Positions 1 to 64,000 of a DNA stretch of 64,000 nt are shown here, one piece after another. The translations under genes and the position numbers were made by a program. The notes beneath the pieces are model-generated. The model had not been told where the DNA came from and ran no database searches. It worked only from the letters and a program-made list of their open reading frames with translations. The stretch lies in NCBI GenBank assembly GCA_001897675.1, contig MKUE01000131.1, positions 1 to 64,000 on the forward strand, read 5' to 3'. Positions within the stretch are counted from its first letter, which is position 1; each line of letters starts with the position of its first letter. Origin of the DNA: Thiobacillus sp. 65-1059 (GTDB taxonomy: Bacteria > Pseudomonadota > Gammaproteobacteria > Burkholderiales > Thiobacillaceae).

Positions 1-54
1 GTGGTGCAGATGCCGGCCTCGCGCCGGCCGGTCGCCCCTGCCCAGACGCATTGA
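1..54 (+). CDS. C-terminal fragment of upstream gene, possibly NarJ (partial)
   Basis: Open frame ...VVQMPASRRPVAPAQTH* ends just before narI; NarJ suggested only by canonical narGHJI order. Confidence 0.3.
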   Translation: MVQMPASRRPVAPAQTH

Positions 55-72
55 TTACAGGAGGATCGGAAA

Positions 73-756
73 ATGTCCTACTCGCAATATTTCCTGTTCG
101 GGATCTACCCGTACATCGCCCTGGCGATATTCCTGCTCGGCAGCCTGATCCGCTTCGACCGCGAGCAGTACACCTGGAAAAGCGATTCGTCGCAGCTGTT
201 GCGCAACGGCCAGTTGCGGCTGGGCAGCAACCTGTTCCACATCGGCGTGCTGTTCCTGTTCTTCGGCCACTTTGTCGGCATGCTGACGCCGCACTTCGTC
301 TACGAGCCCTTCATGAGTTCCGGCGCCAAGCAGATCCTGGCGATGGTGTCGGGCGGCACCGCCGGGGTGCTGGCTTTCATCGGGCTGTCGCTGCTGCTGC
401 ACCGGCGGCTGAGCGAACCGCGCATCCGCGCCACCTCCAAGCCCAGCGACGTCCTGATCCTGCTGCTGCTGTGGCTGCAGCTTGCGCTCGGCCTCGCCAC
501 CATCCCGCTGTCGGCGCAGCATCTGGACGGCAGCATGATGCTCCGGCTGGCCGAATGGGCGCAGCACATCGTCACCTTCCGCAGCGGTGCGGTCGAGATG
601 CTGGCCGGCGCGGGCTGGGTATTCAAGACGCACCTGTTCCTCGGCATGACGATTTTCCTCGTCTTTCCGTTCACGCGTCTGGTGCACGTCTGGAGCGGCT
701 TCGCCGCAACGACTTACGCGGCCCGTGCCTGGCAGCTTGTACGCCCGCGCGGCTGA
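73..756 (+). CDS. narI: respiratory nitrate reductase gamma subunit (cytochrome b)
   Basis: MSYSQYFLFGIYPYIALAIFLLGSLIRFDREQYTWKSDSSQLL...; multi-TM NarI-type sequence; AGGAGGAT RBS upstream. Confidence 0.95.
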   Translation: MSYSQYFLFGIYPYIALAIFLLGSLIRFDREQYTWKSDSSQLLRNGQLRLGSNLFHIGVLFLFFGHFVGMLTPHFVYEPFMSSGAKQILAMVSGGTAGVLAFIGLSLLLHRRLSEPRIRATSKPSDVLILLLLWLQLALGLATIPLSAQHLDGSMMLRLAEWAQHIVTFRSGAVEMLAGAGWVFKTHLFLGMTIFLVFPFTRLVHVWSGFAATTYAARAWQLVRPRG

Positions 757-790
757 AGCGGCCGATCCAAACCGAATTTAGGAGACTGAA

Positions 791-2335
791 ATGACGCATG
801 TTGTCATCCTGGGTGCCGGCATCGCGGGCGTGTCTGCGGCCTACGCATTGAAAGCGCAACTGGGCCCTCACGACGAGGTGACCGTGGTGTCCGACAAACC
901 CTACTTCCATTTCGTGCCGTCCAATCCCTGGATCGCCATGGGCTGGCGCGAGCGCTCCGACATCGCCTTCCCCATTGCGCCCTATTTCGAGGCGCGCGGC
1001 ATCAGGTTCGTCCACAGCGGGGTCAAGCGCATCCAGCCCGACGTCATCCAGGTCGACCTGGAAAACGGCGACGTGCTGTTCTACGACTATCTGCTGATCG
1101 CTACCGGCGTGACCGGCATGTCCGACGACATCCCCGGCCTCGCCGAGCACACCCAGTCGGTGCTCCACATCGAGCAGGCCGAGCGCGCCCTGGCGGCCTA
1201 CCGCGAGTTCGTCCGCCGCCCCGGCCCCATCGTGGTGGGGGCGGCCGCGGGGGCGAGCGTGCTGGGGCCGATCTACGAATATGCCTTCCTGGTCGACGCC
1301 GACCTCAAGCGCCGCAACATCCGCGAGCGGGTGTCGATCACCCTGGTGACCCCCGAACCCTGGCCCGGCCATCTCGGCGTGGGCGGCGAAGGCGCCAGCC
1401 GCGGCGCCGTGACCGCGGCGCTGGCCGATACCCGCATCAGCGCAATCTGCAACGCGCGCACCGTGCGGGTCGACCAGGATACGATTCACGTGGTGGAAGT
1501 CGACGCCGCCGGCAACGAAAAGCAGACGCATGCCCTGCCCTACGCCTATTCGGTGTACTGGCCCGCCTTCGGCGGCGTGCCGGGGGTACGCAATGCGCGC
1601 GGGCTGGTGAACGAGCGCGGGCTGGTGGTGGTGGACGAATACCTGCGCAACCCGGACTATCCCAACGTGTTCGCCATCGGCGCCTGCGTGGCGCAGCCGC
1701 CGGTGGAAAAAACGCCCGTCGCGGTCGGCGCGCCGGATTCGGTGTATTCGATCCAGAAGGCCGGCGCGATCGCGGTGCAGAACATCCTCGCCCTCATCCG
1801 CGACGAAGCGCTGACGAGCCATGTGCCGCAGCGCGCCAAGTGGCTGACCGACATGGGCAGCACCGGCGCGACTTATCTGTCGGAGCCGCAGGTGCCCTTG
1901 CGCGACATCAACTGGATGCGCCAGGGGCGCTGGGTGCACCAGGCCAAGGTCGACTTCGAGAAGTATTTCGTCAACAAGATCCGGCTCAGGCCGGCCGGGC
2001 CGGCGCCTTCGGTCGCCTCCCGGATTGCCGAGGTGATGAGCCGGCTGCAGGCCGGTCAAGGCGGCGAGCCGATGCCTGCGCCGCAGAGCGGCGGCAAGCC
2101 GCTGGAAATCCGCCTGCCGCAGGATCCCTGCTTCGAACTGCGGGCGCTGGCCAAATCCGTGGGCCACGATCCCGGCGCGCTGGCGGCCGAATTGCTGGCG
2201 GCAGCGGTCGCCGATGCCAAGTCGTATCTGAACGAGGCCGGCGTCGACGCGCTGGCGCACAGCCGGCGCGAACTGCTGGTGGAGGAGTTGCCGGAACGCC
2301 AGCCTGGGGTCGAATTCCACGGCGGCGGAACTTGA
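791..2335 (+). CDS. FAD-dependent oxidoreductase, sulfide:quinone oxidoreductase-like
   Basis: N-terminal GAGIAG Rossmann motif, PYFHFVPSNPWIAMGWR SQR-like segment; only three cysteines in the whole protein. Confidence 0.82.
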   Translation: MTHVVILGAGIAGVSAAYALKAQLGPHDEVTVVSDKPYFHFVPSNPWIAMGWRERSDIAFPIAPYFEARGIRFVHSGVKRIQPDVIQVDLENGDVLFYDYLLIATGVTGMSDDIPGLAEHTQSVLHIEQAERALAAYREFVRRPGPIVVGAAAGASVLGPIYEYAFLVDADLKRRNIRERVSITLVTPEPWPGHLGVGGEGASRGAVTAALADTRISAICNARTVRVDQDTIHVVEVDAAGNEKQTHALPYAYSVYWPAFGGVPGVRNARGLVNERGLVVVDEYLRNPDYPNVFAIGACVAQPPVEKTPVAVGAPDSVYSIQKAGAIAVQNILALIRDEALTSHVPQRAKWLTDMGSTGATYLSEPQVPLRDINWMRQGRWVHQAKVDFEKYFVNKIRLRPAGPAPSVASRIAEVMSRLQAGQGGEPMPAPQSGGKPLEIRLPQDPCFELRALAKSVGHDPGALAAELLAAAVADAKSYLNEAGVDALAHSRRELLVEELPERQPGVEFHGGGT

Positions 2336-2393
2336 TGCGATAAAGATGTATCATGGATGCTTCTTTAACAGAACCAGGAAGGAGAACCGGAAG

Positions 2394-2714
2394 ATGGCTA
2401 TCGATTTGCCCGAACGCGATGCGGAGGGATATTTGATTGAACCCGGCGACTGGAACGAGGATGTGGCGCGGGCGCTTGCGGAAGACGAAAACATCCAGCT
2501 CAACGACGACCACTGGGACGCCATCCGCTTCATGCGCGAGTATTACGAAGAACACCAGGTTGCGGCGGATGCCCGCTTCGTCATCAAGCATCTGGCCGAA
2601 CGCATGGGCAAGGATGCCCAGAAGAAACTGTTCGAACTGTTCCCGTACGGCTACGTGAAGCAGGCCTGCAAAATTGCCGGCATGCGGCGCCCGCGCGCCT
2701 GGAGCACGGGCTGA
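2394..2714 (+). CDS. DsrC/TusE family sulfur relay-like protein
   Basis: DEEGY-like N-terminus, LNDDHWDAIRFMREYYEEH, C-terminal YGYVKQACKIAGMRRPRAWSTG; AAGGAG RBS. Confidence 0.9.
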   Translation: MAIDLPERDAEGYLIEPGDWNEDVARALAEDENIQLNDDHWDAIRFMREYYEEHQVAADARFVIKHLAERMGKDAQKKLFELFPYGYVKQACKIAGMRRPRAWSTG

Positions 2715-2776
2715 CCGCAGCCCGGCCCGCGCTTGCCCATGCCGACGTGCATGGGCCTGATCGGCCTATACTTCCC

Positions 2777-2800
2777 GGGCCGGGCATGCCCGGCCCTTTT
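2777..2800 (+). terminator. candidate intrinsic terminator (perfect 20-bp palindrome plus T tract)
   Basis: GGGCCGGGCATGCCCGGCCC followed by TTTT downstream of the dsrC-like gene. Confidence 0.5.
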
Positions 2801-2819
2801 CTATTTTCCAGTCAAGCCA

Positions 2820-4022
2820 ATGAGCACTTCCCCGCCCCGTACTGAAAGCACGCGCAAGCCTTCGCCTCCCGCCGGCTATGCGCCATTCGCCCTCGGCTTC
2901 CGGCCGTTTTTCCTGGCGGCAGGCATCTATGCGGTGCTGCTGATGGGGCTGTGGCTGGCGGTGCTGCAGGGAGGCCTCGATTTCGGCGCCTGGCGCCCTT
3001 CCGTCTGGCACGGCCATGAAATGCTGTTCGGTTTCGCCGTGGCGGTGATCGCGGGATTCTTGCTCACGGCGGCGCAGAACTGGACCGGCCTTGCCATGCC
3101 GTCGGGCCGGCCGCTGGCCGCGCTGTTCCTGCTGTGGCTGGCGGGACGGGCGGGATTCCTGGTTCCCGGCCTGCCGCCGGGGCTGGTCGCGGCCGTCGAC
3201 CTGTCGTTCCTGCCGCTGCTGGCGCTTGCGCTCGCACTGCCCATCCACCAGGCTAAGCAGCTGCACAACTATCCTTTCCCGGTTTTGCTGCTGGCGCTGG
3301 CGGCGGCCAATGCGCTGGTGCATCTGGAAGCGCTCGGCTGGACCCGCGCCAGTGCCGGCCTCGGCCTGCATCTGGGGATCTATGCGGTGGTGATGATCAT
3401 GGTTGTGATGGGAGGGCGGGTGATTCCCAGCTTCACCGACAACAAGCTGGGCACCCGCGCCCGCCGCTGGAACCTCATCGAGCGGCTGTTGCCGGCTGCT
3501 ACCCTCGGCGCGCTGCTCGCCGCCCTGATCGCCCCCGCCTCGCTGGTCACCGCGCTGCTCGCCGCCGTCGTGGCGGCGGCCCACTTCATCCGGCTGGCCG
3601 GCTGGTACACGCGCAAGTTCTGGGCGGTGCCGCTGCTGTGGATTCTGCATCTGGGGTATGCCTGGATCGCGCTCGGCTTCGCGCTGCTCGCGCTGTCGGC
3701 GGCGGGAGTGGGCGCAGCGGCGATCGGCGCGCTGCACGCCTTCACCGCCGGCGGCATCGGCGTGCTGACCCTGGGCATGATGGCGCGGGTGTCGCTCGGC
3801 CACACCGGCCGCCTGCTGGAGCCCGCCCCGGTGATGACGCTGGCTTTCGTGGCGGTCAATCTCGCGGCGCTGGTCCGGGTGCTGCTGCCGCTGCTGTTTC
3901 CGGCAGCCTATGCGCCCGGAATGGCCGCTGCCGGGCTGCTGTGGGTGGCGGCATTCGGCGTGTTCGTGGCGGTGTACGCCCCCATGCTGCTGCGCCCGCG
4001 GGTCGACGGCAAGCGGGGCTGA
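2820..4022 (+). CDS. nnrS: NnrS family protein
   Basis: GYAPFALGFRPFFLAAGIYA and WHGHEMLFGFAVAVIAGFLLTAAQNWTG signatures, 12-TM-like. Confidence 0.92.
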   Translation: MSTSPPRTESTRKPSPPAGYAPFALGFRPFFLAAGIYAVLLMGLWLAVLQGGLDFGAWRPSVWHGHEMLFGFAVAVIAGFLLTAAQNWTGLAMPSGRPLAALFLLWLAGRAGFLVPGLPPGLVAAVDLSFLPLLALALALPIHQAKQLHNYPFPVLLLALAAANALVHLEALGWTRASAGLGLHLGIYAVVMIMVVMGGRVIPSFTDNKLGTRARRWNLIERLLPAATLGALLAALIAPASLVTALLAAVVAAAHFIRLAGWYTRKFWAVPLLWILHLGYAWIALGFALLALSAAGVGAAAIGALHAFTAGGIGVLTLGMMARVSLGHTGRLLEPAPVMTLAFVAVNLAALVRVLLPLLFPAAYAPGMAAAGLLWVAAFGVFVAVYAPMLLRPRVDGKRG

Positions 4023-4034
4023 TCCGCCCGGGCC

Positions 4035-6770
4035 TCAGGCACGGGCCAGGCGTGCCATGAGGCCTGTGCGCCGGATGACCAGTTTTTCCAGTTCCGCCAC
4101 GCCGAACACCAGCAGCCCGGCTCCAGCGACCTTGAGCCATTCGAGCGCCGACAGGCCGGCCGAGCCGAACACCGCCTGCATCGCCGGCAGATAGGTGAAA
4201 GCCAGCTGCAGGGGGATGCAGGCGGCGATGGCGAGCAGGACATAGCGGTTTCCGGTCAGCCCGCTCCGATTGAGGACCGGGGCGAAGATGGAGCGGCTGT
4301 TGATCAGGTAGAACATCTCGGCGGCCACAACGGCATTGACCGCCATCGTGCGCGCGGTTTCGATGCTGGTGCCGATCTGCTGCTCCCACAGGAAAAGGCC
4401 GAGCGCGCCGGCCATCATCAGGATGGAGACCATCAGCACCCGCCAGACGAAGAAGCCCGACAACAGGGCTTCGCCCGGCGGCCGGGGATGGCGCGCCATG
4501 ATGTCGCGTTCGGCGGGCTCGAAGGCGAGCGCCAGCCCGAGCGTGCTCGAGGTGACCATGTTGATCCATAGAACCTGGACAGGCGCAAGCGGCAGCGTGA
4601 GCTCGAACAGGATTGCGGCGATCACCACCAGGGCCTCGCCGCCATTGGTCGGCAGCATGAAGAGAATGAATTTCTTCAGGTTGTCGTAGACTGCCCGCCC
4701 CTCCCGCACGGCGGTGGCGATGGTGGCGAAGTTGTCGTCGGCGAGCACCATGTCGGCGGCTTCCTTGGCCGCCTCGGTGCCTTTCATTCCCATCGCCACG
4801 CCGACGTCGGCACGCTTGAGCGCAGGCGCGTCGTTCACGCCGTCCCCGGTCATCGCCACCACCTGGCCGTCGTCCTGCAGGGCCTGGACCAGTCGCAGCT
4901 TGTGCTCCGGGCTGGCGCGGGCGAAGACGTCCGCCTCCATCGCCACGCGGCGCAGCACGGCATCGTCCATCGCCGCGATCTCGGCGCCGGTGACGGCCGG
5001 CTTGCCGATGCCGATGGCAAGCTGCGCGCCGATGGCGCGCGCTGTTTCGAGGTGATCGCCGGTGATCATCTTGATGCGGATGCCGGCGCGGTGGCAGTCG
5101 CCCACGGCGCGGATCGCCTCCTCGCGCGGCGGGTCGACGATACCGGCCAAGGCGAGCAAGGTATACCCCGCCTCGACGTCCCCGAACGCCAGGTGCTCGC
5201 CCGCAGGGGCGGCGCGCTTGCAGGCGAGCGCAAGCAGGCGCAGGCCCTGGGCGGCCGTGTCGGTGGCCATGCGGCGCCAGTGATCGGCATCGAGCGGGCG
5301 TTCGCCGTCGTGGTTCAGCTGCCGGTCGCAGATGTCGAGGATGCGCTCGGGCGCACCCTTGACGAAAATCCACGGTGCGCCATTAGCGTCGCGGTGATGG
5401 GTGGCCATGAAACGGTGTTCGGACTCGAACGGGATGGAGTCGATGCGGGGCCAGGCCGCGTCGCCGGCATCCCGGGTGAAACCGGCCTTGCCGCCGAGGA
5501 CGAGCAAGGCGCCCTCGGTGGGATCGCCCTCCATCCGCCACAATCCCTCTTCCTGGCGCAGGCGGGCATCGTTGCACAGCACGCCGGCGCGCACCGCCAG
5601 GGCCAGGGCGGGATAACGCCCGGCGTCGACGATGCGCCCGTCGATGCTGAAATCGCCGACCGGCGCATAGCCGATGCCGCCGACGGCGAACTCGTGGCCG
5701 GCGCAGATCACACGCTGAACGGTCATTTCGTTGCGCGTCAGGGTGCCGGTCTTGTCGGAACAGATCACCGTGACCGAACCCAGCGTCTCGACGGCGGGCA
5801 GGCGCCGGATGATGGCATTGCGCCGCGCCATGCGCTGGACCCCGAGGGCGAGCGTGACCGTCATGATCGCCGGCAGCCCCTCCGGAATGGCCGACGCCGC
5901 CAGGGCCACGACCATCATGAACATTTCTGCGGCGGCATGACCGCGCAACAGCGTGCCGAGCAGGAAGGTCGCGGCGGCCATGACGAGAATCGCCATCGCC
6001 AGGACGCGGCCGAAACGGTCGATCTGGCGCAGCAGCGGCGTGGTCAGGCTCCGGATGCCGGCGAGCATGCGGTTGATCCTGCCCAGTTCGGTGGCGCTGC
6101 CGGTGGCGACGACAATGCCGCTGGCCTGACCATGGACGGCGAGCGTGCCCGAATAGGCCATGCCGCAGCGGTCGCCCAGCGGCGCATCGACCGCGACCGC
6201 CGCATCCGACTTCTCGGATGGCAGCGATTCCCCGGTCAAGGCGGCTTCCTCGACGCGCAGCTCCTTCACCGCGATCAGGCGCAAATCCGCCGGAACGCGA
6301 TCGCCGGAGGCGAGCAGGACCAGATCGCCCGGCACCAGGCCGGCGGCCTCGATCTCGCGCCGGCTGCCGTCGCGGATCACGGTGGCATGCGGCGAAAGCA
6401 TGGCGCGAATGGCGTCCAGCGCGGCTTCGGCCTTGCCTTCCTGGAGAAAGCCGATGATCGCGTTGATCACCACCGCGGCGAGCAGCACGCCGGTATCGAT
6501 CCAGTGGCCGAGAAAGGCCGTGATCGCTGCGGCGCCCAGCATCACGTAGAGCAGAATGTTGTGGAACTGCAGCAGCAGGCGCAGCAGCGGGCCGCGGCGC
6601 TTCGACGGTGCCAGCCGGTTCGCGCCGTACTGGCCAAGGCGACGCCGGGCCTCGGTTTCGCTGAGGCCGTCCGGCCCCGTCCGCCAGCGCCGCTGCACGG
6701 CCTCGCCGGACAGCGTGTGCCAATGTTCCAGCGGCGCGGGAGCCTGGAAGGCGGTCGGGCGAGCGGTCAT
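4035..6770 (-). CDS. cation-transporting P-type ATPase (type II-like)
   Basis: DKTGTLT phosphorylation motif, TGES, TGDGVNDAPALK, PEGLPA. Confidence 0.92.
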   Translation of the reverse strand: MTARPTAFQAPAPLEHWHTLSGEAVQRRWRTGPDGLSETEARRRLGQYGANRLAPSKRRGPLLRLLLQFHNILLYVMLGAAAITAFLGHWIDTGVLLAAVVINAIIGFLQEGKAEAALDAIRAMLSPHATVIRDGSRREIEAAGLVPGDLVLLASGDRVPADLRLIAVKELRVEEAALTGESLPSEKSDAAVAVDAPLGDRCGMAYSGTLAVHGQASGIVVATGSATELGRINRMLAGIRSLTTPLLRQIDRFGRVLAMAILVMAAATFLLGTLLRGHAAAEMFMMVVALAASAIPEGLPAIMTVTLALGVQRMARRNAIIRRLPAVETLGSVTVICSDKTGTLTRNEMTVQRVICAGHEFAVGGIGYAPVGDFSIDGRIVDAGRYPALALAVRAGVLCNDARLRQEEGLWRMEGDPTEGALLVLGGKAGFTRDAGDAAWPRIDSIPFESEHRFMATHHRDANGAPWIFVKGAPERILDICDRQLNHDGERPLDADHWRRMATDTAAQGLRLLALACKRAAPAGEHLAFGDVEAGYTLLALAGIVDPPREEAIRAVGDCHRAGIRIKMITGDHLETARAIGAQLAIGIGKPAVTGAEIAAMDDAVLRRVAMEADVFARASPEHKLRLVQALQDDGQVVAMTGDGVNDAPALKRADVGVAMGMKGTEAAKEAADMVLADDNFATIATAVREGRAVYDNLKKFILFMLPTNGGEALVVIAAILFELTLPLAPVQVLWINMVTSSTLGLALAFEPAERDIMARHPRPPGEALLSGFFVWRVLMVSILMMAGALGLFLWEQQIGTSIETARTMAVNAVVAAEMFYLINSRSIFAPVLNRSGLTGNRYVLLAIAACIPLQLAFTYLPAMQAVFGSAGLSALEWLKVAGAGLLVFGVAELEKLVIRRTGLMARLARA

Positions 6771-6957
6771 CCGGAAGGGTCCTGTGGGTACATGGAGATA
6801 TCTGCCTCATGCATTTCCATGAATGAGCATATAGGTGAATTTTATCGGAGCCGCCGCCGTCGTCGAACCGGCGCTCAAGCTTGCGCATCATTGGCTCGGG
6901 CCGATGAAGTTTGAAACAGCCCTGTTTTTTCGGTGCGGCAGTCCGTTAGTTATAGTG

Positions 6958-9378
6958 ATGAAAAAAATCTGGGGAAGCGGCCGGGTGCAATCGACAAGAA
7001 ATTTGAGCTTTTCCGGTTTCGCTTTGATGCTGGGTCTGATGGTGGCGCTCATGGTGGCGGGGTTGAGCCGCATGAGCGTCATGAACGAAAATCTGGAAGC
7101 GATCGTCAGGACACACAACGCCAAGATGGCGCTGGTCTGGGAAATGCGCCATGCCGCGCGCGAGCGGGCCATGATCCTGCATCACATGGCGCATGCCGCC
7201 GACCCCTTCGACCGGGACGAACTCCGGCAGCGTTTCAGCGGGCATGCTGGCATGTTCATCCAGGCCCGAACCGGCCTCATGGCGAGCGGGTTGAGCCGGC
7301 AGGAACGGGTTTATCTGGACGACTCCCTGCTGCTGGCAAGGCAGGGAGAGAGTGCGCAGAACGCCGTCCTGGCCTTGCTGGACGAAGGCAAGCTGGACGC
7401 CGCGCAGCATCTGCTCTATCACCAGGTCGTGCCGGTGCAGAACCAGGTCATGGCGCAGCTGACCCTGATGCTCGAATTCCAGCAACAGGCTACCCGGATC
7501 GCACAGGACAAGGCCAAGCGCGCCTTCCAGGACGCGCTCCACCTGATGCTCGCGTTCGGGCTGCTCACCCTGCTGGTGGGCAGCCTGGTCGCTTTCTACG
7601 TGATCCGCCGGGCCTCCGCGATCGAAACCGAACTCCACCAGGAGAAGGAACGCGCTCAAATCACGCTCCAATCCATCGGCGATGCGGTGATCAGCGCCGA
7701 TGAGCACGGCGCGGTGACCTTCCTCAACCCGGTCGCCGAGCGCATGACGGGCTGGACGGATGGCGATGCGCGGGGCAAGGCTTTGACGGATGTTTTGCAT
7801 CTGACCGCCGAGGACAGCGAAGACCCCGTGGACAGCGTCCTCGACGCCCTGCAGATCGGAGGCTGGGTCGAATCGTGCGGCGATTCCAGCCAGCTCACGG
7901 CGCGGGACGGACGGCGCTATGCCGTAGAGCTGACGGCCAGCCCGATTCACGCGCCCGATGGCCGGATCAGGGGTGCGACCCTGGTGCTGCACGACGTCAC
8001 CAGTTCCCGCGAGCTTTCACGCCAGCTGAGCTGGGCAGCCAGCCACGATGCCCTGACCCGGCTCATCAACCGGACCGAGTTCGAGCGCAGGCTGGAATGG
8101 TTGCTGCAGGACGCCCGCACGCTGCGGCGCGAACACGCGCTGCTGTACCTGGACCTGGACCAGTTCAAGATCGTGAACGACACCTGCGGGCACGTCGCGG
8201 GCGATGAACTGCTGCGCCAGTTGACCGCCAGGCTCGCCGAAAAAATGCGCAGCAGCGACAGCCTGGGCCGGCTGGGCGGCGACGAGTTCGGCCTGCTGCT
8301 GGAAAACTGCCCGCTTGAGAAAGCGGCCGAAATGGCGGAAATGCTCAGAAGCACCGTCGCCCAATTCCGCTTCATGTGGGAAAACAAGCCCTTCGATGTC
8401 GGCGTCAGCATCGGCGTGGCGCCCATTACCGCCGATTCCGGCACTACCGCGCAATTGTTGAGCACGGTGGACGCCGCCTGCTATGTGGCCAAGGACAAGG
8501 GGCGCAACCAGGTGCACATATTCGAGCCGGACGACCAGGAAACCATGCAGCGCACCGGCGAAATGAACTGGTCCCAGCAGCTCTCGCAAGCCATCCAGGA
8601 AGACCGCCTGCTGCTGTATGTGCAAAAGATCATGCCCCTCGACGCGCACTCCGGGCAGAGGCCGCATCTGGAAATACTGGTGCGCATGGTGGGCGAGTCG
8701 GGCCGGCTGGTGCCGCCGATGTCCTTCATTCCCGCCGCCGAGCGCTACGGCATGATGCCGGCCCTGGATCGCTGGGTCATTCGCAACGTATTGGCGAGGC
8801 TGTCCCGGCGCCAGGCGGTTTCCATGGATTCCAACTGCGCCATCAACCTGTCCGGCCAATCGCTCGGCGACAAGACCATGCTGCCGTACATTCTGGCGCA
8901 GTTCGAACAGACCGGAGTGCCGCCGCAGCATGTCTGCTTCGAGATCACCGAGACCGCCGCCGTGGCCAATCTGCGCGCGGCCGCCGAGTTCATACAGACC
9001 CTGCGCGAGCTGGGCTGCCATTTCTCGCTGGACGATTTCGGCAGCGGCATGTCCTCGTTCGGCTACCTGCGGCAGCTGAACGTGGATTACCTGAAGATCG
9101 ACGGCGCGTTTGTGCGCAACATGCGCGAGGACGCCACCGACCGCGCCATGGTGGAGGCGATCAACAATATCGGCCATGTCATGGGCCTGCGCACCGTCGC
9201 CGAATATGTGGAGGACGCCGCCACCGCCGAACTGCTGTTCGGCATGGGCATCGATTATGCCCAGGGCTACGGGATCCACCGCCCCGAGCCGCTGACCGAC
9301 GATTTCATCCTTCTGCTGGATGGCCGCCCGAGCGGCGCGGCCAGGCCGCTGCCCGCAGCTGTTTACGGTAATGGTTGA
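6958..9378 (+). CDS. membrane PAS-GGDEF-EAL signalling protein
   Basis: N-terminal TM/helical sensor, PAS region, RLGGDEFG, EAL-type domain starting LEILVRM, ..DDFGSGMSSFGYLRQL; start codon uncertain (ORF open from 6835). Confidence 0.88.
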   Translation: MKKIWGSGRVQSTRNLSFSGFALMLGLMVALMVAGLSRMSVMNENLEAIVRTHNAKMALVWEMRHAARERAMILHHMAHAADPFDRDELRQRFSGHAGMFIQARTGLMASGLSRQERVYLDDSLLLARQGESAQNAVLALLDEGKLDAAQHLLYHQVVPVQNQVMAQLTLMLEFQQQATRIAQDKAKRAFQDALHLMLAFGLLTLLVGSLVAFYVIRRASAIETELHQEKERAQITLQSIGDAVISADEHGAVTFLNPVAERMTGWTDGDARGKALTDVLHLTAEDSEDPVDSVLDALQIGGWVESCGDSSQLTARDGRRYAVELTASPIHAPDGRIRGATLVLHDVTSSRELSRQLSWAASHDALTRLINRTEFERRLEWLLQDARTLRREHALLYLDLDQFKIVNDTCGHVAGDELLRQLTARLAEKMRSSDSLGRLGGDEFGLLLENCPLEKAAEMAEMLRSTVAQFRFMWENKPFDVGVSIGVAPITADSGTTAQLLSTVDAACYVAKDKGRNQVHIFEPDDQETMQRTGEMNWSQQLSQAIQEDRLLLYVQKIMPLDAHSGQRPHLEILVRMVGESGRLVPPMSFIPAAERYGMMPALDRWVIRNVLARLSRRQAVSMDSNCAINLSGQSLGDKTMLPYILAQFEQTGVPPQHVCFEITETAAVANLRAAAEFIQTLRELGCHFSLDDFGSGMSSFGYLRQLNVDYLKIDGAFVRNMREDATDRAMVEAINNIGHVMGLRTVAEYVEDAATAELLFGMGIDYAQGYGIHRPEPLTDDFILLLDGRPSGAARPLPAAVYGNG

Positions 9379-9474
9379 GCTTGCGCGGGAACATTTCGAT
9401 GGCCGGCAATGCCGCTCGAGGGTGAGCGGCGGCGCCGAAATGGCATAATCAAACCCTGCACGCACCGCGTCCTC

Positions 9475-10347
9475 ATGATCCCCGACTTCCCCACCGCCGC
9501 CCTGCCCGACACCTTCGCCATGCACGAAGGCGAACTGATCGCCTTGCAAATGCGCGCCGCACGCGCGCTGGGACTGCCCGACCCGCATTTCCGCGACGAT
9601 TTTCCCGACGCAGCACCCGCGCCCGCGCTGCTTGTCGTTCCCGCGGGCACATTCGAATATGGCGCCGCCGCCTGGGAAAATGCGCCGGCCCAGGAACGCC
9701 CGCGCCGTGCCGCCTCGATCGAACGCAGCTTCGCCCTGGGCGTTTATCCGGTCACCACCGAAGAATTCGAAGCCTATGCCCGCGCCACCGGCTGGCAGCG
9801 GCGCGCGGAACTGCTGTGGCTGTCCGGCCGCAAGCCGGTCATCAATGTGCGGCAGAGCGATGCGCGCGATTATTGCGCCTGGCTTTCCAGCCAGACCGGA
9901 CAGCGCTACCGCCTGCCTACCGAGCAGGAATGGGAATACGCCTACCGCGCCGGGGCCGCAAGCGCCTACCCGCAGGGCGACCGCATCACCCCGGCCGAGG
10001 CGCGCTACAACACCCGCAAGGGTTTCGACGCCGCACGCCCCCGGCGTGCGCACTTGCTGTCGCGCTGTTTCGTCCGCTGCGGTGCCGTGGAAGTCGGCAA
10101 ATTGCGCCCCAACCGCTGGGGCCTGCACGATATGCCGGGCAACGTGTGGGAATACACGGCCAGCCCCTGGACCCGCGACCACGCCAGCCCGCCGGAGCGC
10201 CCCCTGCCCGGCAAACCGCAAGCCGTCGTCGCCAAGGGGGGGTCGTGGTTCGACGGCCCCGAAGACTGCCGCGCCGCCGCGCGGCGGCGGCGTCTGGAGA
10301 ACGAGCTGGACATCAATCTTGGCTTTCGCGTGGCACGCGATGTTTAG
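9475..10347 (+). CDS. formylglycine-generating-enzyme (SUMF1)-like protein
   Basis: YPVTTEEFEAYARATGW, YRLPTEQEWEYAYRAG, GLHDMPGNVWEYTASPW, KGGSWFDGPEDCRAAAR. Confidence 0.83.
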   Translation: MIPDFPTAALPDTFAMHEGELIALQMRAARALGLPDPHFRDDFPDAAPAPALLVVPAGTFEYGAAAWENAPAQERPRRAASIERSFALGVYPVTTEEFEAYARATGWQRRAELLWLSGRKPVINVRQSDARDYCAWLSSQTGQRYRLPTEQEWEYAYRAGAASAYPQGDRITPAEARYNTRKGFDAARPRRAHLLSRCFVRCGAVEVGKLRPNRWGLHDMPGNVWEYTASPWTRDHASPPERPLPGKPQAVVAKGGSWFDGPEDCRAAARRRRLENELDINLGFRVARDV

Positions 10348-10404
10348 CCGGAGACCTTCACGCCATGGATAAGCTTTTGAAATTCAAGGCCTAGCAACGC
10401 GCCC

Positions 10405-11289
10405 ATGCCAGTCCTTCCCTCCGAAACCGATATTTTCATCGCCGAACTCGATACCGCGGTCGAGGCGCACATGAACTGGACCCGCCGCATCCTGCGCTGC
10501 GTGGTGCTGCGCACGACCCCGGGCGATGACGTGCTCGACCCGATGGCTCACACCCTTTGCCATTTCGGGAGCTGGTTCATGTCGAGCCGGGCCGAATTCG
10601 AGGCGCTCGATGCGCAAGCCGCGCAACGCGTCGAGGCGGTGCATCAGGCGATGCATGACGCGATTCGTTCCATCTGCACCCGGGTGCTGGCCGAGCAGCC
10701 GGGCAACCATGCCGATCTGGAGGCATTCGAGCAATCGCAATCCGAACTGCTGGTTCTGCTGGCCCGCTTCAAGACCTTGATTCTTACCAAGGCTGTGCGG
10801 CACGATCCGCTGACCGGGCTGCCCCTGCGCTACGGAATCGAAAACGATTTCGCCCTGTACCGCAAGGCAGCCAGGCGCAACCGCACCCTGCTGTATGTCG
10901 CGATGATCGATGTGGACCATTTCAAGCCGATCAACGATACCCATGGCCATCTGGTGGGCGACCTGGTTTTGCGCCAGCTGGCCGACGTCCTGAAACAGAC
11001 TCTGCGAAGCAACGAACCCTTGTATCGTTTCGGCGGAGAGGAATTTCTCTGGCTGCTGCAATGCCACTCCGCCGCGGAGGCCGAGCAGTCCGCGCAACGC
11101 CTTCTGGGTGCGGTCCGCACCGCCTCCGTGCCGATTCCCGATGGCGCCCCGCTGGCGCTGACCGTCACCCTTGGCCTGGCCCGGGTGCGCGAGCAGGACG
11201 ACCTGTCGAGCGCCATCATGCGTGCCGACCTGGCGCTTTACGAAGGCAAGAAAAGCGGGCGCGACCGTTACGTCATCGCCGATTTTTGA
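10405..11289 (+). CDS. diguanylate cyclase with N-terminal CZB-like zinc-binding domain (DgcZ-like)
   Basis: H22, C52, H80 and H84 spaced like the CZB domain of DgcZ; RFGGEEFLW GGDEF motif. Confidence 0.85.
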   Translation: MPVLPSETDIFIAELDTAVEAHMNWTRRILRCVVLRTTPGDDVLDPMAHTLCHFGSWFMSSRAEFEALDAQAAQRVEAVHQAMHDAIRSICTRVLAEQPGNHADLEAFEQSQSELLVLLARFKTLILTKAVRHDPLTGLPLRYGIENDFALYRKAARRNRTLLYVAMIDVDHFKPINDTHGHLVGDLVLRQLADVLKQTLRSNEPLYRFGGEEFLWLLQCHSAAEAEQSAQRLLGAVRTASVPIPDGAPLALTVTLGLARVREQDDLSSAIMRADLALYEGKKSGRDRYVIADF

Positions 11290-11306
11290 GGTGCCGCCGC
11301 GGCGGC

Positions 11307-12272
11307 TCAGATTGCCAGTTCTTCCTCGGCCTGGAGCAGCACCTGGGCCAGCCGCTGGCCGCTTTCCCAGGCGCGCTCGATTCCCGCGCCGGCAATGCTG
11401 TCGCCAATCAGGGCGACCCGGTTTTCGCGGTCGCCCAGCCAGTAGCCGCCGACCGGGTTTTGCGGCAAGGCGTAGCGCCACAGGTGGGTGGCCTCGACGT
11501 CGACCGGGCATGGCAGGCCGAGCAGCCCCATCAAGGCCGAAGCGGCACGGGTGCCGGCCTCTTCGATCGAGGCTTCGAGGTAGGTTTCGGCGAATTCGTG
11601 GCTGCTGTAAACCGCCCACAGGCCGGGGCCATTGAACGACTGGCGCACCGCCAGATTCAGCAGATGGTCGTCGAACTTGATGACATCCGCCGCCGGACCG
11701 CCTTCCCAGCGCATCAGGAACGACCAGATCGGGCGATAGCGCACTTCGCCCAGGCGCTCGCGCAGCAGCGGCAGCGCATCGAGCATGGGGAGGGCTTGCG
11801 GGGCGGGGACGCTGCAGATGACGCAATCGTAATCGCCAAGAGCGCGGCCGTTTTCAAGGACGATGGTGCGCGGCTGCAACGCCGCGACCGGACTCAGGGT
11901 GTGCAGTCGCGCATCGCCCAGCAAATGGTGCACCAGTTGCGAAGGCTCGATGGTGGGCCGGTAGTGGTTTTGCAGCTGCGCCTGCGCCCACGACACGGTG
12001 GCGCGCCCCTGCCAGATGTTGCCGCGCACCGGCGCGACCCAGCCCTGGCGCACCCAGTCGCGCAACTGGCTGCGGAAGGGATCGCGCCGGGCCGAAAGAA
12101 ACGGGCTCGCCAGCGATGCCCAGCCCTGTTCCATGCGCCTGGTCGACAAGCGTCCGCCGGCGCCGCGCGCCTTGTCGTAGACGTCCACATCCCAACCCGC
12201 TGCGGCGAGTTTTCCTGCACAGCTGGCGCCGGCGACACCCGCGCCGACAATGCCTGCTCTAAGTCTTGTCAT
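11307..12272 (-). CDS. NAD(P)/FAD-dependent amine oxidoreductase (renalase-like)
   Basis: GIVGAGVAGASCAGKLAAAGWDVDVYDKARGAGGRLSTRR. Confidence 0.82.
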   Translation of the reverse strand: MTRLRAGIVGAGVAGASCAGKLAAAGWDVDVYDKARGAGGRLSTRRMEQGWASLASPFLSARRDPFRSQLRDWVRQGWVAPVRGNIWQGRATVSWAQAQLQNHYRPTIEPSQLVHHLLGDARLHTLSPVAALQPRTIVLENGRALGDYDCVICSVPAPQALPMLDALPLLRERLGEVRYRPIWSFLMRWEGGPAADVIKFDDHLLNLAVRQSFNGPGLWAVYSSHEFAETYLEASIEEAGTRAASALMGLLGLPCPVDVEATHLWRYALPQNPVGGYWLGDRENRVALIGDSIAGAGIERAWESGQRLAQVLLQAEEELAI

Positions 12273-12355
12273 GCTTTTTTCCCTTGTTGCGGCCGCATCG
12301 CGGCCGGCTTGTTGCTTGCCTTGCGGCTTTCAAATTCAATGACCGTGGCCACCGG

Positions 12356-12796
12356 CTATCGGTTCCGGTCGGCGCATGTTTTCTGCATGGATACGTGCTG
12401 TATGCCCGCGTCTTCGTATTCCTCGCCCACAGCGACGAAACCGGCCCGCGCGTAAAACCCCGCCGCATGGGTTTGCGCGCTGAGCCTGACGGTAGCGTGT
12501 CCGCGTGCCTGCGCCGCCTGCAAGGCCGCGGCCAGCAAAGCCTGGCCGACCCCGCGCCCGCGCCAGTCCGGCAGCACCGCCATGCGTCCGATATGGCCGT
12601 CGGGCAGTAGACGGGCGCAGCCGATCGGGACAGCGCCATCGGCGATGGCCAGCAGATGCAGCGAACGAGCGTCGTGCGCGTCCCATTCCAGCGCTTCGGG
12701 CACGCCCTGCTCGTCGATGAAGACCGCACGGCGTACCGCGCTCAAGCGTTGCGCATCGTGCGCCCAATCGGTTTCGAGCAGCGTGAAGGCGGCCAT
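12356..12796 (-). CDS. GNAT family N-acetyltransferase
   Basis: VLPDWRGRGVGQALLAAAL acetyl-CoA binding motif, RRAVFIDEQGVP. Confidence 0.85.
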   Translation of the reverse strand: MAAFTLLETDWAHDAQRLSAVRRAVFIDEQGVPEALEWDAHDARSLHLLAIADGAVPIGCARLLPDGHIGRMAVLPDWRGRGVGQALLAAALQAAQARGHATVRLSAQTHAAGFYARAGFVAVGEEYEDAGIQHVSMQKTCADRNR

Positions 12797-12799
12797 GAC

Positions 12800-14086
12800 T
12801 CAGCCGCCGCGGGCAAACCGCCGCGCCGCGCGGTGGCCGCGCGCGGCTTGCACGCCGCGCAACGCCCACAATCCGGCGACGAAATAGCTGCCGGTTATCA
12901 GCAAGGCCCGGCGATGGTCGCCCCCGCTTAGCCAGCTGCTGACGCCGTAGGTCAGTGGGCCGATGATCGACGCCAGCTTCACCGCCAGCCCCCACAGGCC
13001 GAAGAATTCGGCCTGCTGCGCGGGCGGCGCCAGCAGCCCGATCATCGCGCGGCCCGCCGATTGCGAGGCGCCCATGCACAGGCCGGCCAGGTTGGCCGCC
13101 ACCCAGAACATGCGCTCGTCGGGCGCGCTCCAGGCCAGCAGCACCATCGCGATCCAGCCGGCCAGCGTGAACGCGATCGCCCGCACATGGCCGATGCGAT
13201 CCTGCACATGGCCGAAGACAAAAGCGCCGATCGCCGCCGTGACGTTGACCAGCAGCACCAGCAGGATGGTTTGCGAGGTATCGAAATGGAATGCCTGGCT
13301 GGCGTAAATCGCCGCCAGCACGATCACCGCCTGGATGCCGGCCTGGTACAGCACGGTGCAGACCAGAAAGCGCTTCAGATCGGGCAGCTGGCGCAGATGG
13401 CCCAGGGTATGCCGCACCTGTTGCCAGGCACTGCGCGCGCTGCGTCCGGCCTGCGGCGCAGCGCGTTCGCGCAGCAGCAGCAGCGTCGGCAAGCTGGCGA
13501 GCAGGAACAGCGCGGCCGTGATCAGCATGCTGACCGGAACGAAGTCGCTTGCCTGCTGCCCGCGTGCCTGCGCCCAGCCGATATAGGCCAGGCTCGCGCC
13601 GAGCGACACCAGCCCGCCGGCATAGCCGAGCGACCAGCCCCAGCCCGATACGCGGCCGAGCGCGCGCGGACGGGCGAGCTCGGGCAGAAAGGCCGCGATC
13701 AGGTTCTCGCCGGTGCCGAAAAAATAGTTGGACAGCACCAGTGCGGCGATGGCCCATGCCAGCGCGCCCGGCGCGGCGAAATAAAGCAGCGCGGTAAACC
13801 CGACGCAGCCCAGCGTGGTCAGCCACAACAGTTTTTTCTTGCTGGCATGGGTGTCGGCCCAGGCGCCGACCAGCGGCGCGGTCAGCATCACCAGCGCGTA
13901 GGAAACGGACAGGGCAAGGGTCCAAACAAAGGTCGCCCACGGCGCATCGCCCGCCACGCCGGCGACGAAATAGGCGCTGAACACGGCGGTAACGACCACC
14001 GTCGTGTAGCCCGAGTTGGCGAAATCGTACATCGCCCAGGCCCATACTTCGCGGCGCGTCACGCCCGGCTGCAGCAGGGGATTCAT
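12800..14086 (-). CDS. MFS transporter, UMF1/Atg22-like
   Basis: REVWAWAMYDFANSGYTTVVVTAVFSAYFV; start ATG overlaps the ABC transporter stop. Confidence 0.83.
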   Translation of the reverse strand: MNPLLQPGVTRREVWAWAMYDFANSGYTTVVVTAVFSAYFVAGVAGDAPWATFVWTLALSVSYALVMLTAPLVGAWADTHASKKKLLWLTTLGCVGFTALLYFAAPGALAWAIAALVLSNYFFGTGENLIAAFLPELARPRALGRVSGWGWSLGYAGGLVSLGASLAYIGWAQARGQQASDFVPVSMLITAALFLLASLPTLLLLRERAAPQAGRSARSAWQQVRHTLGHLRQLPDLKRFLVCTVLYQAGIQAVIVLAAIYASQAFHFDTSQTILLVLLVNVTAAIGAFVFGHVQDRIGHVRAIAFTLAGWIAMVLLAWSAPDERMFWVAANLAGLCMGASQSAGRAMIGLLAPPAQQAEFFGLWGLAVKLASIIGPLTYGVSSWLSGGDHRRALLITGSYFVAGLWALRGVQAARGHRAARRFARGG

Positions 14087-15882
14087 TGCGTTGCGTGGTC
14101 CTCGGCCTGCTGCTGCAGCGCCCACATGTGGGCATACACGCCGTTCTTTTCCAGCAGTTCGGGATGCCGCCCGCGCTCGACGATGCGCCCGTCCTCCATC
14201 ACCAGGATCTCGTCGGCCTCGACCACGGTGGACAGGCGGTGCGCGATGATGAGGCTGGTGCGGCTCCTGGCGATTTCCAGCAGTTCGCCCTGGATGGCTT
14301 TTTCGGTCTTGGTGTCGAGCGCCGAGGTCGCCTCGTCGAGAATCAGGATCGCGGGGTTTTTCAGCAGGGTGCGGGCGATCGCCACGCGCTGCTTCTCGCC
14401 GCCGGAGAGCTTCAGCCCGCGCTCGCCCACCACCGTGTCCCAGCCCTGCGGCAGGCTTTCGATGAAGTGCAGGATGTGCGCCGCGCGCGCGGCCTCGACC
14501 ACTTCCTCGCGGCTGGCATCCGGCCGGCCGTAGGCGATGTTGTAGTAGATGCTGTCGTTGAACAGCACGGTGTCCTGCGGCACCACGCCGATGGCGGCGC
14601 GCAGGCTGTCCTGGGTGACGTGGCGGATGTCCTGGCCGTCGATGCTGATGCTGCCGGCGCCGACGTCGTAGAAGCGGAACAGCAGGCGCGCGAGCGTCGA
14701 CTTGCCGGCGCCGCTGGAGCCCACCGCCGCCACCGTCCGGCCGGCGGGAATGGTGAAGCTGACGTCGTGCAGGATCGGCCGGTCGGCATTGTAGGAGAAG
14801 CTGACGCGATCGAACTTCACCTCGCCCGCCGCCACGTCGAGATCGCGCGCGCCGGGCCTGTCCTCGACCTCGCGCGGCCGCCCCATCAGCGCGAACATGC
14901 GCTCGACGTCGGTGATCGACTCCTTGATCTGGCGGTACATCACGCCGAGAAAGCTGAGCGGCTGGAACATCTGCAGCAGGAAGGCGTTGACCATCACCAG
15001 GTCGCCCAGCGTCAGCGTGCCCTCGACCACGCCGGCGGCGGCGCGCAGCACCATCAGCGTCACGCCGACGGCGATCACCCCGGCCTGCGCGGTGTTGAGC
15101 AGGCCCAGCGAGCGCTGCGACTTCAGCGCCATGTCCTCCCACTCGATCAGGCTGCTGTCGTAGCGCCTGGCCTCGTATTTCTCGTTGCCGAAGTACTTGA
15201 CCGTCTCGTAGTTCAGGAGACTGTCGATGGCGCGGCCATAGGCTTCCGAGTCGAGCGTGTTGGCGCGGCGCACGAACTGGGTGCGCCATTCGGTGATGGT
15301 GACGGTGAAGCCGATGTAGGCTGCCAGGGTGACCAGCGTCAGCACCCCGAAAACCCAGTCGAGCTTGACGAACAGGATGCCGGCGACCATCAGGATTTCC
15401 AGCACCGTGGGGGTGATGCGGAACAGCAGATAGCCGACCAGGCTCGACAACGCCTTGGAGCCGCGCTCGATGTCGCGGGTGATGCCGCCGGTCTGCCGCT
15501 CCAGATGGAAGCGCAGCGACAGCGCGTGCAGGTGCCTGAACACCGCCATGCTGATGCGCCGCATCGCGCGCTGGGTGACCTTGGCGAAGATCACGTCGCG
15601 CAGGTCGGCGAAGGTGGTGCTGGCGAAGCGCAACACGCCGTAGCCCAGGATCAGCGCCAGGGGCAATACCAGTTCGGGGCGCGGCCGGTCGAGTGCGTCG
15701 ATGATCTCCTTCAGCACCAGCGGCACCGCCACCGACGCCAGCTTGGCGCCGACCAGCAGCGCCAGCGCCAGCAGCACGCGGCCGCGGAATTCCCACAGAT
15801 AGGGGAACAGCCGGCCCAGGGAGCGCAGACTGGGATCGCCGGGCGGCGGCGGTGCGGTGTGGGAATGAACGGCGGGATGCAT
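14083..15882 (-). CDS. ABC transporter ATP-binding protein/permease (ATM1/HMT-type)
   Basis: Six-TM domain, Walker A GSSGAGKST, LSGGEKQR, ILDEATSALD. Confidence 0.92.
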   Translation of the reverse strand: MHPAVHSHTAPPPPGDPSLRSLGRLFPYLWEFRGRVLLALALLVGAKLASVAVPLVLKEIIDALDRPRPELVLPLALILGYGVLRFASTTFADLRDVIFAKVTQRAMRRISMAVFRHLHALSLRFHLERQTGGITRDIERGSKALSSLVGYLLFRITPTVLEILMVAGILFVKLDWVFGVLTLVTLAAYIGFTVTITEWRTQFVRRANTLDSEAYGRAIDSLLNYETVKYFGNEKYEARRYDSSLIEWEDMALKSQRSLGLLNTAQAGVIAVGVTLMVLRAAAGVVEGTLTLGDLVMVNAFLLQMFQPLSFLGVMYRQIKESITDVERMFALMGRPREVEDRPGARDLDVAAGEVKFDRVSFSYNADRPILHDVSFTIPAGRTVAAVGSSGAGKSTLARLLFRFYDVGAGSISIDGQDIRHVTQDSLRAAIGVVPQDTVLFNDSIYYNIAYGRPDASREEVVEAARAAHILHFIESLPQGWDTVVGERGLKLSGGEKQRVAIARTLLKNPAILILDEATSALDTKTEKAIQGELLEIARSRTSLIIAHRLSTVVEADEILVMEDGRIVERGRHPELLEKNGVYAHMWALQQQAEDHATQ

Positions 15883-15963
15883 CAGGTCGGGTAGAATCGT
15901 GGCTTGTTTTTCCCGATTTTACGTCCATGGGCGGCCGATTCCGACCCGGGCGACTGAAATAGC

Positions 15964-16311
15964 ATGAAGCTCTACGGTATCCCCAACTGCTCCACCGTCA
16001 AAAAAGCCCGCACCTGGCTTGCCGATCACGCGCATGACGTCCCCTTTCACGACTTCAGGAAACAGGGCGTCGATGCCGCCTGGCTGCGCGAGGTCGTGGC
16101 GCAAACCGGATGGCAGGCGCTGGTCAATACGCGCGGCACCACCTGGCGCAAGCTGACGGACGCGGAAAAAGCCGCCGTCACCGACGAGGCCGGCGCCATT
16201 GCCCTGATGCTGGCCCAGCCCAGCGTGATCAAGCGCCCGGTGCTGGAGCGGGATGGCAGTTATCATGTCGGCTTTGCCGAAGAACACTATCAAGCCCTGT
16301 TCGGAGAATGA
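15964..16311 (+). CDS. ArsC/Spx family reductase
   Basis: MKLYGIPNCSTVKKARTWL, PSVIKRPVLE. Confidence 0.92.
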   Translation: MKLYGIPNCSTVKKARTWLADHAHDVPFHDFRKQGVDAAWLREVVAQTGWQALVNTRGTTWRKLTDAEKAAVTDEAGAIALMLAQPSVIKRPVLERDGSYHVGFAEEHYQALFGE

Positions 16312-17448
<1,137 letters not shown>

Positions 17449-17468
17449 TCCTTATAAGAAATCGGCGC

Positions 17469-18362
17469 ATGAAACACTTCGACGACACTGAATCCCTCAT
17501 CACCGTGCGCGACTGGCTGCGCTTCGCGGTGTCGCGCTTCAACGAAGCGCGGCTGTCCTTCGGCCACGGCTCCGACAACGCCTTCGACGAAGCGGCGTAC
17601 CTGATCCTGCACACCCTGCATCTGCCGCTCGACCGGCTCGAGCCCTTCCTCGATGCCAGCCTGACGCATGGCGAATCCGAACAGGTGCAGGCGGTGATCG
17701 AACGCCGGGTCAAGGAACGCATTCCCGCGGCCTACCTCACGCGCGAAGCCTGGCTGGGCGAGCACCGCTTCTATGTCGACGAGCGCGTGATCGTGCCGCG
17801 CTCCTTCATCGCCGAACTGCTGCACGAGCAGCTGGCGCCGTGGGTCGAGGATCCGCATGCAGTGGGCAGCGTGCTCGACCTGTGTACCGGCTCCGGCTGC
17901 CTCGCCATCCTGGCGGCGCTGGCCTTCCCCGGTTCCCGCATCGATGCAGTCGATCTGTCCAGGGATGCGCTTGCCGTCGCCGCGAAGAACGTCGCCGATT
18001 ACGGCCTCGCGGATCGCGTCGAACTGGTTGAATCAGACCTGTTCGCGGCGCTGAACGGCCGCACTTACGACGTGATCATCAGCAACCCGCCCTACGTGAA
18101 CGCCGAATCGGTCGCCGCACTGCCGCCGGAATACCGGGCGGAACCCGCGCTGGCGCTCGGTTCCGGAGAAGACGGCCTGGACGCCACCCGGCGGATTCTG
18201 GCTCAGGCCCAATCCCATCTCAACCCCGGCGGCCTGCTGCTGGTGGAAATCGGCCACAACCGCGACGCCCTCGAAGCCGCCTACCCCACCCTGCCCTTCA
18301 CCTGGCTCGATACCGAGCGCGGCGACCAATTCGTGTTCATGCTGCGGCGCGAGGATCTGTAG
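17469..18362 (+). CDS. prmB: 50S ribosomal protein L3 N5-glutamine methyltransferase
   Basis: SVLDLCTGSGCLAI, ISNPPYVN; upstream DTESLITVRDWLRFAVSRFNEA typical of PrmB. Confidence 0.95.
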   Translation: MKHFDDTESLITVRDWLRFAVSRFNEARLSFGHGSDNAFDEAAYLILHTLHLPLDRLEPFLDASLTHGESEQVQAVIERRVKERIPAAYLTREAWLGEHRFYVDERVIVPRSFIAELLHEQLAPWVEDPHAVGSVLDLCTGSGCLAILAALAFPGSRIDAVDLSRDALAVAAKNVADYGLADRVELVESDLFAALNGRTYDVIISNPPYVNAESVAALPPEYRAEPALALGSGEDGLDATRRILAQAQSHLNPGGLLLVEIGHNRDALEAAYPTLPFTWLDTERGDQFVFMLRREDL

Positions 18363-18368
18363 GCCGCC

Positions 18369-18821
18369 TCAGCCTCCCAGGCTGGCCGCGATGATCGCGG
18401 CCAGCTGCCGCGCGGCGGCCTGAATCTCGGGCCCTGGCGCTGCGCCCGGATGCGCCGCGGCGATTTCGATTCCGTACAGCTCCAGCCGCGACGGCAGGCC
18501 GCCGAGTTCGCGTGCCAGCGTCAGCGCCGCCAGCACGCCGAAGCCATGGCTGGACAGGCCATGGCCGTAGCGGGGCCAGTCCTCCTCATCGAATCGCGCC
18601 AGCCGGCCGGGCCGGCCATGGCTTTGCATGGCGTCGACCAGAATGACCCGGTCGGCGCCCCCCAGCAGGCCGATCAGCCCCGCGCCCGGCCGATCCAGTT
18701 TTTCGATGACGAGCACCTCGCCGGCCTGCATGCCGCCGGCCAGCAAGGCATCGACGACCAGCCAGCCGGCCTGGTCGTCGCCCGACGGCGAGCCGATGCC
18801 GAGGATGCGCACCCCGCTCAT
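18369..18821 (-). CDS. hydrogenase maturation protease
   Basis: MSGVRILGIGSPSGDDQAGW, VDAMQSHG, SSHGFGVLAAL; downstream of and overlapping the large subunit. Confidence 0.87.
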   Translation of the reverse strand: MSGVRILGIGSPSGDDQAGWLVVDALLAGGMQAGEVLVIEKLDRPGAGLIGLLGGADRVILVDAMQSHGRPGRLARFDEEDWPRYGHGLSSHGFGVLAALTLARELGGLPSRLELYGIEIAAAHPGAAPGPEIQAAARQLAAIIAASLGG

Positions 18822-20119
18822 GTCCGCTCCACCGTCATGCGCAGGAAATGGGTGGCGCAGGAAATGCAGGGGTCGTAGTTGCGGATGACTTTTTCGCAGT
18901 GCAGCCGCAGCGCCTCGTCCGGCTGATCGAGGCCGAAGTCGAGCAGCGACCGCCGCAAGTCCTCTTCAATCCGTGCCTGGTTCTGGCTGGTCGGCGGCAC
19001 GATGCGCGCGCTGACCACGCAGCCGTCGGCGTCCATCTCGTAGCGGTGCCAGAGGAGCCCGCGCGGCGCCTCGGTGCAGCCGGCGGCCACGCCGGCGCGC
19101 GGGGTGACCGGCACCCAGGGCGAGTCCGGCACGCGATAGCCGTCGAGCAGGCGCAAGGCTTCGTGCAATGCCAGCAGGATTTCCACTGCGCGTGCCAGCA
19201 GGCTGTGAAACAGGTTGCGGCTGGGCAGCACGAGGCCGGTTGCGGCCAGCAGCGCCTTGATGCGCGCGGGCAGCCGCGCGTGGTTGAGGTTCAGCCGTGC
19301 CAGCGGCCCGACCAGATAGGGCTGCTGGCGATAGCTGCTGAACAGCGCGGTGGAATGCGCTTCGTGGCGCTCGGCGAAATGCTCGTCGTAGGCCGCCGCG
19401 CCGATATGCAGGCCGTCGCTGGCGCCGATGTCGCCGCATTCGATGGCGTAGTCGAGCGGGTGCCGCATGGCGACGCAGACGAAGGCCTGATCGTCCTGCG
19501 GCACCGCAATGCCGGCCGCCCAGCGGATCAGCGCCTCGGCTTCCGGCAGCGCCGCGCGCAGCTTCTCCCGGATGTCGCCGATGCGCTCGACCGAAGGCGC
19601 GCCGTGAAACCCGCCGACGCGAATGCCGACCGGATGCACCGAACGCGCGCCGAACAGATCCATCAGTTCGTTGCCCAGCGCCTGGATGCGCAAGCCGCGG
19701 CGCACTTCTTCGGGGGCGATGCGCGCCAGTTCGATGACGCTGCTGCAGCCGAAGAAATCCGGCGCGGCCAGCAGATGGATGTGCAGGCTGTGGCTCTGGA
19801 TCCATTCGCCGCAGTAGAACACCCGGCGCATCGCGCGCGCCCACGGGCTGAGTTCGACGCCGAACAGCCGTTCCAGCGCCTGCGCGGCGGTGGCTTGGTA
19901 GGCCACCGGGCAGATGCCGCAGATGCGCGCCACCATGTCCGGGATTTCGGTGTAGCTGCGGCCTTCGAGGAATTTCTCGAAGAAGCGCGGCGGCTCGAAG
20001 ATGCGCAGGCGCAACTGGACGATCTCGCCGTTGTCGATGCGCAGGTCGAGCGCGCCCTCGCCTTCCACCCGGGTCAGCACGGGGACGTGAATGGCCACGC
20101 TGCGGCGCTGTTCACTCAT
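18818..20119 (-). CDS. [NiFe] hydrogenase large (alpha) subunit, group 3-like
   Basis: ARICGICPVAYQ (L1) and C-terminal DPCISCATHFLRM (L2) Ni ligands. Confidence 0.92.
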   Translation of the reverse strand: MSEQRRSVAIHVPVLTRVEGEGALDLRIDNGEIVQLRLRIFEPPRFFEKFLEGRSYTEIPDMVARICGICPVAYQATAAQALERLFGVELSPWARAMRRVFYCGEWIQSHSLHIHLLAAPDFFGCSSVIELARIAPEEVRRGLRIQALGNELMDLFGARSVHPVGIRVGGFHGAPSVERIGDIREKLRAALPEAEALIRWAAGIAVPQDDQAFVCVAMRHPLDYAIECGDIGASDGLHIGAAAYDEHFAERHEAHSTALFSSYRQQPYLVGPLARLNLNHARLPARIKALLAATGLVLPSRNLFHSLLARAVEILLALHEALRLLDGYRVPDSPWVPVTPRAGVAAGCTEAPRGLLWHRYEMDADGCVVSARIVPPTSQNQARIEEDLRRSLLDFGLDQPDEALRLHCEKVIRNYDPCISCATHFLRMTVERT

Positions 20120-20903
20120 CGCGCTTCATCCTTGCCTTGTCCGCCGCCGCCAGAAACGCCGGCGCCTGGCTGTTGATCGACCGGAAGCGCCGGGCGATGG
20201 CGGGCGGATCGAGCCCCTGGCGGCCGAACTGCGCCGCCAGCGCGTCGGTGTTGGCGTTTTCCGCGGGGCCGTAGCAGCCGTAGCAGTCGCGTCCCAGGCC
20301 GGGGCACAGGGCGCCGCAGCCGGCCCGCGTCACCGGCCCCATGCAGGGGATGCCGCGGCTCACCATCACGCAGGCGAAGTTGCGCCGCTTGCATTCGGTG
20401 CACACCTTGTCGGCGTCGTCGCGCGGCGCCGCCCCCAGCAGCAGGGAATTCACCACTGCCAGTATCTGCGGGCCGCTGACCGGGCAGCCCCACAGCTCGA
20501 AGTCCACGGCCACGTGGCTGGAAATCGGCGTCGAGCGTTCGAGGCTGGCGACCGCATCGGGGCGGCCGTAGATCTGCGCGATCCATTGTGCGCCGTCGGC
20601 GCCGTTGCGCAGGGCCTGGATGCCGCCGGCGGTGGCGCAGGCGCCGATGGCGATCAGCATGCGACTGTGGCGGCGAATGCGCTGGATGCGTTCGAGGTCT
20701 GCCGGCGTCGACACGCTGCCTTCGACGAACGCAAGGTCCACTTCGGCATCCGGGTCGAGCGGGCCGGCTTCGGCGAAGTGCACCAGTTCGACCCGTTCGG
20801 CCAGCGCGAGCAGATCCTCGCCGAGGTTGAGGAAGGCCAGCTGGCAGCCATCGCAGGAACTGAACTTGTGCACCGCCACGCGCGGTCTTGTCGGCGCGCG
20901 CAT
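20112..20903 (-). CDS. [NiFe] hydrogenase small (delta) subunit
   Basis: VHKFSSCDGCQLAFLNL, IGACATAGGIQ, CPVSG, CTECKRRNFAC and GLGRDCYGCYG FeS motifs. Confidence 0.9.
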   Translation of the reverse strand: MRAPTRPRVAVHKFSSCDGCQLAFLNLGEDLLALAERVELVHFAEAGPLDPDAEVDLAFVEGSVSTPADLERIQRIRRHSRMLIAIGACATAGGIQALRNGADGAQWIAQIYGRPDAVASLERSTPISSHVAVDFELWGCPVSGPQILAVVNSLLLGAAPRDDADKVCTECKRRNFACVMVSRGIPCMGPVTRAGCGALCPGLGRDCYGCYGPAENANTDALAAQFGRQGLDPPAIARRFRSINSQAPAFLAAADKARMKRDE

Positions 20904-21733
20904 CAGAACCCCCGGTGCTCCAGCAAGGATTTGACCTGGCCCCAGTCGAACACCGGGCCGTCGCGGCAGACGAAGGCCCCGCCAAACTGGCAATGGCCGC
21001 AGCGGCCGACGGCGCATTGCATGTTGCGTTCCATGCTCAGATGCAGGCGCGACTCGGGCAGGCCGCGCGCCAGCAGCTTTTCGGCAGCGGCACGCATCAT
21101 GCCTTCCGGCCCGCACATCAGCGCCGCCGCGCGGCCGGGGTCGAACCGGGCCTGCTCGAACAGTTCCGTCACGTGCCCGACATGCCAGGGCCACAGCGCC
21201 CCGCCCTGGTTCGCCGCAAGCAGCACCTGGGTATCCGGCAGCGTGGCCCAGCGGTCGTATTGCTCGCGCCAGATCAGGTCCTCGGCATGCTTCACCCCCT
21301 GGATGACGACGAGCTTGCCGTAGCGTTCGCGGCGCCTGAGGAGGTAGTGAATGACGGAGACGACCGGTGCGCAGCCGAGTCCGCCGGTCACCAGCACGAC
21401 GTCGCGCCCTTCCATTTCCCGCAACGGCCAGCCGCGCCCGTACGGTCCGCGCAGCCCCAGGCTGTCGCCCGGCCGCAGCGCCGCCAGCCCCTGGGTGACG
21501 CGCCCCAGGGCCCGGATGGTGTGGCCGATGCCGTCGCGTTCTTGCGGATCGGACATGACCGAGATCGGCACCTCGCCCACCCCGGCCAGATACAGCATGT
21601 TGAACTGGCCGGGTGCGAACCGGTAGGCCGCCTGCGCCGCCGCATCGCTCAGGCGCAGCTGCAGGGTGAAGATGGTGGGCGACTCCTGCGTGCGTTCCAC
21701 CACGATGGCTTCGAGCGGCTGGCGCGCGGTCAT
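20903..21733 (-). CDS. hydrogenase gamma subunit, FAD/NAD(P)-binding
   Basis: FAPGQFNMLYLAG, VTGGLGCAPV, CGPEGMM, C-terminal CAVGRCGHCQFGGAFVCRDGPVF 2Fe-2S. Confidence 0.92.
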   Translation of the reverse strand: MTARQPLEAIVVERTQESPTIFTLQLRLSDAAAQAAYRFAPGQFNMLYLAGVGEVPISVMSDPQERDGIGHTIRALGRVTQGLAALRPGDSLGLRGPYGRGWPLREMEGRDVVLVTGGLGCAPVVSVIHYLLRRRERYGKLVVIQGVKHAEDLIWREQYDRWATLPDTQVLLAANQGGALWPWHVGHVTELFEQARFDPGRAAALMCGPEGMMRAAAEKLLARGLPESRLHLSMERNMQCAVGRCGHCQFGGAFVCRDGPVFDWGQVKSLLEHRGF

Positions 21734-22851
21734 GACGGTTCCCGGTCCCCGGCCAGCACGGCGGCTTCCGCGGTGAGGTCGATTTCCGCCGGGCACCAGG
21801 CGATGCAGCGCCCGCAGCCGACGCAGCCGCTGCGCCCGTATTGGTCGTGCCAGGTGGCGAGCTTGTGGGTCAGCCATTGGCGGTAGCGGCTGCGGATGTC
21901 GGGCCGCACGTTGAAGCCATGCAGATGGCCATGGCTCTCGCCAAAGCAGGAATCCCACATCCGCACATGCTCGCTTGCCTGGCCGTTCGGCGCAGGCTCG
22001 TCCATCTCGGCATGGCAGAAGCAGGTCGGGCACACCGCGGTGCAGTTGCCGCAGGCGAGGCAGCGTGTCGCCACCTCGTCCCACCGCGGATGTTCCAGCC
22101 GGCCCATCAGCACATCGCGCAGGGCGCGGCCGGGCAGGCTGCGCGTCTGGCTGGCCGCCGCCGCCTGCCCCTGCTGTCGTGCCGCGGCCATCTGCTGCGG
22201 CGATGCGGGCGGCAGATTCAGCGCATCCAGCAGCGCCGCCCCCTTCCGGCTTCCCGCCGCCGCGACGAAGCCGTCGGCCAGTTCCGCCAGCGCGATGTCG
22301 TAGCCGGCGGTCGGAGTCGGACCGTCGCCGGTGGACGCGCAAAAACAGGTGGATGCCGGCTCGGCGCACTGCACCGCCACCAGGAACAGCTGTTCACGGC
22401 GCCGCGCGTAATGGGCGTCGGGCGGGTCGCCCTGCAGGAAGTGGGCATCCTGCAAGGCCAGCGCGGCAAGGTCGCAGGCGCGCACGCCGATCAGCGCCAG
22501 CATCGGGGCGGGCGGCGCCACCGCCGTGAAGCGCAGCCGGCCCTGCTCATCCCGCTGCGCCCGCCATAGCGATTCGCGGGGCGCGAACAGATGCGGCTTG
22601 ATCGCCTGCGGCCCGTTCGCCCAGGCGAAATAGCGCTGGTGCGGGTCCTGCTGCAAGCGGTAGCGCCCCGGCGCCTGCGCGGCCTGCAGGCCGCGCGGCA
22701 ACGCGTCGGGCGCTGCGAGTTCGCGCATGACGATGGCGCCGTTCTCCGCCGCCGGGCCGAGGCAGCGATAGCCCAACTCCATGAGCCTCGCCACCAGCAT
22801 GCTCAACTGGGCGAGAGGCAAAAAACCGGCTTCTTCAGGTGAGGGGGACAT
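21730..22851 (-). CDS. hydrogenase beta subunit, 4Fe-4S dicluster protein
   Basis: CLACGNCTAVCPTCFC and CVGCGRCIAWCP; start MSPSPEEAG at 22851. Confidence 0.9.
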   Translation of the reverse strand: MSPSPEEAGFLPLAQLSMLVARLMELGYRCLGPAAENGAIVMRELAAPDALPRGLQAAQAPGRYRLQQDPHQRYFAWANGPQAIKPHLFAPRESLWRAQRDEQGRLRFTAVAPPAPMLALIGVRACDLAALALQDAHFLQGDPPDAHYARRREQLFLVAVQCAEPASTCFCASTGDGPTPTAGYDIALAELADGFVAAAGSRKGAALLDALNLPPASPQQMAAARQQGQAAAASQTRSLPGRALRDVLMGRLEHPRWDEVATRCLACGNCTAVCPTCFCHAEMDEPAPNGQASEHVRMWDSCFGESHGHLHGFNVRPDIRSRYRQWLTHKLATWHDQYGRSGCVGCGRCIAWCPAEIDLTAEAAVLAGDREPS

Positions 22852-22869
22852 AGGCTGCGGCAAGGGTGT

Positions 22870-22890
22870 TTTCTGCAGTGTATGCAGAAA
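22870..22890. promoter_or_regulatory. perfect inverted repeat upstream of hydrogenase operon
   Basis: TTTCTGCA-GTGTA-TGCAGAAA (8-5-8), 19 bp from the hydrogenase beta-subunit start. Confidence 0.45.
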
Positions 22891-22964
22891 GCCCCGGGCG
22901 GAACAGGTCCTTTGCCCTGCCCATCCCCTGCCGGCAAGCATAAAAGGCCGTTGCGGAGCGTTCG

Positions 22965-22970
22965 TTATAA
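22965..22970 (+). promoter_or_regulatory. candidate sigma70 -10 element for the mechanosensitive channel gene
   Basis: Exact TATAAT about 33 bp upstream of ATG 23003; no convincing -35 seen. Confidence 0.4.
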
Positions 22971-23002
22971 TAGGTCTTTGAGTGGTAATGGAGGAGTGCC
23001 TC

Positions 23003-23668
23003 ATGCAGCAGCAACTCGATGTGTTCGTCGCATCCCTGACTTCTTTCTGGACGCAAATGGCGGGGTTCGTGCCGCAGTTGCTGGCAGCCCTGCTGCTGCT
23101 GTTCGTCGGCTGGCTGCTCGCCAATCTGGTGCGCACCGGTGTCATGAAACTGCTCGACGTGCTGCGCTTCGACAGCCTTGCGGAAAAAACCGGCATCGAA
23201 GCCTTCCTCAAGCAGGGCAACCTGGATGTCTCGCTGTCGCGCCTGCTGGCCAAGCTGGCGTACTGGGTCATCATCTTCATCGTCATCGTCACCGTGGCCA
23301 ACAGTCTCGGCCTGCACATGGTGGCCGACCTGTTCAACAAGATCGTGCTCTACATCCCCAACATCATCGTCGCCATCCTGGTGCTGGTGTTCGGCGTGCT
23401 GGTGGCGCGCTTCATCAATCGCCTGGTGTTCGCCTATCTCAACAATATCGGCGTGCAGGGCGCGCTCACCATCAGTACGCTGTCGGAATACGGCGTCATC
23501 ATCTTCGTGGTGTTCGTGGCGCTGGAACAGCTGGCGATCGGCACCGCGCTGCTCACCGCAGCGTTCCAGATCGGCTTCGGCGCGATCGGCCTGGCGTTTG
23601 CCCTGGCGTTCGGCCTGGGCGGCCGCGAATGGGCCGCCGGGGTGATCAAGAAACTGACCGAGAAGTGA
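23003..23668 (+). CDS. MscS-related / TM-helix repeat membrane protein
   Basis: Several TM helices with IVLYIPNIIVAILVLVFGVLVARFI and GLAFALAFGLGGREWA; GGAGG RBS before ATG 23003 (ORF open from 22982). Confidence 0.82.
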   Translation: MQQQLDVFVASLTSFWTQMAGFVPQLLAALLLLFVGWLLANLVRTGVMKLLDVLRFDSLAEKTGIEAFLKQGNLDVSLSRLLAKLAYWVIIFIVIVTVANSLGLHMVADLFNKIVLYIPNIIVAILVLVFGVLVARFINRLVFAYLNNIGVQGALTISTLSEYGVIIFVVFVALEQLAIGTALLTAAFQIGFGAIGLAFALAFGLGGREWAAGVIKKLTEK

Positions 23669-23672
23669 ATCG

Positions 23673-23700
23673 AATCCGGGCGGGCAAACCCGCCCGGATT
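23673..23700 (+). terminator. stem-loop downstream of channel gene
   Basis: AATCCGGGCGGG-CAAA-CCCGCCCGGATT perfect 12-bp stem; no long T tract. Confidence 0.5.
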
Positions 23701-23886
23701 ATCGAGGCGGCCCGGCAATGTTTGAACCCGGCAGCGTTTTTCGCGCCGTCATGAGCGGGACGGTTCGCTGAACCGCGCTCAACAGAGCGCTGCTTCAAAT
23801 GCCTACTGGTTCGGCCTCCCGCGCCGCCTCACGCAGTCCGGGCCAGTTGAGCTTCAATGCCCTTCCGTCTTCATCAGGCCGAATCA

Positions 23887-24777
23887 TTAACGCATGCGCG
23901 GCTTGCGGGTGTGCTTGTCCGGCACGCCGCGGGTTTGCCGGCGCGGGCTGGGCGTCATTTCCGCCCATTCCAGCACGCGCGCCACCAGGTCGTCGTCGAG
24001 CTCCATCTTCTGCCCGCGGCGCAGTTGCGGCGGCAGCGCGATCGGGCCGAAACGGATCCGGGTGAGGCGCGACACCGTCAGGCCGAAATGCTCGAACAGC
24101 CGCCGCACCTCGCGCTTGCGGCCTTCCTTGATGATGACGCGATACCAGCGGTTGGCACCCTCGCCGCCGGCGGCGAAGCAGCTTTGCAGCTGCGCCGGGC
24201 CGTCGTCGAGCTCCACCCCGGCCAGCAGCTGCGCGATCATGTCTTCGCTCAGTTCGCCCAGCACCCGCACCGCGTATTCGCGCTCGACTTCGAAGCGCGG
24301 GTGCATCAGGTTGTTGGCCAGTTCGCCCGAGGTGGTGAAGATCATCAGGCCGTCGGTGTTGTAGTCGAGCCGGCCGATGGCGATCCACTTGGCGCCGCGC
24401 AGCCTGGGCAGCGCGTCGAACACGGTGGCGCGGCCCTTGGGGTCGTCGCGGCTGACGATCTCGCCTTCCGACTTGTGGTAGATCAGGATGCGCGTGCGCT
24501 TGTCCTCGAAGCGCAGATACACGCGGCGGCCGCTGACCTTGACCACGTCGCGCGGCCCGACCTTGCTGCCGATGGCGGCGGTCTCGCCGTTGACCTGCAC
24601 CCGGCCCTCGGCGATCCATTCCTCCATTTCGCGGCGCGAGCCGAGGCCGGCCGAGGCCAGCGCCTTCTGCAGACGCTCGCTGGGGGCTTCGGGCGCAGTC
24701 GCCTGCTGTAGACGGCTCGCGGCGCGCCCCATGGGGGCGCTGGGCGAACGGCGGATGGGGGATGGGCGAGTGGCCAT
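23887..24777 (-). CDS. rluB: 23S rRNA pseudouridine synthase
   Basis: S4-like domain then GRLDYNTDGLMIFTTSGELANNLMHP. Confidence 0.92.
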   Translation of the reverse strand: MATRPSPIRRSPSAPMGRAASRLQQATAPEAPSERLQKALASAGLGSRREMEEWIAEGRVQVNGETAAIGSKVGPRDVVKVSGRRVYLRFEDKRTRILIYHKSEGEIVSRDDPKGRATVFDALPRLRGAKWIAIGRLDYNTDGLMIFTTSGELANNLMHPRFEVEREYAVRVLGELSEDMIAQLLAGVELDDGPAQLQSCFAAGGEGANRWYRVIIKEGRKREVRRLFEHFGLTVSRLTRIRFGPIALPPQLRRGQKMELDDDLVARVLEWAEMTPSPRRQTRGVPDKHTRKPRMR

Positions 24778-24778
24778 A

Positions 24779-25436
<658 letters not shown>

Positions 25437-25456
<20 letters not shown>

Positions 25457-26258
25457 GGAGCTTCACGTAGATGGGGGCGAACGGCTCGGCTTGCGTCACG
25501 TCGAGCAGGGTTTCCTTGGTCAGTTCCAGCACCGCGAGGAAGGTGACCACCAGTTCGTGCACGGTCGACGATTCCGGGAACAAGTCCTTGAATTCCATGA
25601 ACTCGCCGGGCGTCAGCCGCTTCAAAATGCGGCTCATGTGCTCGCGGATGGAGAGTTCCTGGCGACCGATGCGGTGGTGGGTGCGGTTCTTCGCGCGCGA
25701 CAGGATCGCCAGCCAGGCGGCGGCGAGTTCTTCCGGATGCAGGCTGGGCATGCGTTTCGCCGCCGCCGGCAGGAACACGCTGACGGTATCGAAGTCGCGT
25801 CCCGCCTGCGGCAGGGCATCGAGGTGCTGGCCGGCCAGCTTCATCTGCTCGTATTCCAGCAGGCGGCGCACCAGCTCGGCGCGCGGGTCCTCGCCCTCGC
25901 CCGCCTCCTCGGCCTGCTCGCGGCGCGGCAGCAGCATGCGCGACTTGATGTCGATCAGCATCGCCGCCATCAAGAGGTATTCCGCCGCGAGTTCCAGCCG
26001 GGTGGCGCGCGCCGCCTCGACGTAGGCCATGTATTGCTTCGTCAGCGCCGCCATCGGAATGTCCAGCACGTCGAGGTTCTGGCGGCGGATCAGGTACAGC
26101 AGCAGGTCGAGCGGGCCCTCGAAGGCTTCGAGGAAGACTTCCAGGGCGTCGGGCGGAATATAGAGGTCCTGCGGCAGCTCGGTGAGCGGCTCGCCGCGCA
26201 CCTTGATGACGGGCGCGGGCGGCGGGGGCGGCGTATCGAGCAGCTCGGGGGCGTTCAT
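25437..26258 (-). CDS. scpA: segregation and condensation protein A
   Basis: [54 protein letters not shown]. Confidence 0.95.
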
Positions 26259-26466
26259 GGCGGCATTTTACCCGACCCTGCCGGGATGGCTTGATCCCGC
26301 CAGGCCAGAACTTGGTGAACTGCGCGCAATGCCCTGAGTTTTAATCCCTTTTCGGTCGTTAGGCTGATTCCACCAAACATCCGCTTGTCGGCCTTTGCTG
26401 CCGTTGAGACACTTCCCGTGCAACGACAGCAAAGTATCCTATTGCGGACTGTGTCCTGCCCCACTT

Positions 26467-27081
26467 CTAGATTTCAGTCTGCTCCGAGATCTCCAGCGCA
26501 TCATCGACCTCGATCCCAAGGTATCGAACCGTACTCTCCAGCTTGGCATGGCCGAGCAGGAGTTGGACGGCCCTTAGGTTCTTGGTTCGCTTGTAGATGA
26601 GTGTCGCCTTGGTCCGTCGCATGGTGTGCGTGCCATAGACCGTCGAATCAAGTCCGATGGCGGCAACCCATTGATGCACAATCCGGGCGTACTGGCGGGT
26701 AGAAACATGGGGTGATTTCGCCAGGCGACTGGGGAACAGATAGTGCTCCGGCCTCAACTTCGCCAACTCGATCCATGCCAATACGGCAGACCTGGTCGGC
26801 TCGGTCAGTTCGAACTGCACCGGACGTTGGGTCTTTCGCTGCACGACCATAGCTCGGGGCAATATCTGGTTGCCGTGGGTCACGTCCCGAACGTGCAGAT
26901 TCACCAGATCGCAGCCACGCAACTTGCTGTCGATCGCAAGGTTGAACATGGCCAGGTCGCGAGCACGATGTTCGTTCTGGAGGTGGATTCGGATGGCCCA
27001 GATGTCCTTAGGCTTGAGTGGTGGCTTTTGGCCGACCAGTTTGCCCTTGTTCCAGGGTGCCCGTGATTGATTGGCTTCCAT
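26467..27081 (-). CDS. short tyrosine-type recombinase/integrase
   Basis: KLRGCDLVNL (R), THTMRRTKATL (HxxR), LLGHAKLEST (H), VRYLGIE (Y): complete catalytic set in 204 aa. Confidence 0.88.
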   Translation of the reverse strand: MEANQSRAPWNKGKLVGQKPPLKPKDIWAIRIHLQNEHRARDLAMFNLAIDSKLRGCDLVNLHVRDVTHGNQILPRAMVVQRKTQRPVQFELTEPTRSAVLAWIELAKLRPEHYLFPSRLAKSPHVSTRQYARIVHQWVAAIGLDSTVYGTHTMRRTKATLIYKRTKNLRAVQLLLGHAKLESTVRYLGIEVDDALEISEQTEI

Positions 27082-27082
27082 G

Positions 27083-27113
27083 TCAGACTCCTTAGTGGTT
27101 GATGGGAGTCTGA
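27083..27113 (-). promoter_or_regulatory. hairpin sequestering the integrase Shine-Dalgarno
   Basis: TCAGACTCC-N13-GGAGTCTGA; on the minus strand the 3' arm GGAGTCTGA contains the GGAG of AAGGAG just before the integrase ATG (27081). Confidence 0.55.
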
Positions 27114-27263
27114 TTGTCTTGCCGGCCGCGGGCGGCTGCTTTCAGGGAGATAGGTTGGATGCGTACAACCGGCCAGCAAGGCCGGTCGGGCTGATAACGA
27201 TCAAGGTCCCCTCCATGCCTGCGGATAGTCAACGTGGGGAAGTAAATGCTATCCCCATACAAC

Positions 27264-27286
27264 AACGCGCCGACAGGCGCGTTTTT
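27264..27286 (+). terminator. intrinsic terminator-like hairpin
   Basis: AACGCGCC-GACA-GGCGCGTT followed by TTT. Confidence 0.6.
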
Positions 27287-27301
27287 ACTTTGAGGCGGCA
27301 A

Positions 27302-27359
27302 TTGACTCCACGTCTACAGTTGTGTAATGCTTATTACATGAATGTAAAATCTATTACAT
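27302..27359 (+). promoter_or_regulatory. candidate chrB promoter/operator
   Basis: TTGACT (27302-27307), TGTAAT (27323-27328); inverted repeats TGTAAT-N4-ATTACA (27323-27338) and ATGTAA-N6-TTACAT (27342-27359). Confidence 0.5.
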
Positions 27360-28279
27360 GGTTGTTGATTGTTCTCACACTGCCCACGCAGAACGCCACG
27401 GCGCGCATGCGCATCTGGCGCGGTCTGAAGAGTCTGGGGTGCGCGCCGTTGCGCGATGGGGCCTGGCTGCTACCGGAAACCCATGTGACGCGACAGGGGC
27501 TGGATGAACTGGCAAACGAAACCCGCGAGGCAGGCGGGACGGCTTGGCTGCTGAAGCTGGATGCTGAGGACGACCAGTCGGCCGCTTTCAGGGAAATGTT
27601 CGACCGCAGCTCCGAATACGCCGATCTGTTGGCGGATATGACCCACTTCGATCCGCTTGCCGAGAATGTCACGACTGCCAACAAGACCCTGAAGACCTTG
27701 CGGCGCCGTTACGAAACCTTGGTCGAGCAGGATTATTTTCCGGGCGCCGGCAAATTCGAGGCGGAAGCGCGGCTGTTGACTCTCGAAGCCACGTTGGTGT
27801 CGCGCCTCTCGCCCAACGAACCGCATTTCCAGGACGGCCAGCCCGAGCGTCTCGCCCTGGCCGATTTCCAGAAGCAGACCTGGGCCACCCGGCAGGACCT
27901 GTGGGTGGACCGGCTGGCTTCCGCCTGGCTGATTCGCCGCTTCATCGACCGCAAAGCACGCTTCGTCTGGCTGGAGCGCGTCCAGGACTGTCCGTCAGAT
28001 GCATTGGGATTCGATTTCGACGGTGCGCGCTTTACCCATGTCGGCCATCGCGTCACCTTCGAAACCCTGCTGGCGAGCTTCGGGCTGGAGAGCGACCTCG
28101 CCCTGATGCGGATCGGTGCCATCGTCCATGCGCTCGACGTGGGTGGCGAAGCCCCCGAGGCCGCCGGTTTCGAGACGCTGCTTAAGGGGCTCAAGGCGCG
28201 CATCCAGGATGACGACGCCTTGCTGAAGCAGGGCGGGCAGATGCTGGACGATTTATACGCAGTTTTTACCAACCCGTAA
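27338..28279 (+). CDS. chrB: chromate resistance protein ChrB
   Basis: TWLLIVLTLPTQNATARMRIWRGLKSLGCAPLRDGAWLLP and C-terminal WVDRLASAWLIRRFIDRKARFVW. Confidence 0.92.
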   Translation: MNVKSITWLLIVLTLPTQNATARMRIWRGLKSLGCAPLRDGAWLLPETHVTRQGLDELANETREAGGTAWLLKLDAEDDQSAAFREMFDRSSEYADLLADMTHFDPLAENVTTANKTLKTLRRRYETLVEQDYFPGAGKFEAEARLLTLEATLVSRLSPNEPHFQDGQPERLALADFQKQTWATRQDLWVDRLASAWLIRRFIDRKARFVWLERVQDCPSDALGFDFDGARFTHVGHRVTFETLLASFGLESDLALMRIGAIVHALDVGGEAPEAAGFETLLKGLKARIQDDDALLKQGGQMLDDLYAVFTNP

Positions 28280-28280
28280 C

Positions 28281-29636
28281 ATGACCAAGGATGCCATCTT
28301 GACCACCCCGACCGAACGTCCCGCCCACCCCAGTTTCTGGGAGGCCTTCAGATACTGGTTGCTGCTCGGCTTCATCAGCTTCGGCGGCCCCGCCGGGCAG
28401 ATTTCCATCATGCACCAGGAGCTGGTGGAAAAACGCCGCTGGATTTCCGAGCGGCGCTTCCTGCACGCGCTCAACTACTGCATGGTGCTGCCCGGTCCCG
28501 AGGCGCAGCAGCTCGCCATCTACATTGGCTGGATGCTGCACCGCAGCTGGGGCGGCATCGTCGCCGGCACGCTGTTCGTGCTGCCGTCGCTGTTCATCCT
28601 GGCGGCGCTGACCTATGTCTATCTCGCCTTTGGCGACCTTACCTTCGTGCAGGGCGTGTTCAACGGCATCAAGCCGGCGGTGGTGGCCATCGTGGTGTTC
28701 GCTGCCTGGCGCATCGGCTCGCGCGCGCTGAAGAACAATCTGCTGTGGGCACTGGCGGCCGCGTCCTTCATCGCGATCTTTGCCTTGAAGGTCCCGTTCC
28801 CCTACATCGTGCTGGCGGCGGGCCTGCTCGGTTTCATCGGCGGCAAGGTCTGGCCGGACAAGTTCAAGGTCGGCGGCGGCCACGGCGCCAGCAACAAATC
28901 GTATGGCCCGGCGCTGATCGACGACGACACGCCGCCGCCGGCCCATACCAAGTTCCGGCTCGGTCGCCTCGTGATCCTGACGGGATTGTTCGTCGCGCTG
29001 TGGGGCGTGGCCATGCTGCTGCTGCCGGCCGGCACGCTGCACGACATGGGCGTGTTCTTCACCAAGGCCGCGCTGGTCACCTTCGGCGGCGCCTATGCGG
29101 TGCTGCCCTACGTCTATCAGGGCGGCGTCGAGCATTACCAGTGGCTCACCGCCACCCAGATGATCGACGGCCTGGCGTTGGGCGAAACCACGCCCGGACC
29201 GCTGATCATGGTGGTGTCCTTCGTCGGCTTCGTCGGCGCCTGGACCAAGGAAATCTTCGGCCCCGACGCCCTGCTGCTGGCCGGCTTCGCCGGCGCCAGC
29301 GTGGCCACCTTCTTCACCTTCCTGCCGTCCTTCCTGTTCATCCTGGCCGGCGCGCCGCTGGTGGAAGCGACCCACGGTGACCTCAAGTTCACCGCGCCGC
29401 TCACCGGCATCACCGCCGCCGTGGTGGGGGTGGTGCTGAACCTGGCGCTGTTCTTCGGCTGGCACGTGATCTGGCCGCGCGCCACCGAGGCGGCGCCGTT
29501 CTCGGGTGGATTCGAGTGGTTCTACGCGCTGATGTCCGTGGCGGCCTTCATCGCGCTGTGGAAATACAAGATGGACATCATGAAAGTGATCGGCGCCTGC
29601 GCCGCCATCGGCCTCGTCTACACCTACATCGTTTGA
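28281..29636 (+). CDS. chrA: chromate efflux transporter ChrA
   Basis: FWEAFRYWLLLGFISFGGPAGQISIMHQELVEKRRWISERRFLHALNYCMVLPGPEAQQLA. Confidence 0.96.
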   Translation: MTKDAILTTPTERPAHPSFWEAFRYWLLLGFISFGGPAGQISIMHQELVEKRRWISERRFLHALNYCMVLPGPEAQQLAIYIGWMLHRSWGGIVAGTLFVLPSLFILAALTYVYLAFGDLTFVQGVFNGIKPAVVAIVVFAAWRIGSRALKNNLLWALAAASFIAIFALKVPFPYIVLAAGLLGFIGGKVWPDKFKVGGGHGASNKSYGPALIDDDTPPPAHTKFRLGRLVILTGLFVALWGVAMLLLPAGTLHDMGVFFTKAALVTFGGAYAVLPYVYQGGVEHYQWLTATQMIDGLALGETTPGPLIMVVSFVGFVGAWTKEIFGPDALLLAGFAGASVATFFTFLPSFLFILAGAPLVEATHGDLKFTAPLTGITAAVVGVVLNLALFFGWHVIWPRATEAAPFSGGFEWFYALMSVAAFIALWKYKMDIMKVIGACAAIGLVYTYIV

Positions 29637-29646
29637 GGAGTGCGCC

Positions 29647-30240
29647 ATGCCCTATGAACTGAAGTCCCTGTCCTGCGACCCGGCAAAACTGTCCGGGCTG
29701 TCCGAGAAACTCATCGTCAGCCACTGGGAAAACAACTACGGCGGCGCGGTGAAGCGCCTCAACGCCATCGAGCAGAAGCTGGCCGAATTGAACTGGGCCA
29801 GCGCCCCGGTATTCGAGATCAACGGCCTCAAGCGCGAGGAGATGATCGCCAGCGGCTCGATGATCCTGCACGAGGTCTACTTCGACTCCCTCGGCGGCGC
29901 CGGTGGCGACCCGGCGGGCGCGCTCAAGGCGCGCATCGAAAAGGACTTCGGCTCGCTCGACGCCTGGCGCGCCGAGTTCATCGCCATGGGCAAGGCGCAG
30001 GGCGGCGGCTCCGGCTGGACCCTGCTCACCTGGAGCCCGCGCCGCGGGCGCCTCGTCAACGCCTGGGGCGCCGACCACGCCCACAACCTGGCCGGCGCCA
30101 CGCCGCTGATCGCGCTCGACATGTACGAGCACAGCTACCACATGGACTTCGGCGCCAAGGCCGGCGCCTATGTCGACGCCTTCATGCAGAACCTGTCCTG
30201 GAAGGCCGCCGAGGCCGCCTTCGCCACACTGGGAGCCTGA
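29647..30240 (+). CDS. chrC: Fe/Mn superoxide dismutase-like protein (ChrC-type)
   Basis: SHWENNYGGAVKRLN, GGGSGWTLLTWSPR, LDMYEHSYHMDFG; position after chrA. Confidence 0.88.
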   Translation: MPYELKSLSCDPAKLSGLSEKLIVSHWENNYGGAVKRLNAIEQKLAELNWASAPVFEINGLKREEMIASGSMILHEVYFDSLGGAGGDPAGALKARIEKDFGSLDAWRAEFIAMGKAQGGGSGWTLLTWSPRRGRLVNAWGADHAHNLAGATPLIALDMYEHSYHMDFGAKAGAYVDAFMQNLSWKAAEAAFATLGA

Positions 30241-30242
30241 CC

Positions 30243-30560
30243 ATGGAACGCACCATCAAGCCCGACACCCTCAAGAACGAGCTGGCCGGCAAACTGATCC
30301 TCGATGTGCGCCGGGCCGCCGACCGCGAGGCCGCGCCCGCGCACCTGCCCGGCGCGCAATGGAAGAACCCGGAGCAGCTTGCCGAATGGGCCGACGGCCT
30401 GCCGCAAGATCAGGACATCGTGCTGTATTGCGCGCGCGGCGGCTCGGTGTCCAACAGCGTGGTCGATGCCCTGCAAGGCAGGGGGCTCAAGGCACGCTTC
30501 ATCGAAGGCGGGATCGAGGGCTGGAAGGCTGCGGGCGGCGAAGTGGTAGCCGAGCTCTGA
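30243..30560 (+). CDS. rhodanese-like protein (ChrE-type)
   Basis: LILDVRRAADREAAPAHLPGAQW, active-site loop CARGGSVS. Confidence 0.85.
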   Translation: MERTIKPDTLKNELAGKLILDVRRAADREAAPAHLPGAQWKNPEQLAEWADGLPQDQDIVLYCARGGSVSNSVVDALQGRGLKARFIEGGIEGWKAAGGEVVAEL

Positions 30561-30652
30561 AACGGGGAGAAGCAGACATGGCGCATGCCGACAAGCACAT
30601 CGAGATCAGTGATGGAAACCGCCCCCGCTCACGCCACCAGGAGACCGAGCCC

Positions 30653-31591
30653 ATGACCCGCCTGTTTCGCGCACTCGCCTTTCTGTCGATGACATTGGCA
30701 GCGACGCTCGCCCACGCCGACATCCTGCCGGCTCCCCGGCAGGTGTCGGCCCATGCATGGGCCTGGATCGGCCCCTACGATGGTCCGACGCGCGCGAATC
30801 GGGGGTTCCGCATGAACCTGGGTTTCGTCGTCGGCAAGGAGGCCGTCGCCATCATCGACAGCGGCTATTCGCCTGAGATGGCCGAGGCGATGCTGCATGA
30901 CATCCGTGCACGCACCGCGCTGCCGGTGCGCCACGTCATCAACACCAACTCGCAGCCCCATCGCTTCCTCGGCAACGATGTCTTTCGCCAAGTCGGGGCC
31001 CGCGTCCTCGCGGGCCGGGAGGCGGCCGAACGCATGGCGCAGGACGGCGCCATGATGGCCAATGCGGCGGCCGGTATCCTCGGTGTTGCCAGCCTATCCG
31101 TGCCGGCTGCACCCGACCGGCTGCTCGGCGCGGGGGAGTCCATCGATCTCGATCTCGGCGGCGGCGTCGTGCTGCGCGTGCGCCACGCCGGCACGGCCCA
31201 CACGAAGGGCAGCCTAGTCGTCGAGGTGCGCCCCGACCGCACCGTGTTCGCCGGCGACATCCTCTACGGGGGCAGGCTGCCTGCCCTGATTCCGGACGGT
31301 AGCGTCAAGGGCTGGCTGGAAGCCTACGAATCGCTGCGTACCGGCGACGCTGCCCTCTTCGTCCCCGGCCATGGCCAGCCCGGCCCTCTGGCCGACTTCG
31401 ACCATCCGACGCGCGACTATCTGGCGCGGCTCAAGCGCCACATGGACGAAGCGGTGGAGAAGGGCACCGATATCGAATCGGCCAAGGCTACTTTCGACGC
31501 ATCGGACTGGAAATCGCTGGCCAATTTCAACGAGCTGAACGGCCGCAATGCCTACCAGGCCTATCAGGAAAGCGAAGCCGAAGGCTTCTGA
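30653..31591 (+). CDS. exported MBL-fold protein with degenerate HxHxDH motif
   Basis: Signal peptide MTRLFRALAFLSMTLAATLAHA; GTAHTKGSLVV, FAGDILYGG, VPGHGQPGPL; motif-2 position reads NTNSQPHRFLGND. Confidence 0.83.
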   Translation: MTRLFRALAFLSMTLAATLAHADILPAPRQVSAHAWAWIGPYDGPTRANRGFRMNLGFVVGKEAVAIIDSGYSPEMAEAMLHDIRARTALPVRHVINTNSQPHRFLGNDVFRQVGARVLAGREAAERMAQDGAMMANAAAGILGVASLSVPAAPDRLLGAGESIDLDLGGGVVLRVRHAGTAHTKGSLVVEVRPDRTVFAGDILYGGRLPALIPDGSVKGWLEAYESLRTGDAALFVPGHGQPGPLADFDHPTRDYLARLKRHMDEAVEKGTDIESAKATFDASDWKSLANFNELNGRNAYQAYQESEAEGF

Positions 31592-31602
31592 AGGGAAATG
31601 CC

Positions 31603-32085
31603 ATGAAATGGATCACCCGCGAACGCCCGAAGGTCGATCGCCTGGCCTGCGCCTGGCTCATCCATCGCTTCATCGACCAGGAGCCGGACTTCCTGTTCGT
31701 GCCCCGCGAGCAAGTGCTGGCCGGGGCCGAGCGGTTCGGCGCCATCCCCTATGACGTGCCGGGTGTCGAGCTTGGACATTCCGGTCCCCTGTGCAGCTTC
31801 GATGCCTTTCTCGCCAGGTACCACCTCGACGATCCGGCACTCAAGCGCATGGCCCAGATCGTGCGGGGCGTCGACACGCACTACCCCGACCTGGCGGCCG
31901 AGACATCCGGACTCAAAGCCGTCGTGCTGGGGCTCAACGCCAACATCGCCGACGACATGGAACTCGTCGTCCGCAGCCGGCCGATGTACGACGCCCTGTA
32001 TGCCTGGTGCGACCGGCTGGTACGCCCTCCGCTGGGCATCCTGGGCGGCATCGCCCGCCTCTTCATGAAAGGAAAACCGAGATGA
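31603..32085 (+). CDS. standalone ChrB C-terminal-domain-like protein, copy 1
   Basis: MKWITRERPKVDRLACAWLIHRFIDQEPDFLFVPRE resembles the ChrB C-terminal segment. Confidence 0.85.
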   Translation: MKWITRERPKVDRLACAWLIHRFIDQEPDFLFVPREQVLAGAERFGAIPYDVPGVELGHSGPLCSFDAFLARYHLDDPALKRMAQIVRGVDTHYPDLAAETSGLKAVVLGLNANIADDMELVVRSRPMYDALYAWCDRLVRPPLGILGGIARLFMKGKPR

Positions 32086-32537
32086 AATGGATCACCCGCG
32101 AACGCCCCAAGATAGACCGCATCGCCTGCCCGTGGCTGGTGGCGCGCTTCATCGACAAGGATGCCGAGTTCATCTATGTCCCGCGCGACATGGTGATGTC
32201 GGAGGCCGAACGCCTGGGTGCCACGCCCTTCGACGTTCCCGGTGTTGAGCTGGGCCATCACGGGCCATTGTGCAGCTTCGACGCCTTCATCAGGAAATAC
32301 GGCCTCAACGACCCGGCGCTGGACCGGCTGGCCCTCATCGTGCGCGGCGCCGACACCGACTCGCCCGATCTGGCGTCCGAGGCCGCCGGCCTGGTCGCGC
32401 TGTCCTGGGGACTCAACCACAACCATCAGGACGACCACGAACTGCTCGCCCAGGGCATGGTGATCTATGACGCCCTCTATGCCTGGTGCGCCCCGCGTCC
32501 GACTGAGGCAGCCAACCAGGCCAGCCATGCGGCCTGA
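32082..32537 (+). CDS. standalone ChrB C-terminal-domain-like protein, copy 2
   Basis: MKWITRERPKIDRIACPWLVARFIDKDAEFIYVPRD; paralog of the preceding gene, ATGA overlap. Confidence 0.85.
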   Translation: MKWITRERPKIDRIACPWLVARFIDKDAEFIYVPRDMVMSEAERLGATPFDVPGVELGHHGPLCSFDAFIRKYGLNDPALDRLALIVRGADTDSPDLASEAAGLVALSWGLNHNHQDDHELLAQGMVIYDALYAWCAPRPTEAANQASHAA

Positions 32538-32615
32538 AATGCAGACCCAGCGCCCACCGGGTTCGCTGTCCCCCGAGTGGGCGTCAGTGTGTCTGGGACG
32601 GACGGGTACGTGCAA

Positions 32616-33821
32616 ATGATCCTGCCCGCCGGCGTCGCGCCCGAAGCGCGCCTGCTGCTCGCCGGCCGGGCGCTACGCGCCTTCACCGACGGTTATGTCG
32701 CCATCCTGCTGCCGGTCTATCTGCTGGCCCTGGGGCTGGGCATGTTGGAAGTCGGACTGATCAGCACGGCGACGCTGCTCGGCTCGGCCCTGGCGACGCT
32801 GGCCGTCGGCCAGTGGGGCCAGCGCTTCCCTCAACGCCGGTTGCTGCTCGCGGCCGGCTGGCTGATGGCTGCGACCGGCCTGCTGCTTGCGGGTTTCTCG
32901 GACTTCTGGCCGCTGCTCGTCGTCGCCTTCCTCGGCACGATGAACCCCAGCTCCGGCGACGTCAGCGTCTTCCTGCCACTGGAGCATGCGCGGCTGGCGG
33001 AATCGGCGCAGAGCGAGGCGCGTACCTTCCTGTTCGCGCGCTACACCTTCGTCGGCGCCTTTTGCGCCGCGACCGGTTCGCTGGCGACAGTCATCCCACA
33101 AGTCCTGACCGATGCTGGCATGGCGCAGCTCGACGCGCTGCGCATCATGTTCGTCGCCTACGGGTTGACCGGCATCGCGATCTTCTTCCTCTATCGCCGT
33201 CTGCCGGATCACCGCTTGAATGAGCAGGCGGCCCCACCCGCGCCGCTGGGCCCTTCGCGCGGCGTCGTCGTCCACCTCGCCGCGCTGTTCTCGATCGACG
33301 CCTTCGCCGGTGGGCTGATCGTCAACACCCTGCTTGCGCTCTGGCTGTTCGAGCGCTTCGATCTCTCGCTCGCCGCCGCCGGCCAGTTCTTCTTCTGGGC
33401 GGGGCTGCTGTCGGCCGGCTCCCAGCTCGCCGCGCCCTGGGTGGCGCGCCGCATCGGTCTCATCAACACCATGGTGTTCACCCATATCCCGTCGAGCGTC
33501 TGCCTGATCCTCGCCGCCTTCGCCGACAGCCTGCCGGCTGCGCTCGCGCTGTTGTTCCTGCGCAGCGCCCTGTCACAGATGGACGTGCCGACGCGTTCGG
33601 CCTTCGTCATGGCGGTGGTGACCCCGGCCGAGCGCGCTGCGGCGGCGAGCTTCACCGCCGTCCCCAGGAGCCTCGCGGCTGCCGTCAGCCCGAGCATCGG
33701 CGGGGCGCTTCTGGCCGCTGGCTGGCTGGCGGCGCCGCTGGTGGCCTGCGGGGCGTTGAAGATCGCCTACGACTTGGCGATCTGGCGTGCCTTCCGGGGT
33801 GTCGACCCGCGAGGGGCGTAA
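32616..33821 (+). CDS. MFS transporter
   Basis: 12-TM-like, LLLAGRALRAFTDGYVAILLPVYLLALGLGMLEVGLISTATLLGSALATLAVG. Confidence 0.85.
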   Translation: MILPAGVAPEARLLLAGRALRAFTDGYVAILLPVYLLALGLGMLEVGLISTATLLGSALATLAVGQWGQRFPQRRLLLAAGWLMAATGLLLAGFSDFWPLLVVAFLGTMNPSSGDVSVFLPLEHARLAESAQSEARTFLFARYTFVGAFCAATGSLATVIPQVLTDAGMAQLDALRIMFVAYGLTGIAIFFLYRRLPDHRLNEQAAPPAPLGPSRGVVVHLAALFSIDAFAGGLIVNTLLALWLFERFDLSLAAAGQFFFWAGLLSAGSQLAAPWVARRIGLINTMVFTHIPSSVCLILAAFADSLPAALALLFLRSALSQMDVPTRSAFVMAVVTPAERAAAASFTAVPRSLAAAVSPSIGGALLAAGWLAAPLVACGALKIAYDLAIWRAFRGVDPRGA

Positions 33822-33908
33822 GTTGGTCCGGATGCTGTCGGCGCACCGTGCCACGGCCACGGCATTGCTCGGCCCGTTATTCCGTATCGGCTTCCTGTGG
33901 CGGGGCTG

Positions 33909-34721
33909 ATGGATACTGTGTTCCGATCACGGCGCGGCTTTCTCCTTGCCCTTGTGTTGTCACTGACCTTGCACGCCAGTCTGTTGCCGCCATGGTGGGG
34001 CAAGCCGAAGCCGCCCGCACCCGAAGAGCCCTTGCAGTTGCACCTGAGGATTGAGCCCGAGGTGAAACCGCCGCCGCCCAAACCACAGAAGGCCCAGCCA
34101 GCCAAACTCGCCAGCCCACAGACCGTGCCTGAAACTCCGCCGAGTCCCGTTCAAGAGAAGGTGCTGGCATCCATGCCTGCGCCGCCCGCGCCTACGGCTG
34201 AGGATTGGCAATTGGCTTCAACCTACACACCCAGGAACAGCAAGCGTTATCGCCACGCCTGGGGACAGCAGGTTCGCAGCATGATGGGAACGGCCGTTGA
34301 GGGACCTGACCAGGGGGCAGTTCGGTTCCGCATCGAAATCGCGCCTGACGGAAAGATTGCCAAGGTGGAAGAGCTTTGGTCAACCTCGGAGGTGGCCTCA
34401 AAGCTCGCTCGGGAGGCGATCCAGAATCTGCCGCCACTGCCGCCAATACCTACAGGAAAACCGCTCATCTTCGAGCAGACCATCTCCTTCCAGCCCTACG
34501 AGACAGGCTGGCCACCCAGCTATAAGCTTGACTGCCTGCCGGAGCCCCTGCCTTTCAATAACCCGTTCGCGTGGAACGGTTCATCCCCGCCCAACGTGGC
34601 GACACGGGAGCATCGCCCCCCTCCACCCGATGGGTGCCCGCCTGATTCCACCGAGGACACGATCGAAGAAGAAGAAAGATCATTCAAACGTCAGATGGAT
34701 CAATGGCGGTGGGGGCGTTGA
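33909..34721 (+). CDS. TonB-like energy transducer protein
   Basis: N-terminal TM, Pro/Lys-rich PPPPKPQKAQPAK linker, C-terminal VRFRIEIAPDGKIAKVEELWSTSEVASKLAREAIQNLPPLPPIP. Confidence 0.65.
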   Translation: MDTVFRSRRGFLLALVLSLTLHASLLPPWWGKPKPPAPEEPLQLHLRIEPEVKPPPPKPQKAQPAKLASPQTVPETPPSPVQEKVLASMPAPPAPTAEDWQLASTYTPRNSKRYRHAWGQQVRSMMGTAVEGPDQGAVRFRIEIAPDGKIAKVEELWSTSEVASKLAREAIQNLPPLPPIPTGKPLIFEQTISFQPYETGWPPSYKLDCLPEPLPFNNPFAWNGSSPPNVATREHRPPPPDGCPPDSTEDTIEEEERSFKRQMDQWRWGR

Positions 34722-34769
34722 ATGGAATCGATTGATCAGTTGAAGCGGCTATCCAGCGGCATTTCTAGC

Positions 34770-34786
34770 CAATGGCCGGTGTGCGG
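34770..34786 (+). repeat. imperfect direct repeat, left copy flanking metal efflux cassette
   Basis: CAATGGCCGGTGTGCGG, 16/17 match to 42815-42831. Confidence 0.5.
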
Positions 34787-34824
34787 GTTTAACGTAGACA
34801 CTCAAGGATTTCGTAGGTCGGGGC

Positions 34825-35874
34825 TCAATGCCCATGGCGGTGATGGATGTCCGGAAAGTGCGGATGCTTGTGGGTTAAGACAGCATGCCGGTGCAGATGG
34901 CTGTGCGGCTCGGTGCCATCCCAGTCGAAATCGTGCTTGTGCTGGTGATGCACGTCGTGAACATGTGGGTGGGTGTGTTCGAGTGGCTCGTGCGTGTGCT
35001 CATGTTCGTGACGCTCGGTCAGATGCAGCCAAACCCCAATCCCCATCAGTGAGGCGGCGACCCAGAACGGCGCAGGTGTCGGTTCGCCCAACAGCAGGAT
35101 GGCGATGGCAGCGCCGATGAAGGGGGCCGTGGAGAAATAGGCGCCGGTGCGGGCCGTGCCCAAGTTGCGCAGTGCCCGCACAAAGAGAACCAGGCTCAGG
35201 CCATAGCCCAGCAGACCCACGGCCATGGCTGCGCCCACAGTGGGCCAGGCGGGCAGGGATGCGCCCGACAACAAGGCGAGACCGGTGTTGACGACGCCTG
35301 CCGTCCAGCCCTTTGCCCCAGCGATGAACAGGGCATCCGAGCCGGAAACCCGGCGCGTCAGATTGTTGTCCACGGCCCAGCACAAGCAGGCTGCGGCGAT
35401 GGCCAGGGGACCGATCCAGTCCGGGGACTCGCTGTTAGCGCTGGGCCAGGCGAGTACCGCACCGCCCGCGACGATCAGCAGCATGCCGAGCACGATGCGG
35501 CGGTCGGCGTTTTCCTTGAAAACCACCCAGGCCAGCACGGCCGTGAAGACCGCCTCCAGGTTGAGCATGAGGGAGGCGGCGCCCGCATCGGCATGGGTGA
35601 GGCCGATTACCAGCAGGGCCGGCGCCAGCAGGCCGCCGAAGACTATGGCCGCTGCAAGCCAGCGCCATTCCCCGGGTGCCAGTCCGCTCGGTCTCCAGCG
35701 GCGATCCCGCAGCAGGCGGATCGCAGCCAGGCCGAGGCCGCTGCCCAGATAGAGCAGACCGGCCAGCAGCAAGGTCGGCAGCTCGCCTACCAGCAACTTG
35801 ACCAGCGGCGTGCTGGCGCCGAACAGCGCTGCCGCAGCCAGCGCAGGCCAGATGGCCGAGCGCGCGTTGCTCAT
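34825..35874 (-). CDS. EamA/DMT-family transporter with His-rich C-terminal tail
   Basis: 10-TM-like DMT sequence; tail HEHEHTHEPLEHTHPHVHDVHHQHKHD...HHRHGH. Confidence 0.88.
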   Translation of the reverse strand: MSNARSAIWPALAAAALFGASTPLVKLLVGELPTLLLAGLLYLGSGLGLAAIRLLRDRRWRPSGLAPGEWRWLAAAIVFGGLLAPALLVIGLTHADAGAASLMLNLEAVFTAVLAWVVFKENADRRIVLGMLLIVAGGAVLAWPSANSESPDWIGPLAIAAACLCWAVDNNLTRRVSGSDALFIAGAKGWTAGVVNTGLALLSGASLPAWPTVGAAMAVGLLGYGLSLVLFVRALRNLGTARTGAYFSTAPFIGAAIAILLLGEPTPAPFWVAASLMGIGVWLHLTERHEHEHTHEPLEHTHPHVHDVHHQHKHDFDWDGTEPHSHLHRHAVLTHKHPHFPDIHHRHGH

Positions 35875-35899
35875 GACAAAGGGCCTCGGCGGCGCGGGC

Positions 35900-36292
35900 T
35901 CACTTCAGGTTGAAGGTGGCCTTCGCCGGAGTCTTGCCGGGCAGGGTCGTGGTGAGAATGACCCGCACACCAACGCCGACCTTGAAGTTGCCCTTGGCGA
36001 CCATGCGGTTTTCCCCAGCTGGCTCCAGCTTGACCGTGGTCTTGTCGTTTCCGGCGTAGATTACGGCTTCCGCCGTCGCGCCCTGGGACGGGATGGGCTT
36101 GCCGTGATCGCTGATGTACAGGGTCAGCGAATCTGGCTTGGCGACCAGTTCATAGGCGATGTGATGCATCTCGCGCACCACGCCGCCGTACTTCGGCCCA
36201 TGGTCGTGGCCGCCGCCGGCGAAGACGGGAACGGCATTCAGCGCGGCAGCAAGGCCAGCGGCGATACACAGCGAGAGGATTGAAGATTTCAT
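35900..36292 (-). CDS. small periplasmic metal-associated protein
   Basis: Signal peptide MKSSILSLCIAAGLAAALNAVPVFA followed by GGGHDHGPKYGGVVREMHH. Confidence 0.65.
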   Translation of the reverse strand: MKSSILSLCIAAGLAAALNAVPVFAGGGHDHGPKYGGVVREMHHIAYELVAKPDSLTLYISDHGKPIPSQGATAEAVIYAGNDKTTVKLEPAGENRMVAKGNFKVGVGVRVILTTTLPGKTPAKATFNLK

Positions 36293-36332
36293 GCTTGACT
36301 CCTTTTCATTCAAAAAATTAAGACAGCGAAAC

Positions 36333-39476
<3,144 letters not shown>

Positions 39477-39491
39477 GATGTGAGTCCCCGA

Positions 39492-41066
39492 TCAGTGCGC
39501 ATGGCCGTGGCCGATTTGCGCCGTGCCGGTGGACGCTAGCTTGACCAGATAGGCGCCGCGCGAGACCACGCGCTGCCCCGGGGTCAGGCCATCCAGCACT
39601 TCCACCCAGTCACCTTCGCGCGCACCCAGGCGAACCGTGCGCCGCTCGAAGGACTCGCCGCCCGCTTGCACGAACACCACGGCCATGCCGCCTTCGTCCA
39701 GTACGCTCGATGCCGGGATCGCCACCGCGTCGCGCGCGCCGCCGGCAAACACCTGGGCCTGCACCGCCATGCCGATGGGCAGATGGCGGTCGGCCGCGGT
39801 GAACTCGAACACCACCGGCACGGTGCGGGTGGTGGCATCCACCACGCCGCCGACGGCGATCAGCCGCCCGTTCTTGCCAGGGATGATCTCGATGCTGCGT
39901 TCGTCGCCGGCCACCCGGAAGGCCGCGCCGGTCGGGCTGGCGAGCCGCGCCGCATCGGATTCGGCAACGCGCAGTTCCAGCCACAGCTTGCTGCGATCGG
40001 CGATGTGGAACAGCAGTGCGCCCTCCTGGGCGAACGTCCCGGGGGACACGCGCACATCCGCGATCGTTCCGCCCACCGGTGCGCGGATGGGGATGCCGCC
40101 ACCGGCGCCACCGTATTGGCCCAGCCGCCGCTGTGCGGCCGTCAATTCGGCGCGTGCCAAGGCTGCGGCTGCACGTGCCGCCAGCACCCGTTTCTCCGGC
40201 ACGGCTTCCTCGCGGAAGAGCGTTTCCATGCGTGTCAGTTCCTGTTGAGCGAGATCGTGCTCGACCTGAGCCTTGTTCGCCGATGCCCGCAGGGTGGCGA
40301 GATCCGTTTCGCCACCCATGCGCGGCACGAGGTAGGCGAGCAGTTCGCCTTTTTTCACCTGCTGGCCGAGGCGCGGGAAGGCGCCTGCGGGCTGCACCTG
40401 TCCCGCGACCGCGGCGGTGAGCTGGGCCTCGCCATCCGGGCGGGCGCGCAGGGTACCGGTTGCATTGACCGCCGTGCGGATCGGACGCGTCACCACCTCG
40501 GTGGTGGCGAAATCGACCTTCCACTGCTGTTCCTTGGTGAAGCCGATTCCTTCGTCGCCGTGTGCAGCCGGTTCGGCCTCGGCGGCCTTGCGGTCGGGAT
40601 ACACCGTGAACGGACCGAGTTGATGCGACACGCTGAATTCAGGGGTGGCGACTTCGATCGTCAGATCGCGATCCCCCGCATGCTTCGGCATGGCCTCGGG
40701 GCGGAAGATGCCGGGCTGGCTTGGGCCGTCGACAGCGAATACCTCGTCAGGCTGACCGCCGCCCGACAGCCGGACCGTGACCTTGCCGGCGTTAAGTGCC
40801 TTGAAGTCGGCCAGCGTGGTCAGGTGCGCGGCAAAAGCCGATTTCTCGCCGACCACCAGCCGCGGAAACTCGACGAACAGTTCGGTGCGCTCGCTGAAGT
40901 GCGTGAGTTTTTCGCCGCCGGTACCGTGGCCGTGTTCGGCCTCAACTTCCGCCGCAGGGGGATGGCTGCCGTCTTCGGCATGTTCGTGGTCACGGTCGCT
41001 ACAGCCCATCAGCAAGAGGGCGGCGCAAAGGGATGCGCCAAGAGATTTAATGAGGGGCTTGTTCAT
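39492..41066 (-). CDS. czcB: RND periplasmic adaptor (CzcB-like), His-rich termini
   Basis: Lipobox-like LLLMGCSD, HEHAEDGSHPPAAEVEAEHGHG, barrel-sandwich segments, C-terminal GHGHAH. Confidence 0.88.
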   Translation of the reverse strand: MNKPLIKSLGASLCAALLLMGCSDRDHEHAEDGSHPPAAEVEAEHGHGTGGEKLTHFSERTELFVEFPRLVVGEKSAFAAHLTTLADFKALNAGKVTVRLSGGGQPDEVFAVDGPSQPGIFRPEAMPKHAGDRDLTIEVATPEFSVSHQLGPFTVYPDRKAAEAEPAAHGDEGIGFTKEQQWKVDFATTEVVTRPIRTAVNATGTLRARPDGEAQLTAAVAGQVQPAGAFPRLGQQVKKGELLAYLVPRMGGETDLATLRASANKAQVEHDLAQQELTRMETLFREEAVPEKRVLAARAAAALARAELTAAQRRLGQYGGAGGGIPIRAPVGGTIADVRVSPGTFAQEGALLFHIADRSKLWLELRVAESDAARLASPTGAAFRVAGDERSIEIIPGKNGRLIAVGGVVDATTRTVPVVFEFTAADRHLPIGMAVQAQVFAGGARDAVAIPASSVLDEGGMAVVFVQAGGESFERRTVRLGAREGDWVEVLDGLTPGQRVVSRGAYLVKLASTGTAQIGHGHAH

Positions 41067-42271
41067 TGGTCGACGCTCCCGGTCAGCAGTTCATATTCAA
41101 TGCGGGCGTCTCGTGCCCGCTTTTCAAGTTCAAGGGCGGTGGTTTCCGTCTCCAGGGTGCCGCGGTAGGCGTCGAGCAATTCCAGCAGGCTGGATTCGCC
41201 ACCCTGATAGGCGGTTTCCGCGATGCGCAGCAGTTCCGGGGAAGCCGCCACTGCACGGCTTCGATAGTCGATTGCCGTTGCGCGCAGCCCTTCCGCCTGC
41301 CGGTAGAGGCCGCGCAGCTCGCCTTCGGCACGGCGTTGCGCCAAGCGGTATTCGGCGCGCGCCTGTAGGGCTTCTGCCGCCGCGCGCTGCTGACCGGCCT
41401 GCTGGCGGTCAAATACCGGCAGCGGAACGGAAAGCGAAAGCGCCACGCCGTTGTCCTGGGTGCTGCCGTTATCTACATATTTGGGCCCGATCCCCACGGT
41501 CACCTCCGGAATTCCACCACGCTTGGCGGCACGACCCTCCAGATCCGCCGCCTCGGCGCGACGGGACAGAGACTGTAGGTCGGGACGCTGATCGAGGCGG
41601 GACAATACCGTTTCGAGCGGAGTTGGGGCCGAAGGCAGTAGCTCTCCTTTTAGGAGAAGGTCCTCGGGTGCGCCAGTGAGCGCCATCAGGCGCGCCAAGG
41701 CCCGATCCAGCTCGGCGCGCTCGGCCGCCAGCCGGGCTTCTGCCGTCTGCCGTTCGCGTGCAAGGCGGCGCCGGTCATAACCGGAAGCCTCGCCCGCGCG
41801 GGCCAGCTTGCCGACCATGCCCTCGACCCGAGCGAAGCGTTGCGCCCAGGTTTCGGTCGCGCGAATGGTCTCCTGCCGGAACAGGACTTCATGGAAACTG
41901 CGGCGAATTTCGGCGGCCATCAGGAGTTGCCGGCTGGCGTTGCCGGCGGTGACGGCCGCCACCCGGAGGCTGGCCGCTTCACGATGCAGCCCACGGCGCC
42001 CGGAAATGTCGAAGGCTTGTTCGAGCATCCAGGTTTGTTCCACCGTGTCCGGCGAGCCGTCAACACTTTCCCGGCTGTAGCTCAGGGTGGGATTGGGGAA
42101 CAGGCCGGCGGCAAGGAGATCGGCCTCGGCAGCTTGCACCGCGCCGCGCTCAAGATCGGCGAAATCGGCGCGCGTCAGACCCAGGCGCACAGCCTCGGCC
42201 TCGGTAAGCGGGGTTTGTGCCCACGCTGCCAACGGCAGCGCGAGCAGGCATACGGATAGCGTGAATCGCAT
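41063..42271 (-). CDS. czcC: TolC-family outer membrane efflux protein (CzcC-like)
   Basis: Signal peptide, LFPNPTLSYSRESVDGSPDTVEQTWMLEQAFDISGRRGLHREAA; OEP heptads. Confidence 0.88.
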   Translation of the reverse strand: MRFTLSVCLLALPLAAWAQTPLTEAEAVRLGLTRADFADLERGAVQAAEADLLAAGLFPNPTLSYSRESVDGSPDTVEQTWMLEQAFDISGRRGLHREAASLRVAAVTAGNASRQLLMAAEIRRSFHEVLFRQETIRATETWAQRFARVEGMVGKLARAGEASGYDRRRLARERQTAEARLAAERAELDRALARLMALTGAPEDLLLKGELLPSAPTPLETVLSRLDQRPDLQSLSRRAEAADLEGRAAKRGGIPEVTVGIGPKYVDNGSTQDNGVALSLSVPLPVFDRQQAGQQRAAAEALQARAEYRLAQRRAEGELRGLYRQAEGLRATAIDYRSRAVAASPELLRIAETAYQGGESSLLELLDAYRGTLETETTALELEKRARDARIEYELLTGSVDQ

Positions 42272-42364
42272 GGTTTTCCTCGTGATCAAAACAGGGGACG
42301 AAGAACACCGGCGTGCGACAGGAGAACACGGCCAAAAGCCGCGGTAGAGCAAGCGCTCGCCGGT

Positions 42365-42727
42365 TCAGGCGCGCGTTAGAGGGGGACGGTCGAGAAGCGG
42401 GGGGGTGTGGGAAAAAAAGGCCGCAGGCGGATACAGAATCGGCCCCCCGGACAAGGCTATATCCAGCGTAACACCGGACTCCATCGGGATGGAGGTGAAG
42501 ACGGGATGGTAGTGACCATGATGGCCGTCCTCGTTGTGATCCTGATTATTCGTGTCGCCAGAGGAGTCGTGGTCTGGGTGAGCGCTTTCATGATGGTCAT
42601 GCTCATGCGTATGAAAGCCCGAGGTGGCCACATCCTTCCCCGCATGCCCATGCAGCCCGGCCGCCGCTGCCCAGGCGAACTGGAGCGGGACGATGAGCAT
42701 GATGATCAGGGTGATGAAGCGACGCAT
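42365..42727 (-). CDS. czcI: CzcI-like His-rich small protein
   Basis: MRRFITLIIMLIVPLQFAWAAAAGLHGHAG...HTHEHDHHESAHPDHD; upstream of czcC. Confidence 0.72.
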   Translation of the reverse strand: MRRFITLIIMLIVPLQFAWAAAAGLHGHAGKDVATSGFHTHEHDHHESAHPDHDSSGDTNNQDHNEDGHHGHYHPVFTSIPMESGVTLDIALSGGPILYPPAAFFSHTPPLLDRPPLTRA

Positions 42728-42814
42728 TGGTCGGATTCTACAGATTCCAGCGTATTCACCAAGAGTTCGATCGTACGCATTCGCCGGAGTTGGTAATTCA
42801 TCGGAGTTTATAGT

Positions 42815-42831
42815 CAATGGCCGGTGAGCGG
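42815..42831 (+). repeat. imperfect direct repeat, right copy flanking metal efflux cassette
   Basis: CAATGGCCGGTGAGCGG, 16/17 match to 34770-34786. Confidence 0.5.
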
Positions 42832-42985
42832 TGCTTAGCTGACCTGGCTGGCGCAGTACGCCTACGGCAGCAATGGCCGACTTTGAGACGGTCGCCCCCC
42901 TCAATCTGAACGTCCGCTTCTGGCAAATCTTTCCTGACCGAGCCAGCATGCATCCCCACCCTTCTTCCGGTTGATTCGCGACGAA

Positions 42986-45367
42986 TCAATTCTCACCGAA
43001 TACCACCCCCGCCACATCCTGATACCGCTTCGCGAAATGCACCGTCAGCCCTTCGCGGATGTGCCCGGGCAACTTGTCGAAATCGCGCCGGTTGGCGTCG
43101 GGCAGGATCAGCTCGCTGATGCCGACCCGGCGTGCGGCGATGACTTTTTCGCGGATGCCGCCTACCGGCAGCACCTGGCCGGTCAGGGTGAGTTCGCCGG
43201 TCATCGCCAGTGGACGTGAGATTTTGCGGTTTTTCGCCAGCGACAGCAGCGCCGTCGCCATGGTGACGCCAGCGCTGGGGCCGTCCTTCGGGGTCGCGCC
43301 TTCCGGCACGTGCAGGTGGACGAAGCTGCTGTCGTAGAACTTCGCGTCGGCGCCGTAGGTTTTCAGGTGCGAGGCGATATAGCTGTAGGCGATCTCGGCC
43401 GATTCCTTCATCACCTCGCCGAGCTTGCCGGTGAGCTTGAAGCCGCGGTTGAGGGTGTGCACGCGGGTGGCCTCGACCGGCAGCGTGGCGCCGCCCATCG
43501 CGGTCCACGCCAGGCCGGTGACGACGCCGACGCCGGTGATGGGCTTTTCCTTCGTGAACACCGGCTTGTCGAGGTAGGCCTCGACTTCCTTGACGCCGAT
43601 CTTGATCGGCGTCGCGGCGCCGCCGAGGATTTTCACCACGGCCTTGCGCGCCACCCGGCCCAGCTGTTTTTCCAGGTTGCGCACGCCGGCTTCGCGCGCG
43701 TAGCCTTCGATCACGTGGCGCAGCGCGCCTTCGCTGATGCTCAACTGCCTCTTTTTCAGCCCTGCCCGCTGCAGCACGCGCGGCCACAGGTGGTGCTTGG
43801 CGATCGCCACTTTCTCTTCGGTGATGTAGCCCGACAGGCGGATGACTTCCATGCGGTCGAGCAGCGCCGACGGGATCGAATAGTCGTTGGCGGTGCAGAT
43901 GAACAGCGCCTTCGACAGGTCGAAGCGCACGTCGAGATAATGGTCGAGGAAATCGGCGTTCTGCTCGGGGTCGAGCACTTCCAGCAAGGCGGATGCCGGG
44001 TCGCCCTGGTAGCTGGCGCCGATCTTGTCGACCTCGTCGAGCATGATGACCGGGTTGGCCGACTCCACCTCTTTCAGCGCCTGCACGAACTTGCCCGGCA
44101 TGGCGCCGATGTAGGTGCGGCGGTGGCCCTTGATCTCGGCCTCGTCGCGCATGCCGCCGACCGAGAAGCGGTAGAACTTGCGCCCCAGCGCCTCGGCGAC
44201 GGACTTGCCGATCGAGGTCTTGCCGACGCCGGGCGGGCCGATCAGCAGCAGGATCGAGCCCGCCATCTCGCCGCGCATCGCGCCGACGGCGAGGAATTCG
44301 ATGATGCGGTCCTTGACGTCGTCCAGCCCGTCGTGGTCGCGGTCGAGGATGCGGCGCGCGCGTTCGAGGTCGATCTTGTCCTGGGTGTGCACGCCCCACG
44401 GCAGCACGGTCAGCCAGTCGAGATAATTGCGGGTGACGGTGTATTCCGGCGAGCCGGTCTCCAGCAGCGACAGCTTGTGCATTTCCTCGTCGATGCGCTT
44501 TTTCGCCTGCTCGGGCAGCGTCAGTTTGGCGAGCCGTTCGTTGAAGGTGTCGAGCTCGGCGGTCTTGTCGTCCTTGGCCAGGCCCAGCTCCTTCTGGATC
44601 GCCTTCAGCTGCTGGCGCAGGAAGAACTCGCGCTGCTGCTCGCTCATTTTCTCGTCGACCTTTTCGCGGATGTCGGATTGCAGCCGCGCCACGTCGAGTT
44701 CCTTCTTCAGCAGCACCAGCACCTTTTCCATGCGCTTTTTCAGGCCGAAGGCTTCCAGCACGTCCTGCAGTTCCTGCTTCGACGCGGTGGTCAGGCTGGC
44801 GGCGAAGTCGGTCAGCTGCGAGGGCTCGTTCGGGCCGAAGCGGTTGAGGAAGAACTTGAGTTCCTCGGAATACAGCGGGTTGAGCGGCAGCAGCTCCTTG
44901 ATGGTGTTGATGATGGCGATGGAATAGGCGCGGATTTCCTCGGAATCCGGCTTGCCGGTCTCGTTCGGATATTCGACCCTGACCTTGTAGGGCGCGGTGT
45001 CCGACAGCCATTCGACGATGCGGAAGCGGCGCACGCCCTCGGCGATGAACTGCATCTTGCCGTCGGAACGCACCGGATGGTGGATGCGCACCACCGTGCC
45101 GATGCTGCGAAAATCCGCCCGCTTCACGTCGTCGGTATTGTCGGGTTCGACCACCACCAGTCCCACCATGTGGTGCGCGGTTTCGCCGATGGCCTCCACC
45201 GTCGGCAGCCACGGCGCTTCGTTCATCAGCAGCGGCAGGGTTTGCGCCGGGAAAAACGGCTTTTCGGTCAGCGGCAGAAGGTACAGCTCAGCCGGCAGCG
45301 CCGGGGTGGCCGGCAACTGACGCTCATCGGGCAGGACTTCACCTTCCAGTGCGGGGTCATTGGGCAT
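42986..45367 (-). CDS. lon: ATP-dependent protease Lon
   Basis: [25 protein letters not shown], catalytic [15 protein letters not shown]; start could be GTG 45379. Confidence 0.95.
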
Positions 45368-45402
45368 GATGGTCTTCACAATCCGGTCGACAGGACTCTG
45401 AA

Positions 45403-45430
45403 GTATCGGGCCTATCCGCCCGTTTTCAAG
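45403..45430 (-). promoter_or_regulatory. candidate sigma32 heat-shock promoter of lon
   Basis: Minus strand CTTGAA-N14-CCCGATAC upstream of lon. Confidence 0.5.
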
Positions 45431-46202
45431 GGCGGGGCTGATTCGGCTTGACCGGAATTTCCTCGACCGTATCCGGCAGGCCGGACAGGATCATCAACTC
45501 GACCCGGCGGTTGCGCGCACGCCCTTCGGCGGTGTCGTTGGGGGCAATCGGCTGGCTGGCCTCGCGCCCGATGGCCGACAGGCGCGCCGGGGCGATGCCG
45601 TTGTCGGCCAGCAGGCGCACCACGCTGGTGGCGCGCACCGCCGACAATTCCCAGTTGGAGGCGAAAACCGGGTTGCTGATCGGCATGACGTCGGTATGGC
45701 CGGTGATTTCCAGCTTGAACGGTTCATTCCGCAGGCGCTCCGCCACCGCACGCAATACCGCCAGCGATTTCGCCTCGAGTTCGGCGCGGCCGGGGGCAAA
45801 CAGCACGTTGGCATTGATTTCGATGCTGACGCCGCGGCGGCTCTGGGTCACCCGCACCTTGCCTTCCTTCACCAGCGGCGCCATCACGTCGAGCAGGCCG
45901 CTCGCCACCTCGGTCATGTGCGCCTGCTCCTCGATCGCCTGCTGCTGTTTCAGGGTGCCTTGCCTGACTTCCGCAGGCAATGCCGCCTTTGTCGGTTGCG
46001 GCACCGGCGCCCCGCTTGCCGGCGTCTTGCCGAAAGCATCGCCGAGCGAGCCGGCCAGGGCGCGCAATTTGTTCTCGTTGACCGCCGAGACCGCGTACAT
46101 CACCACGAAGAAGGCAAACAGCAGGGTAATGAAATCGGCATACGAAATCAGCCAGCGGTCGCGATTGTCGTGGTCGGAGACGATGCGCCGCCGTCTGCGC
46201 AT
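45426..46202 (-). CDS. motD: flagellar motor protein MotD/MotB-like (OmpA domain)
   Basis: WLISYADFITLLFAFFVVMYAVSAVNENK; ITGHTDVMPISNPVFASNWELSAVRATSVVRLL. Confidence 0.9.
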   Translation of the reverse strand: MRRRRRIVSDHDNRDRWLISYADFITLLFAFFVVMYAVSAVNENKLRALAGSLGDAFGKTPASGAPVPQPTKAALPAEVRQGTLKQQQAIEEQAHMTEVASGLLDVMAPLVKEGKVRVTQSRRGVSIEINANVLFAPGRAELEAKSLAVLRAVAERLRNEPFKLEITGHTDVMPISNPVFASNWELSAVRATSVVRLLADNGIAPARLSAIGREASQPIAPNDTAEGRARNRRVELMILSGLPDTVEEIPVKPNQPRP

Positions 46203-46939
46203 TACAAATATCCCTTGAGCCGCGCCTCGATGATGCGCGGATTGTCGCCCTGGGCAATGCCGATGAGGCCGTCGCAGACGATTTCGCGCTCGGCGACCCG
46301 GCGGGCGATGGTGAACTTGATCTTGTTGGCGATCGGCAAAAACACCAGGTTGGCCAGGCCGACGCCGTAGATGGTGGCGACGAAGGCGACCGCGATGCCC
46401 GCACCCAGCTTGCCGGGATCGGACAGGTTTTCCATGACATGGATCAGGCCTATCACCGCGCCCAGGATGCCGAGCGTGGGCGCGTAGCCACCCGCCGCTT
46501 CCCATACCCGCGCGGCCTGCCGCTCGGCCGTCTCGAAGCCGACGATCTGCACGTCGAGCGTGTCGCGCAGCTTGGCCGCATCGGCGCCGTCGATCAGCAA
46601 TTGCAGTCCGGTTTTCTGGAACGGATCGCGCGTCATGTTGAGGTATTTTTCCAGCGCCAGCGCGCCGTCCTGGCGCGCGGTGTGCGACCACTGGACGATG
46701 CGGCGGATCAGCGCCTCGGCCTCCGATGCGGGCGGCCGGAAAGCCCACTTCGCCATGCGCACGCCCTTCATGAACACCGGCAGCGGGTAATGCAGCAGCA
46801 CCGCGGCCAGGGTTCCGATCACCACGATGACGAAAGCGGCCGGCTGCAGGAACAGACCGATCTGCCCGCCTTCCATCGCCTGGCCGCCGAGAATGGCGGC
46901 AACCGCCAGCACCAGCCCGATCAGACTGCCGCGATCCAT
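46202..46939 (-). CDS. motC: flagellar motor protein MotC/MotA-like
   Basis: MDRGSLIGLVLAVAAILGGQAMEGG; GAVIGLIHVMENLSDPGKLGAGIAVAFVATIYGVGLAN. Confidence 0.9.
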   Translation of the reverse strand: MDRGSLIGLVLAVAAILGGQAMEGGQIGLFLQPAAFVIVVIGTLAAVLLHYPLPVFMKGVRMAKWAFRPPASEAEALIRRIVQWSHTARQDGALALEKYLNMTRDPFQKTGLQLLIDGADAAKLRDTLDVQIVGFETAERQAARVWEAAGGYAPTLGILGAVIGLIHVMENLSDPGKLGAGIAVAFVATIYGVGLANLVFLPIANKIKFTIARRVAEREIVCDGLIGIAQGDNPRIIEARLKGYL

Positions 46940-47652
46940 GCGTCTTCCTTCAGCTTGGTGCGCAGCCGCGCGATGGCCTGGCCGTGCAGCTGGCAGATGC
47001 GGGATTCGCTGACCCCGAACACTTCGCTGATCTCGCGCAGGTTGAGTTCCTGTTCGTAATACAGCGACATCAGCAGCTGTTCGCGTTCGGGCAGGTTTTC
47101 GATGCCGGCGATGATGCAGGCGCGCAGGTTGGCGTCGAGCAGCTGCGGCAGCGGCATGCTGGTCTCGTGCGCCGACTGCTTGTCGAGGAAGGAGTCGTCT
47201 TCGTCGGATTCGCCGAAATCCTCGAAATACAGCAGTTGATGGCCGCGCGCGTCGCCCAGCATGGCCTGGTATTCGGCCAGCGGGATTTTCATCGACGCGG
47301 CAATTTCGGTTTCGCTGGGCTGCCGCCCCAGCTGGTGCTGCAAGGCGCCGATGGCCTGTTCGATCTTGCGCATCGACTGCCGCGCGCTGCGCGGCAGCCA
47401 GTCGGACTGGCGCAATTCGTCGATCATCGAGCCACGGATGCGCTGGATGGCGTAGGCCTCGAACTGCGCGCTCTGCGCCTCGTCGTAGCGGCTGACGGCA
47501 TCGAGCAGGCCGATCATACCGGCCTGCACCAGGTCGTCCTCCTCCACACTGGGCGGCAGCCGGCCCATCATGTGATGCGCCAGCCGTTTGACCATGGGCA
47601 TGTATTGCGTCAGCAGGTCGCTCTTTTCGCTTTTGCCTGTTGCGGTGTACAT
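46921..47652 (-). CDS. fliA: flagellar sigma factor FliA (sigma28)
   Basis: MPMVKRLAHHMMGRLPPSVEEDDLVQAGMIGLLDA; C-terminal NLREISEVFGVSESRICQLHGQA. Confidence 0.96.
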   Translation of the reverse strand: MYTATGKSEKSDLLTQYMPMVKRLAHHMMGRLPPSVEEDDLVQAGMIGLLDAVSRYDEAQSAQFEAYAIQRIRGSMIDELRQSDWLPRSARQSMRKIEQAIGALQHQLGRQPSETEIAASMKIPLAEYQAMLGDARGHQLLYFEDFGESDEDDSFLDKQSAHETSMPLPQLLDANLRACIIAGIENLPEREQLLMSLYYEQELNLREISEVFGVSESRICQLHGQAIARLRTKLKEDAWIAAV

Positions 47653-47657
47653 ACCCC

Positions 47658-48536
47658 CTACCTCCTGCAGGCTTCCATCATGCGACTGCCCTGGATCACG
47701 CGCTGCATGAACCCGCCGACGTTGCCCAGGCCGGCCTGCTGCGGCCAGCGCAGCAGGCCATCGGCCAGCTTGCGGAACTGCGAGGTGGACTGGGCGACGG
47801 GAAAGGCGTCCACCACGGAAGTGCGCAGGTGGCCCGCGCGGCTCAAACGCTCGTCGAGCGGGATATAGCCGAGGTAATCGACCGATACCCCCAGATAGCG
47901 CTCGGCGGTTTGGGCGAAATTGCGCGCCACCGCCTGCGCCTGCTCCGGCGATTCCATGCGGTTGAGCAGCAGGCGGAACTGGCGCTTGCCGAAATTGTGC
48001 GCCAGCCGCTTGACCAGGGTATAGCCCTGGGTGATCGCCGTGTTGCCGGGCGGCAGCACCACCATGATTTCGGAGGCGGCAAGCCCCAGCGGCAAGGCAT
48101 CCGGGTCGGTGGCCTCCTCCATGTCCACCAGCACCACGTCGACGCCGCATTGCAGGCGGTTGAAGCTCTGCGCCAGCCATTCCTGATCGCGTTCGGACAG
48201 CTGTCCCAGCCGGTTGAAGCAGCCGCCGATCGGCAGCACCTGCACGTTGTCGGGGCCGTCGAGTATCAGCGCATCCAGGGTGCAGCGTCTTTCGAGCACG
48301 TCCGATACGTCGAAGCGCGGCGTCAGCCCGAGGGCGGCGCAGGCGCCGTGGCCGTGCCGATCCTGGTCGACGATGAGCACGTCGCGCCCCGAGCGGGCCA
48401 ATGCCACTGCCAGGTTGGCGGTGGCGGCGGTCTTGCCCGCCCCTTTCTGCCCCGACATCACGGTAATGACCTGAAACCCGGTCTGCCCCAGCAGGCGGCG
48501 CAGCCCGGCGGCCTGGTCGCTGACGAACTTATCCAA
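47658..48536 (-). CDS. flhG: flagellar MinD-like ATPase FlhG
   Basis: Deviant Walker A SGQKGAGKTAATANLAVALA; between fliA and flhF. Confidence 0.92.
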   Translation of the reverse strand: MDKFVSDQAAGLRRLLGQTGFQVITVMSGQKGAGKTAATANLAVALARSGRDVLIVDQDRHGHGACAALGLTPRFDVSDVLERRCTLDALILDGPDNVQVLPIGGCFNRLGQLSERDQEWLAQSFNRLQCGVDVVLVDMEEATDPDALPLGLAASEIMVVLPPGNTAITQGYTLVKRLAHNFGKRQFRLLLNRMESPEQAQAVARNFAQTAERYLGVSVDYLGYIPLDERLSRAGHLRTSVVDAFPVAQSTSQFRKLADGLLRWPQQAGLGNVGGFMQRVIQGSRMMEACRR

Positions 48537-49800
48537 GGGACACCGCGCTTTCGCGATGCGCCGCCTGGCTGCCGGACAGCGCGAAGGCCAGCTCGCTGTC
48601 GTCCAGCTGCCACGGCGAGGCTTGCGTGCGCGCCTTGAAGGCGCGGTGAATGAGGTACTGGCGATTGGCCAGATGCAGGTCTTCGGGCACGCGCTGGCCG
48701 GTCGCCAGATAGTGCACGCTCAACTGGTGGCGGATCGCGCAGTCGAGCGCCGGGCCGAGGCTTGCCGCCTCGTCGACCTTCGATAGAATGCAGCCGTCCA
48801 GCCCGCGCGTGCGGTAGGCCTGCACCACTTCGTTCAGGGTGTCGCCGTGGCTGGTGGCGTTCAGCAGCAGCAGGCGCTTGATCGGCTTGCCGGCCTGGCA
48901 CAGCATCTCGACCTGCTCGGCAACGGCCTGGTCGCGCTGGCTCATGCCGACGGTATCGATCAGCACCGTGTGCTTGTTGCGCAGTTCGGACAGCGCCAGC
49001 CGCAGGTCGGCCGCATCGCGCACCGCGTGCACGGCGACGCCGAGGATCTTGCCATAGATGCGCAGTTGTTCGTGGCCGCCGATACGGTAGCTGTCGGTGG
49101 TCAGCAGGGCCAGCTTGTCGGCGCCGTGGCGCACCACGAAACGGGCGGCGAGCTTGGCGGTGGTGGTGGTCTTGCCGGCACCGGTGGGGCCCATCAGGGC
49201 GAACACGCCGCCGCCGTCGAGCATGTCGGTTTCGCTCTGCATCACCTGCAGGCGCTTCATCAAGGTGTTTTTCGCCCAGCCCTGCGCCTGCTCCACATCG
49301 CCTTTCGGCATCGTTTCCAGCAGCTCGCGCGCCAGGGTGGCGGAAAAGCCGGCCGCCAGCATGTCGCGCATCACGGCGGCGCCGGCCGGATCGCGCCCCG
49401 GCAGATCGCGCCAGGCCAGATCGGCCAGCTGGCTTTCCAGCCGCATCTGCATCGCCTTGATTTCGCCGCGGATTTCACCCACCACGCTTTGCGCCAGCTG
49501 GGTGCTGTCCGTACTGGGCACGGCGACCCGCTCGACCAGACGGCGTTTGATGGCGACTGCCGGCGCCGGCTCGGTTTCGTCCTGCACGTCCGCTAGCGGT
49601 GCCTTGGCAGGAGCGGCAATTGCCGGCGCCTCCACCACCGGCGGCGCCATCGAAGCGATGTCTTCCGCCGCCAGGGCCAGCACTTCCACCCCGCCGTCTA
49701 CGGTGCGGTTGGAGAGAATGACCGCGTCGGGCCCGAGCGCATCGCGCAGCTGGCGCATGGCTTCACGGGATGTTTTGGCGACGATTCGTTTGACGTTCAT
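48529..49800 (-). CDS. flhF: flagellar SRP-like GTPase FlhF
   Basis: MNVKRIVAKTSREAMRQLRDALGPDAVILSNR; GPTGAGKTTTTAKLAARF. Confidence 0.95.
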   Translation of the reverse strand: MNVKRIVAKTSREAMRQLRDALGPDAVILSNRTVDGGVEVLALAAEDIASMAPPVVEAPAIAAPAKAPLADVQDETEPAPAVAIKRRLVERVAVPSTDSTQLAQSVVGEIRGEIKAMQMRLESQLADLAWRDLPGRDPAGAAVMRDMLAAGFSATLARELLETMPKGDVEQAQGWAKNTLMKRLQVMQSETDMLDGGGVFALMGPTGAGKTTTTAKLAARFVVRHGADKLALLTTDSYRIGGHEQLRIYGKILGVAVHAVRDAADLRLALSELRNKHTVLIDTVGMSQRDQAVAEQVEMLCQAGKPIKRLLLLNATSHGDTLNEVVQAYRTRGLDGCILSKVDEAASLGPALDCAIRHQLSVHYLATGQRVPEDLHLANRQYLIHRAFKARTQASPWQLDDSELAFALSGSQAAHRESAVSLG

Positions 49801-51878
49801 GCTGCTCCTCCTACCAGGGAAGTCACTTTGATCTGCTTGCCTTCGGGCACTTCAGCGTGCGAAAGCACTTTGAGCTGCGGCACGGTGCGCCGCAGGAAAC
49901 GTGCGAGTAGCGGACGCAGCACGGCAGGCGTCAGCAATACCGGGGGATGGCCCAGCGCTTCCTGCCGCTGCGTCGAGGTCTGGGTGCGCTCCAGCAGGGT
50001 GTCGGCCAGGCCCGGCTCCATGCCGGCGGCATCGTGCCCCGCCTGCAGCGTCTGCAGCAGCAGCCGCTCGAGGCCATGGTCCAGCGCGATCACCGGCAGT
50101 TCGCTGGCCGAGCCGTAAATCTGCTGCACGATCGAGCGCCCCAGCGCCACCCGCACCAGGGCGGTGAGTTCGTGCGGATCCTGCACCCGTGCGGCGTGTT
50201 CCAGCAGGGTGTCGATGATGCTGCGCATGTCGCGGATCGCCACGCCTTCGGTGAGCAGGGTCTGCAGCACTTTCTGCACCGTGGAGAGCGGCAGCATTTT
50301 CGGCACCAGGTCTTCCACCAGCTTGGGCGCGCTCTTTCCCAGGTGATCGAGCAGCGCCTGCGTTTCCTGCCGCCCCAGCAGTTCGGCGGCATGCTGGGTC
50401 ACCAGATGATTCAGGTGGGTGGCGACCACGGTGCCGGGGTCGACCACGGTGTAGCCCATCGCCTGCGCCTGCTCGCGCAGGCCGGATTCGATCCACACCG
50501 CCGGCAGATCGAAGGCGGGATCGCGCGTGGCGATGCCCGGCAGGCTGGCGGTGATGTTGCCCGGGTCGATGGCGAGGAACAGCCCGGTGCGCACTTCGCC
50601 GGAACCGATCTCGACGCCTTTCAGGGTGATGCGGTAGCTGTTCGGATTGATTTCCAGGTTGTCGCGGATATGCACGGCAGGCGGCAGAAAACCGATCTCC
50701 CTGGCGAATTTCTTGCGGATACCCTTGATGCGGCGCACCAGCTCGCCGTCGGTGGCGCTGTCCACCAGCGGGATCAGGCGATAGCCCACTTCCAGGCCCA
50801 GGGTGTCGATGGGCGCGACGTCTTCCCAGCTGGCTTCCTGGCTTTCGACCGCGGCGGCGGGCGCGGCCTGCGCCTCCGCCGGCGCTTCCTGCTGTTGCTG
50901 CTTGCCGTTCCGGTAGGCCAGCCAGACCAGGCCGCCCGCCAGCAGCAGGAAGGCAAAGTTCGGCATACCCGGAATCATGCCCATCAGGCCGAGAATCGCG
51001 GCGGTGATATAGAGCGCCTGCCGCTTGCTGAAAACGTTGGACAGCATCTGGCCGGCGATGTCTTCCTCGGTGCTGACGCGGCTGACGATGATGCCGGCGG
51101 CGATCGAGATGACCAGCGCCGGAATCTGCGCCACCAGGCCGTCGCCGATCGCCAGCAGGGTGTAGTTGCTGGCGGCGTCGGCCATCGCCATATCGTGCTG
51201 CATCACGCCGATGATGAGGCCGCCGACGACGTTGATGATCAGGATCAGGATTCCGGCGATGGCGTCGCCGCGCACGAATTTAGAGGCGCCGTCCATCGAG
51301 CCGTAGAAGTCGGCTTCCTGGGCGATTTCGGCACGGCGCCGGCGCGCCTCGTTTTCGTCGATAAGGCCGGCGTTGAGGTCGGCGTCGATTGCCATCTGCT
51401 TGCCCGGCATCGCGTCGAGGGTGAAGCGCGCGCTGACCTCGGCGATGCGGCCGGCGCCCTTGGTGATGACGATGAAGTTGATCACCACCAGGATGACGAA
51501 CACGATGATGCCGACCGTGTAATTGCCGCCGACCAGGAAATGGCCGAAGGCTTCGATCACCTTGCCCGCAGCGTCCGGTCCGGTATGGCCATCCAGCAGC
51601 ACCACGCGGGTGGACGCGACGTTGAGCGACAGCCGCAGCAGCGTGGACAGCAGCAGCACCGTGGGGAAGGCGGCGAATTCGAGCGCCTTCTTGGTCGATA
51701 GGCTGACCAAAAGCACCATGATGGAAAGCGCGATGTTGAAGGTGAACAGCATGTCCAGCGCAAACGGCGGCAGCGGCAGCACCAGCATCGCCAGAATGAG
51801 GACGATGAAAATCGGTGCCGCCATCGCGCGCGCATTGGCCGGGTTGAAGATATTCGAAAGACTCAGGGTGCCGTTCAT
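49797..51878 (-). CDS. flhA: flagellar biosynthesis protein FlhA
   Basis: PTVLLLSTLLRLSLNVASTRVVLLDGH; ITKGAGRIAEVSARFTLDAMPGKQMAIDADLNAG. Confidence 0.97.
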   Translation of the reverse strand: MNGTLSLSNIFNPANARAMAAPIFIVLILAMLVLPLPPFALDMLFTFNIALSIMVLLVSLSTKKALEFAAFPTVLLLSTLLRLSLNVASTRVVLLDGHTGPDAAGKVIEAFGHFLVGGNYTVGIIVFVILVVINFIVITKGAGRIAEVSARFTLDAMPGKQMAIDADLNAGLIDENEARRRRAEIAQEADFYGSMDGASKFVRGDAIAGILILIINVVGGLIIGVMQHDMAMADAASNYTLLAIGDGLVAQIPALVISIAAGIIVSRVSTEEDIAGQMLSNVFSKRQALYITAAILGLMGMIPGMPNFAFLLLAGGLVWLAYRNGKQQQQEAPAEAQAAPAAAVESQEASWEDVAPIDTLGLEVGYRLIPLVDSATDGELVRRIKGIRKKFAREIGFLPPAVHIRDNLEINPNSYRITLKGVEIGSGEVRTGLFLAIDPGNITASLPGIATRDPAFDLPAVWIESGLREQAQAMGYTVVDPGTVVATHLNHLVTQHAAELLGRQETQALLDHLGKSAPKLVEDLVPKMLPLSTVQKVLQTLLTEGVAIRDMRSIIDTLLEHAARVQDPHELTALVRVALGRSIVQQIYGSASELPVIALDHGLERLLLQTLQAGHDAAGMEPGLADTLLERTQTSTQRQEALGHPPVLLTPAVLRPLLARFLRRTVPQLKVLSHAEVPEGKQIKVTSLVGGAA

Positions 51879-53017
51879 ACGGATGCATTCAACGGATCGA
51901 GTTCAGGGGGAACCGGCAAGGTGGTCGGCGTGTTGGGATACGCCCCGCCCGCCTGCTGGAAATGGCGCAGCTGGAACACGTAGGCCAGCACTTCGGCCAC
52001 CGCCGCATAGAGCGTGGCCGGGATCTCGTCGCCGAGTTCGGTATGGCGGAACAGCGCGCGCGCCAGCGGCGGCGCTTCCAGCAGCGGTACCTTGTGCTCG
52101 GCCGCCAGTTCGCGGATTTTCGCGGCGACCGCATCGGCCCCCTTGGCCACCACGCGCGGCGCGCGCATCTTGCCTTCGCTGTACTTGAGCGCCACGGCGT
52201 AATGGGTGGGGTTGGTCACCACCACGTCGGCGCTGGGGATTTCGGCCATCATGCGGCGGCGCGCCACTTCGCGCTGCTGGGCGCGGATGCGCGCCTTGAC
52301 GTGCGGGTCGCCCTCCGATTCCTTGCTTTCCTGGCGCAACTGCTCCTTGGTCATCTTGAGCTTGTTGTAGTAGCTCCACAGCTGATACGGCAGATCCAGC
52401 ACGACGATGAAAATCATCGCGCCCGAAGCCAGCAGGAACACCTTGCCGATGAGGTCGCCCATGTGCTGGATGGCGAGGGGCGGCGACTCCAGGCTGAGTG
52501 AAAAGAGCGCGTCGAGATTGGACCAGATCAGCCACACGGCGACCCCACCCAGCAGGCCGACCTTGGCCAGCGACTTGACCAGTTCGACCAGGCCCTGGCT
52601 GGAAAACATGCGCTTGATGCCCGACAGCGGATTCAGGCGCTTGAAATCCGGGGCGAGTGCCTTGGTGCTGAACAGCCAGCCGCGCAGCAGCAGCGGCGAA
52701 GCCAGGGCGGCGATCAGCACCAGCGCCAGGAAAGGCGCCAGCGCCAGCGCGGCGTCGAAAAACTGGCTGGACAGCTGCGCCATGACGTACGCGCTATCGC
52801 GGGCGATGGCTGGCTGGAACTGCAGGCCGCCGCGCACGATCTGCGACATGGCCTGGCCGAGGCCGCTGGCCATCATCCACAGCGCCGCACCGCCGGTCAT
52901 CAGGACGACGAACGTGGCCAGCTCGCGCGATTGCGGCACCTGGCCATCTTCGCGCGCCTTCTCCAGCCGCTGTGGCGACGGGGCTTCTGTCCGTTCCTGA
53001 TCGCTTTCTTCAGCCAT
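51875..53017 (-). CDS. flhB: flagellar biosynthesis protein FlhB
   Basis: SDQERTEAPSPQRLEKAREDGQVPQSRE; autocleavage motif NPTH in VVVTNPTHYAVALKY. Confidence 0.96.
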   Translation of the reverse strand: MAEESDQERTEAPSPQRLEKAREDGQVPQSRELATFVVLMTGGAALWMMASGLGQAMSQIVRGGLQFQPAIARDSAYVMAQLSSQFFDAALALAPFLALVLIAALASPLLLRGWLFSTKALAPDFKRLNPLSGIKRMFSSQGLVELVKSLAKVGLLGGVAVWLIWSNLDALFSLSLESPPLAIQHMGDLIGKVFLLASGAMIFIVVLDLPYQLWSYYNKLKMTKEQLRQESKESEGDPHVKARIRAQQREVARRRMMAEIPSADVVVTNPTHYAVALKYSEGKMRAPRVVAKGADAVAAKIRELAAEHKVPLLEAPPLARALFRHTELGDEIPATLYAAVAEVLAYVFQLRHFQQAGGAYPNTPTTLPVPPELDPLNASV

Positions 53018-53166
53018 CCCTGATTCCACCTGTGAAAGGGAGCCTTGCCGTCCGCGAAGCGGAGGCAGGCTTTCTTAGGCTGGATTATTGGCCACGCCCG
53101 GCGCGGGCGATCGGGGGAATAAGGGTGGATTTGACCTGCTATTTCGCGCCAAGCGGCGCGCGACGG

Positions 53167-54096
53167 TCAGTTTTCGGCGTTGGCCCTGCTCATTTCTTCG
53201 CGCACGCCGGCTTCGTCCGCCACGTTGACGCCGCTGGCTTCCTTGGTGATGGCATCCTCGGTGCGCTTGTTCATCACGATGATGCTGATGCGGCGGTTGA
53301 TCGGATCGTGCGGTCCCGCCTGGTTGAACGGCACCGACGATGCCAGCCCGACCACGCGCAACATCTTCGCTTCGTCCATGCCGCCGGCGATCAGTTCGCG
53401 CCGCGAGGCATTGGCACGGTCGGCCGACAACTCCCAGTTGCTGTAGCCGCGCGCGCCGTTGGCATACAGCATGGCATCGGTGTGGCCCGACAGGCTGATG
53501 CGGTTCTGCACGTCGTTCAGCACCTGGCCGATCTCGTGCAGGATGATCTTGGTGTAGGGCTGCAGCTCGGCGCTGGCGAGGTTGAACATGGGCCGGTTCT
53601 GCTCGTCGACGATCTGGATGCGCAGGCCTTCGCTGGTGATATCGATCAGCAGCTGCCGCTTGAACTGCCGCAGGGTGGGATTGGCGTCGATCGCCGTCTC
53701 GAGACGCTTCTTCAGCTGCTTGAGCTTGGCGGTCTCGATGCGCTCGAGTTCGGCCTGCGCCGCCTTCAGGTTGTAGGACTTTTTCTCGGCCTGGGTATCG
53801 CCTTTTTTCACCTGGCCCAGTTGCCGCGTCATATCAAGGCCGCCGCCCTTGATGACGCTGGAGCTGTCGCCGCTGCCGGAGCCCCCCTGCATCGCCACCT
53901 TGAGCGGCGTCTTGAAATATTCCGCGATCCCTTCGAGGTCGCCCTTGGTGGTCGAACCCAACAGCCACATCAGCAGGAAGAACGCCATCATCGCCGTGAC
54001 GAAGTCGGCATAGGCGATTTTCCATGCCCCGCCGTGGCGGCTGCCTCTCACCTTCCTGATGCGCTTGATGACGATGGGCGTCTTCTGTTCGCTCAT
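53167..54096 (-). CDS. motB: flagellar motor protein MotB
   Basis: HGGAWKIAYADFVTAMMAFFLLMWLLGSTTKGDLEGIAEYF; OmpA-like LSGHTDAMLYANGARGYSNWELSADRANASRREL. Confidence 0.95.
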   Translation of the reverse strand: MSEQKTPIVIKRIRKVRGSRHGGAWKIAYADFVTAMMAFFLLMWLLGSTTKGDLEGIAEYFKTPLKVAMQGGSGSGDSSSVIKGGGLDMTRQLGQVKKGDTQAEKKSYNLKAAQAELERIETAKLKQLKKRLETAIDANPTLRQFKRQLLIDITSEGLRIQIVDEQNRPMFNLASAELQPYTKIILHEIGQVLNDVQNRISLSGHTDAMLYANGARGYSNWELSADRANASRRELIAGGMDEAKMLRVVGLASSVPFNQAGPHDPINRRISIIVMNKRTEDAITKEASGVNVADEAGVREEMSRANAEN

Positions 54097-54144
54097 GTAT
54101 GTATGGGTATGAGGTGATGGCGTCCCGGCCCGGCAGCGGGAAAA

Positions 54145-55005
54145 TCAGCGCGACCGCGCGCCTCTCACATGCTCTTCCAGTTCGCTGAAGGAGGGGCGCT
54201 CGGTCGAGAACAGCACCTTGCGCCCGAATTCGACCGCGATGGCCGGCGCATAGCCGTTGATGCTGGCAAGCAGGGTGACCTTGATGCATTGCAGCATCTT
54301 GGTCGATTCGTGCAGCTTTTGCTCAAGCAGGCTCGCGAGCGGCCCGACAAACCCGTAAGCCAGCAGGATGCCGAGGAAGGTGCCGACCAGCGCGTGCGCA
54401 ATCAGGATCCCCAGTTCCGCCGGCGGCAGGCCGACCGACTCCATCGTGTGCACCACGCCCATCACCGCCGCGATAATGCCGAAGGCAGGCAGGCCGTCGC
54501 CTATCTTGGCGATGACATGGGAAGGGATCTCGCCCTCGTGGTGGTGGGTTTCGATTTCATTGTCCATCAGGTTTTCGATTTCGAAGGCATTCATGCTGCC
54601 GCTCACCATCAGGCGCAGATAATCGGTAAGGAATTCGACGATGTGGTGATCGGCCATCACTGCCGGATATTTCGCGAACAGCGGGCTGTTCTCGGGCGAG
54701 TCGACATCGGATTCCACCGACATCAGCCCTTCCTTGCGGATCTTGGTCAGCAACTCGTACAGCAGCGCCATGATGTCCATGTAGAGCGCACGGGTATATT
54801 TCGATCCCTTGAATGCGGTGGGCAAGGCCTTCAGGGTGGCCTTGATGGCCTTGCCGTTGTTGCCGACGAAGAAGGCGCCCGCCGCGCCGCCCCCGATCAT
54901 CAGGAGTTCGACCGGCTGGAACAGCGCCGCCAGGTGTCCGCCCGCCAGCGCGAAGCCACCGAAGATGCTGAATAAGACGACGATATATCCAACGATGACT
55001 AGCAC
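54145..55005 (-). CDS. motA: flagellar motor protein MotA
   Basis: MLVIVGYIVVLFSIFGGFALAGGHLAALFQPVELLMIGGGAAGAFFVGN. Confidence 0.95.
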   Translation of the reverse strand: MLVIVGYIVVLFSIFGGFALAGGHLAALFQPVELLMIGGGAAGAFFVGNNGKAIKATLKALPTAFKGSKYTRALYMDIMALLYELLTKIRKEGLMSVESDVDSPENSPLFAKYPAVMADHHIVEFLTDYLRLMVSGSMNAFEIENLMDNEIETHHHEGEIPSHVIAKIGDGLPAFGIIAAVMGVVHTMESVGLPPAELGILIAHALVGTFLGILLAYGFVGPLASLLEQKLHESTKMLQCIKVTLLASINGYAPAIAVEFGRKVLFSTERPSFSELEEHVRGARSR

Positions 55006-55158
55006 GACCGTGTGTTCCTTTTGGCGGGGACATGGAGCGGAAGCTGTCCCGTCCGCCCCGATGTTTCAGCATGCGAAGCAAGCGCTCTCAACAGGAGGAT
55101 TCGACCGCCGCGGCGGAAACTTGATGGCTCGGCGACAGTATTTCCGTGTGGCGGCGCC

Positions 55159-55920
55159 TCACATCCGCCACGCATACAGGGTGTGCCGTGCGCCTTCCGC
55201 CAGCGTTACGACGCGATCCGGCGGCTGCGCGTCCACCGCGAACGACAGGCTGACGAACAGGCTGCCGCTGCGCATCTGGGAGCGGGCCTGCTGCCACAAC
55301 CCGGGCATGGCAGCGGGCGAAAGAAAAACGAATACGACATCGAAGTCCGCCAGACTGAGTTGAGCGTAATCGCGCCGCATAAAGCGCACCCGGCTGCCTG
55401 TCAGCCAGGCGCGCAAACGGCTGACGAGCCAGGGGGCGGGGGCAAGTTCGGTGCCATAAAAGCGGCCGAGCGGAAAGCGGCTTTCCAGATAACACGGCAC
55501 GCCGCCAAATCCGCTGCCAAGATCGATGAAGCGGAGCGGCTGCGCCTGCGGCAGCAGCGACGCCAGCGCCTGTCTGGCTTTGCGGCTGGACAGATACAGC
55601 GGCACCCGGGTGCGGAAGGTGCTCCAGTAAAACGCGAGCAGCAGCAGGAATGCGGCCAGATGGAACCAGGCCGGCGCATCGATCCGCTGGGCCAGCAACA
55701 CGGCAGGCAGGAAAGCGAAATGCAGCGGCGGCCACCACGCCGGCTGCCGCCAGGCGATGCTGAGGCCGGCGGCGATGGTCCCTTGTGCCAGGGCGAATTG
55801 CCACAGCGCGGGCTGGAATGGAAAAACGGTTTGCGGCAGGGTGTGCAGCAGCATCGCCAGAAGCACGGCGGTGCACTGGATGACGAGCGACTGGAGACTG
55901 ACTGGCAGGCGCGTCATCAC
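55159..55920 (-). CDS. membrane-anchored class I SAM-dependent methyltransferase-like protein
   Basis: Several N-terminal hydrophobic segments, then FIDLGSGFGGVPCYLESRFPLGRFYGTELAP. Confidence 0.75.
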   Translation of the reverse strand: MMTRLPVSLQSLVIQCTAVLLAMLLHTLPQTVFPFQPALWQFALAQGTIAAGLSIAWRQPAWWPPLHFAFLPAVLLAQRIDAPAWFHLAAFLLLLAFYWSTFRTRVPLYLSSRKARQALASLLPQAQPLRFIDLGSGFGGVPCYLESRFPLGRFYGTELAPAPWLVSRLRAWLTGSRVRFMRRDYAQLSLADFDVVFVFLSPAAMPGLWQQARSQMRSGSLFVSLSFAVDAQPPDRVVTLAEGARHTLYAWRM

Positions 55921-55942
55921 CGGACTTCGGGGAGAAAATCCG

Positions 55943-56497
55943 TCAGGCGGCGGCGCTCAGTTCGGTTCCGGCCGCAGCTTTGGCTTTGCGGGTTTTGCCG
56001 GCGCGCGCCGGCACGTTGCAGAGGCCGCACACGTACTGGCTGTGCAGGTCGTCCGGATGCACCACAAAGTGACCACCGCAGTCGCTGCAGACGGCTGTGT
56101 CGAGCATGCGGCTTTCGAAGAAACGGTTCAGGGTCCAGGCGCGGGTGAAGCTCAGCACGGCTTCGATTTGGTTGGTGTGAAGATATTCCTGATACAGGCG
56201 ATAGCTCTTGAGCACCGCTTCGATGCCACTGCAATCGCTGTTCCTGGTGAGATAGCGATGAATGTTGATGAACAGCGAGGAATGCACGTTGGGCAGCCAG
56301 GTCAGGAACCAGTCGGTCGAAAACGGCAGCATGCCCTTGGGCGGCGAGACGCCTTTGACTTCCTTGTACAGTTTGAGCAGGCGTTCACGCGACAGCGAGG
56401 TTTCGGACTCCAGCACCTGCGGGCGGGCACCGAGCTCGATCAATTCGATCGCCAGTTGCGTATCGCGCATCTCGGTCAACAGACTTTTCTTGCTCAT
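55943..56497 (-). CDS. flhC: flagellar master regulator subunit FlhC
   Basis: IELIELGARPQVLESETSLSRERLLKLYKEVKGVSPPKGMLPFSTDWF; CxxC...CxxC zinc site. Confidence 0.95.
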   Translation of the reverse strand: MSKKSLLTEMRDTQLAIELIELGARPQVLESETSLSRERLLKLYKEVKGVSPPKGMLPFSTDWFLTWLPNVHSSLFINIHRYLTRNSDCSGIEAVLKSYRLYQEYLHTNQIEAVLSFTRAWTLNRFFESRMLDTAVCSDCGGHFVVHPDDLHSQYVCGLCNVPARAGKTRKAKAAAGTELSAAA

Positions 56498-56537
56498 GGC
56501 CCCTCCCCTTGCTTGTTTTATTTCTTGCGACGCAGAA

Positions 56538-56855
56538 TCAGGCGAACGCTTCCGCAGCCTGGCCCGCCATCAGAATGGCGGCATGGGATTGCGCCAGCGC
56601 ACGATCCTTGGTGTAGCTGGTCAGCATGTTCAGCACCGCGCCGTCGTCGAAGCGGAAACGCGACACCAGCATGCCGGAAGCGGCCAGCTTGAGGATTTGC
56701 GCGGGGGTCAGCGCCTCGATCAGGTCGGCAACGTCCTGGCTGATGCCGAGGCGAAAAACGGCGGTCGCCTTGTCGTGCCGGATCATGTTTTGCGCGAGCA
56801 TCAGGTAGTTGAGATTGACATCGCGCATCTCGTCCAGCATTTCGTCCAGTTTCAT
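56538..56855 (-). CDS. flhD: flagellar master regulator subunit FlhD
   Basis: EMRDVNLNYLMLAQNMIRHDKATAVFRLGISQDVADLIEALTPAQILKLA; adjacent to flhC. Confidence 0.93.
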   Translation of the reverse strand: MKLDEMLDEMRDVNLNYLMLAQNMIRHDKATAVFRLGISQDVADLIEALTPAQILKLAASGMLVSRFRFDDGAVLNMLTSYTKDRALAQSHAAILMAGQAAEAFA

Positions 56856-56884
56856 TTGCTTGCCCTTCTTCGTTGAATTTTTTT

Positions 56885-56917
56885 CGAATTCACACTTAAG
56901 TCAGCGTGGTGAATTCG
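56885..56917 (-). promoter_or_regulatory. 9-bp inverted repeat in flhD upstream/leader region
   Basis: CGAATTCAC-N15-GTGAATTCG, 30-62 bp upstream of flhD ATG. Confidence 0.5.
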
Positions 56918-56990
56918 TTTTCGGACGCCCCCCGGGAAAGTTAACGTAGAGATGCGCTGTATTGACGGACGGAATCTGGGCGGATTTTCT

Positions 56991-57009
56991 TGTAGGCGTT
57001 TGTCCTACA
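56991..57009. promoter_or_regulatory. inverted repeat, candidate operator upstream of flhDC
   Basis: TGTAGG-N7-CCTACA. Confidence 0.4.
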
Positions 57010-57171
57010 TGCGCGGCAGGTAGCGCGATGAGCGGGCCATCCCGGGCCGAAACAGCGTTCCGGCCGCTCGGCGAATCAAAAGAAACCCCATAAATAACAA
57101 AAGATTGCGACAGGATGGCGCATGGGTCGCGCAGCCGGCGAGCCCCGGGCGCGAAAAGCCGGCCGGCAGCC

Positions 57172-58593
57172 TCAACTGCGCCTGTAAATATCCTCGAAGC
57201 GCACGATGTCGTCCTCGCCCAGGTAAGAGCCCGACTGCACCTCGATCATGTGCAGGTCGACCTTGCCGGGGTTCTCCAGGCGGTGCGTGGTGCCGAGCGG
57301 AATATAGGTGGACTGGTTCTCGGTCAGCAGCATGGTCGCCTCGCCGCAGGTGACGCTGGCGGTGCCGGACACCACGATCCAGTGCTCGGCGCGGTGGTGG
57401 TGCATCTGCAGGCTGAGCTTCTCGCCCGGCTTGACCATGATGCGCTTGACCTGGAAACGCTCGCCTTCGTCGATGCCTTCGTACCACCCCCAGGGCCTGT
57501 GGACCTGCTTGTGGACCAGATGCTCGCAGCGCTTTTCGGCTTTCAGGCGGTCAACCAGTTTCTTCACGTCCTGCACCTGGTCCTTGTTCGCCACCAGCAC
57601 CACGTCGGCGGTTTCCACCACCACCAGGTCGGATACGCCGAGCATCGCCACCATGCGCGTTTCGGCGCGGACGAAGTTGTTGCAGGCGTTTTCCAGCATG
57701 ACGTCGCCGCGGGTGGCATTGCCCTGCGCGTCCTTGTCCGCCACTTCCCATAATGCCGACCAGGCGCCGATATCGTTCCATGCCATGTCCGCCGGCACCA
57801 CGGCGGCGCGGCGGGTATGCTCCATCACCGCGTAGTCGACCGATTCCGACGGACAGGCCTCGAACGCGGCGGGGTCAAGCCGAACGAAATCGAGGTCGGG
57901 GATGGCGGCATCGAGCGCGGCACGGCTGGCCTCCAGAATGTCGGGGCGCAGGGTCTGCAGTTCATCGAGGAAATCCGCCGCCCGGAACAGGAACATGCCG
58001 CTGTTCCAGAAATACTCGCCTGAGCCGACATACTGCTGCGCGGTGGCGAGGTCGGGCTTTTCGACGAAGCCCGCCACCTGGTACGCGCCGGCGCAGCCCG
58101 GCAGCGGCGCGCCCTTGCGGATGTAGCCGTAGCCGGTTTCGGGGGTCGCCGCGACGATGCCGAAGGTAGCCAGATGACCTTTTCCTGCCGCTTCGGCGGC
58201 AGTGCGGATGGCGGCATGGAAGGCCGCGACGTCGCCGATCAGGTGGTCGGCCGGCAGCACCAGCATCAGCGCGTCGGGGTTGGCGCGCGACAGCATCAGC
58301 GCAGCCACGGCGATGGCCGGCGCGGTGTTGCGTCCCGCCGGCTCCAGCACGATGGCATGCGGCGCGGTGTCGATCTGGCGCATCTGCTCGGCAATCATGA
58401 AGCGATGCTCGACGTTGCACACCATCAGCGGTGCCGCCATTTCCGGCATGTCCGCCAGACGGCTGACAGTGTCCTGCAGCAGGCTGCGGTCGCTGGCGAG
58501 CGGCAGCAGTTGCTTGGGCAGGGCCGCGCGGGACAAGGGCCACAGGCGCGTGCCCGAGCCGCCGGAAAGGATCACGGGATGGATGGTGGTCAT
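57172..58593 (-). CDS. manC: mannose-1-phosphate guanylyltransferase/mannose-6-phosphate isomerase
   Basis: VILSGGSGTRLWPLSRAALPKQLLPL; C-terminal RPWGWYEGIDEGERFQVKRIMVKPGEKLSLQMHHHRAEHW. Confidence 0.96.
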   Translation of the reverse strand: MTTIHPVILSGGSGTRLWPLSRAALPKQLLPLASDRSLLQDTVSRLADMPEMAAPLMVCNVEHRFMIAEQMRQIDTAPHAIVLEPAGRNTAPAIAVAALMLSRANPDALMLVLPADHLIGDVAAFHAAIRTAAEAAGKGHLATFGIVAATPETGYGYIRKGAPLPGCAGAYQVAGFVEKPDLATAQQYVGSGEYFWNSGMFLFRAADFLDELQTLRPDILEASRAALDAAIPDLDFVRLDPAAFEACPSESVDYAVMEHTRRAAVVPADMAWNDIGAWSALWEVADKDAQGNATRGDVMLENACNNFVRAETRMVAMLGVSDLVVVETADVVLVANKDQVQDVKKLVDRLKAEKRCEHLVHKQVHRPWGWYEGIDEGERFQVKRIMVKPGEKLSLQMHHHRAEHWIVVSGTASVTCGEATMLLTENQSTYIPLGTTHRLENPGKVDLHMIEVQSGSYLGEDDIVRFEDIYRRS

Positions 58594-58614
58594 ATCGTGT
58601 GCTCTGCTAAAAAG

Positions 58615-59493
58615 TCATGTCGTCGATTGAGGCAAATTCCGTTCCAGGCACAGGGCGAGCGCGCTTTCCCAAGCGGGCAGCCGCACCCCGAAAGTCGCTG
58701 CCAGCTTGCCGCAATCCAGCTGCGAGTTGAGCGGGCGAACGGCGGGGGTCGGATAGTCGGAGGTCGGGATCGCGGTCAGGCGGGCACATTTTTCATCCGG
58801 GCCGCCCTGCTGCGCCAGGATGGCTGCGGCAAAGCCGTGCCAGCTGGTGCGGCCGCGGCAGCTCAGATGATAGATCCCGGACGTTGCAGCCCGATCGGGC
58901 CGGTCCAGCCAGCGCGCAATGGTCAAAGCGCTGGCTTCGGCGATCAGGCGCGACCAGGTCGGCGCACCGAACTGGTCGTCGACCACCGTCAGGATGTCGC
59001 GCTCGCGCGCCAGCCGCTGCATGGTCAACAGGAAGTTGCGGCCGCGCAGGCCGTAGACCCAGCTGGTGCGCAGGATCAGATGGGGGGTGCCGCTGCGCTG
59101 CACCGCCTGCTCGCCCGCCAGCTTGCTCGCGCCATACACGCCCAGCGGATTCGGCACGTCCGCTTCCGTATAGGCAACGGGTTTGCGGCCATCAAACACG
59201 TAGTCGGTGGAAAACTGCACCAGCGGAACGCCGCAAGCGGCGAGTTCGCCCGGCGCGTCGGCGTTGACGGCATACGCCAGACCGGGCTCGGATTCGGCCT
59301 TGTCGACCGCCGTGTAGGCTGCCGGGTTGACGATCAGATCCGGCGCGATCGCCGCCACCGTGCGGCGGATGCTTGCCGTATCGGCGAGGTCAAGGAGACT
59401 GCGGCCGGCAGCGATCACGTCGCCCAGCGGCGCCAGCGTGCGCTGCAATTCCCAGCCCACCTGGCCGCCGACGCCGGTAAGCAGGATTCTCAC
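58615..59493 (-). CDS. rmlD: dTDP-4-dehydrorhamnose reductase
   Basis: RILLTGVGGQVGWELQRTL; STDYVFDG; GTG start at 59493 overlapping rmlC stop. Confidence 0.94.
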   Translation of the reverse strand: MRILLTGVGGQVGWELQRTLAPLGDVIAAGRSLLDLADTASIRRTVAAIAPDLIVNPAAYTAVDKAESEPGLAYAVNADAPGELAACGVPLVQFSTDYVFDGRKPVAYTEADVPNPLGVYGASKLAGEQAVQRSGTPHLILRTSWVYGLRGRNFLLTMQRLARERDILTVVDDQFGAPTWSRLIAEASALTIARWLDRPDRAATSGIYHLSCRGRTSWHGFAAAILAQQGGPDEKCARLTAIPTSDYPTPAVRPLNSQLDCGKLAATFGVRLPAWESALALCLERNLPQSTT

Positions 59494-60032
59494 GCAAACA
59501 CCTCGCACTCGGCGAGCGGCAAGCCGGCCTGGTCCTTGGCGGACAATAGCGGTTCGCCCTGCAGCGGCCAGGCGATGTCGAGCGCCGGATCGTTCCACAG
59601 CAGGCTGCGCTCGAACTGCGGCGCGTAGTAGTCGGTGGTCTTGTAGAGAAATTCGGCATGCTCGGACAGCACCAGAAAACCGTGCGCGAAGCCCGGCGGA
59701 ATCCACGCCATGTCGTGCGTTTCGGCCGACAGGCGGAAGCTGGCGGCGCATCCGAAATGCGGCGAGCTGCGGCGCAGGTCGACCGCCACGTCTAACACCT
59801 CGCCCGCCGCCACGCGCACCAGCTTGCCCTGCGGCTGGCGGATCTGGTAATGCAGCCCGCGCAACACGCCTTTTGCCGAACGCGAGTGGTTGTCCTGCAC
59901 GAACTCGGCATCGATGCCGAGTTCGGCAAAGGCCTTGCGGTTATAGCTTTCGAAGAAAAATCCACGCGTGTCGCCGAACACCCTGGGACGCAGCAGCAGC
60001 ACATCGGGGTGCCGGGTGGCAATGACCTGCAT
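59490..60032 (-). CDS. rmlC: dTDP-4-dehydrorhamnose 3,5-epimerase
   Basis: VFGDTRGFFFESYNRKAF, QDNHSRSAKGVLRGLHYQ, PPGFAHGFLVLSEHAEFLYKTTDYY. Confidence 0.96.
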   Translation of the reverse strand: MQVIATRHPDVLLLRPRVFGDTRGFFFESYNRKAFAELGIDAEFVQDNHSRSAKGVLRGLHYQIRQPQGKLVRVAAGEVLDVAVDLRRSSPHFGCAASFRLSAETHDMAWIPPGFAHGFLVLSEHAEFLYKTTDYYAPQFERSLLWNDPALDIAWPLQGEPLLSAKDQAGLPLAECEVFA

Positions 60033-60916
60033 CAGAACACCCGCTCGCTCAGCACGTCGATCAGATAACGCCCGTAATCGTTTTTCAGCAACGGCTGCGC
60101 CAGCGCCTGCAGTTGCGCGGCGTCGATGAAGCCCTGGCGGTAGGCGATTTCTTCCGGGCAGGCGATCTTCAGCCCCTGGCGCTTCTCGATGGTCTGGATG
60201 TACAGCGCCGCCTCGATCAGCGAATCGTGGGTGCCGGTGTCGAGCCAGGCCTGGCCGCGTCCCATTACCTGCACGTCGAGTTCGCCCCAGTCGAGATACT
60301 GGCGGTTGACGTCGGTGATTTCCAGCTCGCCGCGCAGCGATGGCTTCAGCGCACGCGCGACGTCGATCACCCGGTTGTCATAAAAATACAGACCGGTGAC
60401 GGCGTAGCGCGATTTCGGCCGGGCGGGTTTTTCCTCCAGGCTGACCGCGCGCCCGGCAGCGTCGAATTCGACCACCCCGTAGCGCTCGGGGTCTTGCACC
60501 GGATAGGCGAACACGGTGGCGCCGTGCGCGCGCTGTCCCGCCGCCCGCAAATCCTGGCTCAGTTCGTGGCCGTAGAAAAGGTTGTCGCCCAGCACCAGGG
60601 CGCTGGGATCGTTGCCGATGAAGTCGCTGCCGATGAGAAAAGCCTGCGCCAGCCCCTCGGGCGCCGCCTGCACCGCGTACCGGATGTTGAGCCCCCATTG
60701 CGCGCCGTCGCCCAGCAGCTGCTCGAAGCGCGGCGTGTCCTGCGGGGTGGAAATCAGCAGGATGTCGCGGATCCCCGCCAGCATCAGCGTGGTCAGCGGG
60801 TAGTACACCATGGGCTTGTCGTAGACCGGCAGCAGCTGCTTGGATACGGTCTGCGTGATCGGGTACAGGCGGGTGCCGGAGCCGCCGGCGAGGATGATGC
60901 CCTTGCGTGTGCTCAT
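60032..60916 (-). CDS. rmlA: glucose-1-phosphate thymidylyltransferase
   Basis: [38 protein letters not shown]. Confidence 0.97.
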
Positions 60917-61980
60917 GCCGGATGATCTGCGTAGTTTCTGGAAACCCAGTTGCGGTATTCGCCGCTGGTCACATGGGCCACCCAGTCCTGGTTGTCCAGA
61001 TACCAGGCGACCGTCTTCCTGATCCCGCTCTCGAAGGTTTCGCTCGGCACCCAGCCGAGTTCGCGCTCGATCTTGCGGGCGTCGATCGCATAGCGCCGGT
61101 CGTGGCCGGGCCGATCCTTGACGAACGCAATCAGGCTGGCATGCGGCATCACCGGCGATTCAGGATGGCGCTCATCGAGCATCGCGCACAGGGCATTCAC
61201 CACCTCCAGATTGGTTTTCTCGTTGCAGCCGCCGATGTTGTAGGTCTCCCCCACCCGTCCGGCCTCCAGCACGCGCCGGATCGCGCTGCAGTGGTCGCCG
61301 ACATACAGCCAGTCGCGGACATTGCTGCCGTCGCCGTAGATCGGCAGCGGCCTGCCCGCCAGCGCGTTGTGGATGACCAGCGGGATGAGCTTTTCCGGAA
61401 ACTGCAGCGGCCCGTAATTGTTCGAGCAGTTGGTGGTCAGCACCGGCAGGCCATAGGTGTGATGATAGGCGCGCACCAGATGATCCGATGCCGCCTTCGA
61501 CGCCGAATACGGGCTGTTCGGCGCATACGGCGTAGCTTCGGAAAACGCCGGATCGGCTGCGCCGAGCGAGCCGTACACTTCGTCGGTCGACACATGCAGA
61601 AAACGGAATGCCGCCTGTTCGTCCGCGGGCAGCTGCGACCAATGCGCGCGCACCGCTTCCAACAACTGGAAGGTACCGACCACATTGGTCTGGATGAACT
61701 CGGCGGGACCGTGGATGGAGCGGTCGACATGGCTTTCCGCCGCGAAATTGATGATCGCGCGGGGCCGGTATTGCTGTAGCAGCGCATCAACGACCGCTCG
61801 GTCGCCGATGTCACCCTGGACGAAGACATGCCGTGCATCCCCCTGCAGGGGCCGCAGGTTTTCCAGATTGCCCGCATAGGTCAGCTTGTCGAGATTGACG
61901 ACGGGCTCGTTTCCCTCCGTCAGCCAGTCAATGACGAAATTGGCGCCGATGAACCCCGCGCCGCCGGTGACCAGAATCAT
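60913..61980 (-). CDS. rmlB: dTDP-glucose 4,6-dehydratase
   Basis: [47 protein letters not shown]. Confidence 0.97.
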
Positions 61981-61987
61981 GCCGGGC

Positions 61988-62860
61988 TCAGGGCTTGCCG
62001 GTTTGCCCAGCAGGCTTGCCGATTTGCGGAGCCGGCGCGAAACCAGTGGCGTATTCGATTTTTCCGCTGGCGCGCAGTTTTCTGATTTCGGCTTCCAGCA
62101 GGGTTTTGCGTTTCTCGCCCAGCACGACGCGCCCGATTGCGGCCCTGGCCTGCTCCAGCGTTACGGGCTGCGCCTGGCTGCCCTGCAATTGCAGCACGCT
62201 GACACGATTCTCCCCCATCGGCACCACCACCACCTGGCCGTCCTTCATGTTGATCAGTTGCGCCAGCATGGGGGCGGAAATCTGTTCCGCCGGCTTGACC
62301 GCCATGCCCGTCTTGCCGTCGATCCCCTGCGCGCGCAACCAGTCGGCAAACTCGGCCAGCGTGCGGCTCTGCTTGAGTTGCGCCTCGACCTCGGCAACGC
62401 GCGCCGGCGCCAGCTGCAGCTCCAGTTCCTGGACGCGGTAGATCTTGCGCTGCGCGAACAATTCGGGATGCCGGTCGTAATAATCCTGGATTTCCGTGTC
62501 GGCAGGCTGGGCCATGTCTTTGAACAGGCGTTCCATGTACGCCTCGACCAGCACCTGACGCTGCGCCTGCTGCATTGCCAGGACAACCTCGGGAGCCTGG
62601 TCCAGCCTGGCCTCTTTGGCTGCGTGGCTGACCAAATGCTGATCGATCAGGGCTTCCAGCACCCTGCCGCGCGCCTGAGCGGACTCGGTCGCGTCAAGCT
62701 TGCCCAGACGGGCCACTGCACGCCCCAGCTCGACCTCGCTGATTGCGTCGCCGCCTACCGTTGCCGCGATGCCGTCCTTGGCGGTCGTGGCCGGCTGTTC
62801 GCAGGCGACCAGCGACAAGGCCGCAACGGCCACGAGAAAGGATGTGCGGTGGATTTTCAT
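61988..62860 (-). CDS. epsD: EpsD-family peptidyl-prolyl cis-trans isomerase lipoprotein
   Basis: Lipoprotein signal [15 protein letters not shown]; SurA/parvulin-like region [23 protein letters not shown]. Confidence 0.72.
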
Positions 62861-63045
62861 TGACGCTCCGGTCGTTCAGACGAATCGCCGGTATGGTGCG
62901 GGATTCCGCTGCATTCGGCAAGTTCGCCGGGCGGGGGCTAAAGAAAAAACGACCGACGCCGTAATTCAGAATCACTACCTCAGCTTGAAGCCATATGCCG
63001 CTGGCGCAAGCCGTTTGTTGGCCTATATTCAGACTGTGTAGAACT

Positions 63046-63123
63046 CCTGGTAAAGGGTTTATCCCTAGGCGCTCCTCCTCCTGCCACACCAGGTTTTTTT
63101 GCGGCGCCTCGGGCGCCGCTTTT
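63046..63123 (+). ncRNA. candidate small RNA with CU-rich anti-Shine-Dalgarno loop and terminator
   Basis: CCTGGT...ACCAGG stem followed by T7, internal AGGG-TTTAT-CCCT hairpin, GCTCCTCCTCCTGCC segment, then GCGGCGCC-TCG-GGCGCCGC-TTTTGTTTT; no ORF. Confidence 0.45.
63101..63123 (+). terminator. intrinsic terminator, plus-strand orientation
   Basis: GCGGCGCC-TCG-GGCGCCGC followed by TTTTGTTTT. Confidence 0.7.
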
Positions 63124-63144
63124 GTTTTACGGCTCCGGATCGTG

Positions 63145-63705
63145 CTAGCGGCCCGACTCTTCAGCAAACGCCCTCACCCCGGCCGATGCACGCGCTTGAC
63201 TGAGCGCCTCGGCCGCCCTTTCCCTGGTCGCCCGTAGCCTGGCCGCCTGCTCCTCTTTCGTGGATTGCGCCGCCAGAGCGAGTTGCTCCTCGCGTTTGGC
63301 CTTCTCTGCCTGCTGCCGCTTCGCGTGCAACGCCTCCTGGCGCTCGCGTTCGGCTTGCTCAGTCCGCGCCGCCGCCTCCAGGCGGGTTCGCGCCTGGGCG
63401 GCCTCGACGGCCTGCCGATGTTTGCTTTCCCTGATCGCCTGCTGGCGCGCCTGCTCCGCCTCTCGCTTGCGCTCCGCTTCCTCTTGCGCCTTCTGGGCAT
63501 CGAGGCGGGCACGTGCCTCCTTGATGTCGGCGCGGATCTGCGCCCCGGTCTGACGGATACGCTCGCCTATCGCCGCCAGATCTTCGGCGGAAACGGCCGG
63601 GGTTTCGGACACAGTCTTGCCACGTTCCGTGTCGGCAGCCTGGGCGCAGACTGACAGCAGCATTGCCAGCGTGGCGGCGGCACGCGATGCGTAGTGGACG
63701 TTCAT
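63145..63705 (-). CDS. exported charged coiled-coil/helical protein of unknown function
   Basis: Signal peptide MNVHYASRAAATLAMLLSVCAQA then a long E/K/R/A/Q-rich helix. Confidence 0.65.
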   Translation of the reverse strand: MNVHYASRAAATLAMLLSVCAQAADTERGKTVSETPAVSAEDLAAIGERIRQTGAQIRADIKEARARLDAQKAQEEAERKREAEQARQQAIRESKHRQAVEAAQARTRLEAAARTEQAERERQEALHAKRQQAEKAKREEQLALAAQSTKEEQAARLRATRERAAEALSQARASAGVRAFAEESGR

Positions 63706-63808
63706 TAATTTCCTTCCGTCTCGGCAAACAGACGCAGGCGCCAGCAACCCAATAGCGCCTGCCGCTAGGAAGGTTTACGGCCACGCATGCATGAAGCTTT
63801 ACGGGAAA

Positions 63809-64000
63809 TTACGCCGCCACGGCCTCTTCAAACTCCAGGCCGACCTTTCCGCTGGCGTCCAGGTCGATCGTCACCCGCCCGCCGTGCGCCAGCTTGCCGA
63901 ACAGCAACTCATCGGCCAGCGCCTTGCGGATGGTGTCCTGGATCAGGCGTGCCATCGGCCGCGCACCCATCAGCGGGTCGAAGCCGTGCTTGGCGAGATA
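63809..64000 (-). CDS. clpA: ATP-dependent Clp protease ATP-binding subunit ClpA, C-terminal end (partial)
   Basis: Minus-strand translation YLAKHGFDPLMGARPMARLIQDTIRKALADELLFGKLAHGGRVTIDLDASGKVGLEFEEAVAA*. Confidence 0.85.
   Translation of the reverse strand, partial: YLAKHGFDPLMGARPMARLIQDTIRKALADELLFGKLAHGGRVTIDLDASGKVGLEFEEAVAA

Follow-up and report, generated by a model that had tools for sequence, protein, structure and literature searches.

In Escherichia coli, the small RNAs (sRNAs) UhpU, MotR, FliX and FlgO depend on sigma28 for their synthesis (PMC10578931). Campylobacter jejuni also makes sRNAs with its flagellar sigma factors: CjNC1 and CjNC4 (PMC4626219), and two others, FlmR (CJnc170; 47 nt), which depends on FliA, and FlmE (CJnc230; 98 nt), which depends on RpoN and carries a putative anti-Shine-Dalgarno segment, CCUU (PMC11187230). 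In the alphaproteobacteria, sRNAs of the alpha-r14 family, such as NfeR1 and SmelA075, display anti-Shine-Dalgarno hairpin loops, CCUCCUCCC, and NfeR1 pairs with ribosome binding sites and so represses translation (PMC3927594, PMC10746234).

The Thiobacillus RNA that we discuss here would act as a combination of the two: a flagellar-sigma sRNA and an anti-Shine-Dalgarno-loop sRNA. With the E. coli set it would share late flagellar transcription and post-transcriptional control, but those RNAs derive from the untranslated regions of protein genes, whereas this one is free-standing, with a promoter and terminator of its own and an anti-Shine-Dalgarno loop. The Campylobacter RNAs, compared here by description and not by sequence, resemble it in their flagellar sigma factor origin and, for CJnc230, in the putative anti-Shine-Dalgarno CCUU; they are shorter, however, and the CCUU lies between stem-loops rather than in a hairpin loop. 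Members of the alpha-r14 family have three hairpins, each with CCUCCUCCC, and are controlled by LsrB and NtrC; the Thiobacillus RNA has a single CU loop, is controlled, to judge from its promoter motif, by FliA, and shows neither an Rfam match nor the three CCUCCUCCC hairpins that would place it in that family. Rfam yielded no match at the gathering score in the window—the whole 64,000-nt stretch of Thiobacillus sp. 65-1059 DNA analyzed—and none at E≤1 at the locus itself (L002), and literature searches found no paper on this RNA. The sRNA gene is undescribed and has recognizable relatives in two neighboring genera.

The locus is flanked by a coiled-coil gene linked to clpA and by polysaccharide genes, in the window as well as in T. 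denitrificans (L020). An earlier, sequence-only reading had proposed a plus-strand sRNA here with a CU-rich anti-Shine-Dalgarno loop, and all of the sequence features it listed are present in the places it gave for them. It had also remarked on a plus-strand terminator lacking a protein gene to terminate, and this we confirm: no plausible plus-strand protein gene ends at the terminator. The terminator (63101–63124, plus strand) has the form GCGGCGCC-TCG-GGCGCCGC followed by TTTTG, the stem (63101–63119) comprising eight G/C pairs and the tail being T-rich. Upstream of it, and separated from it by a run of seven Ts (63094–63100), is a branched domain (63046–63093, plus strand) closed by an outer stem, CCUGGU/ACCAGG (CCTGGT at 63046–63051 and ACCAGG at 63088–63093 in the DNA). 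Two hairpins are enclosed: first AGGG-TTTAT-CCCT, and then GGC-GCUCCUCCUCCU-GCC (63068–63085, plus strand; GGC-GCTCCTCCTCCT-GCC as DNA), which presents the anti-Shine-Dalgarno sequence in its loop. The minimum-free-energy fold of the element coincides with this structure. Against dinucleotide shuffles of its own sequence the fold scores z = −1.8 to −2.5, values that are by themselves weak evidence, and it is conservation that decides the case.

The RNA is predicted to be longer than at first thought. The sequence-only reading gave it 95 nt, at 63031–63125, with TATATT (63024–63029) and TAGAAC (63039–63044) as candidate −10 elements. TATATT is absent from many homologs, TAGAAC is not conserved as a promoter element, and a general sigma70 scan detects a promoter at neither; the 5′ end had been misplaced. 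About 80 nt upstream of the earlier start is the motif TAAAG-N14-GCCG, part of a promoter of the FliA (sigma28) type, TAAAGAAA-N11-GCCGTAAT (62939–62965, plus strand). FliA promoters have the layout TAAAGTTT-N11-GCCGATAA. Placing the 5′ end 6–10 nt downstream of the −10 element gives a predicted sRNA of about 150 nt at 62972–63124 on the plus strand, an extent that also draws on the alignment, the covariance model and folding from the predicted start. The added sequence would form a further, 5′ hairpin (62975–63041, plus strand), closed by CUAC (62975–62978) with GUAG (63038–63041). When transcripts are folded from the inferred start this hairpin is predicted in most of them, its apical part differing between species, and in most species it is followed by a single-stranded UUUCCCUUGUAGAU.

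The promoter is a conserved one. Nearly all homologs have TAAAG or TCAAG, 14 nt, and GCCG or a near variant, some 95–150 nt upstream of the loop, and the conserved core can be written TMAAG-N14-NNCG. In locus L025 the promoter reads TAAAGTTT-N11-GCCGATAC, and in L022 it reads TCAAGAAA-N11-GCCGATAA; T. denitrificans has one extra base in the spacer, genome G006 has a weakened promoter, and in genome G035, where no flagellin is detectable, the promoter has decayed and the RNA core is intact. For most of the sequences taken singly, a simple match count against shuffles does not reach significance, and so the case for the promoter rests on conservation together with an independently trained weight matrix. 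It was trained on the promoters of flgM and cheY in the genus, together with the E. coli consensus, and all sRNA promoters were left out of it; the identities of FlgM and CheY—as well as FlhD, FliA and the motor genes—were confirmed by family models. The site is among the top five of approximately 128,000 positions in the window, the first and second ranks going to sites upstream of flhD and motA. The sRNA promoter is well supported by comparison and, to judge from its motif, appears to be read by FliA; this flagellar link is absent from the sequence-only reading. A sigma54 promoter at TGGCGC, picked out by eye, was rejected for its wrong spacing.

Other genes carry promoters of this kind. The same motif class occurs in the genus upstream of cheY, flgM and a gene resembling pilG; in three genomes (L129, L130, L131) the site ahead of this PilG-like response regulator gene is TAAAGAAG-N11-GCCGTAAT, which suggests that the regulon of FliA extends to twitching-motility genes. 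A FliA-like site, TAAAGATT-N11-GCCGTCAA, is also seen at a gene resembling fimV (L141, L142). At locus L138 (G000:C135:69400-71370), a c-di-GMP-I riboswitch (RF03167) comes directly after a FliA-like promoter, TCAAGTTAGCCCCTGACCGGCCGATAA, and upstream of a gene for a 558-aa protein; this one leader may combine control by the flagellar sigma factor with control by c-di-GMP.

The window has a fliA gene (46921–47652, minus strand; NCBIfam NF005413 and TIGR02479, both over cut-off), whose product is the sigma factor that should recognize the promoter. The gene belongs to a minus-strand set of flagellar genes at 45.4–57 kb—flhD, flhC, motA, motB, flhB, flhA, flhF, fliA, a second motA-like gene and motD—after which come the polysaccharide genes and epsD. 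It is improbable, in our view, that some sigma factor other than this flagellar FliA, or a second FliA-like paralog, reads the promoter. Two strong FliA-type sigma genes do occur in many Thiobacillus genomes, and the flagellin promoters of the genus, TTAACTTT-N11-GACGATTC, are somewhat unlike the sRNA motif. For the window genome, however, a single strong FliA gene is listed over the cut-off, the one in the flhF–motCD cluster, and the flgM and cheY promoters belong to the same motif class as that of the sRNA. As a separate observation, most Thiobacillus genomes have two strong sigma genes of the FliA/WhiG type, one of them near the sRNA locus.

Within Thiobacillus the element is widespread. 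A DNA search of relatives returned strong matches across many Thiobacillus genomes and no convincing match outside the genus; a covariance model, the kind of search that the sequence-only reading had called for, matches 37 of 56 Thiobacillus genomes at E≤4e-8, a few of the copies being decayed; and a scan for the pattern in genomes with names picked up Thiobacillus thioparus DSM 505, several Thiobacillus sp. and Hydrogenophilales metagenome-assembled genomes (MAGs). No plasmid homologs were found. Two further records match, as curiosities: L231, on a contig from a MAG recorded as Rhizobium sp., has the Thiobacillus locus and is probably mislabeled, and L236, titled Flavonifractor, likewise matches the loop pattern. 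The remaining 19 genomes are without the RNA, and at least 12 of these have flagellin genes, though absences are uncertain since many of the genomes are draft MAGs. In several such genomes with a comparable region, the intergenic stretch beside the coiled-coil gene contains no such element. Co-occurrence of the RNA with flagellin is imperfect, and fliA, matched in all 56 genomes, is no guide either way.

In an alignment of 31 homologs, from which loop, linkers and indels were judged, the loop CUCCUCCUCC(U/A) is nearly invariant and GGCGCTCCTCCTCCTGCC is almost unchanging, while the hairpin loop and the linkers vary. Differences in the lengths of the linkers, the hairpin loop and the U-run are not multiples of three, which makes a coding role for the segment unlikely. 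In the hairpin ahead of the CU loop, the stem of a G-run and a C-run persists and the loop varies. The CU-rich segment, unpaired and complementary to GGAGG, is kept better than its flanks and is the best-kept part of the element in the genus. In three of the 37 matching genomes (G001, G015, G037) the loop is visibly degraded or diverged; G017 has the variant CCCCCCCTCC. Compensatory covariation, too, is to be seen, in the outer stem, where two groups of Thiobacillus sequences have U-A in place of C-G as the third pair, and in the terminator, where the basal pair changes from G-C to A-U.

It is very improbable that the conserved segment serves epsD or the coiled-coil gene as a leader or attenuator read on the minus strand, despite both of its neighbors in the window lying on the minus strand and the occurrence of GGAGGAGGAG in its reverse complement: U-rich tails follow the stems on the plus strand only, the conserved sigma28 promoter runs along that same strand, the next gene on the minus strand in T. 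denitrificans is over 300 nt off and is not epsD, and the epsD/coiled-coil arrangement persists in several genomes that lack the element. Nor, given that promoter, outer stem and loop are kept together and that compensatory changes extend over three genera, is it credible, except as a very long shot, that we are looking at an orphan terminator past the coiled-coil gene and a CU tract that arose by chance; the terminator stem is the commonest element, admittedly, and the weak matches of the covariance model elsewhere in the order proved on inspection to be mostly terminators of the same type. (Among other betaproteobacterial families, L049, L050 and L061 have CTCCTCCTCC-like tracts before terminators, that of L050 downstream of the end of an apparent ammonium transporter gene; these may be independent anti-Shine-Dalgarno RNAs.) The proposal of a plus-strand sRNA with an anti-Shine-Dalgarno CU loop is well supported by conservation, by the compensatory changes in its stems and by its intrinsic terminator. 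Comparison shows the gene, its structure and terminator and, by motif, its promoter type.

Beyond Thiobacillus, a family-wide search gave weak, consistent matches in genera g46 and g162. In g46 the homologs sit against clpA at its 3′ end and on the other strand, in every case where the neighborhood is visible, and have perfect or near-perfect FliA promoters, an outer stem of other sequence and a terminator; in g162 the RNA is divergent from a gene whose start resembles rmlB. The g46 promoters are TAAAGTTC-N11-GCCGATAA at L251 and TAAAGTTT-N11-GCCGATAA at L252, and at both, as at L025, the sigma28 octamers are perfect or nearly so. Across the three genera, five of the six outer-stem pairs have compensatory changes and the sixth is often unpaired, the arms of the g46 and g162 relatives having been taken out by hand. 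CUCCUCC occurs in the loop region of two g46 genomes and of all three matching g162 genomes. The remaining g46 genomes do not have it, and several g46 homologs keep the promoter, the folding plan and the terminator with no CU loop. The expectation that relatives conserve the CU segment holds, then, within the genus, a few decayed copies excepted, and fails for some g46 homologs, in which the loop cannot be essential. Promoter, folding plan and terminator appear either to be older than the present loop, or to have outlived its loss in part of g46.

These loopless homologs invite another interpretation of the RNA: that it is FliA-dependent but does not use anti-Shine-Dalgarno pairing, instead titrating an RNA-binding protein or another sRNA, for example, with the CU loop a protein-binding site. 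In most species UUUCCCUUGUAGAU constitutes a second conserved single-stranded motif, and comparison singles out no target. We consider this unlikely, because within the genus it is the CU loop that is best kept, because CUCCUCC appears again in g162 and in two g46 genomes, and because the loop is the exact complement of strong Shine-Dalgarno sequences.

The reading that we prefer, and think probably correct, is that the locus encodes a FliA-dependent sRNA of about 150 nt, belonging to the late flagellar regulon, that represses mRNAs by pairing of its CU loop with their Shine-Dalgarno sequences. The course of events—its transcription, length, use of Hfq, pairing and direction of regulation are all what we infer from sequence—would be this. 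FliA-RNA polymerase would initiate at the 62939–62965 promoter, and the RNA would end at the terminator, 63101–63124. It would fold, in order, into the variable 5′ hairpin, the single-stranded UUUCCCUUGUAGAU (in most species), the branched domain, a U-rich stretch and the terminator. The second hairpin of the branched domain would display CUCCUCCUCCU, and this loop, like the 3′ end of 16S rRNA, would most likely pair with the G-A-rich Shine-Dalgarno sequences of target mRNAs, probably with the assistance of Hfq, which the genome encodes. Ribosome binding would be blocked, and the flagellar stage would in this way be tied to the translation of other genes.

On paper, the loop pairs in the window with flhF (48529–49800, minus strand; −26.2 kcal/mol), whose Shine-Dalgarno sequence, AGGAGGAG, is complementary to it, and with fliA (−25.6) and flhC (−24.0), all of which fall within the 25 best start regions, a list that also includes many false starts. 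A family-restricted negative feedback, in which the FliA-made RNA damps translation of flhF, fliA and flhC, and in which some lineages have lost the loop and kept the FliA promoter, is conceivable but unlikely. Genomes that lack the RNA have equally strong complementarity at flhF, constrained there by the end of flhA, and the fliA leader pairs no differently whether a genome has the RNA or lacks it. A search of three genomes for AGGAGGAG plus a start found, in each of them, flhF and an exported SCP2-like protein of 169 aa, and the pattern counts were not above those of a reversed control pattern. Since flhF and fliA pair alike with or without the RNA, and the counts do not exceed the control, no target is claimed. 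The exported protein (L162, L176, L190), whose start, AGGAGGAGGTACC(C)ATG, is conserved in three genomes, is a possible target. The flhA–flhF junction (49798–49830 in the window, minus strand) is TTCCCTTGTAGGAGGAGCAGCATG in G043, G016 and others, and has TTCCCTTGTAG in common with the conserved single-stranded motif of the sRNA; this may be chance.

If the preferred reading is true, a conserved, free-standing anti-Shine-Dalgarno sRNA made by a flagellar sigma factor exists in sulfur-oxidizing betaproteobacteria, which would suggest that flagellar control by sRNAs arose repeatedly. Species that have the RNA, species that lack it and, in g46, those with the promoter but not the loop amount to a natural experiment for finding targets. 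Among cultured Thiobacillus, T. denitrificans and T. thioparus both carry the RNA, and in them it is open to direct testing.
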